Of a stretch of DNA of 64,000 bases, positions 1 through 64,000 are shown in pieces; the stretch's first letter is position 1; each line of letters opens with the position of its first letter. The position numbers were made by a program, and so were the translations under genes. The notes beneath the pieces were generated by a model that saw nothing but the letters and a program-made list of their open reading frames with translations, was not told where the DNA came from and did no database searches. Origin of the DNA: Streptomyces sp. NBC_00335 (lineage in GTDB: Bacteria; Actinomycetota; Actinomycetes; Streptomycetales; Streptomycetaceae); NCBI RefSeq assembly GCF_036127095.1, contig NZ_CP108006.1:4340001-4404000 (forward strand). The letters run 5' to 3'.

Positions 1-867
1 GGGCCGGGTCCGCGGCACCCAGTGCTTGGCCGGCAGGGTGTGCCGCACCAGGTCAGGGGCCCACAGCTCCAGCTCGTCGTAGAGCCGCTCGGAGAGGAAG
101 GCGTCCCCGGTGGGGGTGATCAGCTGCACCGGTACGTGGGCGTACGCGTCGGCGCGCGGCCGGCGCAGCCGGGCCCGGACGTTGTCCCGGTAGAGCCAGG
201 CTCCGTGCGCGGCGTCGGAGGGCAGGGAGGCCGTCGGGTAGTCCCCGGCCGGGATGTTCTCCATCCGCTCGATCAGCTTCGGCCACCGCTTGCCGAGCGG
301 CCCGCGCCAGGCGAGCTCCGGCAGCACGGGGGTGTGCAGCATGTACACGTACCAGGACTTGACGCCCTGCTGCAGCAGCTGGGCGGCCCGGCGCGGGGTC
401 GGCCGGGCCATCCGCTTCTTGATCCAGTGCCCGAAGTGGTCGAGGGAAGGCCCCGACATGGAGGTGAAGGAGGCGATCCGGCCCTCGGTGCGGGCGACCG
501 TCGCGAACTCCCAGCCCTGTACGGAGCCCCAGTCGTGGCCGACCAGGTGCACCGGGCGGTCCGGGCTGACCGCGTCCACGACCGCGAGGAAGTCGTCGGT
601 CAGCTTCTCCAGGGTGAACCCGCCGCGCAGCGGCTGCGGGGCGGTGGAGCGCCCGTGGCCCCGTACGTCGTAGAGCACGACGTGGAACCGGGAGGCCAGC
701 CGCTCGGCGACCTGCGACCAGACCTCCTTGCTGTCCGGGTACCCGTGCACCAGGACCACGGTCGGCCGGTCCGTGTCGCCGAGTTCGACGACGCACAGCT
801 CGACCCCGCCGGTGCTCACCCAGCGCTCGCGCGCGCCCGCCAGGCCCGCGTCCGTCATTGCGCTCAT
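1..867 (-). CDS. Alpha/beta hydrolase, probable N-terminal half of a hydrolase-SDR fusion (cut by window edge)
   Basis: Residues 1-289 are visible; the rest lies left of base 1. The alpha/beta hydrolase core is clear: oxyanion-loop HGYPD at 41-45, RGHGRS near 69-74, nucleophile elbow GHDWGS at 110-115 with Asp112 (epoxide-hydrolase-like Asp, not Ser), and a KHWVPRT stretch close to the window edge with the candidate catalytic His. From memory, actinomycete proteins with this N-terminus continue into a short-chain dehydrogenase domain (about 580 residues in all); that half cannot be seen. ATG at 867 overlaps the stop of the upstream M24 gene (ATGA), implying translational coupling. An in-frame ATG nine bases on is an alternative start. 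Substrate unknown. Confidence 0.85.
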   Translation of the reverse strand, partial: MSAMTDAGLAGARERWVSTGGVELCVVELGDTDRPTVVLVHGYPDSKEVWSQVAERLASRFHVVLYDVRGHGRSTAPQPLRGGFTLEKLTDDFLAVVDAVSPDRPVHLVGHDWGSVQGWEFATVARTEGRIASFTSMSGPSLDHFGHWIKKRMARPTPRRAAQLLQQGVKSWYVYMLHTPVLPELAWRGPLGKRWPKLIERMENIPAGDYPTASLPSDAAHGAWLYRDNVRARLRRPRADAYAHVPVQLITPTGDAFLSERLYDELELWAPDLVRHTLPAKHWVPRTRP

Positions 868-1733
868 GCCGTCTTCTCCTCAGCCCAGCGCCGCACGTGC
901 GGCAGATCGTCGTCCAGCCAGTACGCGCTCTCCTCGGGGTCCCGGGAGTCGGTGACGACCAGGATCTCCTCGAACTTCGCGCCGGTGCCCCGGAAGCCCA
1001 GGTGCGGCTCCACCGCCCACAGGCCGGGCTGGGGCGGGTGGTCGGAGAAGCGGTACGGGCTCCACAGCGGGGACCAGCCCTCGCGGTGGCCGCGCAGGGC
1101 ATCGGAGGCCAGCCCCTTCAGGGCCTGGGTGCCGAACCCGAACGCGGTCGGTGCCCAGCTCCGCTCCTTGACCCGGTCTATCTTGTGCGCGATGACGCCG
1201 AAGGGGTAGGCCCGGTGCCGGTTGGTGTACCCCTGGACGATCATCAGTCGCTCCACCTCCTCGTAGATGTCGCGAAGGGAGCGGCGCTCGCGCACCTGGT
1301 CGAGGATCAGCGTGCGGTGCGCCTGCAGATCGGACATGAGCCGGTCCTGCACCGGGTTGAGGCCGAGGCTGCCCGAGTACCCGATGTCCGCGGTGTGGCC
1401 CTTGTAGACCGGGGCCATGTCGAGGATGAACGGCATCCCCGGCTCCAGGGCCCGGTTCGTCGGGAAGAACTGCAGGGGGATCTTGAAGCCGGTGAAGGCG
1501 GTCCGGTCCCCGAACCACGCGAACGGCATGTGGAACCAGTCCCGCACCCCGCGCTCGCGCAGCCACTCGCGCTGCATCCGCGCGGCTTCGCGCTCGGTCA
1601 CGCCGGGGCGCAGCTGCGCCGCGACGGCCTCGGCGCACTCGTAGGAGAGGCGCTGCACCTCCTTGAACCCGCGCAGCTCGGCGGAGAGTTCCGTGGTGCG
1701 TCGCTTCGTGCGTTGCCTGGTGTCCCCAGCCAT
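864..1733 (-). CDS. M24-family metallopeptidase (Xaa-Pro aminopeptidase-like)
   Basis: A 289-residue single-domain protein with the pita-bread fold residues of family M24: Asp105 in FILDMAP, Asp116 in HTADIGYS, a later His in GVIAHKID, Glu in AVEPHLG and Glu in KFEEILVV. These are the five dinuclear-metal ligands expected of aminopeptidase P, methionine aminopeptidase or creatinase relatives, so the site looks intact. It lacks the N-terminal creatinase-like domain of full aminopeptidase P, unlike the 488-residue copy at 17143-18609. I chose the ATG at 1733 because residues before it (an upstream in-frame ATG at 1793) look non-conserved; the ribosome site is weak. It is coupled through ATGA to the hydrolase. 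Cytoplasmic; natural substrate not deducible. Confidence 0.85.
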   Translation of the reverse strand: MAGDTRQRTKRRTTELSAELRGFKEVQRLSYECAEAVAAQLRPGVTEREAARMQREWLRERGVRDWFHMPFAWFGDRTAFTGFKIPLQFFPTNRALEPGMPFILDMAPVYKGHTADIGYSGSLGLNPVQDRLMSDLQAHRTLILDQVRERRSLRDIYEEVERLMIVQGYTNRHRAYPFGVIAHKIDRVKERSWAPTAFGFGTQALKGLASDALRGHREGWSPLWSPYRFSDHPPQPGLWAVEPHLGFRGTGAKFEEILVVTDSRDPEESAYWLDDDLPHVRRWAEEKTA

Positions 1734-1960
1734 GCCAGCCGTCCGTCCATGTAGCCGTACGCGCCCGTAACTTGACACTGATGAATGTGACAATGACTGG
1801 AGATCACGTCAAGGCCCGTGCACGGACCTGTGGACAAACTTGTCCGGTACGCATCAGCCCTACGTCAGCCTTATGTCGGGGTCCGTAGTCCTGAAGGCGG
1901 AGAAAGGATCGAGCTCCAGGTCTGACGATCCGGGCTCCGTGCGCCACTAACGTCGTTCAC
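1734..1960. promoter_or_regulatory. Divergent intergenic region with one consensus DnaA box (1829-1837)
   Basis: This 227-bp spacer separates the minus-strand M24 gene from the plus-strand ABC operon and must hold both promoters; I see no confident -35/-10 pair. Bases 1829-1837 read TGTGGACAA, the reverse complement of TTGTCCACA, the preferred Streptomyces DnaA box. A single box may be chance, but a cluster of such boxes lies 7 kb to the right. Confidence 0.4.
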
Positions 1961-2998
1961 GTGACTGTCATCGCGACCGAAAGCCTGAGCAAGCGGTACC
2001 CCCGAGTGACCGCCCTCGACCGGCTCTCCTTGGACATCGGACCCGGAGTTACCGGGCTCGTGGGCGCCAACGGAGCCGGCAAGTCCACGCTGATCAAGAT
2101 TCTGCTGGGACTCTCCCCCGCCACCGAGGGCACCGCCGCCGTGCTCGGACTCGACGTAGCCACCCATGGCAGCGCGATCCGCGAGCGCGTCGGCTACATG
2201 CCCGAACACGACTGCCTGCCCCCCGACGTCTCGGCCACCGAGTTCGTCGTGCACATGGCGCGCATGTCCGGGCTCCCGCCGACCGCCGCCCGTGAGCGCA
2301 CCGCGGACACCCTGCGCCACGTGGGGCTGTACGAGGAGCGCTACCGCCCCATCGGCGGCTACTCCACCGGCATGAAGCAGCGCGTCAAGCTCGCCCAGGC
2401 GCTGGTCCACGACCCGCAACTGGTGCTCCTCGACGAGCCCACCAACGGCCTCGACCCGGTCGGCCGCGACGAGATGCTGGGCCTGATCCGCCGCGTCTAC
2501 ACCGACTTCGGCATCTCGGTCCTGGTCACCTCCCACCTGCTCGGCGAGCTGGAGCGGACCTGCGACCACGTCGTGGTCGTCGACGGCGGCAAACTGCTGC
2601 GCTCCAGTTCCACCAGCGACTTCACCCAGACCACCACGACCCTCGCGGTCGAGGTCACCGACTCCGACGCCCACCCGGACGGCACCGCCGCCCTGCGCAA
2701 GGCGCTCACCGAGGCGGGAGTGACGCTGCACGCGGGAGAGGAGGAGGGCCTGCCCGGAGCCGGCCACATCCTCCTCGTCGAAGCCTCGGGCGAGGCCACG
2801 TACGACGTCGTCCGCGACACGGTCGCCGATCTCGGCATCGGCCTGGTCCGCATGGAGCAGCGCCGCCACCACATCGCCGAGGTCTTCCGCGACAGCGACG
2901 CGGCGGCCGCCCGGGCCGAACAGTTCGCAGCTCAGTCCGCCCAGGCCACCGCCTGGGCCGCCACCCAGCAGAAGGGAGCCGGTTCCGATGGCGCCTGA
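1961..2998 (+). CDS. ABC transporter ATP-binding protein (first pair)
   Basis: 345-residue ABC ATPase that would power the permease encoded next. Walker A GANGAGKST at 35-43, signature region YSTGMKQRVKLAQALVHDP near 134-152, and Walker B LLDEPTNGLDP directly after; H-loop in VLVTSHLL. The C-terminal 100 residues are an extra regulatory-looking domain. GTG at 1961 is chosen because the protein then starts at the family-typical beta strand. The stop lies 11 bases inside the next gene, so the four genes 1961-5517 form one operon of two ATPase/permease pairs, probably one heteromeric exporter or two closely related ones. Substrate unknown; no substrate-binding protein is present, which fits export. 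Confidence 0.9.
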   Translation: MTVIATESLSKRYPRVTALDRLSLDIGPGVTGLVGANGAGKSTLIKILLGLSPATEGTAAVLGLDVATHGSAIRERVGYMPEHDCLPPDVSATEFVVHMARMSGLPPTAARERTADTLRHVGLYEERYRPIGGYSTGMKQRVKLAQALVHDPQLVLLDEPTNGLDPVGRDEMLGLIRRVYTDFGISVLVTSHLLGELERTCDHVVVVDGGKLLRSSSTSDFTQTTTTLAVEVTDSDAHPDGTAALRKALTEAGVTLHAGEEEGLPGAGHILLVEASGEATYDVVRDTVADLGIGLVRMEQRRHHIAEVFRDSDAAAARAEQFAAQSAQATAWAATQQKGAGSDGA

Positions 2999-3875
2999 CA
3001 CCTCGACCCAGATCCACAACATCGGCTACCGGTCCTACGACGGCCCCCGGCTCGGCCGCTCCTACGCCCGCAAGTCGCTCTTCGCGCAGTCCCTGCGCGG
3101 CGCCTACGGACTCGGCCGCTCGGCCAAGTCCAAGGTGCTGCCGATGCTGCTCTTCGCGGTGATGTGCGTTCCCGCGCTGATCCTCGTCGCGGTCGCCATC
3201 ACCGTGCCCGGCTCCACCGCGCTGCCGATCAAGTACACGACGTACGCGATGACCACCCAGGTGATCGTCTACCTCTACCTGGCCTCCCAGGCGCCGCAGT
3301 CAGTCTCGCGGGACCTGCGCTTCAAGACGGTGCCGCTCTACTTCTCGCGGCCGATCGAGCGCGTCGACTACGTCGTGGCCAAGTTCGCGGCCATGGCCTC
3401 GGCCCTGTTCATCCTCACGGCCACCCCGCTGCTGATCATGTGGATCGGCTCGCTCCTGGCGAAGTTCGACTTCGCCGACCAGACCAAGGGATTCGGGCAG
3501 GCACTGGTGTCGGTACTGCTTCTGTCGCTGCTCTTCTCCGGCCTCGGCCTGGTCATGGCCGCGCTCACCCCGCGCCGCGGCTTCGGCGTCGCCGCCATCA
3601 TCGCCGTGCTCCTGATCCCCTACGGCGCCGTGTCCGCCGTCCAGGCCATCGCCTACGAGACCGGCTCCACCGGCGGCATCGAGTGGCTGGGCCTGTTCTC
3701 CCCGATGAGCCTCATCGACGGCCTGCAGACCGCCTTCCTCGGCGCCGACTCCGGCTTCCCCGGCAGCGAGGGCCCCTCGGGCGCCGTCGGCTTCGTCTAC
3801 CTGCTCGTCATCCTCGGCCTCATCGCCGGCTCCTACGCCGCCCTGATGGCCCGCTACCGGAAGGCCGGGCTGTGA
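2988..3875 (+). CDS. ABC-2 type permease (first pair)
   Basis: 295-residue integral membrane protein with about six hydrophobic segments (first near 48-72, last near 268-288), preceded by a 45-residue cytoplasmic N-terminus rich in Arg/Tyr. The topology and the pairing with a solo ABC ATPase fit the ABC-2 permease superfamily. ATG at 2988 overlaps the upstream ATPase by 11 bases and the stop overlaps the GTG of the next ATPase (GTGA at 3872-3875), so expression is tightly coupled. Confidence 0.88.
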   Translation: MAPDTSTQIHNIGYRSYDGPRLGRSYARKSLFAQSLRGAYGLGRSAKSKVLPMLLFAVMCVPALILVAVAITVPGSTALPIKYTTYAMTTQVIVYLYLASQAPQSVSRDLRFKTVPLYFSRPIERVDYVVAKFAAMASALFILTATPLLIMWIGSLLAKFDFADQTKGFGQALVSVLLLSLLFSGLGLVMAALTPRRGFGVAAIIAVLLIPYGAVSAVQAIAYETGSTGGIEWLGLFSPMSLIDGLQTAFLGADSGFPGSEGPSGAVGFVYLLVILGLIAGSYAALMARYRKAGL

Positions 3876-4783
3876 GCATCATCGACATCGACCACACCTC
3901 CCGCTGGTTCGGGAACGTCGTCGCCGTCAACGACGTGACCATGCGCATCGGTCCCGGAGTCACCGGCCTGCTCGGCCCCAACGGTGCCGGCAAGTCCACC
4001 CTCATCAACATGATGGGCGGCTTCCTCGCCCCCTCCACGGGCACCGTCACCCTCGACGGCACGCCGATCTGGCAGAACGAGCAGGTCTACAAGCAGATCG
4101 GCGTCGTGCCCGAGCGCGAGGCCATGTACGACTTCCTCACCGGCAAGGAGTTCGTCGTCGCCAACGCCGAACTCCACGGTCTCGACGAGGCGGCCGCCCA
4201 GCGGGCCCTGGCCACGGTCGAGATGGAGTACGCGCAGGACCGCAAGATCTCCACGTACTCCAAGGGCATGCGCCAGCGCGTGAAGATGGCCTCCGCCCTG
4301 GTCCACGATCCGTCGGTGCTCCTGCTCGACGAGCCGTTCAACGGCATGGACCCGCGCCAGCGCATGCAGCTCATGGAGCTCCTGCGGCGGATGGGCGACG
4401 ACGGCCGCACCGTGCTCTTCTCCTCGCACATCCTGGAGGAGGTCGAACAGCTCGCCTCCCACATCGAGGTGGTCGTCGCCGGCCGGCACGCTGCTTCCGG
4501 CGACTTCCGCAAGATCCGCCGCCTGATGACGGACCGCCCGCACCGTTACCTGGTCCGTTCCTCCGACGACCGGGTCCTCGCCGCGGCCCTGATCGCCGAC
4601 CCGTCCACCGCCGGGATCGAGGTCGACCTCAAGGAAGGCGCCCTGCGCATCCAGGCCGTCGACTTCGGGCGCTTCACCCAGCTGCTGCCGCGGGTCGCCC
4701 GCGAGCACGGCATCCGGCTGCTGACGGTCTCGCCTTCCGACGAGTCCCTCGAGTCGGTCTTCTCCTACCTCGTCGCGGCCTGA
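3872..4783 (+). CDS. ABC transporter ATP-binding protein (second pair)
   Basis: 303-residue ABC ATPase, paralogous to the product of 1961-2998: Walker A GPNGAGKST near 34-42, signature YSKGMRQRVKMASALVHDP, Walker B LLDEPFNGMDP, H-loop SSHIL. Start is GTG at 3872, overlapping the permease stop (GTGA); the open frame extends far upstream inside the permease gene but those residues are not ABC-like. The C-terminal 80 residues (after RPHRYLVRS) form a small accessory domain. Followed after 14 bases by its permease, with ribosome site AAGGAG. Confidence 0.9.
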   Translation: MSIIDIDHTSRWFGNVVAVNDVTMRIGPGVTGLLGPNGAGKSTLINMMGGFLAPSTGTVTLDGTPIWQNEQVYKQIGVVPEREAMYDFLTGKEFVVANAELHGLDEAAAQRALATVEMEYAQDRKISTYSKGMRQRVKMASALVHDPSVLLLDEPFNGMDPRQRMQLMELLRRMGDDGRTVLFSSHILEEVEQLASHIEVVVAGRHAASGDFRKIRRLMTDRPHRYLVRSSDDRVLAAALIADPSTAGIEVDLKEGALRIQAVDFGRFTQLLPRVAREHGIRLLTVSPSDESLESVFSYLVAA

Positions 4784-4797
4784 AGGAGCTGGCACTG

Positions 4798-5517
4798 ATG
4801 TACAACCCCACCGTTGCCCGGCTCACCTACCGGGCCCTGCTCGGCCGCCGCCGCGCACTGATCCTCTGTGCGCTGCCCGTCCTGCTGATCGCCATCTCCA
4901 TCGCCGTGCGCGCCTTCACGGGCCTCGACGACAAGGTCGCCGCCGATCTCCTCGGCGGTTTCGCCCTGGCGACGATGGTCCCGCTGATCGGTGTCATCGC
5001 CGGCACCGGCGCCATCGGCCCGGAGATCGACGACGGCTCGATCGTCTACCTGCTCTCGAAGCCGGTGAAGCGCCCGACGATCATCCTGACGAAGCTGACC
5101 GTCGCGATCGCCGTCACCATGGTCTTCTCCGCGATCCCCACCCTGATCGCCGGCTTCATCCTCAACGGCAACGGCCAGCAGATCGCCGTCGCCTACACCG
5201 TGGCCGCCCTCGTCGCCTCGGTCGCCTACAGCGCCCTGTTCCTGCTGCTGGGCACCGTCAGCCGGCACGCGGTCGTCTTCGGCCTCGTCTACGCCCTGAT
5301 CTGGGAGTCGCTCTTCGGCAGCCTCGTCGACGGAGCCAAGACCCTCAGCGTCCAGCAGTGGTCGCTGGCCCTCGCGCAGAAGGTCGCGGGCGAGGGGTAC
5401 GTGGACGCCACCGTCGGGCTGCCCACCGCGGTGATCCTGCTCGTCGCGGTCACCGTCGGCGCCACCTTCTACGCCGGACAGAAGCTCCGCAGCCTGAAGC
5501 TGGCGGGTGAGGAGTAG
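4798..5517 (+). CDS. ABC-2 type permease (second pair)
   Basis: 239-residue membrane protein with about six transmembrane stretches starting near residues 18-36 and ending at a C-terminal FYAGQKLRSLKLAGEE tail. It has the layout of an ABC-2 transporter permease (ABC2 membrane_2 type). ATG at 4798 is preceded by AAGGAGCT at a good distance. It is the last gene of the four-gene ABC operon; a parS site and a hairpin terminator follow within 100 bp. Confidence 0.88.
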   Translation: MYNPTVARLTYRALLGRRRALILCALPVLLIAISIAVRAFTGLDDKVAADLLGGFALATMVPLIGVIAGTGAIGPEIDDGSIVYLLSKPVKRPTIILTKLTVAIAVTMVFSAIPTLIAGFILNGNGQQIAVAYTVAALVASVAYSALFLLLGTVSRHAVVFGLVYALIWESLFGSLVDGAKTLSVQQWSLALAQKVAGEGYVDATVGLPTAVILLVAVTVGATFYAGQKLRSLKLAGEE

Positions 5518-5563
5518 GACCTCCGGAGCCCGTACCGGCGTCCCACCGGCATCCGTACCGGAT

Positions 5564-5577
5564 GTTTCACGTGAAAC
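5564..5577. promoter_or_regulatory. parS site (ParB-binding centromere), copy 1
   Basis: Perfect 14-bp palindrome GTTTCACGTGAAAC, the Streptomyces parS consensus, flanked by T/A to give a 16-bp palindrome. Intergenic here, between the ABC operon stop and the hairpin at 5581-5610. One of five perfect copies in the window (5564, 11973, 28727, 40845, 53584). ParB binding loads the segregation complex and SMC near oriC. Confidence 0.93.
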
Positions 5578-5580
5578 AGT

Positions 5581-5610
5581 GCCCCGCCCGGCCCACCGGC
5601 CAGGCGGGGC
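5581..5610 (+). terminator. Hairpin terminator of the ABC operon
   Basis: Inverted repeat GCCCCGCC (5581-5588) and GGCGGGGC (5603-5610) with a 14-base loop that can pair further. No T-run follows, as usual in Streptomyces. It sits between the ABC operon and the rhomboid-like gene. Confidence 0.65.
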
Positions 5611-5636
5611 ACAGCTTTGCGCGAGATCATCGGGAA

Positions 5637-6278
5637 ATGATCGAGTACACCGAGCCCGAGCCCTCCAGGCCAGTGCGGTCATGGATACGCTCCGCGCCCG
5701 GCACCCACATCTGGCTGCTGATCATCGTGGTCACCAGCATCGTGGTCGTGATCGTGCCCGACCATCTCGAACACGTCCTGCTCCACCGCAACAGCAGCAA
5801 CATCCACGAGCTCGCCCAGCACCCCGTACGAGCGCTGCTCAGCAGCGCGTTCTGGATCGAGGACCCGGCCTCGCTCCCGCTCTACTTCGTCCTCTTCGAG
5901 ATCTTCCAGGCCAATGTCGAGCGCTGGCTCGGCACCCTGCGCTGGCTCTTCATCATCGCGACCGGACACATCACGGCCACGCTCATCAGCCAGAAACTGG
6001 TCCTGATGGCCATCCAGGACCACCGCGCCCCGCGCAGCATGGTCCACGTCGTCGACATCGGCGTCAGCTACGGACTCGCGACCGCCGTCGGGGTGCTGAC
6101 GTACCGCCTGCCCGGTCCCTGGCGCTGGCTCTACCTCGCCGGCTCCGTGGCCTTCTTCGGACTCCCGCTGGTCTCCGGCGGGACCTTCACCGACTTCGGC
6201 CACGCCATCGCATTGGCCGTAGGCCTCCTCGCCTGGCCGCTGACCCGGCACCCGAACCTGAGCCGGATGCACGGCTGA
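5637..6278 (+). CDS. Rhomboid-like membrane protein
   Basis: 213-residue protein with about six membrane segments (first at 26-44, HIWLLIIVVTSIVVVIV). Segments in the second half resemble the rhomboid core: GVSYGLATAVG sits where the GxSG serine loop belongs and DFGHAIALAVGLL where the last-helix His belongs, so a Ser/His dyad is possible. The family match is by eye and proteolysis is unproven. The frame opens at 5562 on top of a parS site, but those 25 residues are parS and terminator-encoded, so I start at ATG 5637 after GGGAAA. It stands alone, convergent with the HAD gene. Confidence 0.7.
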   Translation: MIEYTEPEPSRPVRSWIRSAPGTHIWLLIIVVTSIVVVIVPDHLEHVLLHRNSSNIHELAQHPVRALLSSAFWIEDPASLPLYFVLFEIFQANVERWLGTLRWLFIIATGHITATLISQKLVLMAIQDHRAPRSMVHVVDIGVSYGLATAVGVLTYRLPGPWRWLYLAGSVAFFGLPLVSGGTFTDFGHAIALAVGLLAWPLTRHPNLSRMHG

Positions 6279-6343
6279 CGCACGGAAATTCACTGGTACG
6301 AGGCGTGCGGCGGGGGCAGAGTGAGCCGTGCGGGGAGAAACAA

Positions 6344-6401
6344 GAAGGTCCGGAACAGCCACTTCGAGCGCGCCTTGCGGCGCGGGCCGTTCCGGACCTT
6401 C
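6344..6401. terminator. Bidirectional hairpin terminator
   Basis: Perfect 13-bp inverted repeat, GAAGGTCCGGAAC (6344-6356) and GTTCCGGACCTTC (6389-6401), with a 32-base loop. It lies between convergent genes (rhomboid-like plus, HAD minus) and can serve both. Confidence 0.8.
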
Positions 6402-6419
6402 CGTTCGTCTTCCGCCCGG

Positions 6420-7232
6420 TTACGCGGCGCCCAGCAGACGCTCCAGGACCACGGCGATGCCGTCCTCCTCGTTGGAGGTGGTGACCTCGTCCGCCACCGC
6501 CTTGAGCTCCGGGTGCGCGTTGGCCATGGCCACTCCGTGCGCGGCCCAGCCGAACATCGGGATGTCGTTGGGCATGTCTCCGAAGGCGATCGTGTCGGCC
6601 GCCTTCACCCCCAGCCGGCGCGCGGCCAGCGAGAGCCCGGTGGACTTGCTCAGCCCCAGCGGCAGGATCTCCACGACACCCGGACCGGCCATGACGATGC
6701 CGACCAGGCTGCCCACGGTCTCCCGGGCCACCTGGACGAGGGCGTCCTCGTCCAGCTCGGGGTGCTGGATGTACAGCTTGTTCAGCGGAGCCGACCACAC
6801 CTCGGAGGTGTCCTCCAGGTAGAGCGCGGGAAGGCCCTCCTGGACCTGATAGCCGGGGCCGAAGAGCACCTCGCCCTCGACTCCGTCCCGGCTGGCGGCG
6901 ATCGCCAGCGGACCCACCTCGGCCTCGATCTTCTCCAGTGCCAGCGCGGCCAGCTTCCGGTCGAGCGTCACCGAGGTCAGCAGCCGGTGCGCGCCCGCGT
7001 CGTAGACCTGAGCGCCCTGCCCGCAGACCGCGATGCCCTTGTAGCCGAGGTCGTCGAGGACGTGCCGGGTCCACGGCACGGCGCGGCCGGTGACGATGAT
7101 GTGCGCTGCGCCCGCGGCGGTGGCCGCGAGGAGCGCCTCACGCGTGCGCTCCGAGACGGTGTCGTCGCCGCGCAGCAGCGTCCCGTCGAGGTCGGTCGCG
7201 ACGAGCTTGTACGGGAACGGGGCCGTGCTCAC
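6420..7232 (-). CDS. HAD-family (Cof-type, IIB) phosphatase
   Basis: 270-residue HAD hydrolase. Motif [11 protein letters not shown] is near residues 10-19 (nucleophile and acid/base Asp), motif II in IIVTGR, and motifs III/IV in the Lys-containing LGLSKSTGL and GDMPNDIPM, with a C2-type cap between, typical of Cof/YidA sugar-phosphate or flavin-phosphate phosphatases. Start is GTG 7232, overlapping the serS stop (GTGA), so it is translationally coupled to serS. The frame continues 42 codons into serS but that is antisense-like residue. Substrate unknown. Confidence 0.9.
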
Positions 7233-8506
7233 TTGGTGATCGGCTCCAGGACTTCCCGACCGCCCAGGTAGGGCCGGAGCACCGGGGGAACGTGGACCGT
7301 GCCGTCGGCCTGCTGGTGGTTCTCCAGGATCGCGACGATCGTGCGCGGGACCGCGCACAGCGTTCCGTTCAGGGTGGACAGCGGAGCGGTCTTCTTGCCG
7401 TCGCGGTAGCGGATCGACAGGCGGCGCGCCTGGAAGCCGTCACAGTTCGAGGCGGAGGTCAGCTCGCGGTACTTGCCCTGGGTGGGGATCCACGCCTCGC
7501 AGTCGAACTTGCGCGAGGCGGAGGCGCCCAGGTCGCCGGTGGCGACGTCGATCACCTGGAAGGGCAGCTCCAGGCTGGTCAGCCACTGCTTCTCCCAGTC
7601 CAGGAGCCGCTGGTGCTCGGCCTCGGCCTCCTCCGGCGCGACGTACGAGAACATCTCGACCTTGTCGAACTGGTGGACGCGGAAGATGCCGCGGGTGTCC
7701 TTGCCGTACGTGCCGGCCTCGCGGCGGAAGCACGGGGAGAAGCCGGCGTAGCGCAGCGGCAGCTTGTCCGCGTCGATGATCTCGTCCATGTGGTACGCGG
7801 CGAGCGGGACCTCGGAGGTGCCGACCAGGTAGAGGTCGTCGCCCTCCAAGTGGTACACGTTCTCCGCGGCCTGGCCGAGGAAGCCGGTGCCCTCCATGGC
7901 GCGCGGGCGGACCAGCGCGGGGGTGAGCATCGGGGTGAAGCCGGCCTCGGTGGCCTGCGCGATGGCCGCGTTGACGAGGGCGAGCTCCAGCAGGGCGCCG
8001 ATGCCGGTGAGGTAGTAGAAGCGCGAGCCGGACACCTTGGCGCCGCGCTCGACGTCGATGGCGCCCAGGGACTCGCCGAGCTCCAGGTGGTCCTTGGGCT
8101 CGAAGCCCTCGGCGCCGAAGTCGCGGATGGTGCCGTGCGTCTCCAGGACGACGAAGTCCTCTTCGCCGCCGACGGGCACGTCCGTGTGGACGACGTTGCC
8201 GAGGCGCAGGAGCAGCTGCTTGGCGGCTTCGTCCGCCTCGTTCTGCTCGGCCTCGGCCGCCTTGACGTCCTGCTTGAGCTGATCGGCCTTCTTCAGCAGC
8301 TCGGCCCGCTCCTCCGGAGAGGCCTTGGGGATGAGCTTGCCGAGCGACTTCTGCTCGTTGCGGAGTTCGTCGAATCGCATGCCGGAGGACCTGCGGCGCT
8401 CGTCTGCGGAGAGCAGTGCGTCGACGAGGGCGACGTCCTCTCCACGGGCGCGCTGCGAGGCGCGGACACGGTCAGGGTCTTCACGGAGCAGCCGGAGGTC
8501 AATCAC
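7229..8506 (-). CDS. serS: Seryl-tRNA synthetase
   Basis: 425-residue cytoplasmic class II synthetase charging tRNA-Ser. The N-terminal 110 residues form the long antiparallel coiled coil that grips the tRNA-Ser variable arm (Glu/Lys-rich [15 protein letters not shown] onward). The catalytic domain shows GTSEVPL (motif 2 loop area), FRREAGTYG, and a motif 3 in [16 protein letters not shown] [12 protein letters not shown]. Length matches the family. GTG 8506 gives the family-typical MIDL start; its GGAGG is only one base upstream, an unusually tight spacing. The upstream 526 bp carry a DnaA-box cluster. Coupled to the HAD gene downstream. Confidence 0.97.
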
Positions 8507-9032
8507 CCCTCCAGGCTACCGGGCCGGGCTTCCGAGGAGCGCACCGATATCACGCTGCGTGTCACTTTGTCCCAATTGCCGCGAATGGAAAACTTCCTGC
8601 AGGAGGCTGGAAGCATCCCTTCCGTCGGGGCCGATAAAACGGCTCCATTCCCCGAAAAGGGGCGCAACGGCAGCGATCGGGCACCCTCTGAGCAGGAGGG
8701 AAGGGCCTTCCTTGTCCACAGGAATTCCCCAGGGGACCGGCTTATCCACAGGCTGTGTGCCGGATCTGTGGACACAGGAATAGATCAATCTCGACCATGG
8801 GGCGAGCGGGCCCAATCAGGGTTCAAACCACCCTCACACACTCATTCGGGTGGGAATGACTCGCCCCAAAGAGTTGATCGGTGATACAGGGGTGACGCCG
8901 TTCACCTCCCGCTCGTCAGCGCGAAACCTGCGCCACCCGACCGATTTGTCGACCTTGTCGTGTTGCCGTGTCGACTTGTCCCCAGGTCTGCATCGATCCC
9001 TGTGGATAACTCTGTGGACAGTGGACAGAGCG
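8507..9032. promoter_or_regulatory. Long intergenic region with a DnaA-box cluster
   Basis: No gene is visible in these 526 bp between serS and pheA, although they must contain the serS promoter. Matches to the DnaA box TTGTCCACA/TTATCCACA: 8712-8720 TTGTCCACA (plus), 8742-8750 TTATCCACA (plus), 8767-8775 TGTGGACAC (minus), 8976-8984 TTGTCCCCA (one mismatch), 9001-9009 TGTGGATAA (minus), 9013-9021 TGTGGACAG (minus), 9020-9028 AGTGGACAG (one mismatch). Boxes fall in two groups with opposite orientation. A DnaA titration site is the likely role. Confidence 0.75.
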
Positions 9033-9968
9033 TTAGGGGCGCCCGTCGAGGCAACGCGTCAGCCAGTCCGAGGCCGCGGTGAAGTCGCCGTCGGAGGTGC
9101 CGGCCCGGGCGGTCTGGACGTCACCCTGAGCGACACCGGCGCGCGGGTAGGAGCCGAGGAAGCGGATCTGGGGACAGGTGCGCTTGAGGCCCATGAGTGC
9201 CTCGCCGACCCGGCGGTCGGAGATGTGTCCCTCGGCGTCGACGGCGAAGCAGTAGTTGCCGATCCCCGCACCCGTGGGCCGGGACTGGATCAGCATCAGG
9301 TTCACCCCGCGGACGGCGAACTCCTGGAGCAGCTCCAGCAGCGCGCCGGGTCGGTCGTCGCCCATCCACAGCACGATGGAGGTCTTGTCGGCTCCGGTCG
9401 GTGCGGCCGGGCGGGCAGGACGTCCGACGAGCACGAAGCGGGTCTCGGCGTTCTGCGCGTCGTGGATCTCGGTGACCAGCGGGACCAGCCCGTAGGTGGC
9501 GGCCGCGAACTCGCCCGCGAAGGCGGCGTCGAAGCGGCCCTCCTGGACCAGCCGGGCACCGTCGGCATTGGACGCAGCCGACTCCCACAGGGCGTCGGGC
9601 AGGTTCGACCGCAGCCAGTTGCGCACCTGAGGCTGGGCGACCGGGTGCCCGGTGACGGTTTTGACGTCCGACAGCTTGGTTCCGGGCCGCACCAGCAGTG
9701 CGAACGCGATGGGGAGCAGCACCTCGCGGTAGATCATCAGGGGTACGCCGGCAGCCAACTCGTCCAGGGTCGAGGTGACCCCGCCCTCCACCGAGTTCTC
9801 GATCGGGACCAAGGCGGCCGCGGCCTCACCGTTGCGCACGGCGTCCAGAGCGGCCGGGACCGAAACCATCGGGACGAGCTCCCGGGTCGCGGCTTCGGGG
9901 AGGGTGCGAAGGGCGGCTTCGGTGAACGTGCCCTCGGGACCGAGATAGGTGAAGCGGGTGGCCGACAT
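9033..9968 (-). CDS. pheA: Prephenate dehydratase
   Basis: 311-residue monofunctional PheA of phenylalanine biosynthesis (prephenate to phenylpyruvate). N-terminal periplasmic-binding-like fold opens with YLGPEGTFTEAAL; VPIENSVEGGV and NAETRFVLV (TRF motif) are active-site signatures. The C-terminal third is an ACT domain (DRPGALLELLQEFAVRGVNL) that binds Phe for feedback control; the usual ESRP is QSRP here. ATG 9968. No chorismate mutase domain. It stands between the DnaA-box region and dtpA, 42 bp from the latter, so it may be read through from the copper cluster. Confidence 0.96.
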   Translation of the reverse strand: MSATRFTYLGPEGTFTEAALRTLPEAATRELVPMVSVPAALDAVRNGEAAAALVPIENSVEGGVTSTLDELAAGVPLMIYREVLLPIAFALLVRPGTKLSDVKTVTGHPVAQPQVRNWLRSNLPDALWESAASNADGARLVQEGRFDAAFAGEFAAATYGLVPLVTEIHDAQNAETRFVLVGRPARPAAPTGADKTSIVLWMGDDRPGALLELLQEFAVRGVNLMLIQSRPTGAGIGNYCFAVDAEGHISDRRVGEALMGLKRTCPQIRFLGSYPRAGVAQGDVQTARAGTSDGDFTAASDWLTRCLDGRP

Positions 9969-10010
9969 GTGATCAGCCTAATGCCGGGGCCAGGACCCGA
10001 CAGGGGCTGT

Positions 10011-11327
10011 TCACCCTTCGAGCAGCCGCTGGCCCACGTACTCCCCGGCGCGCGCGCCGGGCGGCACCGCGTACAGGCCGCTCGACTCGTGCCGGATGAA
10101 AGCCGAGAGGGCGTCGCCACGATCGAGCTTGCGCTGGACGGGGACGAAACCGCGGGCCGGGTCGGCCTGCCAGCAGATGAAGAGCAGCCCCGCGTCCGGG
10201 GTTCCGTCGGGGGCGATCCCGTCGTGGAAGGAGAAGGGACGCCGGAGCATGGCCGCCCCGCCGTTCTGTGCGGGTGCGGAGATCCGGGCGTGTGCGTTGG
10301 CGGGGATGACCGGCTTCCCGTCGGCGCCGATCTTGTCGAGGGCCATGGCGGTGGTCTCGCCGCCTCCGGTCAGCGGGGCGCCGGTGGCCTTCGTACGGCC
10401 GATGACCTGCTCCTGCTGGGCGAGTGACTGCTGGTCCCAGGAGTCGAGGAGCATCCGGATGCGGCGTACGACGGCGTACGAGCCCCCGGTCATCCAGGCG
10501 TGCTCCGGGGGGAGCGTGCCCTGGACGAAGATCCGCTGGTCGAAGTCGGCTTCGGTGGGCTTCGGATTGTTGGTGCCGTCCACCTGACCCATGAGGTTGC
10601 GGGCCGTCATGGGAGAGGCGGTGGCGCCGGGAGAGCGGTTGAAGCCGTTCATCTGCCAGCGCGGCCGGGCCGCCTCCCCCGCGTCCTTCTGTAGGGCGCG
10701 CAGCGCGTGGAAGGCGACCAGTGCGTCGTCGGAACCGATCTGCACCCAGAGATCGCCGTTGCTGCGCTGGGCATCGAGCCGGTCGGCGGAGAAGTCCGGC
10801 AGCGGGTCGAGGGCGGCGGGGCGGCGTGCGGTGAGGCCGGTGCGCTCGAAGAAGGAGTGGCCGAAGCCGAAGGTCACGGTGAGGGAGGAGGGGCCGGAGC
10901 CGAGGGCGATGCCGGTGTCGGCGACCGGTGCGGTCTCCCCCGCGGTCAGCCGCCGCGCGGTATCGGACCAGCGCCGCATCAGAGCGGCGGCCTCGGTACG
11001 CCCGGCACCGGGCGCCAGGTCGAAGGCGAGGACGTGCCCCTTGGCCTGGAGCGGCGTGGTGATGCCGGCCTGGTGATCCCCGTGGAAGGCCACCCGGGTG
11101 GCCCCGAGGCTGCCGGGGGCGCCGCCGGATCCCGTGGACTCGGACCCGGACACCGCGGACTGTACGAGGGCTCCGCCGGCGGCGCCGAGCGCGAGCCCGG
11201 CGGCGCCCGCGGCGCCGACCGTGCCCAGCAGACGGCGGCGGGAGATCTCGATACCGGGGAGTTCCGTGGTGCGCTCGGCGCTCTCGGTGCTCTCTGTGCT
11301 CTCGGTGGGGTCGCTGTTCTGGGTCAC
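10011..11327 (-). CDS. dtpA: Dye-decolorizing peroxidase DtpA, Tat-exported
   Basis: 438-residue heme peroxidase of the DyP family. A twin-arginine signal SRRRLLG (about 29-35) with a following Ala/Gly-rich hydrophobic stretch indicates Tat export. Distal Asp lies in GQVDGTNNPK (about 249-258), the GxxDG signature; the proximal heme His is in ANAHARISAP (about 347). In S. lividans, as I recall, DtpA works with a PCuAC-type chaperone, Sco and CopCD to mature the copper oxidase GlxA; the same partners lie upstream here. GTG 11327 is five bases after the CopCD stop; the upstream open frame overlaps CopCD and is rejected. Ser/Thr/Glu repeats (ESTESTES) precede the Tat signal. Confidence 0.93.
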   Translation of the reverse strand: MTQNSDPTESTESTESAERTTELPGIEISRRRLLGTVGAAGAAGLALGAAGGALVQSAVSGSESTGSGGAPGSLGATRVAFHGDHQAGITTPLQAKGHVLAFDLAPGAGRTEAAALMRRWSDTARRLTAGETAPVADTGIALGSGPSSLTVTFGFGHSFFERTGLTARRPAALDPLPDFSADRLDAQRSNGDLWVQIGSDDALVAFHALRALQKDAGEAARPRWQMNGFNRSPGATASPMTARNLMGQVDGTNNPKPTEADFDQRIFVQGTLPPEHAWMTGGSYAVVRRIRMLLDSWDQQSLAQQEQVIGRTKATGAPLTGGGETTAMALDKIGADGKPVIPANAHARISAPAQNGGAAMLRRPFSFHDGIAPDGTPDAGLLFICWQADPARGFVPVQRKLDRGDALSAFIRHESSGLYAVPPGARAGEYVGQRLLEG

Positions 11328-11332
11328 GCGGG

Positions 11333-13375
11333 TCAGCCGATCTTCACGTTCTTCTGGACGGTCGTCTGGTCGATGTCGGAGGTGCGGATGGTCACGTCGA
11401 TCCGCCATTCCCCGGTCAGCGGAAGCTGGACGCCCGATGCGGTCCAGTGCCCGGCGGCGGCACGCTCGGGGAGGACCGGAAGCGGGCCGATCTCCTTGGC
11501 CTCCAAGGTGAAGGACACCTTGAGCTCGGGCAGGTCGAGCGGCTTGCCGTCGGGGGTCTCGGCCCATACGTGGAGGGTGTTCGCACCGACGCGGCCCGGG
11601 TCCAGCTGGAGCCGGACCGAGCCCTTGCCGTTCTGGCCGCCGGTGTCGAAGGGCAGCGTGACCTTGACCGCGCGGTCGGGAACGGCGGTGGCGGTGGAAC
11701 CGCGACCCACCTCCAGCTCCGCGGCACGGCCGGGCTCGGTGCTGGTGAGGATGGTGGTGACGGCCAGTAGGACCACGGCGACGCCCGCCTCGGCGAGGAC
11801 GGACCGGCGCAGGCCGGCGCGGTCCGGATCGGCGTCGCGCACCTGCTTCTCCCGCGCGGTGCGCCGCGCGGCACTCTGGCGGGCGAGCTGCGCGGCGCGC
11901 CGGGGGTCGGAGGCGACGGCGTCCGAGGCGTCGGGGACGGCGTTGGCGTCCGAGGCGACGGCCACGGGTGATGTTTCACGTGAAACATCGGAAGGGCTTG
12001 CCTCCTCCGCTTCCCGCTCGGCCTTGGCTTCGGCCTTGACCTCGGCCTCGCTCTGGCTCCCGGCCAGCCGCGAGGTCCACTTCCGCGAGGTGTAGGCGAT
12101 GGCGACGACGACGGCCACGAGGCCGATCTTGACGAGCAGCAGCCGGCCGTAATCGGTCCCGGTCAGCGCGGACCAACTGCCGACCTGGCGCCAGGCCTGG
12201 TAGGTGCCGGTGCCGGCCAGGACGAGAACGCTGGTGAAGGCGACGGTGGAGAAGCGCCGGATCGCCGTGCGCTCGATCCCCGGGACCTTGTGGAGTGCGA
12301 CGAGCAGTGCGGTGAGTCCGCCGAGCCACGTGGCGACGGCCAGCAGGTGCAGGATGTCGACGGGCATGGCGAGGGCGGGCTGGATGCCGGTGGAGGCGTG
12401 CTCGGACAGCGCCCAGGTGGCGGCGATGCCGCCGGCGACGACGGTCCCGCCGATGCCGAGCCCGAAGACGAGGTCGCTCTCGCCCTTGGCGTCCTCTTCG
12501 GAGACCTCGGAGGTGCCGGAGCCGCCCGGTCCGTCCGTGCCGTCCGCCGTGTGGCGCCGGGCATAGGAGCCGAACAGGACGGTGATGAACAGTGCGGCGG
12601 CGCCCAGGAGCAGCAGCCGCGAGACGAGCGAGGCCCCGGACTTGGTCTCCAGGACGGTCTTCAGCCCGGCCAGGTCGAAGGCGTCGGAGAAGTTCCCCGA
12701 CCCGGTGTACGGGTTGCGGAGCAGCAGCATCACCAGGGTGGCCACGGTGAGCGCGACCCAGGCCCGTACGACCAGCTTCTGCATCGGCCGCTGCGCCGCG
12801 CCCCGGCGCCAGCACAGGAGGATGAAGGCGGCGGCGCCGACCAGTACGGCGAACCCGGCGTAGGCCACGTAGCGCGCGATGCCGTAGGCGACGGCGACGG
12901 GCCCGTCGCCCGCCGTCCGAGAGGGCAGGGAGACCGCGGTCTCGGAGGGTGCTCCGATGGAGAAGGTGAAGGCGCCGGAGATGGGGTGGCTGTCCGCGGA
13001 TATGGCCTGCCAGGCGACGGTGTAGGTGCCGTCCGGCAGTCCCGGGCGCAGGGCGGTGCCGTAGCGGATGATGCTTCCGCTGCAGAGGTCGCGCAGTTCG
13101 CCGGTATCGACGCGCTTGCCCCGGGGATCCAGGACGCGGATGGAGTCGCCGTTCATGGCGACCCCCTCCGAGAAGGAGAGCGTGATCTGGGCGGGCGCCA
13201 TGGCGACCACCGCCCCGTCCGTGGGGTCGCTCGCGGTCAGCGCGGCGTGTGCCGAGGCCGGCGCGGCAGCGGCGAAGAAGGCTGCCAGCAGAGCGGCGAG
13301 GACCAGCGCGAGCCGCGGCAGGAGTGCCGTGGCACGGACGCGGGCCGTGGATGGGGTCGGGGCGGTGGCCGTCAT
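11333..13375 (-). CDS. CopC-CopD fusion copper import/handling protein
   Basis: 680 residues. Signal peptide (20-42) ends ASA-His43, leaving the N-terminal His that CopC uses for Cu(II); the CopC domain (43-145) also has SADSHPISG. Then about eight transmembrane helices of CopD (165-455), a 100-residue charged cytoplasmic loop, another helix near 560, and an extracytoplasmic YtkA-like C-terminal domain. A perfect parS site is encoded inside the charged loop (peptide DVSRETS, about 462-468). The gene lies between ecuC and dtpA on the same strand and probably feeds copper to the chaperone system. ATG 13375. Confidence 0.93.
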   Translation of the reverse strand: MTATAPTPSTARVRATALLPRLALVLAALLAAFFAAAAPASAHAALTASDPTDGAVVAMAPAQITLSFSEGVAMNGDSIRVLDPRGKRVDTGELRDLCSGSIIRYGTALRPGLPDGTYTVAWQAISADSHPISGAFTFSIGAPSETAVSLPSRTAGDGPVAVAYGIARYVAYAGFAVLVGAAAFILLCWRRGAAQRPMQKLVVRAWVALTVATLVMLLLRNPYTGSGNFSDAFDLAGLKTVLETKSGASLVSRLLLLGAAALFITVLFGSYARRHTADGTDGPGGSGTSEVSEEDAKGESDLVFGLGIGGTVVAGGIAATWALSEHASTGIQPALAMPVDILHLLAVATWLGGLTALLVALHKVPGIERTAIRRFSTVAFTSVLVLAGTGTYQAWRQVGSWSALTGTDYGRLLLVKIGLVAVVVAIAYTSRKWTSRLAGSQSEAEVKAEAKAEREAEEASPSDVSRETSPVAVASDANAVPDASDAVASDPRRAAQLARQSAARRTAREKQVRDADPDRAGLRRSVLAEAGVAVVLLAVTTILTSTEPGRAAELEVGRGSTATAVPDRAVKVTLPFDTGGQNGKGSVRLQLDPGRVGANTLHVWAETPDGKPLDLPELKVSFTLEAKEIGPLPVLPERAAAGHWTASGVQLPLTGEWRIDVTIRTSDIDQTTVQKNVKIG
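11973..11986. promoter_or_regulatory. parS site, copy 2 (inside the CopCD coding sequence)
   Basis: Perfect GTTTCACGTGAAAC within the CopCD gene, in the segment for a hydrophilic cytoplasmic loop where the peptide VSRETS is tolerated. Coding function and ParB binding coexist. Confidence 0.93.
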
Positions 13376-13397
13376 GGCGTGTCAGTCCCTCGGTCCG

Positions 13398-13904
13398 TCA
13401 GTGGGCGGTGCCATCGGAGGATGTCGGAGCCTTGTACGTCCGCTCCTTGACGTCCAGCTCGACCTTGACCGGGCCGGACTTCTCGAAGCGCAGTTCGATG
13501 GTGACCTTGTCACCGACCTTGGGGGTGTTCTTGAGCCCCATGAACATGACGTGGCTGCCGCCGCGCGCCAGCTTCAGCTCGCCGTTCGCGGGCACGTCCA
13601 TGGACTGCACCTGCTGCATCTTCTGATCCTTGGTCTCGTGGATCTGCAGATCGTCGGAGAGCGGGCTCGTGGCGCCGGTCAGCTTGTCGGCCGTCTTGGA
13701 GTCGTTCTTGATGACCATGAACGCGCCGGCCATCTCGTCGTTCACGGGCTGCGGCATGTAGCCGCCGCTGACCGTCAGCTTCGGAGCGCCACCGGAAGCG
13801 GATCCGGAGTCCTTGCCGTCCGAGGAGCAGCCGGATATGGCGAGCGCGGCCGTCAGGGAGAGGGCGACGGCGAGGGTGCGGGTGCTGGTGGTGCGGGTGT
13901 TCAC
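13398..13904 (-). CDS. ecuC: PCuAC-type extracytoplasmic copper chaperone (ECuC-like) lipoprotein
   Basis: 168 residues with lipobox LAISGC (Cys26), so anchored outside the membrane. The PCuAC domain shows the Cu(I) ligand pattern: His in LQIHETK, Met in QSMDVP, then HVMFMGL. In S. lividans the equivalent chaperone hands copper to Sco. GTG 13904 overlaps the sco stop (GTGA), and the gene is 22 bp upstream of CopCD, so sco-ecuC-copCD-dtpA is one operon. Confidence 0.92.
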   Translation of the reverse strand: MNTRTTSTRTLAVALSLTAALAISGCSSDGKDSGSASGGAPKLTVSGGYMPQPVNDEMAGAFMVIKNDSKTADKLTGATSPLSDDLQIHETKDQKMQQVQSMDVPANGELKLARGGSHVMFMGLKNTPKVGDKVTIELRFEKSGPVKVELDVKERTYKAPTSSDGTAH

Positions 13905-14554
13905 GGGTTCTCTCCCTTGACGACCTTCGGCAGGTCCTTGGTGTAGTCATCGACGGTGGTGCTCTCGCCGTAGAGGAGGTATCCCTCGTCGGTCTTGGGC
14001 GAGAAGGCGATGACCTGGGCGCCGTGCATGGACACGACGTTGCCGGCGGCGTCCGTCTTGGCGGCCTCGATACCGATGCCGAGGGTGCGTGCGGCGGCCT
14101 GGATGGTGGCGAAGTCCCCGGTCAGCCCGGTGAATGCCGGGTCCTGGGCCTTGAGCCACGAGCCGAGGGATTCGGGAGTGTCCCGTTCCGGGTCGGTGGT
14201 GATGAAGACGACCTGGAGCTTGTCTTGGTCGGCCTTGGGAAGTGCCTTCTTGGCGACGGCGATGTTGCTCATCGTCAGGGGGCACACGTCGGGGCAGCGG
14301 GTGTAGCCGAAGTAGATGAGCGTCGGCTTGCCCTTGGTCTGCTCGCGCAGGTTCCACGGCTTGCCGGTGGTGTCCGTGAGGACGACGTCCGGCTTGTCGA
14401 AGGGGCGGTCGAGCACGGTGGCGGAGCCGGCTTTCGCCTGGTTCTCGCTGATCTGGGTGACCTGGCCGTTCTTGGCCGGTTCGCCACCGCAGGCGGTGAG
14501 GGTGAGGGCGGCCGCCGCCACGAGGGCGGCGAGCGTCACACGTGTGGTGCGCAT
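13901..14554 (-). CDS. sco: Sco1/SenC-family copper metallochaperone
   Basis: 217-residue lipoprotein (lipobox LTAC, Cys22) with a thioredoxin fold. The copper ligands are in place: CPDVC (Cys87, Cys91) and His177 in VVSMHGAQ. The family delivers copper to the CuA centre of cytochrome oxidase and, in Streptomyces, to development-linked copper oxidases. ATG 14554. A GC-rich hairpin sits in the 96-bp gap from ycnI, so some transcripts may end or be processed there. Confidence 0.94.
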   Translation of the reverse strand: MRTTRVTLAALVAAAALTLTACGGEPAKNGQVTQISENQAKAGSATVLDRPFDKPDVVLTDTTGKPWNLREQTKGKPTLIYFGYTRCPDVCPLTMSNIAVAKKALPKADQDKLQVVFITTDPERDTPESLGSWLKAQDPAFTGLTGDFATIQAAARTLGIGIEAAKTDAAGNVVSMHGAQVIAFSPKTDEGYLLYGESTTVDDYTKDLPKVVKGENP

Positions 14555-14596
14555 GGGAAAGTCCCTGGGATCGGGGGTGGTACGGGTGGATCCGCG

Positions 14597-14626
14597 AGCC
14601 CGGCCGGCCCGGATGACCGGCCGGCT
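14597..14626 (-). terminator. GC-rich hairpin between ycnI and sco
   Basis: Arms AGCCCGGCCGG (14597-14607) and CCGGCCGGCT (14617-14626) pair with one bulged base and a 9-base loop. It lies in the only sizeable gap between these copper genes and could attenuate read-through. Confidence 0.35.
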
Positions 14627-14650
14627 GCGCGGAATCGGCAGGTCAGGAGG

Positions 14651-15379
14651 TCAGGAGGTGCGGCGCCGCGAGGCGATACCGAAGGCCACGCCGCCGAGTC
14701 CGATGACGATGCCGGCGATGCCGAGGGCCCGCGCGGTCGTGTCGGAGCCGCTCTTGGCGGCGGCCGTGTCGTGGCCGTCCTTGTGGTCGGCCGCGGCGCC
14801 GTTCTTGTCGCCGTCCGTCTTCGCGGCGGCGTCGTGGTGGTCGCCGCCGGCCGGGGCGGCGATCAGCTTCAGGACGGGCGCCGGGTTCTGCGGCTCCGCG
14901 GCGCCTTCCTTGGGCTCTTCGATCCAGCGGACGATCTCGCCGTTGTCGTAGGTCTGGATCGCCTTGAAGACCATCTTGTCCGTGCTGTCGGGCAGCTTGC
15001 CGACGGACAGCGGGAACTGCTGGAACTTGCCGGGCTCGATCTTGCCGCCCGACCAGGTCACCTTGGTGACGGCCTCGTTGATCTGCTTGCCGTGCACGGT
15101 GAGCGGCTTGTCGAGCTTGGTCTTCTCCACGTTCACGGTCCAGCCGGGAACGTCCTGCGGCATGACGGAGGACAGCGGCTGGTCGACGGGGAAGTTGACT
15201 TCCAGCTGGGTCGTCGAGGCGCCGTCCCGCTCGTTGGGGACCTTGAAGTTGATTGTCGCGTAGCCGCCCTTGGTGGCCTCGCCGGGCTGCACGCCGACGT
15301 GGGCGAAGGCCGTACCGGAGAGGAGGAGGACGGAACCGGCGGCGAGGGCGGCGGCGAAGGAGACGCGAGAGGTCTTCAT
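14651..15379 (-). CDS. YcnI-family (DUF1775) copper-binding membrane-anchored protein
   Basis: 242 residues. Signal peptide 1-26 ends AFA-His27 (HVGVQP), giving the N-terminal His used by YcnI to bind Cu(II). The DUF1775 domain spans about 27-170, with WIEEP near its end; a His/Asp/Ala-rich linker (GDHHDAAAK, DHKDGHD) may also bind metal. One C-terminal helix with an RRRTS tail anchors it. ATG 15379 was chosen because it starts the signal peptide; the frame opens much further upstream. Part of the minus-strand copper cluster. Confidence 0.9.
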   Translation of the reverse strand: MKTSRVSFAAALAAGSVLLLSGTAFAHVGVQPGEATKGGYATINFKVPNERDGASTTQLEVNFPVDQPLSSVMPQDVPGWTVNVEKTKLDKPLTVHGKQINEAVTKVTWSGGKIEPGKFQQFPLSVGKLPDSTDKMVFKAIQTYDNGEIVRWIEEPKEGAAEPQNPAPVLKLIAAPAGGDHHDAAAKTDGDKNGAAADHKDGHDTAAAKSGSDTTARALGIAGIVIGLGGVAFGIASRRRTS

Positions 15380-15489
15380 GGCAGAAACACTCCACGGAAG
15401 CTGTGGTGACGGTGGCTCCGCGCGCGGCGCGCACGGAGTTCGCGGCACCGGTGCTCCCGTCGTGAGTCCCGGGGAGGAGAGGTGCCGCT

Positions 15490-16305
15490 TCAGGCTGCGA
15501 GGGCGAATGCCGTGGGCGGCCCGCGCCTGATCACCGTGTGCTGGAGTGCGTCCCTGCCCGTGGAGAGCCCGGAGCCGGTCCCGGCGCCCGCTGCCCGCGG
15601 TGTACGCACGGGCCGGTCCGCAAGACCCGCGCCGAGGGCCCGTACGTAGGCCAGCGCGGCACGCAGGGGGCGTACCGGTCCGGACGCGGCGGAGAGCCTG
15701 GACAGTTCGAGGAGGCGGAACAGCGCGGCGTCGCCGCGCCCGAGCAGCCAGCCGGCGGCGAGCGCGGCCAGCAGGTGCCCGATCAGCATGGCCGGGCTGA
15801 ACAGCCCGACCAGTCCGGTGGCCGGCTCTACGAGGCCCTGCCCCATGTGGGCGTGGGTCATGTGCCCCTGCGCCTCGGCCTGCGCGGCCACGGCGTCCGG
15901 GTCCAGCCCGGCGCTCTCCAGGATCCGCCGGGCATCCGCCGGGTGGATCGGGACGGAGTTGCCCCCGCACACCAGCTGGGCGGCCAGCGCCGCTAGTGAG
16001 GTCTCCGAGGAGGTACCGCCGCCCGCCGAGGCCTTGTGCTGGCCGAGGCCGAACACCGTGTGCAGCGCGAGCTGTCCGCCCGCCAGTGCGGCGGCGATGC
16101 CGGGCAGCGAGCGGCGGCGTCCCGCGAGGGGGGCCGCCACCGCGAAGACGGCGAGGAAGCCGGCGCAGAGGGACCACCAGGGCACCGTCGCGCAGGAGGC
16201 CAGTGCGTGCCCGGCCGCGGACAGCACGACACAGACCGCGGTGAACACCGCGGCCCGGATCAGCCTGAGGCCGGGTCCGGCCTGCGTCGCGTGGGGGGCA
16301 GTCAT
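15490..16305 (-). CDS. His/Met-containing multi-pass membrane protein of the copper cluster
   Basis: 271 residues with about five hydrophobic segments (near 17-35, 40-58, 65-85, 165-190). A loop contains QGHMTHAHMGQ, a His/Met cluster plausible for copper, between hydrophobic blocks. I do not recognise a named family. It is the most upstream gene of the minus-strand copper cluster, 110 bp before ycnI. Start ATG 16305. Confidence 0.8.
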   Translation of the reverse strand: MTAPHATQAGPGLRLIRAAVFTAVCVVLSAAGHALASCATVPWWSLCAGFLAVFAVAAPLAGRRRSLPGIAAALAGGQLALHTVFGLGQHKASAGGGTSSETSLAALAAQLVCGGNSVPIHPADARRILESAGLDPDAVAAQAEAQGHMTHAHMGQGLVEPATGLVGLFSPAMLIGHLLAALAAGWLLGRGDAALFRLLELSRLSAASGPVRPLRAALAYVRALGAGLADRPVRTPRAAGAGTGSGLSTGRDALQHTVIRRGPPTAFALAA

Positions 16306-16553
16306 GGCCGGGCCATCATCGCACTGGGCTTAGGCGCCGCATACGGCAGGTGCGACAGCAGGTTGGCATTCCCGCGCACGGATGCGGGGCGTCGGTCGGT
16401 GCCCGCGCACCCGGCCACTCCCCCAACCCCAGCCCGGCATCTGCGCGTACACCGCCGCATACACCGCCGCCCGGGAGCGCCGCATCGGCCGAACGAGGGC
16501 TCTGTCGGCCTTCTGGCGCTTAGCCCCCGCCCCGGGCGGCAATAGGTAACCGT

Positions 16554-17078
16554 ATGAGCATCTGGTGGTCTCTCCACTTGAGGCGCGAAGCAGCGAGTGT
16601 GCCCCTCGCGAGGCGACTGCTGCTGGGGACGATGGAGACCGCGGGGGTGGACCCGGACATCTCCTTCGACCTGTCGGTGGCGCTGAGCGAGGCGTGCGCG
16701 AACGCGGTGGAGCACGGTGGCCGCGAACCCGTCCCGCGCTGCGGGTACCCGGACGACGCGACGTACCCGGACGACGCGACATACACGGACGACGCGGCCC
16801 CGGGCGGCGGATCCCCGGACGGGACCGGGGCGTACCACGTCACGGCCTATCTGGACGGGGACCGCTGCCGCATCGAGGTGAGCGACTCGGGCCCGGGGTT
16901 CCCGCCCGCGACGGTGGCCCGCCGCAGACCGTCCCTGGCCGAGCACGGCCGGGGACTGCACCTGATCGAGGAGCTCGCCGACCACGTCCGCTTCCGCAAC
17001 CGGCCGGGCCGGGGCGCCGTGGTCAGCTTCGACAAGATGCTGAAGTGGCGGGACGACTCGCTGCTGAAGGTGTCGTAG
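16554..17078 (+). CDS. RsbW/SpoIIAB-like ATP-binding protein (anti-sigma kinase family)
   Basis: 174-residue GHKL ATPase domain with no other domain: N-box SEACANAVEHG, G1 box DSGPGF and HGRGLHLI. Such small proteins act as anti-sigma or regulatory kinases in partner-switching circuits. An insertion after the N-box contains three tandem six-residue units YPDDAT-YPDDAT-YTDDAA (encoded by near-perfect 18-bp repeats from about 16745 to 16797), an unusual acidic tract in the ATP-lid side of the fold. ATG 16554; weak ribosome site. No anti-anti-sigma gene is adjacent. Partner unknown. Confidence 0.85.
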   Translation: MSIWWSLHLRREAASVPLARRLLLGTMETAGVDPDISFDLSVALSEACANAVEHGGREPVPRCGYPDDATYPDDATYTDDAAPGGGSPDGTGAYHVTAYLDGDRCRIEVSDSGPGFPPATVARRRPSLAEHGRGLHLIEELADHVRFRNRPGRGAVVSFDKMLKWRDDSLLKVS

Positions 17079-17079
17079 A

Positions 17080-17124
17080 CGCGCCGATGGGCGGAACCCG
17101 TGGAGGGTCCCGCCCATCGGCGCG
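17080..17124. terminator. Bidirectional terminator
   Basis: Perfect 15-bp inverted repeat CGCGCCGATGGGCGG (17080-17094) and CCGCCCATCGGCGCG (17110-17124), loop able to pair further (ACCC/GGGT). Sits between the convergent RsbW-like and pepP genes. Confidence 0.85.
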
Positions 17125-17142
17125 TACGAGCGAGCGGTGGCG

Positions 17143-18609
17143 TCAGCCCTTGAGCCGTGCCATCCACGCCTCGACCTCGTCCGAGGTGCGGGGCAGACCG
17201 GCCGACAGGTTCCGGTTGCCGTCCTCGGTGACGAGGATGTCGTCCTCGATCCGGACGCCGATGCCGCGGTACTCCTGCGGCACGGTCAGGTCGTCGGCCT
17301 GGAAGTACAGACCGGGCTCGACGGTCAGGCACATCCCGGGCTCCAGCGTGCCGTCGACGTACGCCTCGGTGCGCGCGGCGGCGCAGTCGTGGACGTCCAT
17401 GCCGAGCATGTGGCCGGTGCCGTGCAGGGTCCAGCGGCGCTGCAGGCCGAGCTCCAGGACGCGCTCGACCGGGCCCTCCAGCAGGCCCCACTCGACGAGC
17501 TTCTCGGCGAGCACGTGCTGCGAGGCGTCGTGGAAGTCGCGGAACTTCGCACCCGGCTTGACGGCGGCGATGCCGGCTTCCTGGGACTCGTAGACCGCGT
17601 CGTAGATCTTGCGCTGGATGTCGGTGTACGTGCCGTTGATCGGCAGCGTGCGCGTGACGTCGGCGGTGTAGAGGGAGTGGGTCTCCACACCGGCGTCGAG
17701 CAGCAGCAGGTCGCCGGAGCGGACGTCGCCGTCGTTGCGGACCCAGTGCAGGGTGCAGGCGTGCGGACCGGCGGCGCAGATGGAGCCGTAGCCGACGTCG
17801 TTGCCCTCGACGCGGGCGCGCAGGAAGAACGTGCCCTCGATGTAGCGCTCGGAGGTGGCCTCGGCCTTGTCGAGCACCTTCACGACGTCCTCGAAGCCGC
17901 GGACGGTGGAGTCGACGGCCTTCTGCAGCTCGCCGATCTCGAACGCGTCCTTCACGGCGCGGGCCTCGGAGAGGTAGACGCGCAGCTCCTCGTCGCGCTC
18001 CTTGGTGACCTTGTCGGTCAGGGCGGTCTCGATGACGGAGTCGTGACCGCGCACGGCGCGGACCGGGCCCTCGGCCTCGGTCAGCTCCTCGGCGAGCTTA
18101 CGGACGTCCTTGGCCGGGATGCCCAGGAGCTGCTCGGCCTCCGTGAGGGAGTGGCGGCGGCCGACCCACAGCTCACCGCTGCCGGAGAGCCAGAACTCGC
18201 CGTTCTCGCGGTCGGAGCGGGGCAGCAGGTAGACGGTGGCGTGGTGGCCGGTCTCCCCCGCGGGCTCCAGGACCAGGACGCCGTTCTCGGTCTGGTCGCC
18301 GGTGAGGTACGCGTACTCGGTCGAGGCGCGGAAGGGGTACTCGGTGTCGTTCGAGCGCGTCTTCAGCCGCCCGGCGGGGACGACGAGACGCTCACCGGGG
18401 AAGCGCCGGGACAGTGCGGAGCGGCGGGCGGCGGTGTGCGCGGCCTGAGCGATCGGCTCCAGTCCGCGCAGCTCGGTGTCTGCCCAGCCCGTGCGCATGC
18501 TCGCGGCGAGCTCCTCGCTGACACCCGGGTACAGCCCGTTCTTGCGCTGCTTGTGCTTCTTCTTGGGCTGCTCTTCTTCCGGGGTCTCCGGGGTGAGCTC
18601 GTCAGCCAC
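17143..18609 (-). CDS. pepP: Xaa-Pro aminopeptidase (aminopeptidase P)
   Basis: 488 residues: charged Lys/Glu/Pro N-terminal extension (1-25), creatinase-like N-terminal domain (about 40-220), then M24B catalytic domain. The metal ligands are visible in LLLLDAGVE and SLYTADVTRT (two Asp), HGTGHMLGMDVHD (His), TVEPGLYF (Glu) and IRIED-type GVRIEDDIL (Glu). It removes N-terminal residues before proline; cytoplasmic. GTG 18609 follows GAGGAGAAGAC. Monocistronic between terminators. Confidence 0.95.
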   Translation of the reverse strand: MADELTPETPEEEQPKKKHKQRKNGLYPGVSEELAASMRTGWADTELRGLEPIAQAAHTAARRSALSRRFPGERLVVPAGRLKTRSNDTEYPFRASTEYAYLTGDQTENGVLVLEPAGETGHHATVYLLPRSDRENGEFWLSGSGELWVGRRHSLTEAEQLLGIPAKDVRKLAEELTEAEGPVRAVRGHDSVIETALTDKVTKERDEELRVYLSEARAVKDAFEIGELQKAVDSTVRGFEDVVKVLDKAEATSERYIEGTFFLRARVEGNDVGYGSICAAGPHACTLHWVRNDGDVRSGDLLLLDAGVETHSLYTADVTRTLPINGTYTDIQRKIYDAVYESQEAGIAAVKPGAKFRDFHDASQHVLAEKLVEWGLLEGPVERVLELGLQRRWTLHGTGHMLGMDVHDCAAARTEAYVDGTLEPGMCLTVEPGLYFQADDLTVPQEYRGIGVRIEDDILVTEDGNRNLSAGLPRTSDEVEAWMARLKG

Positions 18610-18768
18610 GTCTTCTCCTCAGTACGACGGACACGGACCGGGTATGGACCTCATCCATCGTATGTGTGAGCGGACGCCCCCCGACGGGTCGTGTGACAAA
18701 TCAGCTAAACCCGGCCACACCGTCACACGCCCCGCCCCCGCCCCCGCCCCCGTCTCCTCATGTCCTCG

Positions 18769-20259
18769 TCACTCGAACCGCGCCGCGAGCAGCACGATGT
18801 CCTCGGAGGCGTCCGCCGGGGAAACGGGACCGTCCCCGCCGCCGTCCGGCAGCACCGTCCGCAGGATGTGGTCGCAGATGGCGGCCGGGTCCTCGCGGAC
18901 GCTACGGGGGATCCCCGCGGCCGCGGCGTGCAGCCGCGCGTACGCCCGGTCCATCGGGTCCCCGGTGCGGCGGAGCAGCCCGTCCGTGTACAGCAGCACC
19001 GTTTCTCCCGGCGCGGGCTCGATCTCCACGCTCGGAGCCTCCCAGCAGGACAGCATGCCGAGCGGTGCGGAGAGGGTGGTCTCCACGTACTCGGTGCGCC
19101 GCTCGCCGATCAGCAGCGGCGGGGTGTGCCCGGCGCCGGCCAGGATGAGCTTCCTCCCCCGGCCGTTCGAGTTCGGGCCCCCGGCGGGCTCGCAGTAGGC
19201 GAACAGCGCGGTCGCCGAGCGCGCGGGCTCGGTCAGGCGCAGCAGCAGCTCCAGGTCGGACAGGACGGCGACGGGGTCCTCGCCCTCCATGACGGCGTAC
19301 GCCCGCAGCGAGGCGCGCAGCCGCCCCATCGCGGCGACGGCGCTCGGTCCCGAGCCGGTGACGGAGCCGACGGCCAGCCCGAGGGCGCCCTCAGGCAGCG
19401 GCAGCGCGTCGTACCAGTCGCCTCCGCCGTGCGGGCCGGTGTGGTGCCGGGCGGCGAGCTGGACCCCGGGGATCCGGGGGAGCCGGCTGGGCAGCAGTTC
19501 CTCGGCGACGGTGGCCAGGCTGGAGCGGGCGCGCTCCACCTCCAGCATCCGGGCCAGGTGCTCGGCGGCGTGCCGGACGTACAGACCGGCCAGGTCGCGC
19601 TGGCGGTCGCTGGGCTCGGCCTGTTCGTCGTAGAGCCAGACGGCCGCGCCGAGCCGGCCGGTGGCCTCGGCGGTCAGCGGCAGCGCGTAGCTGGCGGCGT
19701 AGCCGAGACGGGCGGCGACCTCGCGGTGGCGGGGGTCGACGGTGGCGCCGTACGCGTCGCCGCCGGGGCCGGCGGTCGTACCGGGCTCGGGCAGGACCTC
19801 CGAGCCGCCGTTGGCGTCGGGCAGGCCGTCGAGGATGCGGCCGTAGGAGGTGGCGCTGCGCGGCACCGTCTCGATGTGGCCGAGGTCGGCGTGGCCGAGC
19901 CCGAGGCCGATCGTGGTGGTGGGGCCGAGTCCGTCGGAGGGCTCCAGGACGATCAGGCCGCGACGGGCGCCCACGAGGGCCGCACCCGCCCGCAGGAACT
20001 CCTGGAGGGAGGCGGTGAGGTCACTGGCGCGGGCGAGCCGCTCGGTGAGCTCGTGGAGGGTGGTGAGGTCGGAGACCATGCCCGCGAGGCGGTCCTGAAT
20101 GACCGAGCTCGCGGCGGGGCCCTGCGCCGGTGTGTGGACCGTTCGCGGGCTCGTCGATGTGGACACGGCCGTGGGCGCCGGTGTGGGCGCCACAGTGTGC
20201 GGGGACGCTGTGACAGCTGGATCGATTCCAGCCACTTTCGGCAGATGCGGGGCGCTCAT
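18769..20259 (-). CDS. GAF-SpoIIE (PP2C-type) serine/threonine phosphatase
   Basis: 496 residues. After a Pro/Thr-rich N-terminus (1-45) come a leucine-rich helical segment and a GAF-like sensor domain (about 60-260), then a SpoIIE/RsbU phosphatase domain (about 280-496) with GGGDWYDALPL, VGSVTGSGPSAVA and LLYTDGLLRR. The family dephosphorylates anti-anti-sigma factors; the usual GDVxGxG is GSVTGSG here, so one metal Asp may be replaced. Start ATG 20259 after GGAAAGG; the frame runs 104 codons further upstream without recognisable content. No antagonist gene adjoins. Confidence 0.88.
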   Translation of the reverse strand: MSAPHLPKVAGIDPAVTASPHTVAPTPAPTAVSTSTSPRTVHTPAQGPAASSVIQDRLAGMVSDLTTLHELTERLARASDLTASLQEFLRAGAALVGARRGLIVLEPSDGLGPTTTIGLGLGHADLGHIETVPRSATSYGRILDGLPDANGGSEVLPEPGTTAGPGGDAYGATVDPRHREVAARLGYAASYALPLTAEATGRLGAAVWLYDEQAEPSDRQRDLAGLYVRHAAEHLARMLEVERARSSLATVAEELLPSRLPRIPGVQLAARHHTGPHGGGDWYDALPLPEGALGLAVGSVTGSGPSAVAAMGRLRASLRAYAVMEGEDPVAVLSDLELLLRLTEPARSATALFAYCEPAGGPNSNGRGRKLILAGAGHTPPLLIGERRTEYVETTLSAPLGMLSCWEAPSVEIEPAPGETVLLYTDGLLRRTGDPMDRAYARLHAAAAGIPRSVREDPAAICDHILRTVLPDGGGDGPVSPADASEDIVLLAARFE

Positions 20260-20783
20260 GGCGTCCGCCTTTCCAGCTGGTGCGATTCGCCATATAGCAT
20301 CGCAAACCCCCAGATCATGCTGCGCCGCTATCAATGGATCCACATCTACACGCACACGAGGAGCGATGTCCAGCATTGCCCAGGTGGGAATCCTGGTGTC
20401 CGTGGGACGGCAACTCACTGTTCGGTCAGGGCTAGAACTTGGCCGGAAAATGCGGGAAGCGGGCGGTTTTTGCGGTCGACTGGGCGAGTCAGTCGGCCGG
20501 TCCGGGTACGTAATCCGTTGCACCCGGGGAGAGTTGGCGCAGTCCGGTGCCCGCCGGGAACCGTCGGGCACGGCCCGTCGTCCCCATCGACGAGAGCCGT
20601 CCCCCGCGCGGCCCCGGGTCGCGTACCGCCCCCGACGGACGTTTCATGGACCCGTAAGAAAACTGCACGAACCGTGTGAACCTGCTTCAGGCGGACAGTG
20701 ACGCGAAACGTGCACGTGTGGTGAACCACCGCTTACATGGTGTGATGTGGCCCTCGGCGTTCAACGGAAAGGAACGAGCGCTC
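20260..20783. promoter_or_regulatory. Divergent intergenic region (524 bp)
   Basis: Separates the minus-strand phosphatase from the plus-strand Prim-Pol-like gene and should hold both promoters. It is less G/C-rich than its surroundings near 20270-20350. I see no tRNA, riboswitch-like fold or strong palindrome. TGTGGACAC (a DnaA-box-like word) lies nearby at 20158-20166 but within the phosphatase gene. Confidence 0.3.
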
Positions 20784-21482
20784 ATGCGCGAGATCCTCGG
20801 AAGGCGTCTCCAGCGGCTCCGTAATCGCTTGCAATCCCTGCGTCCCGCCCCGCCGCAGGGTGATGCGCCGGCTCTTCTCGAAGCGGCGCTGACCTGCGCC
20901 AACATCTGGAACTGGCCCGTGTTGCCGGGCGTCGGACGCTCCGGCGCCGACAGTTCCCGGTGCGCCTGCCCCGACCCCGACTGCGTCGTGCCCGGCGCGC
21001 ACCCCTTCGATCCCGGGCTGCTCGCGGCCACCACCGACCCCCGGATGGTGTCCTGGTGGTGGGCCAACCGGGCGGGTGCCCCGATCCTGCTGGCCACCGG
21101 CGGGAGCGCGCCCTGCGCGGTGAGCCTGCCCGCCGCGGCGGCCGCGCGTGCCGTCGTACGACTGGACGCCGAGGGGATGCGGCTCGGGCCGATCGTGGCC
21201 ACCCCCACGCGGTGGTCGCTGCTCGTGGCGCCGTACTCGCTGGAGCGGCTCGGCGAGATCCTCTACGCCAAGGACCACGTGCCCTCCTCGCTGCGTTTCC
21301 ACGGCGAGGGCGGCTACTTGCTGCTGCCACCCTCCACCGCGATCGACGGTGGCCAGGTCCGGTGGGAGCGCGAGCCCGCGGGTGCCGGAGAGATCTGGCT
21401 GCCCGAGGTGGAGGCGGTCGTGGACGCACTGGTGGAGGCGAGCAGCGGAGCCCCGGGCGGCGGAAGCCGGCTCGCGTACTGA
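20784..21482 (+). CDS. Bifunctional DNA primase/polymerase N-terminal domain protein, catalytic acids apparently lost
   Basis: 232 residues matching the start of actinobacterial Prim-Pol domain proteins (AEP superfamily): LLEAALTCANIWNWPVLPG, then the cysteine-containing CPDPDCVVPGAHPFDPGLL, then WWANRAGAPILLATGG. In active members a DxD pair follows the last strand; here the text is APCAVSLPAAAA, without acidic residues, and no helicase or other domain follows. So it may be a regulatory or structural relic. I start at ATG 20784, with AAAGGA 12 bases before; the frame opens at 20676. In-frame earlier ATGs are possible. Stand-alone gene. Confidence 0.8.
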   Translation: MREILGRRLQRLRNRLQSLRPAPPQGDAPALLEAALTCANIWNWPVLPGVGRSGADSSRCACPDPDCVVPGAHPFDPGLLAATTDPRMVSWWWANRAGAPILLATGGSAPCAVSLPAAAAARAVVRLDAEGMRLGPIVATPTRWSLLVAPYSLERLGEILYAKDHVPSSLRFHGEGGYLLLPPSTAIDGGQVRWEREPAGAGEIWLPEVEAVVDALVEASSGAPGGGSRLAY

Positions 21483-21613
21483 TGGGCGCGTACCCCGCGT
21501 ACTGACGCCCGTGCACTGACGGATCACTCGTACGGGTGCCAGCGAGACGAGTTTCCAAGGGAATTGGGCGCGGGGATCTCCGTGCCCCATTCCCGCATCG
21601 CTATCTTCGGCGA

Positions 21614-22300
21614 ATGAATCTCCGCCTGATCGGTATCGGCGCCGGTGTGTTGATCATCTTGTCGCTCCCGTTGGCGGGGGCGATCGCCGGGCCGGATTTC
21701 GCCGGTCAGAGCGACGGAAAGGGAGGCGGGCTGCTCTCCACCTTCGGCCTCGGTCACCCGGCCCAGGGAGATACGGGGTCCTCGGACTCCAAGGCCTCCG
21801 AGAAATCCGGGGCCTCCGAGGACTCCGGGGGCTCCGAGAAGTCCGGGGGCTCGGCCGATCCGGGCGGCTCGGGGGCGAGTTCCGCCTCCGGCCGGTCCCG
21901 TACGCCGGCCCCCGCCGCGGCGCCGGCCCGCCCGGGCCCGGCCGAACAGCCGCGCACGGACGCCCGCTGCGGACCCGAACTGTCCTCCCCGCAGGGGGTG
22001 GAGGCGCAGACGTGCGTCCTGTCGGGCGAGGGCCGGACGTGGGGGCGCAGCTACTACCGGAACACCAGCGGCCGCGCGCTCGACGCGGTGCTCACGGTGA
22101 TGGGTCCGGCGGGGCGTACGGTGCAGATCCGCTGCGCGGTCGGCGCGGGCGACGAACCGGGGTTGTGCGAAACGCCGCGGGAGGAGTCGGCCGGGGTCCC
22201 GGGGGACTACTCGGCCGTAGCGGAATTTGCAGTTCCGGATGATGAAGGAGCCCTGCTCCTGCGGTCCGGGAGCAACTCACCGGTACCGGGTGACGGTTGA
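21614..22300 (+). CDS. Secreted or membrane-anchored protein with Ser/Gly/Glu/Lys repeats
   Basis: 228 residues, not a recognised family. An N-terminal hydrophobic helix (4-26, LIGIGAGVLIILSLPLAGAIA) is a signal peptide or anchor. Residues about 55-100 are a low-complexity linker of degenerate SEKSGGS/SEDSGGS units, then a Pro/Ala stretch, then a C-terminal domain (130-228) with four Cys (CGPEL, CVLSG, IRCAV, LCETP) likely forming two disulfides outside the cell. ATG 21614 chosen over the frame opening at 21536 because it starts directly before the helix. A strong terminator follows. Confidence 0.8.
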   Translation: MNLRLIGIGAGVLIILSLPLAGAIAGPDFAGQSDGKGGGLLSTFGLGHPAQGDTGSSDSKASEKSGASEDSGGSEKSGGSADPGGSGASSASGRSRTPAPAAAPARPGPAEQPRTDARCGPELSSPQGVEAQTCVLSGEGRTWGRSYYRNTSGRALDAVLTVMGPAGRTVQIRCAVGAGDEPGLCETPREESAGVPGDYSAVAEFAVPDDEGALLLRSGSNSPVPGDG

Positions 22301-22320
22301 GCGTCACCGGAAAATCAAGG

Positions 22321-22360
22321 GCCCGGTCGCTGGCGACGGGGGATGCACCAGCGACCGGGC
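22321..22360. terminator. Hairpin terminator after 21614-22300
   Basis: Perfect 13-bp inverted repeat GCCCGGTCGCTGG (22321-22333) and CCAGCGACCGGGC (22348-22360) with a 14-base loop, 20 bp after the stop. Confidence 0.85.
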
Positions 22361-22541
22361 TACAAGAACCGTAACAAGAGATCGCCTGTTCGCAAATTCG
22401 ATCTCTGATATTCGGACACCGATTTGCAGGCGATTAGCGGGAGTTGTGACTCCGGTCACCGGTGAGCGGTCACCGCTGACCCTCCCGCTGACCCGCCCGC
22501 GGTCCCTCGTGGCCGGCCCGCGAACGGGCCGGCCAACCCGG

Positions 22542-23516
22542 TCAGCTGAGCGTGACCTGGCGGTTGGTGAGGCCACCGCGGGCGCGGCGCTCCTCCGTGG
22601 TCAGCGGCGCGTCCGTCGCGAGGGCCGCGGCGAGCCGCTCCGCGAGCTCGGCCGCGGGCTTCTCCACGTCCTCGGCCGAGACTCCGGTCGGCAGGTCCCA
22701 GACGGGGACCATCAGGCCGTGGGCGCGGAAGGAGCCGACCAGCTTGGTGCCCTCGCCGAGCGAGGACGTGCCCGCGGCGGACAGCCGCGCGAGCGCGTCG
22801 AGCAGCTTCTCCTCGGGGTGCGGCATGACCCAGCGCAGGTGGTTCTTGTCCGGGGTCTCGCACCAGTAGGCGGCATCCACGCCGGTCAGCTTGACGGTCG
22901 GGATGGCGGCGGCGTTGGCGCGCTCCAGCGAGGCGGCGATCTCCGGGGAGGCGTTCTGGGCGCTCTCCGCTTCCGGAATCCAGAATTCGAACCCGCTGTG
23001 GACAACCGGCTCGAAACCGCCGTCCACGGACAGGAGATCCTGAAGTCGCGGACCCTCGGCCGGAACCCGGCGGGCCGCGACGACGGTGCCGGGCTCGGCG
23101 ACGAGCGCGCGCTCCAGGGTGTCGGCCATGTCCCGGGCGAGGTCGCCGCTGGTCGAGTCGTTCTGCAGGCCGAGCAGGACGGAGCCGTCCTCGCGGCGCA
23201 GAGCCGGCGAGGCCAGCGGGAGTACGGTCACCAGCGTGACGGAGGGGACGCCCTCGGGCAGTCCGCCCTTGAGGGTGAGCGGCACGGTGGCAGCGGGGAC
23301 GAGCTCGCGCAGCGCCACCCAGTCGCACTCGCCGGGCAGGCCCTCGAACGGCCGCGCCACGTGCTCGGTGACGGCGTGGGCGGCGGCCGCGCCGTGGCAG
23401 GCCTTGTAACGGCGCCCGGATCCGCAGGGGCAGGGCTCGCGGGCGCCCACCACCGGGATCTCCCCGTTGTTGAGCTGCGGCTTTGCGGACTTCGCGGCGG
23501 GGCGCTTCTTGGCCAT
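22542..23516 (-). CDS. DUF5926-type protein with N-terminal SEC-C zinc motif
   Basis: 324 residues. After a basic start ([17 protein letters not shown]) comes a SEC-C motif, [14 protein letters not shown] (about 30-43), the zinc finger also found at the C-terminus of SecA; the rest (45-324) is an actinobacterial domain of unknown function I associate with DUF5926. Automatic annotation often calls it preprotein translocase SecA because of the motif, but there is no SecA motor. ATG 23516 follows GGAGACACCCACG. A consensus DnaA-box word (22997-23005) occurs inside the gene and is probably chance. Confidence 0.85.
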
Positions 23517-23671
23517 CGTGGGTGTCTCCCGGTTGCGGCGGTACGGCGTCGGTCTGGGCGCGAGCCTAGCCGTTCGTGCCGCCACAACCGGTGGGGTGCG
23601 GCCGGAAGCACGGTCGGCGTGCGCTCCCGGACGGCCGCCATCCGTCCACCCGCGGTCGAGGACCGGTCGGA

Positions 23672-24187
23672 TCAGGTATCCAGATCGTCGAAGGCCGTAC
23701 TGAAATCGATCGCAGGGGGCGCAACGCGCGTAGCGAAATCCTCGTGCCGGGTCCCACAGGCAACGATCGCCCAGACGGTGACCTCACCCGCCGCTCCGTC
23801 CCGGACACCCCAGTCCTGGGCCAGGGCGCTGATGATGTTCAGCCCCCGCCCGCCCCGCGCGGTGACCGAGGGCTTGGCCGGGATGGGACGGGTGGGCCCG
23901 CCGCCGTCCGTGACCTCGACCGTCAGCCGCCCCGCCTTGTCGACGCGCCATGACGCGTGTATCCCGCCGTCCCCGATCTCCCGCGCGCCCAGCGGTCTGC
24001 CGTGCCGGCAGGCGTTGCTGAGCAGTTCGGAAAGGATCAGTACGGCGTCATCCACGATCGATTCGGACAATCCGCTGATGCGCAACTGCTCGCGCATCCG
24101 GTGCCTCGCCTCGCCCACGCCCGCAGGACCATGGGACACGTCCATGCACGACGACGTGGGCACTTCTTGTGCCACCATCAACGCCAC
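23672..24187 (-). CDS. ATP-binding regulatory protein (HATPase_c_2, RsbW-like)
   Basis: 171-residue single-domain GHKL ATPase: N-box [14 protein letters not shown]1-like VTDGGGP, and [12 protein letters not shown]. This is the stand-alone family common in Streptomyces, thought to regulate sigma factors or phosphatases. I chose GTG 24187 because AAGGAGG (complement of 24196-24202) lies eight bases upstream; two ATGs (24178, 24214) and a longer frame to 24349 are less well placed. It lies alone, upstream of the SEC-C gene. Confidence 0.85.
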
Positions 24188-24358
24188 CCCCGGAACCTCC
24201 TTAGCCCCACGCATGGTCTGGATGCCCCAATGGCCTGGACCGGAAACCGCCGGACCGGCGCCCTCTGACGCATTCGCGGCGACCGAACGCGCAGTGGATG
24301 CGCCGGTGCACACCCTGTAACGGATGTGTCGCCTGTGACGGGTGCGCAAAGTGGGATG

Positions 24359-25159
24359 TCAGCGGCCCAGCTGTGACAAAACCTGTCGCGGCCTGTTCGT
24401 GATGATCGCTTCCACGCCTAGATCAGCGCAGAGCTGAACATCTTCAGGATCGTTCACGGTCCACACGTGAACGGAATGCCCGGCGGCCTGAAGTTTGCGG
24501 ATGAAGCCCGGGTGGTTGCGGACGATCCGCATCCCCGGTCCCGCGATCCGCACGCCGGCCGGCAGCCGGCCGTCCCGCATCCGTGGCGAGATGAACTGCA
24601 TCAGGTAGACGGTCGGGACCGTCGGCACGGCCGCCCGCATCCGGTGCAGGGAGCGCGCGGAGAAGCTCATCACCCGGACCGGGTGCGGCCCCTCGGCGGG
24701 CGGGGCGTCCAGTGCGAAGCGCTTGAGGAGGAAGAGCAGCCGCTCCTCCACCTGTCCGGCCCAGCGGGTGGGGTGCTTCGTCTCGATCGCCAGCTGTACC
24801 GGCCGCCCGGCGTCCGCGACCAGCTCCAGCAGCCGCTCCAGGGTGAGTACGGAGGTCCGCTCGGGGTCCGCGTCCCAGTCGGGAGACTCCTCCCGGTCCT
24901 TCCACGAGCCGAAGTCCAGGGCGGCGAGATCGGCCAGCTCCAGGGCGGAGACGGCGCCGCGGCCGTTCGAGGTGCGGTTCACCCGCCGGTCGTGGACCAG
25001 GACCAGATGGCCGTCCGCCGTGAGCCGGACGTCGCATTCGAGGGCGTCGGCCCCGTCCTCGATGGCCTTGCGGTAGGCGGCCAGCGTGTGTTCGGGGGCA
25101 TCCTCCGAGGCGCCGCGGTGGGCGACGACCTGGATGGAGCGCGGCGTTGCGTGGGTCAC
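24359..25159 (-). CDS. Glycerophosphodiester phosphodiesterase
   Basis: 266-residue GDPD TIM barrel: VVAHRGASEDAPEHTLAAY (first catalytic His and Arg), ALECDVRLT (metal Glu/Asp), LVHD (second His), later IETK, and terminal VHVWTVN / GVEAIITNRP. No signal peptide is evident, so it is probably cytoplasmic and recycles deacylated phospholipids to glycerol-3-phosphate. GTG 25159. Confidence 0.94.
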   Translation of the reverse strand: MTHATPRSIQVVAHRGASEDAPEHTLAAYRKAIEDGADALECDVRLTADGHLVLVHDRRVNRTSNGRGAVSALELADLAALDFGSWKDREESPDWDADPERTSVLTLERLLELVADAGRPVQLAIETKHPTRWAGQVEERLLFLLKRFALDAPPAEGPHPVRVMSFSARSLHRMRAAVPTVPTVYLMQFISPRMRDGRLPAGVRIAGPGMRIVRNHPGFIRKLQAAGHSVHVWTVNDPEDVQLCADLGVEAIITNRPRQVLSQLGR

Positions 25160-25405
25160 CGGCTCATGGTGCCACCGGGAGGGGCCCGGATGTCGGGGAG
25201 AGCCCTCCAGACGCTTGTGGGTGCTTCTGGGGATGCGCCCGAAATGTCGGAGATAAAGGATGGGGGAGACTCACAGGTCCGGCTTACAGTGCTCTGACGG
25301 GTCATGGGAAAGGCTTTGCCCAGGAACTTGTACGGCACGTCGAACGTTCAGTCGGACCGATATCGCCCGTATTTCTGAAGCCGTGTGTGACGAGGAGACA
25401 GCGCT

Positions 25406-26986
25406 GTGAGCACCGAGAACGAGGGCACCGCGGCCCCGACGCCCCCCGCGGCTCCGCCCGTACCCCCGGTGGCCGCGCCCGTCGACGCCGCGCCCGCTGC
25501 CCCCGTCGCGCCGCCCGCGCCCGCGCCCGTGGAGCCGGTGACGCAGCAGTTGCCGCCGACGCCCGCGCCCGGCGCCGAGCCGACCCAGCAGCTCCCCCAC
25601 ACCCCGGCGGCGCAGCCCGCCGCTGCCGTCCAGCCTCCGGCCCCGGCTCCGGCTCCCGCATATGCCGAGAACCCGGTCCCGCCGGTCACCCCGGCGTACG
25701 CCGAGGCTCCCGCTGCTGCCTACGCCCAGGCCCCCGCGCCGCAGGCGATGGGCGCCGAGGGCTGGCCTCCCCCGCCGCCCGCGGCCCCGGCGTACGGGGC
25801 CGGCGACGGCCAGGGCGGTGGCGGCTGGGGCGTGCCCCTGGCCACCGACGGCGCACCGCAGCCCAAGCGGAAGGGCAAGGGCGGCATGATCGCGGGCGTC
25901 CTCGCGGCGGCGCTCCTCGCGGGCGGCGTAGGCGGCGGCGTCGGCTACTGGGCGGCCGACCGGAGCGCCAACGGCTCCGGCTCCACCACGGTCAGCGCGG
26001 GCAACACGCCCAAGGAGCTCAAGCGCGATCCGGGCTCCGTCGCGGGCCTGGCCGCAGGCGCGCTGCCCAGCGTCGTCACCATCGAGGCCTCGGCCGGCGA
26101 CGGCGAGGGCGGCACCGGCACCGGGTTCGTCTACGACCAGCAGGGCCACATCCTCACGAACAACCACGTGGTGGCCTCCGCGGCCAACGGCGGCAAGCTC
26201 AGCGCGACCTTCTCCGACGGCAAGAAGTACGAGGCCGAGGTCGTCGGCCGGGCCCAGGGGTACGACGTCGCCGTCATCAAGCTGAAGAACCCGCCGTCCG
26301 GGCTCAAGCCGCTGCCCCTCGGCGACTCCGACAAGGTCGCCGTCGGCGACTCGACCATCGCGATCGGCGCTCCGTTCGGCCTGTCCAACACGGTCACCAC
26401 CGGCATCGTCAGCGCCAAGAACCGCCCGGTCGCCTCGGGCGACGGCTCCAGCGGCAAGAACTCGTACATGAGCGCCCTCCAGACGGACGCCTCGATCAAC
26501 CCGGGCAACTCCGGCGGTCCGCTGCTCGACGGCCGCGGCGCGGTCATCGGCATCAACTCCGCGATCCAGTCGGCCGGCAACGGCGGCTTCGGCGGCGGCC
26601 AGGCCGGCTCCATCGGCCTCGGTTTCGCGATCCCGGTCAACCAGGCGAAGAACGTCGCCGAATCGCTGATCAAGACGGGCAAGCCGGTCTACCCGGTGAT
26701 CTCGGTCTCCGTGGACCTCGCGGCCAAGACCGACGGCGCGAAGATCTCCGAGTCGGGTGCCTCGGCCAGCGAGCTGGTCGACCCGAACGGCCCGGCGGGC
26801 AAGGCGGGGCTGAAGCCCGGCGACATCATCACCGAGCTCGGCGGCAAGCCGATCGACAGCGGCCCGACCCTGATCAGCGAGATCTGGACGTACAAGCCGG
26901 GTGACACGGTGAAGCTGACCTACCTGCGCGGTGGCAAGCCGACCACGGTGGACATCACGCTCGGCTCCCGGGTCGGCGACAAGTAG
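25406..26986 (+). CDS. HtrA/DegP-like serine protease with PDZ domain
   Basis: 526 residues. The first 155 residues are a cytoplasmic Pro/Ala/Gln-rich tail; a membrane anchor lies near 159-181 (MIAGVLAAALLAGGVGGGVGYW). The S1C protease domain has His in LTNNHVV, Asp in GYDVAVIKL and Ser in GNSGGPLLD. A single PDZ domain follows (about 430-515). It degrades or refolds damaged exported proteins. GTG 25406 follows CGAGGAGA. Promoter in the 246 bp upstream; no two-component partner adjoins. Confidence 0.95.
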   Translation: MSTENEGTAAPTPPAAPPVPPVAAPVDAAPAAPVAPPAPAPVEPVTQQLPPTPAPGAEPTQQLPHTPAAQPAAAVQPPAPAPAPAYAENPVPPVTPAYAEAPAAAYAQAPAPQAMGAEGWPPPPPAAPAYGAGDGQGGGGWGVPLATDGAPQPKRKGKGGMIAGVLAAALLAGGVGGGVGYWAADRSANGSGSTTVSAGNTPKELKRDPGSVAGLAAGALPSVVTIEASAGDGEGGTGTGFVYDQQGHILTNNHVVASAANGGKLSATFSDGKKYEAEVVGRAQGYDVAVIKLKNPPSGLKPLPLGDSDKVAVGDSTIAIGAPFGLSNTVTTGIVSAKNRPVASGDGSSGKNSYMSALQTDASINPGNSGGPLLDGRGAVIGINSAIQSAGNGGFGGGQAGSIGLGFAIPVNQAKNVAESLIKTGKPVYPVISVSVDLAAKTDGAKISESGASASELVDPNGPAGKAGLKPGDIITELGGKPIDSGPTLISEIWTYKPGDTVKLTYLRGGKPTTVDITLGSRVGDK

Positions 26987-27044
26987 CCGCCGGCCGCCGC
27001 GCACCACGCAGTCCGGCGGCGGCAGGACCAACTGGCTTGATGGT

Positions 27045-27080
27045 GAGGGGCCGTAGGCGCGATTGTGCCTGCGGCCCCTC
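27045..27080 (+). terminator. Hairpin terminator after the HtrA gene
   Basis: Arms GAGGGGCCGTAGGC (27045-27058) and GCCTGCGGCCCCTC (27067-27080), 14 pairs with one G-U, 8-base loop. It sits between the HtrA stop and the LysR GTG. Confidence 0.8.
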
Positions 27081-27104
27081 CCAACGTCCGCTTATGCTTC
27101 AACC

Positions 27105-28010
27105 GTGTTCGATTCGCGGCACATACGGACGTTCCACGAGGTGGTCGCCTCGGGGTCCTACTCGGCCGCCGCCCGGGTCCTCGGGTACACGCAGCCCGCG
27201 ATCACCCAGCAGATGAAGGCGCTCGAACGCGCCGTCGGCACACCGCTGTTCACCCGCGTGGGACGCCGCATGCAGCTCACCGAGGCCGGGGAGTCGATGG
27301 CCCGGCACGCCGAGGCCATCCTCGGCAGTCTCTCCGCGGCCGAGGCCCAGCTGAAGGCGTACGCCCGGCTGCGGACCGGCCGCGTCCGGCTGTGCGGCTT
27401 CCCCAGCGCCAACGTCACCCTGGTCCCGGAAGCCCTGAGCAGCCTGGCCAAGGAGCACCCGGGGATCCAGGTCGAGCTGCTGGAGGGGGAGCCCCCGGAC
27501 TCCTTGCGCAGGCTGGAGCGGGGCGAGTGCGACATCACCCTGGCCTTCACCTACCCCGGCCTGCACGAGGAGGTCCCGGAGGAGGTCGCCGAGGTCAGGC
27601 TCATGGAGGACCAGCTGACGGTGCTGCTGCCGACCGGGCACCCGCTGGCCCGGCGGCGGGCCGTGCACCTCGCGGACCTCTCCGAGGAGCGGTGGATCGC
27701 GGGCTGTCCGCGCTGCCGGGCGAACCTGCTGCACGAATGCGCGGGGCTCGGCTTCGTGCCCGACATCCGGTTCGCCACCGACGACAACCTGGTGGTCCAG
27801 AGCCTGGTCGCACAGGGCCTGGGCGTGGCCATGATGCCCGCCCTGGTGCTGCCCTCGCTCTCGCTGAGCAAGGTGTGCGGGCGGGCCCTCCTGCCGGCCG
27901 CGCGCCGTCACATCGCCGCGCACGTGTACCGCGACCATCTGCGGGTCCCGGCGACGGCGGTGGTGCTGGAGGCGCTGAGGCAGGCGGCCTCGAACCGCGT
28001 CGGCTGCTGA
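27105..28010 (+). CDS. LysR-family transcriptional regulator
   Basis: 301 residues. Winged HTH at 1-60 (HEVVASGSYSAAARVLGYTQPAITQQMKAL region) and a LysR substrate-binding domain (about 88-295). A GCPRCRANLLHEC stretch in the effector domain holds three Cys, which could sense redox or sulfur compounds, but that is inference. GTG 27105 starts the HTH; the frame opens 14 codons earlier inside the terminator. It precedes, in the same direction, a cysteine dioxygenase and a YeiH exporter; a 7-bp-arm palindrome at 28039-28062 between them is its likely operator. Confidence 0.92.
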   Translation: MFDSRHIRTFHEVVASGSYSAAARVLGYTQPAITQQMKALERAVGTPLFTRVGRRMQLTEAGESMARHAEAILGSLSAAEAQLKAYARLRTGRVRLCGFPSANVTLVPEALSSLAKEHPGIQVELLEGEPPDSLRRLERGECDITLAFTYPGLHEEVPEEVAEVRLMEDQLTVLLPTGHPLARRRAVHLADLSEERWIAGCPRCRANLLHECAGLGFVPDIRFATDDNLVVQSLVAQGLGVAMMPALVLPSLSLSKVCGRALLPAARRHIAAHVYRDHLRVPATAVVLEALRQAASNRVGC

Positions 28011-28038
28011 GCCGGTCCGCCGGAGGGTCCTGCTCCAC

Positions 28039-28062
28039 CCCAATCCATAAGCTGAGATTGGG
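28039..28062. promoter_or_regulatory. Putative LysR operator upstream of the dioxygenase gene
   Basis: Perfect inverted repeat CCCAATC (28039-28045) and GATTGGG (28056-28062), 10-base spacer. Size and T/A-rich arms fit a LysR-type box, and it is the only clear palindrome in the 108 bp between the regulator and its putative target. Confidence 0.6.
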
Positions 28063-28118
28063 ATTTGGGCTCACAACTGTCGTTGGACGTGATGGGTGGG
28101 CTCCTCGACGCTCCCCTT

Positions 28119-28673
28119 ATGACCACCACCACGCCGGCCCGCACGACCGCGAGGACGGCCGCCCTCGTCAGTGAGATCCGCACGGTCGTGGAGCGGGGGC
28201 TGGCCCCCGACCTGACCGCCTACCTCGTCGGTGAACGCCTCGCCCCGCACCTGGGGGCGCCCGGCCTGCTCACCGCCGAGCAGCGCGAGGGGCGCCCCGA
28301 CCGCTACCGGCAGCACGTCCTGCACGCGGAGCCGGACGGCAGCTTCTCCGTGGTGGCCCTGGTGTGGCTGCCGGGCCAGGAGACCGCGATCCACGACCAC
28401 GTCTCGTGGTGCGTGGCCGGGGTGCACGAGGGCGAGGAGAGCGAGCTCCGCTACCGCCTCGTCCCCGCCACGGCCACCACCGGCGCCCGGCTGGTGGCGA
28501 CCGAGCACGTGGTCAACGGCCCCGGTGAGGTCTGCGGGTTCGCCCCTCCCGGCGACATCCACAAGGTCCGCAACTCCTGTCGCACGAAGGCGATATCCCT
28601 GCACGTCTACGGCGCCGACGTCGTACGCCTGGGCAGCAGTGTCCGCCGCGTCTACACGCTCCCGACCGACTGA
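28119..28673 (+). CDS. Cysteine dioxygenase-family (cupin) protein
   Basis: 184 residues. Cupin iron ligands His92 and His94 (IHDHVSW) and His148 (GDIHKVRN) plus Tyr164 (LHVYG) match bacterial type I cysteine dioxygenase, which oxidises cysteine to cysteinesulfinate. Cys98 lies close to the metal-ligand pair; whether it forms the Cys-Tyr cross-link is unknown. ATG 28119 is preceded by no strong ribosome site; in-frame ATG or TTG codons up to 28065 are alternatives. It overlaps the exporter gene by one base (TGATG), so both are cotranslated. Cytoplasmic. Confidence 0.88.
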   Translation: MTTTTPARTTARTAALVSEIRTVVERGLAPDLTAYLVGERLAPHLGAPGLLTAEQREGRPDRYRQHVLHAEPDGSFSVVALVWLPGQETAIHDHVSWCVAGVHEGEESELRYRLVPATATTGARLVATEHVVNGPGEVCGFAPPGDIHKVRNSCRTKAISLHVYGADVVRLGSSVRRVYTLPTD

Positions 28674-29731
28674 TGGCCCTGCTGAACCGCCCGGTGCGCG
28701 GGGCGGGATCGCCGGAGCCGGTCGATGTTTCACGTGAAACATCCTCATCGTGGCCCGGGTTGGGCCTCGCGGCCGCCGGGGTCCTGGTGGCCTGGTCCGT
28801 TCACCGGCTGGCGCCCTGGGCGCCGATGCTGACGGTGTCGGTGGTGCTCGGCATCGCAGCGGCTCACCTCCCCCGTCTACGGGGCTTCGTACGGGGCCCC
28901 GCGCGCCCGGGCCTCTCCCTGGCCGGGCGGCGCCTGATGCGGATAGGCATCGTCCTGTTGGGCCTGGCACTGGGACTGGACGAGGTGCTCCGGCTGGGCT
29001 GGGCCACCGTGGCGATGGTGGCCGCAGTGGTGGCCGCGACCTTCCTCGGCACCCTCTGGCTCGGCCGGCGGCTCGGACTCCCCGGGGACCAGCCGTTGCT
29101 GATAGCCACCGGGTACTCGATCTGCGGAGCCTCGGCCATCGGAGCCGTCAGCCAGGTATCCGGCAGCGACGAGGAGGACGTGGCCTCCTCGGTGGCCCTG
29201 GTCACCCTGTGCGGGACCCTCGCCATAGCGGTACTCCCGCTCCTGCAATCCCCGCTCGGACTCTCCGACCCCGACTTCGGCCGCTGGGTGGGCGCGAGCG
29301 TCCACGACGTCGGCCAGGTGGTGGCGACCGCGCAGACGGCCGGCCCCGGCGCCCTCGGTGAAGCGGTGCTGGTCAAGCTGATGCGTGTGGCGCTGCTGGC
29401 CCCGCTGGTCGCGGCGGTGGCCTTCTCGGTACGGGCCCGCAGGCGCGGAGCGCGCACCCTCTCGGGGCGCCGCCCGGCTCCGGTGCCGCTGTTCGTGGCC
29501 GGGTTCCTCGCCGCGGCCGCGCTGCGCGCCACCGGGGTACTGCCCGACGTAGCGCTGGAGTGGGCGCACACCGCCCAGGAACTGCTGCTGGCCGCCGCCC
29601 TGTTCGGCCTGGGCAGCGCGGTCCACCTGCCCACCCTGTCCCGTACGGGCGGCCGTGCGGCCCTCCTGGGCCTCGCGGCCTGGGTGGTGGTGGCCGGAGC
29701 CTCGTACGCGGGCGTCCTCCTCACCACCTGA
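28673..29731 (+). CDS. YeiH-family putative sulfate exporter
   Basis: 352 residues with nine to ten membrane helices and family signatures GIVLLGLALGLDE, GYSICGASAIGAV, DEEDVASSVALVTLCGT and SVHDVGQVVATA. YeiH proteins are annotated as sulfate/sulfite exporters, largely by genetic association with cysteine metabolism. Coupling to cysteine dioxygenase fits disposal of sulfite or sulfate from excess cysteine. A perfect parS site is encoded at residues 19-23 (VSRETS), in the cytoplasmic N-terminal tail before the first helix. Confidence 0.9.
   Translation: MALLNRPVRGAGSPEPVDVSRETSSSWPGLGLAAAGVLVAWSVHRLAPWAPMLTVSVVLGIAAAHLPRLRGFVRGPARPGLSLAGRRLMRIGIVLLGLALGLDEVLRLGWATVAMVAAVVAATFLGTLWLGRRLGLPGDQPLLIATGYSICGASAIGAVSQVSGSDEEDVASSVALVTLCGTLAIAVLPLLQSPLGLSDPDFGRWVGASVHDVGQVVATAQTAGPGALGEAVLVKLMRVALLAPLVAAVAFSVRARRRGARTLSGRRPAPVPLFVAGFLAAAALRATGVLPDVALEWAHTAQELLLAAALFGLGSAVHLPTLSRTGGRAALLGLAAWVVVAGASYAGVLLTT
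28727..28740. promoter_or_regulatory. parS site, copy 3 (inside the YeiH coding sequence)
   Basis: Perfect GTTTCACGTGAAAC within codons 19-23 of the exporter gene, in the same reading phase as the copies in CopCD and the sensor kinase (peptide VSRETS). Confidence 0.93.
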
Positions 29732-29865
29732 CGGGAGTTGGCCATTTCCTGGCCGGAACCGACCGAACGTTCCGACTGGTGACTGACATCTCGATCCCGG
29801 CGTGCCACTCTGCCCCCGATCCGCACCGACAACTCTTCATCCGGGCACGGCAGAAGGAGTCATGC

Positions 29866-30810
29866 GTGAATCGCCATCGGACAGCCATATCGGTCTTACT
29901 CGCGACGGGAGCCCTGCTCGCGGGTGCGTTGACGGCGGCCTCCCCCTCGGCCGCCGCGCAGCGCCCCGCCCCCGGCTCGTGGTCGGCCGAGCGGATGCGG
30001 GCCGCGACGCCGCTGGACATCACGGCCGCCCCGGGCATCGCCGCCCCGGGTGCGGCCGCCCGTACGGCGCTCACCACCGCGGAGCGCCCCACGACGATCG
30101 CCCCGACCGCCCCCGCCTCCCCCACGGCCTTCCCCCAGCCGGGCGGAGCCTGGACGTCCGGTGGCGCGGTGGTCAAAACCTCGGGCCGGGTCTTCTTCAC
30201 CTTCAACGGGAAGAGCGCCTCCTGCTCCGGTGACTCGATCACCAGCGCCAACGGCAGCACGGTGATCACCGCCGGCCACTGCGTGAAGTACCAGGGCGCC
30301 TGGCACACCAACTGGATCTTCGTTCCGGGATACGACAACGGGAACGCGCCCTACGGGCAGTGGACGGCCACCAAGACCTTCGCGACCGACCAGTGGGTGG
30401 CGAGCGAGGACATGAACATGGACGTCGGCCTGGCGGTCGTCGCACCGCTGAACGGACGGACGCTCAGCCAGGCCGTCGGAGCCCAGGGCATCGTCTTCAA
30501 CGGCGGCTACAACAAGAAGATGTACGCCTTCGGCTTCCCGGCGGCGGCCCCGTACGACGGCACCAAGCTCGTGTACTGCAGCGGCAACAGCGGCAAGGAC
30601 TTCCTGCTGACCAAGGACCACAGCCTGCCGTGCAACATGACCGGAGGCTCCAGCGGCGGTCCCTGGTTCCAGGACTTCAACGAGGCGACCGGCCTGGGCA
30701 CCCAGGTCTCGGTGAACAGCTTCGGCTACACCTTCCTGCCGAACCGGATGTTCGGCCCGTACTTCGGCAACGAGGCGAAGGCGGCCTACGACAAGGCCCA
30801 GACCGCCTGA
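29866..30810 (+). CDS. Secreted trypsin-like (S1) serine protease
   Basis: 314 residues. Signal peptide 1-32 (RHRTAISVLLATGALLAGALTAA, cleavage near SAAAQ), a pro-region to about 95, then a chymotrypsin-fold domain with His in VITAGHC, Asp in NMDVGLAV and Ser in GGSSGGPW. Two Cys pairs are visible (ASCS/GHC and VYCS/LPC). Resembles glutamyl-endopeptidase-like extracellular proteases of Streptomyces. GTG 29866 follows AGAAGGAGT. No terminator before the tRNA that lies 57 bp downstream. Confidence 0.92.
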   Translation: MNRHRTAISVLLATGALLAGALTAASPSAAAQRPAPGSWSAERMRAATPLDITAAPGIAAPGAAARTALTTAERPTTIAPTAPASPTAFPQPGGAWTSGGAVVKTSGRVFFTFNGKSASCSGDSITSANGSTVITAGHCVKYQGAWHTNWIFVPGYDNGNAPYGQWTATKTFATDQWVASEDMNMDVGLAVVAPLNGRTLSQAVGAQGIVFNGGYNKKMYAFGFPAAAPYDGTKLVYCSGNSGKDFLLTKDHSLPCNMTGGSSGGPWFQDFNEATGLGTQVSVNSFGYTFLPNRMFGPYFGNEAKAAYDKAQTA

Positions 30811-30867
30811 CCCCCGGCGAATCCCCAGCGCCACCCACCCCCACCGCCCGGTACTCTGTACCCGCCA

Positions 30868-30955
30868 GGTGGGTTGCCCGAGCGGCCTAAGGGAACGGTC
30901 TTGAAAACCGTCGTGGCGAGAGTCACCGTGGGTTCAAATCCCACACCCACCGCCA
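30868..30955 (+). tRNA. tRNA-Ser (anticodon UGA)
   Basis: Acceptor arms GGTGGGT (30868-30874) and ACCCACC (30945-30951), discriminator G952, encoded CCA at 30953-30955. Anticodon stem ACGGT/ACCGT encloses CTTGAAA with TGA at 30902-30904; a long variable arm and a GGTTCAAATCC T-loop confirm a serine tRNA. Confidence 0.97.
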
Positions 30956-30976
30956 GGTCAGAGAAGTAGCAGGTCA

Positions 30977-31009
30977 GAGGGCGGGCATCCGAATCGGGTG
31001 CCCGCCCTC
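30977..31009. terminator. Terminator after tRNA-Ser(UGA)
   Basis: Arms GAGGGCGGGCA (30977-30987) and TGCCCGCCCTC (30999-31009), extendable by three more pairs into the loop. Also positioned to terminate the convergent hydrolase gene. Confidence 0.8.
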
Positions 31010-31050
31010 CCCGCGTGTGGGCCAGGGCCCGGGCCGCTGGCCCAGGTTCT

Positions 31051-31821
31051 TCAGTCCCTGGCCAGGGCGTCCGCGGAGGCCCGGGCGAAGCCTTCGGGGT
31101 TGTCGAGCATGATGTTGTGCCCGCAGTCCGGGATGGGGACGACCGCCACTCCGGCCGCCTCCAGGGCCTCGGTGCCGGGGAGGGGGCCGTCCTCGGCCGG
31201 GAGCAGGAAGGTGCGCGGGATCTTCAGCTGCAACAGCAGCTCGCGCATCGTCGGCGTCGTGCCCGCCGCCAGGTGGACGGCGCTGCGGTGCAGGGCGACG
31301 CGGCCCGCCAGACGCATCGTGGACCACCAGTGCGGGCTGACCCGGTCGCGCACCTCGGCCCAGCCGCCGGCCAGGAACTCCTGCTCGGTGTAGGCGGCGA
31401 GGCCGCTGCTGCCCGCGACGGCGGGGTCGGGCGGGGTCGGGTCCAGGTTGGCGTCGATCAGCACCAGCCGGGAGACGAGGTGGGGGTGCCGCTCGGCCAG
31501 CACGATGGCGACAGCGCCGCCCATGCTGTGCGCAATCAGCTCCGCGGGGCCGGTGCCGGCCTGCTCCAGCGCGGTGGCGAGAGCGTCGGCATGCGCCTCC
31601 AGCGTGTACGAGAAGTCCTCGGGCCGGTCGCTGTGCCCGTGCCCCAGGAGGTCGATCAGCAGGGATCGCCGCCCGGCGAGCAGCGGATGCGCGGCGCTCG
31701 CCGCGAAGTATGCGGGCGAGGTGGATCCCAGACCGTGCACGTAGATCCGCGCCGGTCCGTCTCCGGGCAGTTCGGCCCAGCGGATCTGGTCCCCGCTCGC
31801 CGTGACGACGGCACTTCGCAT
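31051..31821 (-). CDS. Alpha/beta hydrolase
   Basis: 256-residue alpha/beta hydrolase: oxyanion VHGLGSTSPAYF, LLGHGHSDRP, nucleophile elbow AHSMGGAVA (Ser), acid in PAEDGPLPG and His in CGHNIMLDNP. No signal peptide; cytoplasmic esterase or lyase of unknown substrate. ATG 31821 follows GGGGGAGCTCAGG; the frame extends far upstream as antisense-like sequence. Minus strand, next to an orphan gene. Confidence 0.9.
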   Translation of the reverse strand: MRSAVVTASGDQIRWAELPGDGPARIYVHGLGSTSPAYFAASAAHPLLAGRRSLLIDLLGHGHSDRPEDFSYTLEAHADALATALEQAGTGPAELIAHSMGGAVAIVLAERHPHLVSRLVLIDANLDPTPPDPAVAGSSGLAAYTEQEFLAGGWAEVRDRVSPHWWSTMRLAGRVALHRSAVHLAAGTTPTMRELLLQLKIPRTFLLPAEDGPLPGTEALEAAGVAVVPIPDCGHNIMLDNPEGFARASADALARD

Positions 31822-31885
31822 CCTGAGCTCCCCCAAGTCGATGTGGATCATGAGCGTACTGGCTCCCCGCGTACGAGCCGTGGAG

Positions 31886-32506
31886 TCAGCCGAACCAGAC
31901 GACCAGCCGGACGCCCTCGTCCCCGTGCAGGCCCGCCAGGGTCCGCATGACGGACCAGACGGCGCCCCAGTCGCCGTCGGGCACGGTGTCCCGGCGACGG
32001 AGGCGGCCGATGCGGAAAAGGCGGTCGCCGTCGGGCCACTCCACGCCCTCGGGGAGGCCGCGGCCCGCACGGTGGAGGGCTCTGGGGTCGGTGATGCCGG
32101 AGAGCTCGGCGAAGCGGGTGAGGTCGGTGTTCCTGCCGTACAGCTCCCAGGTTCCGTCGGCGCCGCGGCGGTACTCGTGGACGCAGTCGTCCACCTCGTT
32201 CGAGAGCTCGTCCCAGTCCACGGCGGCCAGCTCCGCCCAGCTGATCCAGGACGAGCCCCTCGAATCCCGGCCCCAGGACTCGAAGGCGGTGCGGCTCTCC
32301 TGTGACGCGTCCGCGGGGAGCCCGCGGTAGTCGGCGAGCGGACGGAACGCGGTCGTCTCGCGCACGCCGAACAGCGACCCGAAGGCGGCATAGGAGCGGC
32401 CGTTGTAGAGGTCCGCGATGTCGGCGGCCTTGCCCCAGCTGCGGTCGTCCTCGTCCAGCCAGCGATCCCAGCGGCACTCGATGAAGCCGTAGATGTCTGT
32501 CCCCAT
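31886..32506 (-). CDS. Conserved hypothetical protein, family not recognised
   Basis: 206 residues starting MGTDIYGFIECR, Trp/Asp/Arg-rich, no membrane segment or signal peptide, so cytoplasmic. Repeated Trp (WDRWLDEDDRSWG, SSWISWAEL, VDWDEL) and a VRLVVWFG C-terminus suggest a compact beta-rich fold. It lies 64 bp upstream of the hydrolase gene on the same strand and after a strong terminator. I do not assign a function. ATG 32506; the frame runs upstream into the decayed monooxygenase but that is not coding. Confidence 0.65.
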   Translation of the reverse strand: MGTDIYGFIECRWDRWLDEDDRSWGKAADIADLYNGRSYAAFGSLFGVRETTAFRPLADYRGLPADASQESRTAFESWGRDSRGSSWISWAELAAVDWDELSNEVDDCVHEYRRGADGTWELYGRNTDLTRFAELSGITDPRALHRAGRGLPEGVEWPDGDRLFRIGRLRRRDTVPDGDWGAVWSVMRTLAGLHGDEGVRLVVWFG

Positions 32507-32561
32507 GCGGGGAATTCTGCGCCGCCGGGCAGGCGCGGGCCAGGGATTTCCGGTGCGCCCG

Positions 32562-32607
32562 CCGGACCGGTGGCGGGGGTCCTGGCGGACACCCGCCACC
32601 GGTCCGG
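32562..32607. terminator. Strong hairpin terminator
   Basis: Perfect 16-bp inverted repeat, CCGGACCGGTGGCGGG (32562-32577) and CCCGCCACCGGTCCGG (32592-32607), 14-base loop, 10 bp after the end of the decayed monooxygenase and upstream of the orphan gene. Confidence 0.85.
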
Positions 32608-32616
32608 TCAGTAGTC

Positions 32617-33251
32617 CTAGAGGGTGATGGAGTTCGCGGCCTTCTGGATCGGCTCCATGACCTTGTTCATCATCCGTTCCTTGCCCGGCAGGCGGCCCAG
32701 GAGGGAGAGGACGGCCAGCTGGATCGAGATCTGGCGCTTGGTCCGCATGACCATGTGCTTGATGTTCGAGGGGCCGAGCTTCTGGTTCTCCTCCGCGAAG
32801 CCGCGCATCTCGCGTTCGTAGGCCGCGAAGCCGGTCGCGTGGTCGCCGCCGGCCGCCGCGAGCTCGCCCGCCAGGACGTAGGCGCCGACCAGACGCGGCG
32901 CGCACCGCTGTCGAACGCCACCTCCATGCCGTCCGCGGTCTCCGTGGCGGCGGTGATGGAGTCGCCGAAGAGGTACTCGACGCCGTCGGTTCCGTTGGTT
33001 CCGCCGGCTGCGTCGACGCTGAGGTCGTAGAGGATCCGGTTGAGGTCACCGCGCAGGATCTCCGCGTCGAGGACCCCGGCGCGGGAGACCACGTCGAGCG
33101 CGGCACCCCGGACGTCGATCTTGTAGCCGCCCTCGCGGAGGGAGGGGGCGCGCTCGACCACGGTCGGCCGGAAGCCGTGGTGGCGCAGCCAGTAGGCCAG
33201 GGCGGTGCCCGCGATGCCGGCACCCGATATCAGTACGTCTCGGTTCCGCAT
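32617..33251 (-). pseudogene. FAD-dependent monooxygenase, internally deleted and frameshifted
   Basis: The N-terminal part (from ATG 33251) is a group A flavin monooxygenase start: DVLISGAGIAGTALAYW (FAD-binding GxGxxG) and VVERAP, ending near AFDSGARR (about residue 115). At about 32890-32905 the frame changes and the family C-terminus appears: VGAYVLAGELAAAGGDHATG, then MRGFAEENQKLG to the stop at 32617. About 190 central residues of a roughly 400-residue enzyme, including the GD motif for FAD, are missing. So this is a deletion relic, not a working enzyme. A single sequencing error could not produce it. Confidence 0.85.
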
Positions 33252-33546
33252 GGAAACCTGGTCCCCCGACCATGAGAAGAAGATCCGTCGCGCCGTGGGC
33301 GAGCATGGTGGGAGGGCTGAGTGGATGTCAACATCCGCCCGGAGATGGGGAGATGGCGATCGTTGGGCGAAGTTCCGGCCGGGTGTCACGTACGGATCCA
33401 GAGGGGTCGAATTATGCGATTAGCCCCTTTGAGTGGTGTTTGTCGGAAGAACGGCGCGGGGCGTGGAGGCGCTCCGGTTGCGCCCGCATCATGACGAATG
33501 TATTCAGATCCGCCCGTCGGAACATTCGCGAAAAGAGGGACCCGTC
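33252..33546. other. Intergenic region, no gene seen
   Basis: 295 bp between the decayed monooxygenase and the small secreted-like protein. It is slightly A/T-richer (around 33400-33530) and should hold the promoter for 33547; I find no confident motif. Confidence 0.3.
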
Positions 33547-33957
33547 ATGGCTCACCGCAGCACCATCACGTCGATCTGGACCACCGTCCTCGCGGCCCTC
33601 GTGGCCCTCCTCACCTCCCTCGGCTTCGGCGGCAAGGTCGCCCAGGCCGCCGCCACCCCGCTCTCCTCCTCCCCCGCCGCCGCCCCCGCGGCCGCCGCGG
33701 TGAACCGACCGGCCTTCATGGCCCGGCGGACCTGGAGGGCGATGATGCGCGGTGGTTCGCTCCCGCCCACCATCAAGCAGCGCATCCGCGCCGAGGCACA
33801 CGGCAAGACCCCGTCCGTCCGCCGCTCCACCACTGCCCTGGCCGCCGTCTCCGGAGCCGGGTTCGAGTCCGGAGTGGACGACAGCGTCCGTAGCGCCACG
33901 ATCGCCGCAGCGGTCCGCGTCGGAGCTGCTCGCAGGGAGATGGCGCTCGCCGCGTAG
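33547..33957 (+). CDS. Small hypothetical protein with N-terminal hydrophobic segment
   Basis: 136 residues. A hydrophobic helix (8-30, SIWTTVLAALVALLTSLGF then AQAAA) is a likely signal peptide or anchor, followed by Ala/Pro/Ser-rich and Arg-rich basic sequence. The start resembles a Streptomyces family I loosely associate with DUF6344, not certain. ATG 33547 after AGAGGGACC. A repeat-rich noncoding stretch follows the stop immediately. Confidence 0.65.
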   Translation: MAHRSTITSIWTTVLAALVALLTSLGFGGKVAQAAATPLSSSPAAAPAAAAVNRPAFMARRTWRAMMRGGSLPPTIKQRIRAEAHGKTPSVRRSTTALAAVSGAGFESGVDDSVRSATIAAAVRVGAARREMALAA

Positions 33958-34020
33958 TGCGCGGCACGGAGCACTCGTACCGCGCAGACGCGGGACCCGT
34001 TCACCGCAGGGCCGTTAATC

Positions 34021-34083
34021 GCAGGACGCAGGACGCAGGACGCAGGACGCAGGACGCAGGACGCAGGACGCAGGACGCAGGAC
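34021..34083. repeat. Tandem repeat (GCAGGAC) x9
   Basis: Nine identical, in-phase 7-bp units GCAGGAC, followed by the diverged unit GCAGCGC. The unit length is not a multiple of three, so the array is not part of a conserved coding frame. Identity of all units suggests recent slippage. Confidence 0.97.
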
Positions 34084-34143
34084 GCAGCGCGCGCAGGTGC
34101 AAGGTGTGGGCCCAGTGCGCGGCGCCCAGTACGCAGGCCACAG

Positions 34144-34185
34144 CAGCACCCAGCACCCAGCACCCAGCACCCAGCACCCAGCACT
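34144..34185. repeat. Tandem repeat (CAGCACC) x5 plus one variant
   Basis: Five identical 7-bp units CAGCACC (34144-34178) and a sixth, CAGCACT (34179-34185). Same unit length as, but different sequence from, the array 60 bp to the left. Confidence 0.95.
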
Positions 34186-34342
34186 CGTACCGGCACCCCA
34201 TGCCATCAGTAGGCCGCAGCATGCAGGAGCAACGCAGGAGCTAGTCAGCAGAACGCGAGAGCAACACAACGCAAAGCAGCGCAGGCGCTGGAGCCCGGTC
34301 GGTCGGTGTAAGTAGGCCGCGACCGCGGATCGCGCCGTGAAG

Positions 34343-34389
34343 GTGCCCCGGAGCGGGGCACAGTGGGAAGGCCCCGGCGAGCGCCGGGG
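34343..34389. other. Pair of adjacent GC-rich hairpins
   Basis: GTGCCCCG (34343-34350) pairs with CGGGGCAC (34354-34361) across a three-base loop, and CCCCGGCG (34372-34379) with CGCCGGGG (34382-34389) across two bases. Could be a terminator for transcripts from 33547 or part of an unrecognised RNA. Confidence 0.55.
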
Positions 34390-34748
34390 GCGCGCAGGGG
34401 GCGTGAAGCTTGGCAGCGCAGGGCCGCATGCCCGGGAGACGGTGGGGTTCCCGGACGGCGCGGCCCTTTTCGGCATGTCCGGGGCCGGCCGGTTTGGCGG
34501 AACGGTTCAGCCCTTGCACGGCAGGGGTTTCGGCGGGGCTCAAGGCGCTGACCTGGGCCGTCAGGGGCGCGAATGGGGTTTATCCGGTGTTGGTCATACT
34601 TGCGGGGGAATCGAGGACTCCGGGGTGGTTCGCCGGGGATTCGGTGGGCAACTCTGGTCTCGCGACGTCGTCACCACACGGAACGACCGAGGCGGTCGGC
34701 CAACTGCCTTGGAGTACACCCCACTTCGGTTTCCTGGAGGATAAAGAC

Positions 34749-35060
34749 ATGGCAAGCATCCGTACCGCCCGCGTCATCGCCGCCGTCGCCGCTCTCCCCC
34801 TCGCCGTCGCCCTCTTCGGCGGGGTGGCATCGGCAGACAACGGCTCCTTCGCGAACGACGGATCGAATGCGAGCGTCGCCAGCATCATCGGCAGCGGCGT
34901 GGGTGGCAACAACCACGGCAACTCCTCCACCTCGCAGCAGGTGGCCACCGGGTCCGGCGCGTCCAACCAGAACAACACCGCGCAGGTCAACGGCTCGGCC
35001 TTCACTGCGATCGAACAGCACAACTCCACCGTGGCGGTGAATTTCTACCCCTGGTGGTAG
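34749..35060 (+). CDS. Small secreted Asn/Ser/Gln-rich protein
   Basis: 103 residues. Signal peptide 1-29 (ARVIAAVAALPLAVALFGGVASA), leaving about 74 residues rich in Asn, Ser, Gly and Gln with spaced hydrophobics: SVASIIGSGVGGNN, STSQQVATGSG, ASNQNNTAQVNG, SAFTAIEQHNSTVAV, ending FYPWW. No Cys. The alternating pattern with N/Q ladders resembles curlin- or chaplin-like amyloid-forming surface proteins, although it lacks the chaplin signature, so function is open. ATG 34749 follows GGAGGATAAAGAC, a strong ribosome site suggesting high expression. Confidence 0.8.
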   Translation: MASIRTARVIAAVAALPLAVALFGGVASADNGSFANDGSNASVASIIGSGVGGNNHGNSSTSQQVATGSGASNQNNTAQVNGSAFTAIEQHNSTVAVNFYPWW

Positions 35061-35086
35061 CCGCGGCCTGAGCCGCACCGACTGTT

Positions 35087-35138
35087 GAGGGCGCCTGCGC
35101 GACCGGACCGGCTGGGGTCCGGTAGTGCGGGCGCCCTC
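35087..35138 (+). terminator. Terminator of the small secreted protein gene
   Basis: Outer arms GAGGGCGCC (35087-35095) and GGCGCCCTC (35130-35138), with a second stem CCGGACC/GGTCCGG inside; lies 27 bp after the stop. Confidence 0.8.
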
Positions 35139-35173
35139 GGGCGTTTTCCGTGCCCCGTCACAGTGCCCCGGCC

Positions 35174-35206
35174 TTGACATCCACCTGGAATCTGACGGAC
35201 AGTCAG
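35174..35206 (+). promoter_or_regulatory. Promoter and operator-like palindrome of the acyl-CoA dehydrogenase/aldolase operon
   Basis: TTGACA (35174-35179) is a perfect -35 hexamer; GACAGT at 35198-35203 is a weak -10 at 18-base spacing. Overlapping it, CTGAC-GGACA-GTCAG (35192-35206) is a palindrome well placed for a repressor. No regulator gene is adjacent. Confidence 0.5.
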
Positions 35207-35242
35207 CTCCACTTGATGATGTGATGCCGGGAGGCCAGCGCC

Positions 35243-36400
35243 GTGCACCTCGCCCCGACCGAAGGCCAGTTGCGGCTCCGCGCCGAGCTGCGGGAGTACT
35301 TCGGAAACCTGCTGCCGGACGGGGTGCCCGAGGACCCCGCCGAGCAGCGCGCACTACTGCGCCGGATAGGCGCCGACGGACTCCTCGGCCTCGGCTGGCC
35401 CGTCGAGTACGGAGGCCAGGGCCGCGGACCGGACGAGCAGTTCGTGTTCTTCGACGAGGCCTACCGGGCCGGTGCCCCCGTCTCGATGGTCACCCTCAAC
35501 ACCGTCGGCCCGACCCTGATGAAGTACGGGACGCAGGAGCAGAAGGACTACTTCCTGCCCCGGATCCTCAAGGGCGAACTCGTCTTCGCCATCGGCTACT
35601 CCGAGCCCGAGGCCGGCACCGACCTCGCCTCCCTGCGCACCCGGGCCGTCCGGGACGACGGGGGCTGGCTGATCGACGGCCAGAAGATATTCACCTCCAA
35701 CGCCCAGAACGCCGACTGGATCTGGCTCGCCTGCCGCACCGACCCGGAGGCTCCCAAGCACAAGGGAATCTCCATCATCCTGGTGCCCACCGACGACGCC
35801 GGCTTCTCCTGGACCCCGATCGACACCGTCGGCGGGCTGACCACGACCGCCACGTACTACGACTCCATCCGCGTGCCCGCCGGGAACCTCGTCGGCCCCG
35901 AGCACGGCGGCTGGGGCCTGATCACCAACCAGCTCAACCACGAGCGCGTCGCCCTCGCCGCCATCGGCATGCAGGCCGAGGACTTCTACCAGGGCGCGCT
36001 CGACCACGCCCGCACCCCCGACCCGGTCACCGGAGACCGCCCCGCCGACCGCCCCTGGATCCAGTCGCGGCTCGCCGAGGCCCACGCGCGCCTCGCCGCC
36101 GTACGCCTCCTCAACTGGCGCCTGGTCCAGGACGTCGGCGCCGGGACCCTGGCTCCGGGCGACGCGAGCGGGGTGAAGTTCCTGGGCACCGAGTCCACCG
36201 TCGAGGTGTACCGGATCTGCCAGGAGGTGGTGGGGGAGGAGGCGCTCATCCGGGGATCGGGCCCCGCGGTCTTCGCGGGCGGGGAGCTGGAGCGGATGAA
36301 CAGGGCCGCCCAGATCAACACCTTCGGGGGCGGCGTCAGCGAGGTCCAACGGGAGATCGTCGCCATGATGCGGCTCGGTATGAAGGGAAGGAAGCGATGA
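35243..36400 (+). CDS. Acyl-CoA dehydrogenase (FadE29/ChsE2-like subunit)
   Basis: 385-residue flavoprotein with complete acyl-CoA dehydrogenase layout: N-terminal helical domain with LGLGWPVEYGGQG, beta domain FAIGYSEPEAGTDLASL and KIFTSNAQNADW, C-terminal helical domain ending INTFGGGVSEVQREIVA. Most similar, by recall, to the FadE29-type subunit that pairs with a divergent second subunit in steroid side-chain beta-oxidation; the second subunit is encoded two genes on. GTG 35243 follows GGGAGG. First gene of a five-gene operon with ATGA/TGATG overlaps throughout. It introduces an alpha,beta double bond into a CoA thioester; cytoplasmic. Confidence 0.9.
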   Translation: MHLAPTEGQLRLRAELREYFGNLLPDGVPEDPAEQRALLRRIGADGLLGLGWPVEYGGQGRGPDEQFVFFDEAYRAGAPVSMVTLNTVGPTLMKYGTQEQKDYFLPRILKGELVFAIGYSEPEAGTDLASLRTRAVRDDGGWLIDGQKIFTSNAQNADWIWLACRTDPEAPKHKGISIILVPTDDAGFSWTPIDTVGGLTTTATYYDSIRVPAGNLVGPEHGGWGLITNQLNHERVALAAIGMQAEDFYQGALDHARTPDPVTGDRPADRPWIQSRLAEAHARLAAVRLLNWRLVQDVGAGTLAPGDASGVKFLGTESTVEVYRICQEVVGEEALIRGSGPAVFAGGELERMNRAAQINTFGGGVSEVQREIVAMMRLGMKGRKR

Positions 36401-37482
36401 CCGCCACGCCCGCCACCGGAGCAGCAGGAGCGGAGACGAAAGCGGAGACGACATCGGAGGCGGACGCGGCGGCGCAAGCGGCTGCGGAAGCGGAGGCGGA
36501 AGCAGCACGCTTCCACACCCTGCTCACGTCCTTCGAAGGGCAGCCCGCCGCCACCGCCGGCCAGGGCAAGGACGCGGTCAACCAGCCGATGATCCGCCAC
36601 TGGTGCGAGGCGATGGGCGATGCCAACCCCGCCTACACAGGGCCGGACGCCATCGCCCCGCCCACCATGCTCCAGGCATGGACGATGGGCGGGCTCTCCG
36701 GACACTCCGACCGCTCCTCGGCCTACGACGAGCTCCTCACGCTGCTCGACGGCGCCGGCTGCACCTCCGTCGTCGCCACCGACTGCGAGCAGGAGTACCT
36801 GAGGCCGCTGCGTCCCGGCGACGCGATCACCTTCGACGCCGTCATCGAGTCCGTGTCCCCGCGCAAGACGACCAAGCTGGGCACCGGCCACTTCGTGACC
36901 ACCCGCATGGACGTCCGCGCGAACGGCGAACTCGCCGGGACCCACCGCTTCCGGATCCTCAAGTACGTTCCGGCGGCGAAGAAGGCCACCGGGGCGGAGC
37001 AGCCCGCCGAGTCGAAGAACCCCGCGACGGCCAAGCCCGCCACGGCCCAGCCCCTCACCGCCAAGCCGGCCCCCGCCAAGCCCGCCCAGCGCCCCCGCCC
37101 CGTGATCAACCGCGACAACCAGGGCTTCTGGGACGGCGTCCGCGAGCACAAGCTCCTGATCCAGCGCTGCACCGCCTGCGCGACCCTCCGCTTCCCCTGG
37201 CTCCCCGGCTGCAACACCTGCGGGAGCCCGGACTGGGACACGGTCGAGGCGTCCGGCGCCGGCACGGTGTTCTCGTACGTCGTCATGCACCACCCGCCCT
37301 TCCCCGCCTTCGACCCGCCCTACGCGGTGGCTCTCGTCGAACTCGCCGAAGGGGTCCGCATGGTCAGCAACATCACCGGAGTCCCGTACGACAAGGTCCG
37401 CATCGGGCTGCCCGTGCGCCTGGAGTTCCTGCGCGTGGACGAGGAACTGGAACTGCCCGTCTTCCGGGGGAGCGAAGCCTGA
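36397..37482 (+). CDS. MaoC-like hydratase fused to DUF35 OB-fold domain (ChsH2-like)
   Basis: 361 residues. An Ala/Glu-rich leader (1-35), an N-terminal MaoC-like hotdog domain (about 40-195) with PPTMLQAWTMGG and ECQEYLRPLRPGD-like TDCEQEYLRPLRPGD, an Ala/Pro/Lys linker with tandem AKPA units, then a DUF35 domain (about 240-361) whose zinc ribbon shows CTAC and CNTC. This is the architecture of ChsH2, which forms a hydratase with ChsH1 and, through DUF35, a retro-aldolase with Ltp2. Both partners are encoded just downstream. Overlaps its neighbours by four bases and one base. Confidence 0.9.
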   Translation: MTATPATGAAGAETKAETTSEADAAAQAAAEAEAEAARFHTLLTSFEGQPAATAGQGKDAVNQPMIRHWCEAMGDANPAYTGPDAIAPPTMLQAWTMGGLSGHSDRSSAYDELLTLLDGAGCTSVVATDCEQEYLRPLRPGDAITFDAVIESVSPRKTTKLGTGHFVTTRMDVRANGELAGTHRFRILKYVPAAKKATGAEQPAESKNPATAKPATAQPLTAKPAPAKPAQRPRPVINRDNQGFWDGVREHKLLIQRCTACATLRFPWLPGCNTCGSPDWDTVEASGAGTVFSYVVMHHPPFPAFDPPYAVALVELAEGVRMVSNITGVPYDKVRIGLPVRLEFLRVDEELELPVFRGSEA

Positions 37483-38528
37483 TGGACTTCCACCCCACCG
37501 AGGAACAGGCCGCCGCGGCCGGACTCGCCGCCCAGATCTTCGGCGACCTCGCCACCCACGACCGCCTCGGCGCCGCCGGCACCGGCAGTGACGCCGAACT
37601 GTGGAAGGCCCTCACCAGCGCCGGGCTGACCGCCGCCGTCGAGGACGTCGGCCTGCTCGGCCTGGTGCTCCTGCTGGAGGAACAGGGCCGCACGACCGCG
37701 CAGGTCCCGTACGCCGCCACGTGCGTGTACGGGATCCTCGCCCTGACCCGGCACGGCACCGACGAGCAGCGTGCCCGGCTGCTCCCCGCGCTCGGCTCCG
37801 GCGACGCGGTCGCCACGGGGGCCTTCCCGGACCGGGGGCGGATCACCGCTTCGCCGGAGGGCCTCCTCACCGGCTGCGCTCCCGCTGTGCCCTGGCTCCG
37901 GGAGGCCACGCACGTCCTGGTCCCGGACCGGGCCGGAGCCCTGTGGCTCGTACGGACGGACGTGCCCGGGGTGCGTACGGAGCCGGTGGAGACCACCGCT
38001 CCCTGGTCGGCCGGGAGCCTGACGCTGACCGCCGCCGAGGCGGAACGGGTCGGCGGGGATGGCGCCTACGCGGACGTACTGGCCGTCGCCCGGACCGCCT
38101 TCGCCGGTCTCCAGGCGGGAGTCTGCGCGGGCTCGCTGGCGCGCGCCGTGGAGTACACCTCCACCCGCGAGCAGTTCGGCCGGCCGCTCTCCACCAACCA
38201 GGGCGTCATGCTGCGCGCGGCCGACGCCTACATGGACACCGAGGCGATACGGGTCACCGCGTACGAGGCGGCCTGGCGCGTGGACGAGGGCCTCCCGGCG
38301 GGCGAGCACGCGCTGACGGCGGCCTGGTGGGCCTCGGAAGCGGGCAAACGGGTCGTCCACGCGGGCCAGCACCTGCACGGCGGCATGGGCGCCGACCTCG
38401 ACCACCCCGTCCACCGGCACTTCCTGTGGGGACGCCAGCTCGACGCGTACCTGGGCTGCGGCAGCGAACTGCTGGCCGAGCTCGGCGCGGTCCTGTCCGA
38501 AGACACGCCCGAGGGGGACGAGGCATGA
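37482..38528 (+). CDS. Acyl-CoA dehydrogenase-like subunit (FadE28/ChsE1-like)
   Basis: 348 residues with the overall acyl-CoA dehydrogenase fold but degenerate: MDFHPTEEQAAAAGLAAQIF start, AVEYTSTREQFGRPLSTNQGV in the C-terminal domain and GGMGADLDHPVHRHF near the end. It lacks a clear catalytic Glu/FAD set in the middle, as expected of one half of an alpha2beta2 enzyme in which each subunit supplies part of the site. ATG 37482 shares a base with the upstream stop. Pairs with the product of 35243-36400. Confidence 0.88.
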   Translation: MDFHPTEEQAAAAGLAAQIFGDLATHDRLGAAGTGSDAELWKALTSAGLTAAVEDVGLLGLVLLLEEQGRTTAQVPYAATCVYGILALTRHGTDEQRARLLPALGSGDAVATGAFPDRGRITASPEGLLTGCAPAVPWLREATHVLVPDRAGALWLVRTDVPGVRTEPVETTAPWSAGSLTLTAAEAERVGGDGAYADVLAVARTAFAGLQAGVCAGSLARAVEYTSTREQFGRPLSTNQGVMLRAADAYMDTEAIRVTAYEAAWRVDEGLPAGEHALTAAWWASEAGKRVVHAGQHLHGGMGADLDHPVHRHFLWGRQLDAYLGCGSELLAELGAVLSEDTPEGDEA

Positions 38529-38971
38529 ACATCGGCGACACACTGCCGCCGCTGGAGATACCGGTCAGCCGCACCCTGATCGTCGCGGGCGCGATCGCCT
38601 CCCGCGACTACCAGGACGTGCACCACGACGCGGTGCTCGCGCGGGAGAAGGGCTCCCCGGACATCTTCATGAACATCCTGACGACCAACGGTCTGGTCGG
38701 CCGGTACATCACCGACCACCTCGGCCCGCGCGCGGTCCTGCGCAAGGTCGCGATCCGCCTCGGTGCCCCGAACCACCCGGGCGACACCATGACGCTGACC
38801 GGCACCGTCACCGCCCTCGACGGGGACACCGCCGAGATCCGCGTGATCGGCGCCAACAGCATCGGTCACCACGTCACGGGCACGGTCACCGTCACGCTGG
38901 ACACGACGGCGAACGGCCCGGATGCCCCCGGCACTCCGGCCACCCCCGGCACCCCGGAGGGCACGGCATGA
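38525..38971 (+). CDS. MaoC-family dehydratase/hydratase subunit (ChsH1-like)
   Basis: 148-residue single hotdog domain with the hydratase 2 motif: SRDYQDVHHDAVLAREKGSPDIFMN (Asp and His of the active site) followed by PNHPGDTMTLTGTV. It would complement the ChsH2-like MaoC domain to hydrate an enoyl-CoA. The C-terminal 20 residues are Pro/Gly/Thr-rich. ATG overlaps upstream stop (ATGA) and its own stop overlaps the aldolase ATG. Confidence 0.9.
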   Translation: MNIGDTLPPLEIPVSRTLIVAGAIASRDYQDVHHDAVLAREKGSPDIFMNILTTNGLVGRYITDHLGPRAVLRKVAIRLGAPNHPGDTMTLTGTVTALDGDTAEIRVIGANSIGHHVTGTVTVTLDTTANGPDAPGTPATPGTPEGTA

Positions 38972-40134
38972 GCGTCCGCACCCGTGACCAGCTCGGCGGC
39001 CGCGCCGCCATCGCAGGCATCGGCGCCACCGAGTTCTCCAAGGACTCCGGCCGCAGTGAGCTCAAGCTGGCCGTCGAGGCCGTGCACGCGGCCCTCGACG
39101 ACGCCGGGCTCACCCCTGCCGACGTGGACGGCATGGTCACCTTCACGATGGACACGAGTCCCGAGATCACCGTCGCCCAGGCGGCCGGCATCGGGGACCT
39201 CTCCTTCTTCTCCCGCATCCACTACGGCGGCGGCGCCGCCTGCGCCACCGTCCAGCAGGCCGCCCTCGCCGTCGCCACCGGGGTCGCGGAGGTCGTGGTC
39301 TGCTACCGCGCCTTCAACGAGCGCTCCGGCCGCCGCTTCGGCTCCGGCGTCCAGCAGCGCGAACCCTCGGCGGAGGGCGCGGCGCTCGGCTGGTCCCTGC
39401 CCTGGGGGCTGCTCACCCCTGCCTCCTGGGTGGCCATGACGGCCCAGCGCTACCTGCACGCCTACAACCTGACCCCGGAGGCATTCGGCCACGTCGCGGT
39501 CACCGACCGCCGGCACGCCGCGAACAATCCGGCCGCGTACTTCTACGGCAAGCCCATCACCCTCGCCGACCACGCCGCCTCGCGCTGGATCGTCGAGCCG
39601 CTGCGGCTGCTCGACTGCTGCCAGGAGACGGACGGCGGCCAGGCCATCGTCGTCACCACCGCCGAACGAGCCCGTGACCTGCGGCAGAAGCCCGCCGTGA
39701 TCACGGCGGCGGCACAGGGCGCGGGCCGCCGCCAAGAGGCCATGTCCTCCTTCTACCGGGACGGCCTCACCGGGCTGCCGGAGATGGACGTGGTCGCCCG
39801 CCAGCTGTGGCGGACCAGTGGACTGCGTCCCTCGGACATCGACGTCGGCATCCTCTACGACCACTTCACGCCGTTCGTGCTGATGCAGCTGGAGGAGTTC
39901 GGCTTCTGCGCTCCGGGGGAGGCGGCCGATTTCGTGGCCGCGGACGCGCTGCCGCTCAACACCCACGGTGGCCAGCTCGGGGAGGCGTACCTGCACGGCA
40001 TGAACGGCATCGCCGAGGCGGTCCGCCAGCTGCGCGGAACCTCCGTCAACCAGGTCTCGGGCGCCGCCCACGCTCTGGTCACCGCCGGTACCGGGGTCCC
40101 GACCTCCGGGCTGATCCTGGGCGCGGACGTCTGA
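38968..40134 (+). CDS. Thiolase-fold lipid-transfer protein, Ltp2-like retro-aldolase
   Basis: 388 residues of thiolase fold (SCP-x type) without the catalytic Cys arrangement of true thiolases. Tyr297 in GILYDHFTP and Tyr341 in LGEAYLHGMNG are in about the places of the two tyrosines described for Ltp2 retro-aldolases that cleave the last side-chain carbons from steroid CoA esters. GGGAACATVQ and THGGQLGEA are family landmarks. Its DUF35 partner domain is on the ChsH2-like protein. Last gene of the operon; hairpin at 40174-40190 follows. Confidence 0.9.
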   Translation: MSVRTRDQLGGRAAIAGIGATEFSKDSGRSELKLAVEAVHAALDDAGLTPADVDGMVTFTMDTSPEITVAQAAGIGDLSFFSRIHYGGGAACATVQQAALAVATGVAEVVVCYRAFNERSGRRFGSGVQQREPSAEGAALGWSLPWGLLTPASWVAMTAQRYLHAYNLTPEAFGHVAVTDRRHAANNPAAYFYGKPITLADHAASRWIVEPLRLLDCCQETDGGQAIVVTTAERARDLRQKPAVITAAAQGAGRRQEAMSSFYRDGLTGLPEMDVVARQLWRTSGLRPSDIDVGILYDHFTPFVLMQLEEFGFCAPGEAADFVAADALPLNTHGGQLGEAYLHGMNGIAEAVRQLRGTSVNQVSGAAHALVTAGTGVPTSGLILGADV

Positions 40135-40173
40135 TCCGTCCCTTGTAGAAGCCCCGCGGAAGCCACGCCTCCT

Positions 40174-40190
40174 CCACCTTCAGGAGGTGG
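40174..40190 (+). terminator. Possible terminator of the aldolase operon
   Basis: CCACCT (40174-40179) and AGGTGG (40185-40190) form a short hairpin with a five-base loop, with more G/C pairing potential outside. Weaker than other terminators here. Confidence 0.4.
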
Positions 40191-40279
40191 GGCGGGCCCC
40201 ACCCCTACAACCTGAGGGGGATCCCGCTTCGGCACTTGCGGCCGATCCGGTGGGGCCGCGCCGCTCCTAGCGTGGAGGC

Positions 40280-40813
40280 ATGACCACGCCTGTGTGCACG
40301 CTCGCCTCGAATCCGACGCCGTACCCGTCGTTCTCGGCGTACGTCCGGACCCGCGGCACGGTCCTGATGCGCACCGCGCGCTCGCTCACCGCCAACCCCT
40401 GCGACGCCGAGGACCTGCTCCAGACGGCGCTTGCCAAGACGTACGTCGCGTGGGACCGCATCGAGGACCACCGCGCCCTGGACGGCTACGTCCGCCGGGC
40501 CCTGGTGAACACCCGCACGAGCCAGTGGCGCAAGCGCAAGGTCGACGAGTTCGTCTGCGACGAGCTACCCGAGGCCGACGAGCCGCCGGCCGCCGACCCC
40601 GCCGAGGCACAGGCGCTGCGCGACGCCATGTGGCGCGCGGTGACCCGGCTGCCCGACCGGCAGCGGGCGATGGTCGTCCTGCGCTACTACGAGGACATGA
40701 GCGAGGCCCAGACCGCCGAGCTGCTCGGAGTCTCCGTGGGCACCGTCAAGAGCGCCGTTTCCCGGGCGCTGGTCAAGCTCCGCGAAGACCCGGAACTGAC
40801 GCCCGTCCGCTGA
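40280..40813 (+). CDS. ECF RNA polymerase sigma factor (SigE-family type)
   Basis: 177 residues. Region 2 at about 18-90 (YVRTRGTVLMRTARSLTANPCDAEDLLQTALAKTYVAWDRI), acidic linker, region 4 at 115-170 (LPDRQRAMVVLRYYEDMSEAQTAELLGVSVGTVKSAVSRAL). No anti-sigma gene is adjacent. ATG 40280 has GGAGG only one base away, so leaderless or alternative initiation (GTG 40292) is possible. Downstream is a parS site. Confidence 0.9.
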   Translation: MTTPVCTLASNPTPYPSFSAYVRTRGTVLMRTARSLTANPCDAEDLLQTALAKTYVAWDRIEDHRALDGYVRRALVNTRTSQWRKRKVDEFVCDELPEADEPPAADPAEAQALRDAMWRAVTRLPDRQRAMVVLRYYEDMSEAQTAELLGVSVGTVKSAVSRALVKLREDPELTPVR

Positions 40814-40844
40814 GTCAAGGCGAGCCCGGCGCCACCCGCCCGAT

Positions 40845-40858
40845 GTTTCACGTGAAAC
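40845..40858. promoter_or_regulatory. parS site, copy 4
   Basis: Perfect GTTTCACGTGAAAC, part of the longer palindrome CGATGTTTCACGTGAAACATCG; intergenic between the ECF sigma gene and the acyl-CoA ligase gene. The extended symmetry may also act as a terminator-like hairpin in RNA. Confidence 0.93.
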
Positions 40859-40966
40859 ATCGGGCCCCGTTTTCTACTCTTGGGTAGTGACAGACCGAGC
40901 GGTACGTGCGCAGAATCGCAGCATCCGTAGCCGCCGCAGCGCCGCAGCGCTCACCGGGAGGACGCT

Positions 40967-42616
40967 TTGCTGAGCACCATGCAGGACGTACCACTCCTCG
41001 TCACCCGCATACTGCAGCACGGGATGACGATCCACGGGAAGTCCCAGGTCACGACCTGGACCGGGGAGGCCGAGCCGCACCGCCGCAGCTTCGCCGAGAT
41101 CGGGACCCGTGCCACGCGCCTGGCCAACGCCCTGCGCGACGAGCTGGGCGTCCAGCAGGACGACCGCGTAGCAACCCTGATGTGGAACAACGCCGAGCAC
41201 GTCGAGGCGTACTTCGCGATCCCCTCCATGGGCGCCGTCCTGCACACGCTGAACCTGCGGCTCCCTCCCGAGCAGCTGGTCTTCATCGTCAACCACGCGG
41301 CCGACAAGGTCGTCCTGGTCAACGGCACCCTGCTGCCCTTGCTCGTCCCGCTCCTGCCGCACCTGCCGACCATCGAGCACGTCGTGGTCGCGGGCATCGG
41401 CGACCGCTCCGCCCTAGAGGGCCTCGGCGTGCGCGTGCACGAGTACGAGGAGCTCCTCGCGGGCCGCCCGGACACCTACGACTGGCCCGAGCTGGACGAG
41501 CGCCAGGCCGCGGCCATGTGCTACACCTCCGGCACCACCGGGGACCCGAAGGGCGTCATCTACTCCCACCGGTCCATCTATCTGCACTCGATGCAGGTGA
41601 ACATGGCCGAGTCGATGGGCCTGACCGACAAGGACACCTCCCTCGTCGTCGTTCCGCAGTTCCACGTCAACGCCTGGGGCCTGCCGCACGCCACCTTCAT
41701 GACCGGCATCAACATGCTGATGCCGGACCGCTTCCTGCAGCCCGCCCCGCTCGCCGACATGATCGAGCGGGAGAAGCCCACGCACGCCGCGGCCGTCCCC
41801 ACCCTCTGGCAGGGGCTGCTCGCCGAGGTCACCGCGAACCCGCGCGACCTGACCTCGATGAAGCAGGTCACCATCGGCGGCGCGGCGTGTCCGCCGGCCC
41901 TGATGGAGGCCTACGACAAGCTCGGCGTGCGCCTCAACCACGCCTGGGGGATGACCGAGACCTCGCCGCTGGGCACCATGGCCCACCCGCCGGCCGGTCT
42001 GACCCCCGAGGAGGAGTGGCCGTACCGCATCACCCAGGGCCGCTTCCCGGCGGGCGTCGAGGCCCGCCTGGTCGGCCCCGGCGGAGACATCCTGCCCTGG
42101 GACGGCGAGTCGGCGGGCGAGCTGGAGGTCCGCGGGAGCTGGATCGCGAGCTCCTACTACGGCGGCGCGGGCGGCGAGCCGACCCGCCCCGAGGACAAGT
42201 TCAGCGCGGACGGCTGGCTCAAGACCGGCGACGTCGGCGTGATCAGCACCGACGGCTTCCTCACCCTCACGGACCGGGCCAAGGACGTCATCAAGTCCGG
42301 CGGCGAATGGATCTCCAGCGTGGACCTGGAGAACGCGCTGATGGCCCATCCCGAGGTCGCCGAGGCGGCGGTCGTCGCCGTTCCCGACGAGAAGTGGGAC
42401 GAGCGCCCGCTGGCCACCGTGGTCCTGAAGGAGGGGGCCACCGTGGACTACGCGGGGCTGCGCGCCTTCCTCGGTGAGTCGATCGCCAAGTGGCAGCTGC
42501 CGGAGCGCTGGGCGTTCGTCGAGGCCGTGCCGAAGACGAGCGTCGGCAAGTTCGACAAGAAGGTGATCCGCAAGCAGTACGCGGAAGGCACCCTCGACGT
42601 CACCAAGCTCGACTGA
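40967..42616 (+). CDS. Long-chain fatty acid-CoA ligase (AMP-forming)
   Basis: 549 residues of the ANL superfamily: P-loop-like [20 protein letters not shown]4/A5 [25 protein letters not shown] and C-terminal [16 protein letters not shown] with the adenylating Lys. Activates a carboxylic acid to its CoA thioester; given the neighbouring side-chain degradation operon, it may feed that pathway, but no overlap links them. TTG 40967 is chosen because GGGAGGA lies five bases upstream; ATG 40979 is 17 bases from it. Cytoplasmic or membrane-peripheral. Confidence 0.93.
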
Positions 42617-42644
42617 GCCCCACCGGGGTCACGGTCCGCCGGGG

Positions 42645-43223
42645 CTACTGCCCGCGCGTGAGCCAGGGCCGCAGCAGCTTGCTGATCGCCGGCATGGCCA
42701 CGTAGGTCATCAGGGTGCTGAAGACGACGGCGAAGGCGGCCGTCCGCAGCACGAAGTTCAGGTTCACCAGGTACGGCCCGAGCAGCGCGTTGCCCGCGAG
42801 CGAGATCGGGAAGATGGCCAGCCCCGAGCTGATCGCCATCTTCCACCGCGGCGGCGCGGGCCGGGCCGTACCCGGCTTCGCGAACCAGGTCTCCATGCCG
42901 TGCAGTTCGCGCCGGGCTATCTCGGTGTGGTGGTGCCCGAGGCAGTTGGAGAACCAGGCGGCGCGCTCGGCCGAGTCCTGCCACCGCTGGAAGGCCGCGT
43001 GGTTGCGGAACCGGTGCACCAGGAACCAGGGCCCGCCCTCCACGGCCGGGCGGAACAGCCCGTACCCCAGGTGGTCGGGAAAGGCCGAGGCCGTCTCCAG
43101 GATCCCGTGGGCCCAGGCCTCGAAGTTCTCCTCGTGGCCCGGATCGACCTGTCGCGCGATGAGCAGGCTGACCTCCCCGTTGTCGGCGGGGACGGTCTGC
43201 TCGCTCGTGTCGATGATGGCCAT
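42645..43223 (-). CDS. Antibiotic biosynthesis monooxygenase (ABM) domain protein with membrane tail
   Basis: 192 residues. ABM-like ferredoxin fold at about 17-110 (VSLLIARQVDPGHEENFEAW, FPDHLGYGLFRP, FLVHRFRN, FQRWQDSAERAAW), then two membrane helices (about 130-150 and 155-178) and a basic tail. Such fusions are frequent in actinomycetes with unknown substrate. ATG 43223; convergent with the acyl-CoA ligase (29 bp) and 13 bp downstream of the big kinase, so transcribed with it. Confidence 0.85.
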   Translation of the reverse strand: MAIIDTSEQTVPADNGEVSLLIARQVDPGHEENFEAWAHGILETASAFPDHLGYGLFRPAVEGGPWFLVHRFRNHAAFQRWQDSAERAAWFSNCLGHHHTEIARRELHGMETWFAKPGTARPAPPRWKMAISSGLAIFPISLAGNALLGPYLVNLNFVLRTAAFAVVFSTLMTYVAMPAISKLLRPWLTRGQ

Positions 43224-43236
43224 GCGGCCAGAATGA

Positions 43237-46200
43237 CTAGTTGGTGCCGATCTTGGCCAGCAGGTCCACGATGCGGCCCTGAACGTCGGCCGAGGTGGAC
43301 CGCTCGGCGAGGAACAGCACGCTCTCGCCCGAGGCCAGCTTGGGCAGTTCGGCCGGCTCGATCCCGGTGGCCGTGTAGACGACCAGCGGGGTGTGGTTCA
43401 ACTGCCCGTTGGCGCGCAGCCAGTCCACGATCCCGGCCCTGCGGCGGCGCACCTGCATCAGGTCCATCACCACCAGGTTCGGCCGCATCCGGGTCGCCAG
43501 CTCCACGGCGTCCGTATCGGCGTCGGCCCGCGCGACCTGCATGCCGCGCCGCTCCAGGGCGGCGGTCAGCGCGGTCGCGATCTCGTCGTGCTCCTCGATC
43601 AGCAGCACCCGGGAGGGGTGTTGCTCGCTGTCGCGCGGCGCGAGCGCCTTCAGGAGCACGGCCGGATCGGCGCCGTACGCGGCCTCGCGCGTGGCGTGCC
43701 CCAGCCCGGCCGTGACCAGTACGGGCACCTCGGCGGCCACCGCGGCCTGGCGCAGCGACTGCAGGGCGGTCCGGGTGATCGGCCCGGTCAGCGGGTCCAC
43801 GAACAGCGCGGCGGGGAACGCGGCGATCTGCGCGTCGACCTCCTCGCGGGAGTGCACGATCACCGGCCGGTAGCCGCGGTCGCTGAGCGCGGCCTGCGTC
43901 TGCGCGTCCGGAGCCGGCCAGACCAGGAGCCGGCGCGGGTTGTCCAGAGGCTCGGGGGGCAGCTCGTCGTCCACGGGACGGGGCACGGCCCGGTTGACCA
44001 CCTCGACGGCGCCACCGGGCCCGTCCAGCGGCTCGGGGCCCTCGGCGGAGCCCGCCTCGGGTGCTCCTATGGCGAAGGCACGGCCCTCGGGGGCGGGCTC
44101 CGCGAGCCGGCGCCGCCGGCCGGAGCCGTTCGTGTCGCCGGCCCCGCCGCCCTGGCCGAGGCTGCCCAGCGCGCGGACGCTGATCGGCGCCCCGGCGGCC
44201 TCCGCGGGGGCGTCCTGCGACTGCCGGGCTCCGGGTACGGCGATCTGCCCGCTGCCGTCCGAGTCCTCGGGGGCGGTACGGGCCGCCGGAACCGGCCAGG
44301 CCGGTGTGGCGGGCAGCGCACGCCGCCGCCCGGTGGGATGCGTCTCGGGGCCTACGGGTCCTACGGGGCCCTGCGCGCCCGCGTCCGGCCGCCCGGCGGC
44401 GGCTTCGGCGCCCTCGGATTCGGTGCCGGGCGCGCTCAGCACCCGGCGCCCGCGCCGCCCGCCGGCGGCTTCGGCGTCGGAGTCGGCCTCGGCGGGGGCC
44501 CGCGGCGGCTGCGGAGCCGGCGTCGGCCCGGCGGGCAGCGCGAAGCCGCCCTCGGGGGCGATGGGCCGTACGGGGGCGGGGGAGGCCGGGGGCGCGGGCA
44601 TCGGAGTGGGCATCGGAGCAGGCATCGGCGCGGGCGTCGGCCCGAGCCCGGTCGCCGGGACCGGGCCGGCCGGCTGCGCCGGTCCCGCCGCGCCCAGCGC
44701 ACGCCGCCGCCCGGCGGGGTGCTCCGTCAGCGGAACGGGAAGCCCGGGGAACGGCGGCACCGGCACGGGAGCCACCGGCACGGGCGGGAGCGCGGGCATC
44801 TGGGTCCCCTGCGGGGGCACGGGCCGCCCGGGGCCGCCCGGACGGTCGTTGCCGCCGCTGGAGTCGCCACCGCCGCTGCCGTCGCCGTTCTGGCCGCGGC
44901 GCCGCCCCGTGCCGCTGCCACCGCCCAGGCCCGCCGGGTTCACGGGGGACTGGGCGAGCTCCGCGGGAGCCCCGTCGCCGGGCCGGGCAACCGCCCCGGC
45001 CTCGCCGCCCCGGCGCCGACCGGACGGCAGCGCGAGCGCGCTCCCGCCGTCGGAGTCCTGACCCGTCTTCGCCACATCGGTGCCGGCGCCGGAGCCGCTG
45101 TCGGCCCCCTTGTCGGCATCTGCGTCGTCGTCGAGGAACGCGTCCACACCGCGCCGGGCGCGCCGGCCGCCGGAGACCTGCCCCGGGCCGCCCTCGCTCC
45201 CGGGAGCGGCCGGGGGAGCCTCCACGGGCTCGGGCAGGGTGACCGTCCCGGCTCCCGCACCCAGCGGCAGCTCCAGTACGTACGCCCCGCCGGGAGCGCC
45301 CGGCACCTCCACCGTCTGCAGCACACCGCCGTGCGCCTCCACGATGCCCCGCACGATCGGCTCGTGCACCGGGTTGCCGCCCTCGTACGGGCCGCGCACC
45401 TCGATCCGTACGACCTCGCCGCGCTGCGCGGCGGCCACCACGATCGTCGAGTCCGTGTACCCGCTGCCCTGACGGGTCTTGCCGGTGGCGTCCACCCCGG
45501 CGACGTCCGCGACCAGATGGGCGAGGGCGGTCGCGATCCGCTCCGCGTCCACCTCGGCCTCGATGGTCGGGGCGTGCACGGCGAACTGCGCCCGCCCGGG
45601 GCCGATGAGCTCGACCGCTCCGTCGACGCCGGCCGCGACGACCCCGTCGATCAGCACCTTCTTCTTGTCGAGCTTCTCGCCGCCCGCGTCGAGGCGCTGG
45701 AAGGCGAGCACGTTGTCGACCAGCGTGGTCATCCGGGAGTAGCCGGCGGCCAGGTGGTGCAGCAGTTGGTTGGCCTCGGGCCACAGCTGTCCCGCGTCGT
45801 CGGCGGCCAGCGTGGCCAGCTCCCCGCGCAGCTCCTCCAGCGGCCCGCGCAGGGAGTCGCCGAGGACGGACAGCAGCTGGGCGTGGCGCGCGGCCAAGGC
45901 GTCGTAGGAGCGCCGGTCGGTGAAGGTCATGACGGCGCCGACGAGCTGCTCCCCGTCCCGTACGGGAGAGGTGGTCAGGTCCACGGCGACGGGCTGCCCG
46001 GCCTTGTTCCACAGCACCTGGCCGCGGACCCGGTGCTTGCGTCCGCTGCGCAGGGTGTCGGCGAGCGGGGACTCCTCGAACGGGAACGGCGAACCGTCGG
46101 CGCGCGAGTGCTGGACCAGCCCGTGCAGTTCGCGGTTGCCGAGGTCGGTGGCGCGGTAGCCGAGGATCTGGGCGGCGGCCGGATTGACCAGCACGACCCT

Positions 46201-46701
46201 GCCGTCGGTGTCCGTGCCGACGACGCCCTCGGCGGCGGCGCGCAGGATCATCTCGGTCTGACGCTGGGAGCGGGCCAGCTCGGCCTCGGTGTCCACCGTC
46301 TGCGAGAGGTCCCGTACGACGAGCATCAGTAGCTCGTCGCCGGTGTACGAGGGCTGCGGCTCGCGGTAGGCGTCACGGCCGTCGAGATGGGCGGCGGTGA
46401 CCTCGACGGGGAACTCGCTGCCGTCGGTGCGGCGCGCCACCATCCGTTTCGGGCGGGCACGGCCGCCCTCGTCCTCGCCGGGCCGGCGCATGGAGCCGGG
46501 GATCAGCTTGGAGTCGAAATCGGGCAGGAGGTCGAGCACGCCCCGGCCGACGAGCCCCGTACCGGGGCTCTCCATGACCTCAAGGGCGATCGAATTCGCG
46601 TTGACGACCGTGCCGTTGGCGTTGACGAGCAACAGCGCGTCCGGAAGAGCGTCGAGTATTGCTGCGAGGCGAGCAGCGCCTCGGGATGGCCTGCTGCTCA
46701 C
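43237..46701 (-). CDS. PAS sensor protein, degenerate histidine kinase with two C-terminal receiver-like domains
   Basis: 1,154 residues, cytoplasmic. PAS1 (about 10-125), PAS2 (150-270), a helical dimerisation region 275-330 and a GHKL-like domain (370-485), a 400-residue Pro/Gly/Ala-rich linker with recurring GRRRAL/GRRRG basic motifs, then two receiver-like domains (about 890-1010, 1030-1150). The usual H-box SHELRTPL is replaced by LGDSLRGPLEEL, with no His, and the ATP lid is poor. The last receiver keeps its Asp (VVMDLM, about 1080) and Thr (VVYTATG) but has Ala-Glu where the Lys belongs. GTG 46701 follows GGGAGGAAG. No response-regulator gene adjoins. Confidence 0.88.
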   Translation of the reverse strand: MSSRPSRGAARLAAILDALPDALLLVNANGTVVNANSIALEVMESPGTGLVGRGVLDLLPDFDSKLIPGSMRRPGEDEGGRARPKRMVARRTDGSEFPVEVTAAHLDGRDAYREPQPSYTGDELLMLVVRDLSQTVDTEAELARSQRQTEMILRAAAEGVVGTDTDGRVVLVNPAAAQILGYRATDLGNRELHGLVQHSRADGSPFPFEESPLADTLRSGRKHRVRGQVLWNKAGQPVAVDLTTSPVRDGEQLVGAVMTFTDRRSYDALAARHAQLLSVLGDSLRGPLEELRGELATLAADDAGQLWPEANQLLHHLAAGYSRMTTLVDNVLAFQRLDAGGEKLDKKKVLIDGVVAAGVDGAVELIGPGRAQFAVHAPTIEAEVDAERIATALAHLVADVAGVDATGKTRQGSGYTDSTIVVAAAQRGEVVRIEVRGPYEGGNPVHEPIVRGIVEAHGGVLQTVEVPGAPGGAYVLELPLGAGAGTVTLPEPVEAPPAAPGSEGGPGQVSGGRRARRGVDAFLDDDADADKGADSGSGAGTDVAKTGQDSDGGSALALPSGRRRGGEAGAVARPGDGAPAELAQSPVNPAGLGGGSGTGRRRGQNGDGSGGGDSSGGNDRPGGPGRPVPPQGTQMPALPPVPVAPVPVPPFPGLPVPLTEHPAGRRRALGAAGPAQPAGPVPATGLGPTPAPMPAPMPTPMPAPPASPAPVRPIAPEGGFALPAGPTPAPQPPRAPAEADSDAEAAGGRRGRRVLSAPGTESEGAEAAAGRPDAGAQGPVGPVGPETHPTGRRRALPATPAWPVPAARTAPEDSDGSGQIAVPGARQSQDAPAEAAGAPISVRALGSLGQGGGAGDTNGSGRRRRLAEPAPEGRAFAIGAPEAGSAEGPEPLDGPGGAVEVVNRAVPRPVDDELPPEPLDNPRRLLVWPAPDAQTQAALSDRGYRPVIVHSREEVDAQIAAFPAALFVDPLTGPITRTALQSLRQAAVAAEVPVLVTAGLGHATREAAYGADPAVLLKALAPRDSEQHPSRVLLIEEHDEIATALTAALERRGMQVARADADTDAVELATRMRPNLVVMDLMQVRRRRAGIVDWLRANGQLNHTPLVVYTATGIEPAELPKLASGESVLFLAERSTSADVQGRIVDLLAKIGTN

Positions 46702-46820
46702 GACGAGCTTCCTCCCTGACCACAACTACCGGCATGTCACGGGAGGAGTCTAAGCGCACGGGCTCCCGATGAGGGGGCGGATGCCCGGCGCATAACGCCC
46801 GACCGGCGCATCCTCCCAGG

Positions 46821-47255
46821 TCAGGAACGCCCACCTGGAAGCACAGGTTCCAAGTCGTTCCACCGGCGGATCTCGCATCCGTTCGCCCGGCGGAACCGGG
46901 ACTCCACCCTGTGGCCGTGCCAGGTTCCGGTGATCCGGGCGGTGGCGCGGCCGCCGTCCTGCATGGTGCACAGCTGGTTCTTGGGCTCGGGGGCGAAGGG
47001 GTCCTTCCCCTCGCGCCCGAGGGCTTCGAGGCGGGCGCAGGCGTCCTCGGCCCGCGGGTGGTTCCCGCCGGGCGGGTCGCACTCCAGCCGGTACTCGCCG
47101 TCGGCCAGCGGGTTGCCCGTGTCGGCCACGACGATGGTGAGCCGGTCGGGGGAGGGGGCGGACAGCAGCCGGCCGAGCGGCGGCAGCGGGGGCAGGGGGC
47201 CTGCCGCCCCTGCGGCCAGAGCGGAGGCGACGGCGAAAGCGGCGAGACGCAGCAT
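46821..47255 (-). CDS. SSI-like protease inhibitor (Streptomyces subtilisin inhibitor family), secreted
   Basis: 144 residues. Signal peptide about 1-20 (LAAFAVASALAAGAAG), then an SSI-family domain: LTIVV strand, RLECDPPGGNHPRAEDAC, CTMQDGGRATARITGTWHG and the closing FRRANGCEIRRW. Four conserved Cys fit two disulfides. SSI proteins block extracellular subtilisin/trypsin proteases; Met after Cys-Thr may be near the reactive loop, which is shorter than in SSI. ATG 47255 starts the signal peptide; the frame opens at 47420. It lies 119 bp from the kinase gene. Confidence 0.85.
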   Translation of the reverse strand: MLRLAAFAVASALAAGAAGPLPPLPPLGRLLSAPSPDRLTIVVADTGNPLADGEYRLECDPPGGNHPRAEDACARLEALGREGKDPFAPEPKNQLCTMQDGGRATARITGTWHGHRVESRFRRANGCEIRRWNDLEPVLPGGRS

Positions 47256-47441
47256 GGGGAACTCCAGGTCGTCCGTACGTCGTACGACAGACCAACGACG
47301 AGCCGGCGCCGACGTTCCGCACACGGGGGTGCTTAAGGCTTTGCTCTGCGGGCCGCCCTCCTTGTACCGTGGGAGCGGATTGGTGACCGGCCCCTGGCCT
47401 GTGTCATCATCTGCACGCACCTTCGTACGCGAGGGTGTGCT

Positions 47442-47532
47442 GGAGGCGTCGCCTAGTCCGGTCTATGGCGCCGCACTGCTAATGCGGTTTGGGGCTTACC
47501 CCCCATCGAGGGTTCAAATCCCTCCGCCTCCG
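47442..47532 (+). tRNA. tRNA-Ser (anticodon GCU)
   Basis: Acceptor GGAGGCG (47442-47448) pairs with CGCCTCC (47525-47531), discriminator G. Anticodon stem CCGCA/TGCGG with loop CTGCTAA, anticodon GCT at 47478-47480. Long variable arm (about 20 bases, GGGGCTTACCCCCC) typical of serine; GGTTCAAATCC T-loop. CCA is not encoded. Confidence 0.97.
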
Positions 47533-47540
47533 CACTTCAC

Positions 47541-47570
47541 GAAGCCCCGGTCCTTGCGGACCGGGGCTTC
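47541..47570 (+). terminator. Terminator of tRNA-Ser(GCU)
   Basis: Perfect 13-bp stem GAAGCCCCGGTCC (47541-47553) and GGACCGGGGCTTC (47558-47570) with tetraloop TTGC, eight bases after the tRNA. Confidence 0.9.
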
Positions 47571-47596
47571 GGTGCGTTCGGGGTCCGGGAGGGTGC

Positions 47597-47673
47597 GGGA
47601 TCTGCCGGGGATCTCTCGGGGGTCTCTCGGGGGTCTGTCTGGGATCCGCCCGCGATCTGCCTGGGATCTGCCC
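47597..47673. repeat. Seven in-phase 11-bp repeats (consensus GGGATCTGCCG)
   Basis: Units at 47597, 47608, 47619, 47630, 47641, 47652 and 47663, each exactly 11 bp with one to four differences: GGGATCTGCCG, GGGATCTCTCG, GGGGTCTCTCG, GGGGTCTGTCT, GGGATCCGCCC, GCGATCTGCCT, GGGATCTGCCC. Lies between the two tRNA genes; no coding use is apparent. Confidence 0.85.
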
Positions 47674-47836
47674 GCGCAGACGCGCGCCGGGGACGCTCCG
47701 GCATCCAAGTGGATGATCTTCTTCCGAGCCGTTTCCGCAGGTCAGAGTGGGTGGGGCTAATGGATTTCGCGTCCCGGCGAGGTCCATGTATTGTTGTTCT
47801 CGCAAGGCCAACGGGGCGCAAAACCCCGGCGGACAA

Positions 47837-47909
47837 GCACTCGTAGCTTAACGGATAGAGCATCTGACTACGGATCAGAAGGTTGCAGGTTCGAATCCTG
47901 CCGAGTGCA
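47837..47909 (+). tRNA. tRNA-Arg (anticodon ACG)
   Basis: Acceptor GCACTCG (47837-47843) with CGAGTGC (47902-47908), discriminator A. Anticodon stem TCTGA/TCAGA, loop CTACGGA, anticodon ACG at 47870-47872. T-loop GGTTCGAATCC. CCA not encoded. Confidence 0.97.
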
Positions 47910-47917
47910 CAGCAGCC

Positions 47918-47949
47918 CAGAGGGCCCGGACGAAAGTCCGGGCCCTCTG
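47918..47949 (+). terminator. Terminator of tRNA-Arg(ACG)
   Basis: Perfect 14-bp stem CAGAGGGCCCGGAC (47918-47931) and GTCCGGGCCCTCTG (47936-47949) capped by a GAAA tetraloop, nine bases after the tRNA. Confidence 0.92.
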
Positions 47950-48269
47950 GCGTTTCCGCCGTAAAGCAGCGGCGAGGTACGGCAACCGCTTCAGAAGCTG
48001 GGACCCATCACGTCTCCCCGGCGCTGGTCGGGCTCAAGCGGGCGGCGGGCGGCGTGCGGGTTGCCGGGGCTCGGGGCCGTTCAGTGAGGACATCGAGGGT
48101 GGCGTTGTCCTTCTTCCTGTTTTCTCCTCCTCAGTGATGAGGCCTGGCTCCGGGGAGCCACGGGGTGAGATGGCTCTGGCGGGGGACGCGGGGTGACGCA
48201 CGGCCCGCCTACGGTTTCTTGGAGATCGACTCAACGGGAGAGGTCACCGGGAAAGCAGGGGGAGCTCAC
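47950..48269. other. Intergenic region, no gene seen
   Basis: 320 bp between the tRNA-Arg terminator and the PH-domain gene. A C/T-rich tract (TTCTTCCTGTTTTCTCCTCCTC, about 48110-48131) is the only striking feature, described here by position only; the promoter for 48270 must lie to its right. Confidence 0.3.
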
Positions 48270-48635
48270 ATGGGACTGTTCGGGAACGCGCACGCCGTGG
48301 ATCCGGCGTCGGCACATCGCGAGTACGCGCGGCTGCTGGGGCAGGGGGAGCAGGTGCACGCCGCGTATCTGCTGATCCGCGACACGATCCTGTTCACCGA
48401 CCGGCGGCTCGTGCTCATCGACAAGCAGGGGCTCACCGGGAAGAAGGTGGAGTACCACTCGATTCCCTACCGGAGCATCACGCACTTCTCCGTGGAGACC
48501 GCCGGCCATTTCGACCTGGACGCGGAGCTGAAGATATGGCTCTCCGGGAGCTCGGTGCCGATAGCGAAGACCTTTACGAAGGGCGTCGACATCTATGAGG
48601 TCCAGGCGATCCTGACCCAGTTCGTCGCCCGCTAG
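48270..48635 (+). CDS. Bacterial PH-domain protein
   Basis: 121 residues; nearly the whole protein is a bacterial pleckstrin-homology-like domain: AAYLLIRDTILFTDRRLVLID, KKVEYHSIPYRSITHFSVETAG, FDLDAELKIWL and a C-terminal helix. The same architecture occurs in YvbH/YozO-type proteins of Bacilli. Cytoplasmic; ligand or partner unknown. ATG 48270 follows GGGGGAGCTCAC; the earlier in-frame start at 48165 is unlikely. Confidence 0.88.
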   Translation: MGLFGNAHAVDPASAHREYARLLGQGEQVHAAYLLIRDTILFTDRRLVLIDKQGLTGKKVEYHSIPYRSITHFSVETAGHFDLDAELKIWLSGSSVPIAKTFTKGVDIYEVQAILTQFVAR

Positions 48636-48744
48636 CCGGGCCACCGGAGGCGGGGGAGGAGCCGAACTCCGTTCGGTCGCGGGGGGTGAATGCAGGATCA
48701 GGTAGCGTCTCCGCGAGGGTTGCAGGGACGTGGGAGGAAGTTCG

Positions 48745-49179
48745 GTGGACGACATCGACCGGGCGCTGATCCAGCGCCTCCAGGAGGACGCGGGCCGGCC
48801 GTACGCGGCGCTGGCGGCCTCCGTCGGGCTCTCGGCGGGCGCCACCCACGAGCGCGTGCGCAAGCTGCGCGAGCGCGGGGTCATCCGGCGGACCACGGTC
48901 GAGGTGGATCCGGCGGCCGTCGGCATCGGGGTGCTGGCCTACGTGATGGTCGACTCCACGGCCTGGATGGGCGACTCGCGGGCCGCCTTCGAGGCCATCG
49001 CGGAGATCCAGGAGGCGCACATCATCGCCGGTAGCGCCTCGGTCATGGTCAAGGTCCGCACGGCCACCACCGAGCAGCTGCAGGACGTCCTGCGCCGGCT
49101 CTACGCCATCGACGGTGTCAGCGGGACGCAGGCCACCGTCGTCCTGGAGACCTTCTTCGAGCGACCGCTCCCCCTGTGA
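48745..49179 (+). CDS. Lrp/AsnC-family transcriptional regulator
   Basis: 144 residues: N-terminal HTH (DDIDRALIQRLQEDAGRPYAALAASVGLS, then RVRKLRERGVIRR) and C-terminal RAM effector domain (VLAYVMVD, AHIIAGSASVMVKVR). GTG 48745 is chosen over the frame start at 48730, because GGGAGGAAG overlaps the latter and is well spaced from the former. The stop overlaps the GTG of the DUF2797 gene (GTGA), linking the two. Amino-acid effector unknown. Confidence 0.9.
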   Translation: MDDIDRALIQRLQEDAGRPYAALAASVGLSAGATHERVRKLRERGVIRRTTVEVDPAAVGIGVLAYVMVDSTAWMGDSRAAFEAIAEIQEAHIIAGSASVMVKVRTATTEQLQDVLRRLYAIDGVSGTQATVVLETFFERPLPL

Positions 49180-50066
49180 CCTGGTGGTGCACCGGCCTCC
49201 GGTGGAATGACGGCCGGCCCGCCATGGGCTGGTACGGGCGGGGACCGGGGCAGGGAGAGCGCGCCAGCGTCCTCGCGTACGGGCAGCCGCTCGCCTTCGC
49301 CGCCCGGGGAGAGCGCCACTGCCTCGGCATCCGCAGGGCCGGGCGGCGGACGCCGTGCCCGACGGAGCGGACCGTGCCCGGCCGGGCCGGGAACGCCCAG
49401 TGCCCCGAGTGCGCCGGCCTGGACCGTTCCTTCTCGGTGGCGGCCGACACCAACGCCGGTGATCCGCGTACCTACCGGGTGTACCTCGCCTGGTTCGGGG
49501 CCGGACTGGTCAAGGTGGGCATCACCGCTGAGGAGCGCGGGTCCGTCCGGCTGCTGGAGCAAGGGGCGGTGGCCTGGGCCTGGCTGGGGCGCGGTCCGCT
49601 GATGGCCACCCGACGGACCGAGGAGCTGCTGCGGGCCGCGCTCGGAGTGCCCGACAGGATCGCCTATGCCCGTAAGCGGTCCGTGCGGGGAGAGGTGCCG
49701 CCGGGGCCCGAGCGGGCGGCGGAGGTCTCGGCCCTTCACGCACGGGCGGCCGCGCTGGAGGGGTGGCCGGAGTCGCTGGAGAGGCTGGAGTGCGAGGTGA
49801 CCGACCACGCGGGAGCGTTCGGGCTCGGTACCCTGCCCGCCCCTGCCCGGGTGATCACCGAGATGGTGCCCGGGGGGACCGTCGCCGGGCTGCTCGTCGG
49901 GGCGGCAGGGCCCGATCTGCACTTCGCCGACGGGCTGGTGGTGGACACCCGGCTGCTCGCGGGATGGGAGCTGGTGGCGCCCGGGGAGGGCGATGTCACC
50001 GATGTGCCCGTGGCGGGGATCCCGAGCACCGGACGGGACACCGCCGCGCAGGACGGGCTGTTCTGA
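49176..50066 (+). CDS. DUF2797 protein with GIY-YIG-like segment
   Basis: 296 residues. N-terminal part carries potential metal ligands CxG/HC (WWCTG, ERHCLGI, CPTER, CPECAGLDR), the middle has RVYLAWFGAGLVKVGITAEER, which looks like the GIY-YIG strand-turn-strand followed by a conserved VGIT, as in DUF2797. Nuclease activity is not shown for this family. GTG start overlaps the Lrp stop; cotranscribed and cotranslated. Cytoplasmic. Confidence 0.85.
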   Translation: MTWWCTGLRWNDGRPAMGWYGRGPGQGERASVLAYGQPLAFAARGERHCLGIRRAGRRTPCPTERTVPGRAGNAQCPECAGLDRSFSVAADTNAGDPRTYRVYLAWFGAGLVKVGITAEERGSVRLLEQGAVAWAWLGRGPLMATRRTEELLRAALGVPDRIAYARKRSVRGEVPPGPERAAEVSALHARAAALEGWPESLERLECEVTDHAGAFGLGTLPAPARVITEMVPGGTVAGLLVGAAGPDLHFADGLVVDTRLLAGWELVAPGEGDVTDVPVAGIPSTGRDTAAQDGLF

Positions 50067-50171
50067 CCCGGTCGGGCGAGTGACGGGGCAAGGTCAAAAC
50101 TTGGATCCCTTTGACCGTCCGGGCCGTTTTCCGGTGGACATGCCGGGCGCCGGCCGCAGAGGGTGGTGGGC

Positions 50172-50513
50172 ATGACCATCAAGCCCGTACAGGCCTTCGA
50201 ACCGCCCTATGTCATCAGTGTGTTCACCAGCGTCCGGACCCCCGAGGACGGTGGATACCCCGAGACGCTCGACCGGATGACCGAGCTCGTCAGCGGCAAC
50301 CCGGGCTTCCTCGGCTACGAGTCCGCGCGGACGCCCGGCGGGCTGGGCATCACCGTGGCCTACTTCCGCGACCACGAGTCCCTCGCCCTCTGGCGCCAGG
50401 AGATGGAGCACCAGGCGGCGATGAAGCAGGGCCGCGCCGACTGGTACGAGAGCTACACGCTGCACATCGCGACGGTCGAGCGGAGCCACGGCTTTGTCCG
50501 CGAAGACGGCTGA
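50172..50513 (+). CDS. Antibiotic biosynthesis monooxygenase (ABM) domain protein
   Basis: 113 residues, one ABM ferredoxin-like domain: ISVFTSVRTPEDGGYPETLDRM, NPGFLGYESARTPGGLGITVAYF, LALWRQEMEHQ. Usually heme-degrading or quinol-forming monooxygenases, but ligands cannot be read off. ATG 50172 after GAGGGTGG; GTG 50163 is an alternative. Its end overlaps the amidohydrolase start by 20 bases. Confidence 0.85.
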   Translation: MTIKPVQAFEPPYVISVFTSVRTPEDGGYPETLDRMTELVSGNPGFLGYESARTPGGLGITVAYFRDHESLALWRQEMEHQAAMKQGRADWYESYTLHIATVERSHGFVREDG

Positions 50514-51375
50514 GGTCGTCCGGGCGTTCCGGGAACGGCTCGGGATCCCCGGACTGGTCGACGTACACACCCACTTCATGCCCGAGCGGGTCCTGGACAA
50601 GGTGTGGGACTACTTCGACGCGGTCGGTCCGCTGACCGGCGTCGAATGGCCCATCACCTACCGGCACGAGGAGGAGCAGCGGGTCGCTCTGCTCCGGGAG
50701 TTCGGGGTCCGGGCCTTCACCGCCATGCTCTACCCGCACAAGCCGGCCATGGCCGCCTGGCTCAACTCCTGGTCCGCCGATTTCGCCGCCCGCACCCCCG
50801 ACTGCCTGCACACCGCGACCTTCTTCCCCGAGGACGGGGTACGGGAGTACGTCGGCCAGGCCGTCGCGGCGGGGGCCCGGATCTTCAAGGCCCACCTCCA
50901 GGTGGGCGGGTACGACCCCACCGACGACCGGCTCGACCCGGTCTGGGGGCTCCTCGCCGAGGCCGGGATCCCGACGGTCGTGCACTGCGGTTCGGGGCCC
51001 GTCCCGGGGAAGCACACCGGACCCGAGCCGATCGCCCGGCTGCTGGCCCGCCACCCCCGGCTGCCGCTGATCGTCGCGCACATGGGGATGCCGGAGTACG
51101 CGGACTTCCTCGACCTCGCCGACCGGTACTCCGAGGTCCGCCTCGACACCACCATGGCCTTCACCGACTTCTCGGAGCAGTTCAGCGGCTTCCCGCCGCA
51201 GGACCGCGGCCGGCTCGCCGACCTCGGCGACCGGATCCTGCTGGGCACCGACTTCCCGAACATCCCCTACCCCTACGAGCACCAGCTCGACGCCCTGGAA
51301 CGGCTCGGCCTCGGCGACGCCTGGCTGCGCGCCGTCTGCCACGACAACGGAGCCCGGCTCTTCCGCCTGACCTGA
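50494..51375 (+). CDS. Amidohydrolase-2 family metal-dependent hydrolase
   Basis: 293 residues, TIM barrel with metal ligands DVHTHF (His25, His27), TVVHCGSG, IVAHMGMPE and LLGTDFPN (Asp). Relatives decarboxylate or hydrolyse aromatic carboxylates; the substrate is not inferable. TTG 50494 overlaps the ABM gene by 20 bases with GGAGCC upstream; it suggests the two enzymes act in one step. No regulator adjoins. Confidence 0.87.
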   Translation: MSAKTAEVVRAFRERLGIPGLVDVHTHFMPERVLDKVWDYFDAVGPLTGVEWPITYRHEEEQRVALLREFGVRAFTAMLYPHKPAMAAWLNSWSADFAARTPDCLHTATFFPEDGVREYVGQAVAAGARIFKAHLQVGGYDPTDDRLDPVWGLLAEAGIPTVVHCGSGPVPGKHTGPEPIARLLARHPRLPLIVAHMGMPEYADFLDLADRYSEVRLDTTMAFTDFSEQFSGFPPQDRGRLADLGDRILLGTDFPNIPYPYEHQLDALERLGLGDAWLRAVCHDNGARLFRLT

Positions 51376-51451
51376 GGGGCGGGAGGGGTTTCTCAGGGAA
51401 TTCACAGGTTCAGGAAAGAGCGCTCTCACGGGCGTCGGCCAGCGTGTACCC

Positions 51452-52219
51452 ATGACTGCGACGACCACTTCCCACGCGTCCACGTCCACCGGCAGCCACA
51501 CGGCCCTCGTGCGGCCGGACGGCAGCCCGTGCCGGGTCCTCGTCGTGGACGACGAGGCCGCTCTCTCGGAGCTGCTCTCGATGGCCCTGCGCTACGAGGG
51601 CTGCGAGGTCCGCAGCGCGGGCGACGGCGCGGGCGCGGTGCGTGCGGCGCGGGAGTTCCGGCCCGACGTCGTCCTGCTCGACATCATGCTCCCCGACATG
51701 GACGGGCTGGCCGTCCTGGGCCGCCTGCGGCGGGAGCTCCCGCACGTCCCCGTGCTGTTCCTGACCGCGAAGGACTCGGTCGAGGACCGCATCGCGGGCC
51801 TGACGGCCGGCGGCGACGACTACGTCACCAAGCCCTTCAGCCTGGAGGAGGTCGTCGCCCGGCTGCGCGGCCTGGTCCGGCGCTCCGGCGCGGCGCAGGC
51901 CGCACGCGGCGGGTCGGTCCTGGAGGTCGGCGACCTGCGGCTCGACGAGGACAGCCACGAGGTGATCCGGGGCGGTCAGGACGTCCACCTGACCGCGACC
52001 GAGTTCGAGCTGCTGCGCTACCTGATGCGCAACCCGCGCCGGGTGCTGAGCAAGGCGCAGATCCTGGACCGCGTGTGGTCGTACGACTTCGGCGGCCAGG
52101 CCAACGTCGTCGAGCTGTACATCTCCTACCTGCGGCGCAAGCTGGAGGCCGGAACAGGCCTCCCGCCGATGATCCACACCCGCCGCGGCGCGGGCTACCT
52201 GATCAAGCCGGCCGACTAG
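51452..52219 (+). CDS. OmpR-family response regulator
   Basis: 255 residues: Ser/Thr-rich leader (1-25), receiver domain with acid pair VVDDEA, phospho-Asp in VLLDIMLP, FLTAKD and Lys in VTKPFS; winged-helix DNA-binding domain 155-250 with LTATEFELLRYL and RRGAGYLI. Overlaps its kinase (TAGTG at 52217-52221), so forms an operon of two-component genes followed by two glycosyltransferases. ATG 51452. Confidence 0.95.
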   Translation: MTATTTSHASTSTGSHTALVRPDGSPCRVLVVDDEAALSELLSMALRYEGCEVRSAGDGAGAVRAAREFRPDVVLLDIMLPDMDGLAVLGRLRRELPHVPVLFLTAKDSVEDRIAGLTAGGDDYVTKPFSLEEVVARLRGLVRRSGAAQAARGGSVLEVGDLRLDEDSHEVIRGGQDVHLTATEFELLRYLMRNPRRVLSKAQILDRVWSYDFGGQANVVELYISYLRRKLEAGTGLPPMIHTRRGAGYLIKPAD

Positions 52220-53943
52220 TGGCGGCCGGCGAGCCCCGGCCGGAGCGCCGTGCGCGCGAGGCGGCCGAACCGGGAGCCGGGGACGTACGAGCACCCGCGC
52301 GCACCCGCCGTCCCCGCCGGCCGGGCCGCCCCGGGCGTCCCTCCGGCCCCCGCCGCCCCCGGTGGAGCCGGCGGCCCTGGTCGCTGCGGACCCGGCTGGT
52401 CGTCTCGGCGGTGGCCCTCATCGCCGTCGTCGGCGCGGCCATCAGCACCGTCACCACCGTCGCGCTGCGCTCGTACCTGGTCGACAAGGTCGACGAACAG
52501 CTGCGCGTCTCCGTCGAGATGGCGAGCCGCCCGGGCGCGGGCAAGTTCCCCCGGGAGAACAACCTCGGCGTCGTCATGGGACCCGGCTCCCCACTGGGGG
52601 CCGTCGGGGTCCGCCTCGACAGCACGGGCAAGACCGTCGACAGCGTCCGCAGCGAACGCAGTGCCGCCCTCGGCGGATCCGGGTCCGGCGGCCACCCGCC
52701 CCTCACCCCGGCCCAGGTCTCCGTCCTCGCCGGGGCCGCCCACAAAGCCGCCGACGGCCGTCCCGGCGACCCGGTCGAACTGCAGCTGCCCGGCCTCGGC
52801 GGCTACCGGGTGCTGACGTCGCCCGACGCGAGCATCGTGCTCGGCTTCCCGCTCACCGAGGTCGATTCCACCGTGCACACCCTGATCGCGGTGGAGGTCT
52901 TCGTCACCCTCGCAGGGCTCATCGCGGCCTCCCTCGCCGGACAGGTCCTGGTCGGCGTCGCCCTGCGCCCGCTGCGCCGGGTCGCCGCCACCGCCACCCG
53001 GGTCTCCGAACTCACCCTGCACAGCGGCGAGCCCGCCCTCCACGAGCGGGTCCCCGACGCCGAGGCCGATCCCCGTACCGAGGTCGGGCAGGTCGGCGCC
53101 GCCCTCAACCGGATGCTGGGCCACGTCTCCTCGGCCCTGACCGCACGCCAGCAGAGCGAGACCCGGGTCCGCCAGTTCGTCGCCGACGCCAGCCACGAGC
53201 TGCGCACCCCGCTGGCCTCCATCCGCGGCTACGCCGAACTGACCCGCCGGGGCCGCGAGGAGCCGGGCCCCGACACCCGGCACGCCCTGGGCCGCATCGA
53301 GTCCGAAGCCACCCGGATGACCGGTCTGGTGGAGGACCTGCTGTTGCTGGCCCGGCTCGACGCGGGCCGCCCGCTGTCCACCTGCGACACCGATCTGGCC
53401 CCGCTGGTCGTGGACGCCGTCAGCGATGCCCGGGCCGCCGGCCAGGACCACCACTGGCGCCTGGAACTCCCCGCGGATCCGGCGCCCGTCCGCGCCGACC
53501 CGGCCCGGATCCAGCAAGTGCTGGTGAACCTGCTGGCCAACGCCCGGACCCACACCCCGCCCGGCACCACCGTCACGGCCCATGTTTCACGTGAAACATC
53601 CGCCGTCCGGCTCCGGGTCGAGGACGACGGCCCCGGCATCCCGCCCGAGCTGCTGCCCCACGTCTTCGAGCGCTTCGCCCGCGGCGACGCCTCCCGCTCC
53701 CGCTCGGCGGGCTCCACGGGCCTCGGCCTGGCCATCGTGGCCGCCGTCGTCTCGGCCCACGGCGGCCACGTCGGCGTCCGCAGCGCCCCCGGCCACACCT
53801 CCTTCGAGGTCCTGCTCCCCCTGGCCGACCCGGCGGGCCCCGGCGTCTGCGCCGTACCCACCGCCTCCGCCGCCCTCACCGCCACGGCTCCGGCGGCGCA
53901 GCCGAACTCACAGACAGGCCACAGGGTCAGCACACAGCGGTGA
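52219..53943 (+). CDS. Two-component sensor histidine kinase
   Basis: 574 residues. Arg/Pro-rich cytoplasmic start (1-50), membrane helix about 58-80, extracytoplasmic sensor 80-235, second helix about 235-260, HAMP, H-box DASHELRTPLASIRGYAEL (phospho-His), N-box QVLVNLLANARTHTP, G1 DDGPGIP, G2 GLGLAIV. A perfect parS site is encoded between N- and G1-boxes (VSRETS, about 455-460). The C-terminal 50 residues are disordered Ala/Pro/Thr sequence. GTG start overlaps the regulator stop. The glycosyltransferase pair begins 25 bp downstream. Confidence 0.93.
   Translation: MAAGEPRPERRAREAAEPGAGDVRAPARTRRPRRPGRPGRPSGPRRPRWSRRPWSLRTRLVVSAVALIAVVGAAISTVTTVALRSYLVDKVDEQLRVSVEMASRPGAGKFPRENNLGVVMGPGSPLGAVGVRLDSTGKTVDSVRSERSAALGGSGSGGHPPLTPAQVSVLAGAAHKAADGRPGDPVELQLPGLGGYRVLTSPDASIVLGFPLTEVDSTVHTLIAVEVFVTLAGLIAASLAGQVLVGVALRPLRRVAATATRVSELTLHSGEPALHERVPDAEADPRTEVGQVGAALNRMLGHVSSALTARQQSETRVRQFVADASHELRTPLASIRGYAELTRRGREEPGPDTRHALGRIESEATRMTGLVEDLLLLARLDAGRPLSTCDTDLAPLVVDAVSDARAAGQDHHWRLELPADPAPVRADPARIQQVLVNLLANARTHTPPGTTVTAHVSRETSAVRLRVEDDGPGIPPELLPHVFERFARGDASRSRSAGSTGLGLAIVAAVVSAHGGHVGVRSAPGHTSFEVLLPLADPAGPGVCAVPTASAALTATAPAAQPNSQTGHRVSTQR
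53584..53597. promoter_or_regulatory. parS site, copy 5 (inside the kinase coding sequence)
   Basis: Perfect GTTTCACGTGAAAC within the ATPase-domain segment of the sensor kinase gene, reading VSRETS in the same phase as the sites in CopCD and YeiH. Confidence 0.93.
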
Positions 53944-53968
53944 CAGCCCGGCCCGGGAGGGTCGGGGC

Positions 53969-55234
53969 ATGCCTACCGACACCTCTCCCGGAGCGCTCCC
54001 GGTACGGGCGCCCCTCGCGCCCGTACCGGGTGAGCCCGTCCTCGACGTGGTGATCCCGGTCTTCAACGAGGAGACGGACCTCGGCCCCTGCGTGCGCAGG
54101 CTGCACGAGCACCTCACCCGGACCTTCCCGTACCCCTTCCGCATCACCATCGCCGACAACGCGAGCACCGACCGCACCCCCGAGGTCGCGGCCGCCCTCG
54201 CCGCCTCCGTGGCGGGCGTACGCAGCACCCGGCTGGAGCAGAAGGGCCGCGGCCGGGCCCTGCGCACCGTGTGGGGAGAGTCGGACGCGCCCGTCCTGGC
54301 CTACATGGACGTGGACCTCTCCACCGACCTCAACGCCCTGCTTCCGCTGGTCGCCCCGCTGATCTCCGGCCACTCCGACCTCGCCATCGGCACCCGCCTG
54401 GCCCGCTCCTCGCGGGTGGTCAGGGGAGCGAAGCGGGAGTTCATCTCCCGCGCCTACAACCTGCTCCTGCGCTCCTCGCTCTCCGCACGCTTCAGCGACG
54501 CCCAGTGCGGCTTCAAGGCGATCCGCCGCGAGGTCGCGACCCGGCTGCTGCCGCTCGTCGAGGACTCCGGCTGGTTCTTCGACACCGAGCTGCTGGTCCT
54601 CGCCGAGAGGGCCGGGCTGCGGATCCACGAGGTCCCGGTGGACTGGGTCGACGACCCCGATTCCACCGTCCACATCGCCCGCACCGCCGCCGAGGACCTC
54701 AAGGGCGTCTGGCGGGTCGGCCGGGCGCTGGCCGTCGGCGCCCTCCCGCTGGACCGGCTGGCCCGCCCCTTCGGGGACGACCCGCGCGACCGCACCGCCC
54801 TGCCCGGGGTACCGCGCGGGCTGGCCCGCCAGCTGCTGGGCTTCTGTGTGGTCGGAGCCCTGTCCACGCTCCTCTACCTGCTCCTCTACTCCGCGGCCCG
54901 CACCGCCGCCGGCCCCCAGCTCGCCAACGCCGCCGCGCTGCTGCTCTCCGCCGTCGCCAACACCGCCGCCAACCGCCGGCTCACCTTCGGCGTCCGCGGC
55001 CGGGCCCGCGCCGTGCGCCACCAGGCCCAGGGGCTCGTGGTGTTCGCCATCGGACTGGCCCTGACCAGCGGCTCGCTCGCCGCCCTCGGGGCCGCCAACG
55101 CCAAGCCGGGGCACAGCACCGAGCTGGCCGTCCTGGTCACCGCCAACCTTGCCGCCACCGTGCTGCGGTTCCTGCTCTTCCGCGCCTGGGTCTTCCCCGA
55201 ACGGCGCGCCACTCCCGCGAAGGACCACTCCTGA
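53969..55234 (+). CDS. GT2 glycosyltransferase fused to a GtrA-like membrane domain
   Basis: 421 residues. GT2 domain (about 23-260) with LDVVIPVFNEETDL, ITIADNASTDRT, YMDVDLSTD (metal DxD) and AQCGFKAIRRE, as in polyprenyl-phosphate sugar transferases; C-terminal GtrA domain (about 285-410) with four helices. Such fusions make and flip polyprenyl-phosphate-sugar for protein or wall glycosylation. ATG 53969 follows GGGAGG. Its TGA overlaps the ATG of the GT39 gene, which would use the lipid-linked sugar. Confidence 0.92.
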   Translation: MPTDTSPGALPVRAPLAPVPGEPVLDVVIPVFNEETDLGPCVRRLHEHLTRTFPYPFRITIADNASTDRTPEVAAALAASVAGVRSTRLEQKGRGRALRTVWGESDAPVLAYMDVDLSTDLNALLPLVAPLISGHSDLAIGTRLARSSRVVRGAKREFISRAYNLLLRSSLSARFSDAQCGFKAIRREVATRLLPLVEDSGWFFDTELLVLAERAGLRIHEVPVDWVDDPDSTVHIARTAAEDLKGVWRVGRALAVGALPLDRLARPFGDDPRDRTALPGVPRGLARQLLGFCVVGALSTLLYLLLYSAARTAAGPQLANAAALLLSAVANTAANRRLTFGVRGRARAVRHQAQGLVVFAIGLALTSGSLAALGAANAKPGHSTELAVLVTANLAATVLRFLLFRAWVFPERRATPAKDHS

Positions 55235-57480
55235 TGACCACGGCAGCGCTACCGCTCCACCCGCCCTCCCCGGCCTCCCCGACCCACCGGTCGGCCGGGG
55301 CGCACGCCGCGCGGCCCGGCTGGGAACGCCCCGCCTTCCTCGGGCTGCTCCTCGTCACCGCCGTCCTGCTGCTGTGGGACCTGGGGGCCTCCGGCTACGC
55401 CAACTCCTTCTACTCCGCGGCCGTCCAGGCGGGCAGCGAGAGCTGGAAGGCCTTCTTCTTCGGCTCCTCCGACGCCGGGAACTCCATCACCGTCGACAAG
55501 CCCCCGGCCGCGCTGTGGCCGATGATGCTGTCCGTCCGGCTCTTCGGGCTCGGCGCCTGGCAGATCCTGGTCCCGCAGGCCCTGATGGGCGTGGGCACGA
55601 CCGCCGTGCTCTACGCCGCCGTGCGCCGCCAGTTCGGCCCGGTGGCGGCCCTGATCAGCGGAGCCGTCTTCGCGCTCACGCCCGTGGCCGCGCTGATGTT
55701 CCGCTTCAACAACCCCGACGCACTGCTGGCCCTGCTGATGACGGTCACCGTGTACTGCGTGCTCCGGGCCCTCGACGGAGCGCACACCAAGTGGCTCGTC
55801 TGGGCCGGGGTCGCGGTCGGCTTCGCCTTCCTGACCAAGACCCTGCAGGCCTTCGTCATCCTGCCGCCCCTCGCCCTGCTGTACGCCGTCTGCGCGCCGA
55901 CCCGGCTGCGCAGGCGCCTCGGGCAGCTGCTGCTCTCCACGCTCGCGATGGTGGTGGCCGGCGGCTGGTGGGTGGCGATCGTCGAACTGTGGCCCGCCTC
56001 CTCCCGCCCGTACATCGGGGGCTCGCAGACCAACTCCTTCCTGGAACTGACCCTCGGCTACAACGGCCTCGGCCGGATCAACGGCGAGGAGACCGGAAGC
56101 GTCGGCGGCGGAGCCCGCACGGCCGCCGAAGGCATGACCGGCGGCCCCGGCGGTGGCGGCGGCGGTGGCGGCGGGATGAGCTGGGGTGAGACCGGCATCG
56201 ACCGGCTGTTCTCCTCCAACATCGGCGGTCAGATCGGCTGGCTGCTGCCCGCCGCGCTGATCCTGCTCGTCGCGGGCCTCGTGGTCACCTGGCGGGCCCG
56301 CCGGGCCACCGACTCCCTGGAGGGCATGGCCCGCGCGGCCTTCCTCGCCTGGGGCGGGGCGCTGCTGATCACCGCGGTGGTCTTCAGCTTCATGCAGGGC
56401 ATCTTCCACGAGTACTACACCGTCGCCCTGGCCCCCTACATCGCCGCCCTGGTCGGCATGGGCATCGCCGTCCTGTGGGAGGAGCGGGGCAGCCGGGCCG
56501 CCTCCCTCACGCTCTCGGGGACCCTCGCACTCACGTCGTACTGGGCCTTCGTGTTGCTCGGCCGCTCCGCGGAGTACGTGCCGTGGTTGCGCTGGTTGGT
56601 CCTCGCTGCCGGACTCGGCACGGCCCTGCTGCTGCCGTTCGCCGCGCGGCTGGGCCGCCGTACCGCACTCGGTATTGCGGCAGTCGGCCTGGGCGTGGCC
56701 CTGGCCGGACCCCTCGCGTACTGCCTGAGCACGGTGACCACCGCGCACACGGGCTCGATCGTCACGGCGGGCCCGGCGGTCGCGGGCGGCCGCGGCGGCC
56801 CCGGCGGCGGGATGCGCGGCTTCGAGATGCCGGGCGGCGGCGGAATGCCGGGCGGTGGCGGCGCCCCGCAGGGCATGCCCCAGGGCGGCGGCGGTCAGGG
56901 CGGCCAGGCCCCCGGCGGCCAGGGTGGTCAGGCCCAGGGTGGTCCCGGCGGCAACCAGACCACCGACGGCAACCAGACCACCGACGGCGGCCGGACGGGC
57001 CGGACCGACGGCGGCGGCCCGGGCGGAACCGGCGGGGGCATGGGCGGAGGCGGCATGGGCGGCCTGCTCGGCGGGACGAGGACCAGCGCCGAGGCCACGG
57101 CTGCGCTGCGCGCCGACGCGGACCGGTACACGTGGGCGGCGGCCGCCATCGGCTCGCAGAACGCCGCGAGTTACCAGCTGGCTTCGGAGCAGCCGGTGAT
57201 GGCCCTGGGCGGCTTCAACGGCAGCGACCCCTCTCCGACCCTGGAGCAGTTCAAGGAGTACGTGAGCGCCGGGAAGATCCACTACTTCATCGGCCAGGGC
57301 AGTGCGGGAGCTGCCGCCGGCGAAGCGGGCGGCGCGGCCGAGACGGGCACCGCGGTCCGCGGCGGTGGCGGTCCCGGCGGGGGCGTGAGCAGTTCCATCG
57401 AGACCTGGGTCAAGGCCAACTTCAAGGCCTCCACCATCGGCGGAGCCACCTTCTACGACCTCACCGCGCCCACCTCGTAG
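55234..57480 (+). CDS. GT39/PMT-type membrane glycosyltransferase with Gly/Gln-rich loop
   Basis: 748 residues, about 11-12 membrane helices. SITVDKPPAALW near 85-95 is the conserved DKPP loop of ArnT/PMT-like GT-C enzymes; FRFNNPDALLALL and LTKTLQAFVILPPLALL follow. A Gly-rich insertion (GGPGGGGGGGGG, about 300-312) lies in an outer loop, and after the last helix comes a 115-residue Gly/Gln/Met tail with tandem NQTTDG units, then an extracytoplasmic C-terminal domain (about 620-748). It would transfer a lipid-linked sugar to a cell-surface target. Coupled to the GT2-GtrA gene. Confidence 0.92.
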   Translation: MTTAALPLHPPSPASPTHRSAGAHAARPGWERPAFLGLLLVTAVLLLWDLGASGYANSFYSAAVQAGSESWKAFFFGSSDAGNSITVDKPPAALWPMMLSVRLFGLGAWQILVPQALMGVGTTAVLYAAVRRQFGPVAALISGAVFALTPVAALMFRFNNPDALLALLMTVTVYCVLRALDGAHTKWLVWAGVAVGFAFLTKTLQAFVILPPLALLYAVCAPTRLRRRLGQLLLSTLAMVVAGGWWVAIVELWPASSRPYIGGSQTNSFLELTLGYNGLGRINGEETGSVGGGARTAAEGMTGGPGGGGGGGGGMSWGETGIDRLFSSNIGGQIGWLLPAALILLVAGLVVTWRARRATDSLEGMARAAFLAWGGALLITAVVFSFMQGIFHEYYTVALAPYIAALVGMGIAVLWEERGSRAASLTLSGTLALTSYWAFVLLGRSAEYVPWLRWLVLAAGLGTALLLPFAARLGRRTALGIAAVGLGVALAGPLAYCLSTVTTAHTGSIVTAGPAVAGGRGGPGGGMRGFEMPGGGGMPGGGGAPQGMPQGGGGQGGQAPGGQGGQAQGGPGGNQTTDGNQTTDGGRTGRTDGGGPGGTGGGMGGGGMGGLLGGTRTSAEATAALRADADRYTWAAAAIGSQNAASYQLASEQPVMALGGFNGSDPSPTLEQFKEYVSAGKIHYFIGQGSAGAAAGEAGGAAETGTAVRGGGGPGGGVSSSIETWVKANFKASTIGGATFYDLTAPTS

Positions 57481-57516
57481 GCGTCCACGACCTACGGAAA
57501 CCTGCCAGATCTCCGC

Positions 57517-57545
57517 GTCCGCCCCCTGGCATCCAGGGGGCGGAC
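57517..57545. terminator. Bidirectional terminator
   Basis: Perfect 13-bp stem GTCCGCCCCCTGG (57517-57529) and CCAGGGGGCGGAC (57533-57545), three-base loop. Lies between convergent glycosyltransferase and MFS genes. Confidence 0.9.
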
Positions 57546-57597
57546 CGGGCGTTTCGGGCGGCTCGCCGCCGCGCCCGCAGCCCCGTGGACCGCCCGG

Positions 57598-59202
57598 CTA
57601 CTCCGCCGGGGCGGAGGCCGGCTCGTGGACCGCCGGCTTCGACCTCAGGGCGACCTCCTTGATGAACACCACCAGCACCAGCGAGAGCAGCGCGGTGGGG
57701 GCGGCGTAGAGGAAGACGTCGCCGACGCCGTGCCCGTACGCGGACTCGACGACCGTGCGGAAGGGCTCGTGCAGCTGGGCGAGGTCGGGGATCGCGCCCC
57801 CGCCGGTGCCGCCGTGGCCCATCGCCGCCGCCTTCGGGCCGAGCTCGGCCAGACCGTCCTTGACGTAGTGGGTGACCCGGTTGGCCATGACCGCGCCGAG
57901 CGCGGAGACGCCCATCGCGCCGCCGAGCGACCGGAAGAAGGTGACGACCGAGCTGGCGGCGCCGAGGTCTTCGGGGGCCACCTGGTTCTGGGAGGCGAGG
58001 ACCAGGTTCTGCATCATCATGCCGAGGCCGAGGCCGGTCAGCGCCATGAAGATCGCGATGTGCCAGTACGGGGTGTCGTACCGCAGGGTGCCCAGCAGGC
58101 CGAGTCCGGCCGTCAGGAGCACACCGCCGGAGACGAGCCAGGCCTTCCACTTGCCGGTCTTGGTGATCACCTGACCGGAAACGGTGGAGGAGACGAAGAG
58201 CCCGCCGATCATCGGAATCGTGAGGATTCCGGACATCGTCGGGGACTCGCCGCGGGCCAACTGGAAGAACTGGCTGAAAAACACGGTGCCCGAGAACATC
58301 GCGATGCCGACGAAGAGCGAGGCGGCAGACGCGAGGCTGATGGTCTTGTTGCGGAACAGGCGCAGCGGAATGATCGGGTCGCTCGCCCTGGATTCGACGA
58401 GGACGAAGAGCAAGCCGAGGGCGAGCGCGCCGCCGGTCATCGTCCAGGTCTGCCAGGAGATCCAGTCGTACGAGCTGCCGGCCTGGGTCACCCAGATCAG
58501 CAGGAGCGAGACGGCGCCGCTGATCAGGAAGGCGCCGAGCCAGTCGACCTTGACGTCGCGGCGGACGACGGGCAGGTGCAGGGTGCGCTGGAGCACGACC
58601 AGGGCGATGACGGCGAACGGGATGCCGACGTAGAAGCACCAGCGCCAGCCGAGCCAGCTCGTGTCGGTGATGACCCCGCCGAGCAGCGGACCGCCGACGG
58701 TGGCGACGGCGAAGACCGCGCCGAGGTAGCCGCTGTACCGGCCGCGCTCGCGCGGGGAGATCATCGCGGCCATGACGATCTGGGCGAGGGCGGAGAGCCC
58801 GCCGACGCCGATGCCTTGGACGACGCGGCAGGCGATGAGCATGCCGGTGTTCTGGGACATGCCCGCGACCATCGAGCCGAGGACGTAGATCACCAGGGAT
58901 ATCTGGACCAGCAGCTTCTTGCTGAAGAGGTCGGAGAGCTTGCCCCACAGCGGGGTCGCCGCCGTCATCGAGAGCAGGGCGGCCGTGACCACCCAGGTGT
59001 ACGAGGACTGGGTGCCGCCGAGGTCGCCGATGATCTGGGGCAGGGCGTTGGAGACGATCGTGGAGGACAGGATCGCCACGAACATGCCGAGCATCAGCCC
59101 GGAGAGCGCCTTCATGATCTGCGGGTGGGTCATGGGCGGGCTGTCGGACGCGGTCTCCGGCCGGCCGCCTCCCCGCACACCGGTGGGTGTGGTCGTAGCC
59201 AT
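57598..59202 (-). CDS. MFS drug efflux transporter (DHA2, 14-helix type)
   Basis: 534 residues with 14 predicted helices; motif A LWGKLSDLFSKK, motif C-like GPLLGGVITD and LDxTIVxxALP-like ILSSTIVSNALPQI in helix 1 place it in the EmrB/QacA DHA2 family of drug exporters. Ends with a cytoplasmic Ala/Pro tail. ATG 59202 follows GAAGGA. MarR regulator is 14 bp upstream, same strand; substrates likely multiple hydrophobic compounds. Confidence 0.94.
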   Translation of the reverse strand: MATTTPTGVRGGGRPETASDSPPMTHPQIMKALSGLMLGMFVAILSSTIVSNALPQIIGDLGGTQSSYTWVVTAALLSMTAATPLWGKLSDLFSKKLLVQISLVIYVLGSMVAGMSQNTGMLIACRVVQGIGVGGLSALAQIVMAAMISPRERGRYSGYLGAVFAVATVGGPLLGGVITDTSWLGWRWCFYVGIPFAVIALVVLQRTLHLPVVRRDVKVDWLGAFLISGAVSLLLIWVTQAGSSYDWISWQTWTMTGGALALGLLFVLVESRASDPIIPLRLFRNKTISLASAASLFVGIAMFSGTVFFSQFFQLARGESPTMSGILTIPMIGGLFVSSTVSGQVITKTGKWKAWLVSGGVLLTAGLGLLGTLRYDTPYWHIAIFMALTGLGLGMMMQNLVLASQNQVAPEDLGAASSVVTFFRSLGGAMGVSALGAVMANRVTHYVKDGLAELGPKAAAMGHGGTGGGAIPDLAQLHEPFRTVVESAYGHGVGDVFLYAAPTALLSLVLVVFIKEVALRSKPAVHEPASAPAE

Positions 59203-59216
59203 GTGTTTCCTTCGGT

Positions 59217-59717
59217 CTAGCTGTCTGGAAGCGTGAAGCTCGACCGGAGTCGGGCCAGCAGGATGTTCAGGTGGTCGATGTCCGCGTCGGACCAGTCGGC
59301 CAGGGCTTTCTCCAGCGCGTCGGTGTGGCGGGTGCCGAGCTCGGCGAGGAGCGCGCGGCCTGCCGGGGTCGGGCGCAGGATCCGGCAGCGGGCGTCGCCG
59401 GGGTCGGTGTCACGGGTGATCCAGCCGCGGTCGGCGGTGTGCGCGACGTGCCGGCTGGTCACCGAGATGTCGATGGCCAGGTGCTCCGCCAGGCGGCTGA
59501 GCCGCATCTCGCCGTGGCGGTCGAGCACCGTGAGCACGGCCGCCGAACCGGGAGGGCAGTCGGAGGGCAGGAGGCGGGCGAGGTCGCGCTTGACGGCGCC
59601 GATGCCGGTGAGCTGACGGGCCAGCTCGGCGTGACGCGTGGCAGGCGTGGCAGCCATCGCCGGCATGGCGGCCATGGCAGGTGCGGGCGCTACGAGCGCC
59701 ACGGGCGGTGCGGTCAC
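59217..59717 (-). CDS. MarR-family transcriptional regulator
   Basis: 166 residues: winged HTH with SRLAEHLAIDISVTSRHVAHTADRGWITRD and DARCRILRPTPAGRALL. GTG 59717 is preceded by GGAGG at good distance, so I prefer it to the frame start 59756 (which would overlap the operator). Precedes the efflux gene, which it probably represses together with itself through the palindromes at 59739-59771. Confidence 0.9.
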   Translation of the reverse strand: MTAPPVALVAPAPAMAAMPAMAATPATRHAELARQLTGIGAVKRDLARLLPSDCPPGSAAVLTVLDRHGEMRLSRLAEHLAIDISVTSRHVAHTADRGWITRDTDPGDARCRILRPTPAGRALLAELGTRHTDALEKALADWSDADIDHLNILLARLRSSFTLPDS

Positions 59718-59738
59718 CGGGACCCCCCTCCGAATGTC

Positions 59739-59771
59739 GTTGCTTCGGGCAACCATAGAATCAGATGGTTG
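59739..59771. promoter_or_regulatory. Putative MarR operator
   Basis: Two overlapping palindromes directly before the MarR gene: GTTGC-N5-GCAAC (59739-59753) and CAACCAT-N8-ATGGTTG (59750-59756 and 59765-59771). Arm sequence CAACCA/TGGTTG is typical of MarR boxes. Confidence 0.65.
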
Positions 59772-59836
59772 TTACAGGCAAATGAATCGGAGGCCTGGGC
59801 GGTAAAGGAATGGGAAAACCGGCTAGGGTCCTGCGC

Positions 59837-60076
59837 ATGGCTGCGAATCACGACTCGAACCACAACTCACAGGCTCCCCAGGGCGACTACGACCCCGCGG
59901 GCAGCACTCAGATGTTCCGGGCGTTCGTCGAGGAGCCGGTACCGGCCCCCGCCGTCCCGGGCTCGCGCATGCAGAACCGTGCCGCCCGCAAGTCGGGCTC
60001 GGGCGCGGGCCTGTGGATCGGCGTCGGCATCGCCGCGGTGATCCTGATCGCCGTGGTGGCCTGGCTCGCGCTCTGA
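59837..60076 (+). CDS. Small single-pass membrane protein
   Basis: 79 residues. Polar N-terminus rich in Asn/Gln/Pro (NHDSNHNSQAPQGDYDP), then RAARKSG and one C-terminal helix (about 58-78, GLWIGVGIAAVILIAVVAWLAL), a tail-anchored layout with the bulk in the cytoplasm. ATG 59837; ATG 59810 is an alternative. Family not recognised. Confidence 0.7.
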   Translation: MAANHDSNHNSQAPQGDYDPAGSTQMFRAFVEEPVPAPAVPGSRMQNRAARKSGSGAGLWIGVGIAAVILIAVVAWLAL

Positions 60077-60091
60077 GGCTCGGCCGCCCGC

Positions 60092-60901
60092 TCAGTTCCA
60101 GGTGGCCGTGACCTTCTGGGTCTCCACGCGCATGCCCAGGGGGACGCGCCAGGATTCGACGCAGATCCGGTAGGTCTGCGTCTTCGTCGTGCCGCCCGCG
60201 ATCGGGGCGGGCAGCGGCTGGGTCGAGTTGATGGTGGCCCAGTCGACGCCAAGGGCCCCGATGATGTGCGTCGCGAAGCTCACCGTGCCCGAACGGGCCG
60301 CGGTGCCTCCGGTGTTGGTGAAGGCCACCGTGACCTGCTCGCACCAGCGTTCCGCCGTGGCGGTACGGGTGGGCGCGCCGATGCTCAGCTTCGCCGGCGT
60401 GGCCGGAGGCCGCGAGGGCGTGGACGGGGCCGGCTTCGGGGGCGGGCTGGACGGAGTGCCGGGATTGGCGCCCGGGCCGGTGGGAGGCGTCGTGCCGGGT
60501 GCGGTGCCGGGAGGGTTCCCGGAGCCGCCGGGGTCGGTGGCCCCGCTTCCGCCCGGGGTGGAGCCGCCGGAGGGCTGGGTCCCCGGGGCGTCGGGCTGCG
60601 TACTGCCCGGGACCCCGCCCGGAGTGCCGGTCGGTGCGCCGGCCGACGGGATGTCCGCCGAGGTGCTGCCCGACGGAGCGCCGGCGGCCGCGGAGGATCC
60701 GGGGGCCGCCTGCGGGAGCGACTGGAACTCGACCCCGGCCTTGGGCGCGACGTTCTCCCCGGCACCCCGCTCCGGGCCCGGAGCCGCCGCGCCGACGGCC
60801 ACGTAGCCCTCGCGCGCCGGGCCTGCGCAACCGGTCAGGGCGGCGGTGGCGGCCGTGGCGCACAGGACGAGCAGGGCGGCTGGCCGGGATACCTTTCGCA
60901 T
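60092..60901 (-). CDS. Lipoprotein with Pro/Gly/Thr-rich linker and C-terminal beta domain
   Basis: 269 residues. Lipobox LTGC (Cys25). Residues about 60-170 are low-complexity Pro/Gly/Ser/Thr; the C-terminal domain (175-269) is an immunoglobulin-like or DUF-type fold with two Cys (RWCEQV, RICVESW), reminiscent of CARDB-type NEAT beta domains but not assignable. Convergent with the small membrane protein gene. ATG 60901. Confidence 0.75.
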   Translation of the reverse strand: MRKVSRPAALLVLCATAATAALTGCAGPAREGYVAVGAAAPGPERGAGENVAPKAGVEFQSLPQAAPGSSAAAGAPSGSTSADIPSAGAPTGTPGGVPGSTQPDAPGTQPSGGSTPGGSGATDPGGSGNPPGTAPGTTPPTGPGANPGTPSSPPPKPAPSTPSRPPATPAKLSIGAPTRTATAERWCEQVTVAFTNTGGTAARSGTVSFATHIIGALGVDWATINSTQPLPAPIAGGTTKTQTYRICVESWRVPLGMRVETQKVTATWN

Positions 60902-60986
60902 CCCGGCAGTTTTCCTGACGTGCCGTCAATTGGGAAGCGGGTGCGGTGGATTGCCCGAGCGCACCCGCACCCGGTGACCGCTGTGG

Positions 60987-61841
60987 CTACTCGCCGATCA
61001 GGCCGACGCGGAGCTGCGCGAGCGTGCGCGTCAGCAACCGGGAGACGTGCATCTGGGAGATGCCGACCTCCTCGCCGATCTGCGACTGGGTCATGTTCGC
61101 GAAGAACCGCAGCATGATGATCTGCCGTTCCCGGGGCGGGAGCTTGGCCAGCAGCGGCTTGAGCGACTCGCGGTACTCGACGCCCTCCAGCGCGGTGTCC
61201 TCGTACCCGAGCCGGTCCGCGAGCGAGCCCTCGCCGCCCTCGTCCTCGGGGGAGGGCGAGTCGAGCGAGGAGGCGGTGTACGCGTTGCCCACGGCGAGGC
61301 CGTCGACGACGTCCTCCTCCGAGACCCCGAGCACGGCCGCGAGCTCCGGCACGGTCGGCGAGCGGTCGAGCTTCTGGGCGAGCTCGTCACTGGCCTTGGT
61401 GAGGGCCAGGCGCAGTTCCTGGAGCCGGCGCGGGACGCGCACGGACCAGGAGGTGTCCCGGAAGAACCGTTTGATCTCACCGACGACCGTCGGCATGGCG
61501 AAGGTCGGGAACTCCACCCCGCGTTCGCAGTCGAACCGGTCGATGGCCTTGATCAGCCCGATCGTGCCGACCTGGACGATGTCCTCCATCGGCTCGTTGC
61601 GGCTGCGGAAACGGGCCGCGGCGTAGCGCACGAGGGGGAGGTTCAGCTCGATCAGGGTGTCGCGCACGTAGGTCCGCTCGGGACTGTCCGCGTCGAGGCC
61701 GGCGAGCCGCTTGAAGAGGGAGCGGGAGAGGGTGCGGGTGTCGATCCGGGTGTCGATGGCTTCCGAGCGGTGGGACACTGCCGGCACTTCACGCTGCTTG
61801 ACGAGCGTGAGCACCTGTGAGCTGCCCTGGTCTACGGACAT
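60987..61841 (-). CDS. SigB/SigF-family RNA polymerase sigma factor (SigN/SigF-like)
   Basis: 284 residues: regions 2.1-2.4 with [37 protein letters not shown] and FRDTSWSVRVPRRL, region 3, and region 4 with [37 protein letters not shown]. This is the SigF/SigG/SigN group of Streptomyces, normally controlled by RsbW-like anti-sigma factors and used in stress and sporulation. From memory the S. coelicolor pair is sigN-sigF in this position. ATG 61841. The second sigma gene is 247 bp upstream. Confidence 0.93.
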   Translation of the reverse strand: MSVDQGSSQVLTLVKQREVPAVSHRSEAIDTRIDTRTLSRSLFKRLAGLDADSPERTYVRDTLIELNLPLVRYAAARFRSRNEPMEDIVQVGTIGLIKAIDRFDCERGVEFPTFAMPTVVGEIKRFFRDTSWSVRVPRRLQELRLALTKASDELAQKLDRSPTVPELAAVLGVSEEDVVDGLAVGNAYTASSLDSPSPEDEGGEGSLADRLGYEDTALEGVEYRESLKPLLAKLPPRERQIIMLRFFANMTQSQIGEEVGISQMHVSRLLTRTLAQLRVGLIGE

Positions 61842-62088
61842 GCCACCCCCTTGAGGTCGCGGACGGTTCGCGCTTCATCTGCGCGCCCGTCGGAGGAACG
61901 CAGCCTCCACCTGAATACCGGAGGCGGGGCTGCGGCAAACGCGGTTCCAGCAGAATGTCACATGTCGGCAACACGCTGTAGCGCCATGTCGACAAGTATC
62001 TCCAGCGACAGAACACGTTAGGCCTGCTCTAGGGCGGGAATCTGGCGCTCTGTCCGGAAACGCGGAGAATGATCTCCACTCGATCCGG

Positions 62089-63216
62089 TTAGGCCTCGAT
62101 CCTGTTTGCGGATCTCAGCCGGGCGAAGCTCCGGGCGAGGAGTCGGGAGACGTGCATCTGGGAGACGCCGAGCTCGGCGCTGATCTGCGACTGGGTCAGA
62201 TTGTTGTAGTACCGCAGGAGGAGGATCCGCTGCTCGCGCTCGGGCAGTTGTACGAGCAGGTGGCGGACCAGGTCGCGGTGTTCCACGCCGGCCAGCTCGG
62301 GGTCCTCGTAGCCGAGGCGGTCGAGCAGGCCGGGGAGCCCGTCGCCCTCCTGGGCGGCCTCCAGGGAGGTCGCGTGGTAGCTGCGGCCGGCCTCGATGCA
62401 GGAGAGCACCTCGTCCTCGCTGATGCGCAGCCGCTCGGCGATCTCGGGGGTGGTCGGGGTGCGGCCGTGCGCGGTGGTGAGGTCCTCGGTGGCGGCGTTG
62501 ACCTGGACCCACAGCTCGTGGAGGCGGCGCGGTACGTGGACGGTGCGGACGTTGTCGCGGAAGTACCGCTTGATCTCGCCCACGACGGTCGGCATCGCGA
62601 AGGTCGGGAACTGCACCCCGCGCTCGGGGTCGAACCGGTCGATCGCGTTGATCAGCCCGATCGTGCCGACCTGGATCACGTCCTCCATGGGCTCGTTGCG
62701 GCTGCGGAAGCGGGCCGCCGCGTACCGGACGAGCGGGATGTTGGCCTCGATGAGGGCGCCGCGCACCCGGGAGTGCTCGCTGGTGCCCGGCTGCAGGTCC
62801 TTCAGCTGCCCGAACAGGACCTGGGTGAGCGCCCGGGTGTCGGCACCCCGGCTCTGCGGCCTGGGGGCGACCGGGGCCTCCTCGGGGGCCTCCTGCTGGG
62901 GCGGTACGTGGGATTCCGGCGCCGGGGGCTGCGCGAGGGACTCCGGCGCCGCGGGCTGCGCGTGGGGCTGCGCCGGGGCGGGCGGGGAGGCCTGGGGCGG
63001 GGCCTGGGGCGGGGCCTGGTGCGGAGCCGGCACCGGGGCCTGCGGGGACCCCTGGTGCGGGCCCTGGTGAGGAGCCTGTGGGGAGCCCTGGTGCGGAGCC
63101 CGTTCGGATTCCCGGTGCGGAGCCTGGCCGGTTTCCCGGTGCGGTTCCTGTGGGTGCTCCTGCTGCGGGTCCTGCTGGGGCGGCACCTCGGGCGCAGTAC
63201 TGGCCGGCACGGTCAC
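62089..63216 (-). CDS. SigB/SigF-family sigma factor with long Pro/Gln/His-rich N-terminus
   Basis: 375 residues. The first 120 are low-complexity ([23 protein letters not shown] repeats, HQ/PQ/PA), then a full sigma module: region 2 [55 protein letters not shown], region 4 [37 protein letters not shown]. It is a close paralogue of the neighbouring sigma factor. GTG 63216 with AAGGGGTGG upstream. The long disordered tail is the main difference from its paralogue and may affect stability or partner binding. Confidence 0.92.
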
Positions 63217-63368
63217 GCCACCCCTTCACTTCACGTCATCAACTCATCCGTCAAAAGCGGTCATAGCATCACAAGACATGTGCACTGTGTGCAAGCACCG
63301 TATATCGCCGTGTTGAGGGCAAGTTGGGCATAACAGGGCATCCTGCCCCGTATGTGGGAACGCAAAAA

Positions 63369-63394
63369 GCCCCCCACCCGTCGGAGTGGGGGGC
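63369..63394 (-). terminator. Rho-independent terminator of the 63428 gene
   Basis: Stem GCCCCCCAC (63369-63377) and GTGGGGGGC (63386-63394), with AAAAA on the plus strand just left, which is a TTTTT tract for minus-strand transcription. This is a textbook terminator, rare in Streptomyces. Confidence 0.9.
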
Positions 63395-63427
63395 CGGGAA
63401 GTCCGGAAACCGCTTCAGCGTACGGGT

Positions 63428-63589
63428 TCAGCGCACCAGTTCGGTCATGAACTCGCCGATCGCCGTTGCGGCATCCGAGATTCCTTGGAAGCCTATTTGC
63501 ACCATATCGGCGGCTTTTTTGGGCTGAGTGATGATGACGAAGAGGACGAAGACGACGAGGGCGCCCGATATCAGCTTCTTGGTTTCCAC
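63428..63589 (-). CDS. Small membrane peptide
   Basis: 53 residues: one transmembrane helix (about 5-20, LISGALVVFVLFVIIT) then an amphipathic tail QPKKAADMVQIGFQGISDAATAIGEFM. No family recognised with confidence; similar short peptides are conserved in streptomycetes. GTG 63589 (GGAGG about 12 bases upstream); TTG 63622 is an alternative. Followed by a strong terminator. Confidence 0.7.
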   Translation of the reverse strand: METKKLISGALVVFVLFVIITQPKKAADMVQIGFQGISDAATAIGEFMTELVR

Positions 63590-63800
63590 GTGCGCTGTCG
63601 GCCTCCCCAACCGGTCCTGCAAGGTCGGGAGAGTCTAGCCGGTCGTGTTCGAACACTCACCTGGCCTTTAAGGACCAATGACCTGGCGGCACAGGCCCTT
63701 TGCCGGTGTGCCGGCGGCCCCGGACGGCGCAGTATTGAACACGAGCCCACCGGTTCTGGCAGGAAATCGGTGAGCGAGGGACAGGACCTCACTGCGGGGT

Positions 63801-63937
63801 CCGAGCCGCAAGCTTCCCCCCTGACTGCGGCTTGGACTGGCAGGTTCCGTCCTCATCGGGGGAAGTGGCTTGTCCCCCCGATGCCACTTCCCCCGTCCCA
63901 ACCGTTGAAGGTCCCGACTCAGGTCGGGGCCTTCTTC
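63801..63937 (+). ncRNA. 6C-type small RNA with two C6-loop hairpins and a terminator
   Basis: Hairpin 1: 63801-63810 pairs with 63826-63835 (ten pairs, one G-U), loop contains CCCCCC at 63816-63821. Hairpin 2: 63857-63869 pairs with 63883-63895 (13 pairs), loop contains CCCCCC at 63874-63879. A third stem, 63907-63918 with 63923-63934 (one G-U), followed by TTCGCG, is the terminator. Two hairpins each with six cytosines in the loop define the actinobacterial 6C RNA family. The 5' end is not exactly known and may lie some bases left. Function not known with certainty; C-rich loops can pair with G-rich ribosome sites. Confidence 0.88.
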
Positions 63938-64000
63938 GCGTTGTCCGCCGAACGGTGCGGGCTCCGTGGGCTCAGCGGGCTGCGGGCGCTGCGGGCTTGA

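Follow-up and report, generated by a model that had tools for sequence, protein, structure and literature searches.

Conserved box plan and whole-turn spacing of a DnaA-box cluster outside oriC, between pheA and serS, in Streptomyces

What does a crowd of DnaA boxes do in the gap between pheA and serS on a Streptomyces chromosome: does it merely hold DnaA, or does it build a defined complex with it? The window analysed here is a stretch of 64,000 nt of Streptomyces sp. NBC_00335, positions 4340001-4404000 of the 9.0-Mb genome; four-digit coordinates below are those of the window, and seven-digit coordinates are those of the genome. The element is the 526-bp gap at 8507-9032. It is flanked upstream by an open reading frame of 311 aa (9033..9968) with its stop at 9033, and downstream by one of 425 aa (7229..8506) with its start at 8506, both on the minus strand. 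We take these to be pheA (prephenate dehydratase) and serS (seryl-tRNA synthetase); serS had been named likewise in an earlier, sequence-only reading of the window. Homologues of pheA were found in all 200 family genomes searched.

That reading had placed the boxes in a cluster outside oriC. We located dnaA at 4258021-4259160 and took the run of DnaA boxes beside it, at 4257293-4257868, as oriC; the cluster (4348712-4349021) lies about 91 kb away and is indeed a separate one. In 46 of 47 Streptomyces genomes, picked for few contigs and a recorded match, the distance from dnaA to the cluster is 76-107 kb with a median of 85 kb; for the remaining genome, G031, no cluster coordinate was listed. 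The distance is greater in some other genera of the Streptomycetaceae, about 154 kb in G453 and 250 kb in G540 (measured by hand). One dnaA, G173:C1:4052779-4054430, came out as two pieces that overlap, one matching family positions 14-311 and the other 309-437, probably owing to a frameshift in sequencing or assembly.

Six DnaA boxes lie at 8712-9021, three of them exact matches to TTRTCCACA and three with one mismatch. The earlier reading counted slightly generously, with five clear matches and two near ones, but the dense cluster it described is there. Next to pheA, the one-mismatch box R1 (CTGTCCACA, 9013..9021, minus strand) stands 3 bp before the strong, exact box R2 (TTATCCACA, 9001..9009, minus strand), the two forming a double box, and the weak one-mismatch box R3 (TTGTCCCCA, 8976..8984, plus strand) is inverted to R2 at 25 bp. 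Towards serS the weak one-mismatch box R4 (GTGTCCACA, 8767..8775, minus strand) is inverted, again at 25 bp, to the strong, exact box R5 (TTATCCACA, 8742..8750, plus strand), and the exact box R6 (TTGTCCACA, 8712..8720, plus strand) lies 30 bp from R5. Box positions and ORF limits thus bear out two groups of mixed orientation in noncoding DNA, as had been claimed. Between the groups there are three further conserved blocks, all given on the minus strand: B1 (GGTCGACAAATCG, 8942..8954), which on the opposite strand reads as a DnaA-like site with two mismatches, B2 (around GATCAACTCTTTGG, 8866..8880) and B3 (TTCCCACCCGAATGAGTGTGTGA, 8834..8856), the last two without known binder. In the 384 kb scanned around oriC no second match to B3 turned up even with 6 mismatches allowed; for B2, two-mismatch matches occur elsewhere.

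The density of boxes had been said to exceed chance, and this held when the gap was shuffled. When boxes with up to one mismatch were counted, 5,000 dinucleotide-shuffled versions of the gap held 0.15 on average and never more than 3, so that none had six. The full 64,000-nt stretch holds 14 such boxes, compared with 5.77 on average and at most 12 in 100 shuffles. Within the 384 kb around oriC there are 0.22 boxes per kb, and at least six boxes in 320 bp occur only in oriC and in the pheA-serS cluster. Exact boxes number 44 genome-wide versus 20 for a reversed control pattern. Two exact TTGTCCACA boxes of opposite orientation, 2 bp apart, were also seen at 3965647-3965666, about 292 kb from oriC.

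The sequence-only reading had suggested that the cluster may be the counterpart of D78 of S. coelicolor, a cluster about 78 kb from oriC. D78, H24 and H69 are probably names of cosmids and not distances, and therefore 78 kb is unsuitable as a distance test; the distance found here is 91 kb. An abstract of 2006 by Smulczyk-Krawczyszyn et al. in J Bacteriol 188:6184 is said to describe three such clusters in S. coelicolor, H69, H24 and D78. D78 reportedly binds DnaA best, its deletion reportedly raises the ori/ter ratio, and extra copies are said to slow growth, copy-number effects that would fit titration. By the criterion used, the 384 kb around oriC likewise contain three clusters outside it, some -38, +34 and +91 kb away (4219752-4219803, 4291813-4291912 and the pheA-serS cluster), and they match the reported trio. 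Furthermore, the serS gene SCO3961 presumably bears the old cosmid name SCD78.28c, so that D78 likely lies in the same pheA-serS gap. The cluster shares with D78 that it is a box cluster outside but close to oriC and one of three. The suggested identity has survived without its distance: a D78 counterpart is what the cluster most likely represents. We regard the element as real and conserved, and as probably an orthologue of a known one.

The two sister clusters differ from the pheA-serS cluster in their gene neighbourhoods. The H24-like cluster (4291813-4291912; L007:11813-11912) lies upstream of a gene that we take to be dnaB, and the H69-like cluster (4219752-4219803; L003:19752-19803) follows a presumed crgA and is next to a presumed rhomboid gene. 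No match to B1-B3 was found in either at the thresholds used. The box spacing of both is rigid too, with changes of mostly about one turn. Among the best 30 of 60 matching genomes, counted by hand, the boxes of the H24-like cluster extend over 80 bp in 23 loci and over 91 bp in 7, the studied genome being one of the latter. The distal box of the H69-like cluster, also read by hand, is 146-149 bp away in 19 of the 22 loci having one, 158-159 bp in 2 and 115 bp in 1; it is missing in 7 of 30 loci, including the clade of the studied genome, and one further locus is incomplete. The H24-like cluster has TTATCCACAGGCTGTGTG in common with R5. A three-mismatch match to this H24-like/R5 composite motif, TTGTCCACAGCCTGTGCACA, lies beside dnaA at 4259925-4259944 and is possibly a dnaA autoregulation site, or a chance match.

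We then compared the gap among Streptomyces genomes. Used as a DNA query, it gave matches in 391 of 392 genomes of the genus, many of them covering only part of the gap. R2, R3 and R5 were found by hand to have the same order and orientation in the studied stretch and in all 80 named loci, which are those kept of 583 and of which 78 are titled Streptomyces. For the measurements 210 loci (209 and the studied stretch) were reduced by 3 without one flank and by 21 identical gaps to 186 distinct gaps, of which 172 were measured automatically and 14, without R6 by the filter, by hand from box lists. One region with an R2-R5 distance of 1775 bp was omitted, leaving 185 gaps. This outlier is presumably locus L132 (G166:C366:23900-27000), where matches to the two halves of the gap are separated by about 1.5 kb and an insertion seemingly splits the box groups.

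In the direction of pheA towards serS, the plan runs R1(+), R2(+), R3(-), the spacer with B1, B2 and B3, then R4(+), R5(-) and R6(-). Its core is two inverted pairs, R2/R3 and R4/R5; in each, the box starts are 25 bp apart and a strong box is joined to a partner that never has the consensus. The R2-R3 offset is 25 bp in 156 of 172 gaps, 24 bp in 14 and 23 bp in 2, and the R4-R5 offset is 25 bp in 171 of 185; for R5-R6 it is 30 bp (141/172), 31 bp (21) or 29 bp (10). The strong boxes are nearly invariant, R2 being exact in 184 and R5 in 183 of the 185 gaps. R1, looked for as a box starting 12 or 13 bp ahead of R2, is present in 121 and was found by this test in none of the other 64; R6 is exact in 151 and missing or degenerate in 14. 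The weak boxes behave differently: R4 is exact in none of the 185 gaps, and R3 has exactly one mismatch in all 185, by way of five different sequences, under a selection that permitted an exact R3. That the weak boxes are kept weak by different substitutions suggests that low affinity is needed.

The second regularity concerns the distance between the two groups. Over the 185 gaps R2-R5 takes the values 185, 194, 195, 248, 250, 256-262, 267-271, 273, 278-282, 288 and 301 bp and clusters at 259, 270 and 280 bp, one helical turn apart. With centre and period fitted to these same data, a series of 259.3 plus multiples of 10.5 is matched to within 3 bp by 181 of 185 distances and to within 3.75 bp by all 185. 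The spacer from R3 to R5, about 235 bp long and carrying the three blocks, is held at nearly constant helical phase. As a control we used the distance from the pheA stop to R2, and changes were inferred by parsimony, with a tree built from 691 flanking columns. None of 33 R2-R5 changes of 4-60 bp fell near a half turn compared with 19 of 95 control changes (Fisher p 0.002), a comparison in which the tree is weak and neither the related genomes nor the inferred changes are independent. Other size limits gave 0 of 33 and 21 of 111. Within 2 bp of whole turns were 25 of 33 R2-R5 changes and 58 of 111 control changes; the remaining R2-R5 changes are mostly of 7-8 bp. Only 7 sister pairs differ in R2-R5, none of them near a half turn, the control having 7 of 26.

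The steps of about 10 bp are also found in the sub-segments separately: 55, 66 and 77 bp for R2-B1, about 74, 84, 93 and 103 bp for B1-B2, 24 and 34 bp for B2-B3, and about 107, 117 and 127-129 bp for B3-R5. Low block scores were omitted, leaving 168, 148, 155 and 173 of the 185 gaps, and the outlying values (B1-B2 31 and 140; B2-B3 -31; B3-R5 64, 74, 86 and 110) include mis-assigned blocks. Of the changes inferred for the sub-segments 0 of 38 are near a half turn, and their occurrence in separate sub-segments argues against a single inherited insertion.

A second sample of 70 loci was measured against spacings predicted beforehand. Under the first filter 14 repeats were dropped, 13 loci with R3 as TTACCCACA were missed and 43 cores were measured, all within 3 bp of the spacing classes. 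Under the second filter 15 repeats were dropped, L371 and L415, both measured under the first, were skipped, and 53 cores were measured. All 53 distinct new cores fit the prediction, 11 of them with non-ancestral spacing and 42 with the ancestral spacing of 258-261 bp, a class that may be favoured by the 260-bp spacing of the query. R3 and R4 are exact in none of the 53; because the filter let R3 pass with no more than one mismatch, the sample shows for this box only that it is not exact. In a literature search aimed at phasing and made without full texts we found no report for Streptomyces, and the rigid box plan and the whole-turn spacing are apparently new here.

The element reaches beyond Streptomyces. 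In other Streptomycetaceae boxes follow pheA in 25 of 30 loci and 14 of 16 genera. The remaining five loci (L257-L261, genera g2 and g5) have no box at up to one mismatch and no serS in the 1.5 kb after pheA, and the element is absent or has moved there; altogether 10 of the 30 loci showed no serS in that distance. Phasing is not evident in these genera, since 16 of 24 distances readable by hand are within 3 bp of the Streptomyces classes and about 57% would be by chance. Outside the family 40 loci were chosen among the matches (100 of 118 genomes matched, 8 of these in the genus). Over about 2 kb behind pheA (0.7 kb at one locus) none of them has an exact box, and 4 of the 40 carry one box with a single mismatch within the first 600 bp. 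In 12 of the 40 serS lies at most 400 bp after pheA, again without exact boxes. An ancient actinobacterial origin of the element was dropped because these 40 loci are without exact boxes over that distance. The element thus belongs to most of the Streptomycetaceae genera sampled, and the phase lock is seen in Streptomyces only.

These regularities bear on the question posed above. If the element were a plain sink, the boxes would merely hold DnaA and only the number of strong boxes would count. The high box density near oriC and the copy-number effects reported in 2006 are what titration would give, and R1 and R6 vary among species, as a sink would allow. However, in a sink the boxes should be free to vary in spacing and orientation and the weak ones should drift, whereas we found inverted pairs fixed at 25 bp, weak boxes that never reach the consensus and no half-turn changes of spacing. 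Simple titration of DnaA, which the sequence-only reading had in mind, leaves both the conserved pattern of strong and weak boxes and the whole-turn spacing unexplained, and we consider it unlikely as a full account. Judging from the sequence comparison, the reading that we favour as fairly probable is that of a negative regulator of initiation of the D78 type, which would form a defined, phase-held DnaA complex like those of datA or DARS.

Since the element lies directly upstream of serS, DnaA bound there might also act on the serS promoter and couple translation capacity to the replication cycle. A consensus-based scan of 8400-9150 for promoters and terminators detected nothing. A further conserved motif, B5 (GATATCGG, 8544..8551, minus strand), lies 45 bp before the serS start, at 44-47 bp in 160 of 185 gaps, and is perhaps part of the serS promoter; it replaced a first candidate, B4, which scored low in many sequences. 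The modal R5-B5 distances of 176, 188, 199-200, 209, 220, 231 and 242 bp are about 10-12 bp apart, and sco3961 (serS) is among the ScbR/ScbR2 ChIP-seq targets tabulated in PMC4595836. The periodicity of the distance list failed in the comparison of single events, and phasing towards the serS promoter was rejected: 12 of 57 R5-B5 changes are near a half turn, much as in the control (19/95), and so are 6 of 13 sister pairs. R6 is in addition about 160 bp from B5, and the 12 loci outside the family that keep serS close behind pheA do so without exact boxes. Control of serS is distinctly unlikely to be the function of the element.

A different objection concerns the phasing itself: steps of about 10 bp could be a mutational habit of Streptomyces spacers instead of the outcome of selection for phase. 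Sizes of 9-12 bp are indeed the commonest in the control stretch too (21/95), and the control distance shows a slight 10.5-bp period of its own (mean cosine 0.17, p 0.005 versus uniform). The control also contains 22 of 95 changes of 13-19 bp besides those near a half turn, and R2-R5 has neither among its 33. With so many other change sizes in the control, a preference for indels of about 10 bp explains part of the pattern at most, and as the whole explanation it appears decidedly improbable.

The inverted pairs could instead work in the manner of DARS and reactivate ADP-DnaA, promoting initiation. An oppositely oriented box pair is likewise a core feature of E. coli DARS1 and DARS2. Their core comprises boxes I-III, and according to PMC5742627 a head-to-head contact between the DnaA molecules bound to boxes I and II is prominent. 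DARS reactivates DnaA, whereas the expected effect of the pheA-serS element is negative, and the direction of an effect cannot be told from sequence. The reported S. coelicolor phenotype is that of a negative element. We hold a DARS-like function to be very unlikely.

That the clustered boxes mark a cryptic second origin or a duplicate of oriC is almost certainly wrong, as the gap has a G+C content of 0.55-0.68 in every 60-bp step and no AT-rich stretch of the kind used to recognize the unwinding element of oriC, and dnaA is 90 kb away. An RNA leader was considered as well. The sole Rfam match in 8300-9200, with E 1.7, is far below the gathering score. When 20 sequences were folded to a consensus, R2 paired with R5, with z-scores of -40 on one strand and -26 on the other against column shuffles; this was not taken as evidence for an RNA because inverted DnaA boxes pair by themselves, and the RNA leader was rejected for want of Rfam support.

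The regulator that we favour, one acting through a defined complex, has parallels in E. coli. According to PMC11317965, datA contains a double box with a 3-bp gap and the linker gag before TTATCCACA, and R1-R2 has the same gap and linker. Like datA, the element is a cluster near oriC with groups of boxes flanking a spacer. datA acts with IHF, and a minimal region of 262 bp drives the hydrolysis of DnaA-bound ATP (PMC5742627). Its IHF site lies between box groups; here B1-B3 lie between the two groups at near-constant phase. For S. coelicolor itself, two reviews state that DnaA-box clusters near oriC are datA-like and repress untimely initiation (PMC4585315; PMC5742627). In Bacillus subtilis, a lineage unrelated to this one, DnaA-box clusters near oriC have a negative effect on initiation as well. 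Okumura et al. reportedly showed in 2012 that these clusters repress initiation.

If the cluster is, as is most likely, the D78 counterpart, it would thus be a brake on initiation. Situated about 91 kb from oriC, the element would be duplicated soon after initiation. DnaA would first fill the strong boxes R2 and R5, after which ATP-DnaA would occupy their weak partners R3 and R4, and the two DnaA groups would meet across the bent or looped spacer in a defined complex. A bending protein might sit on the conserved non-box blocks of the phased spacer. The complex would sequester DnaA and perhaps alter its nucleotide state, as E. coli datA or DARS do. The idea of a specific complex arises from the rigid anatomy, that is, from the R1-R2 double box, the inverted pairs of strong and weak boxes and the phased spacer with its blocks. 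Weak boxes are bound better by S. coelicolor DnaA when ATP is present (PMC3411110), so that the weak boxes here may reasonably be regarded as a candidate sensor of ATP-DnaA. A bolder version can also be proposed, namely a looped, phase-locked machine with an obligate code of strong and weak boxes, in which the weak boxes would sense ATP-DnaA and a bending protein of Streptomyces would be recruited by B1-B3. Such a machine, in place of a titrating sponge, would act on the DnaA nucleotide cycle as the actinobacterial counterpart of datA/DARS, and H24 and H69 would follow the same rules. This version is tentative, and we would lean slightly against it as a whole.

How initiation is limited in Streptomyces, with many chromosomes per hyphal compartment, is little understood. 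The conserved anatomy of the pheA-serS element turns this into a testable question, namely whether the element works as a sink, for which the number of boxes would matter, or as a built complex, for which phase, order and the weakness of the boxes would.
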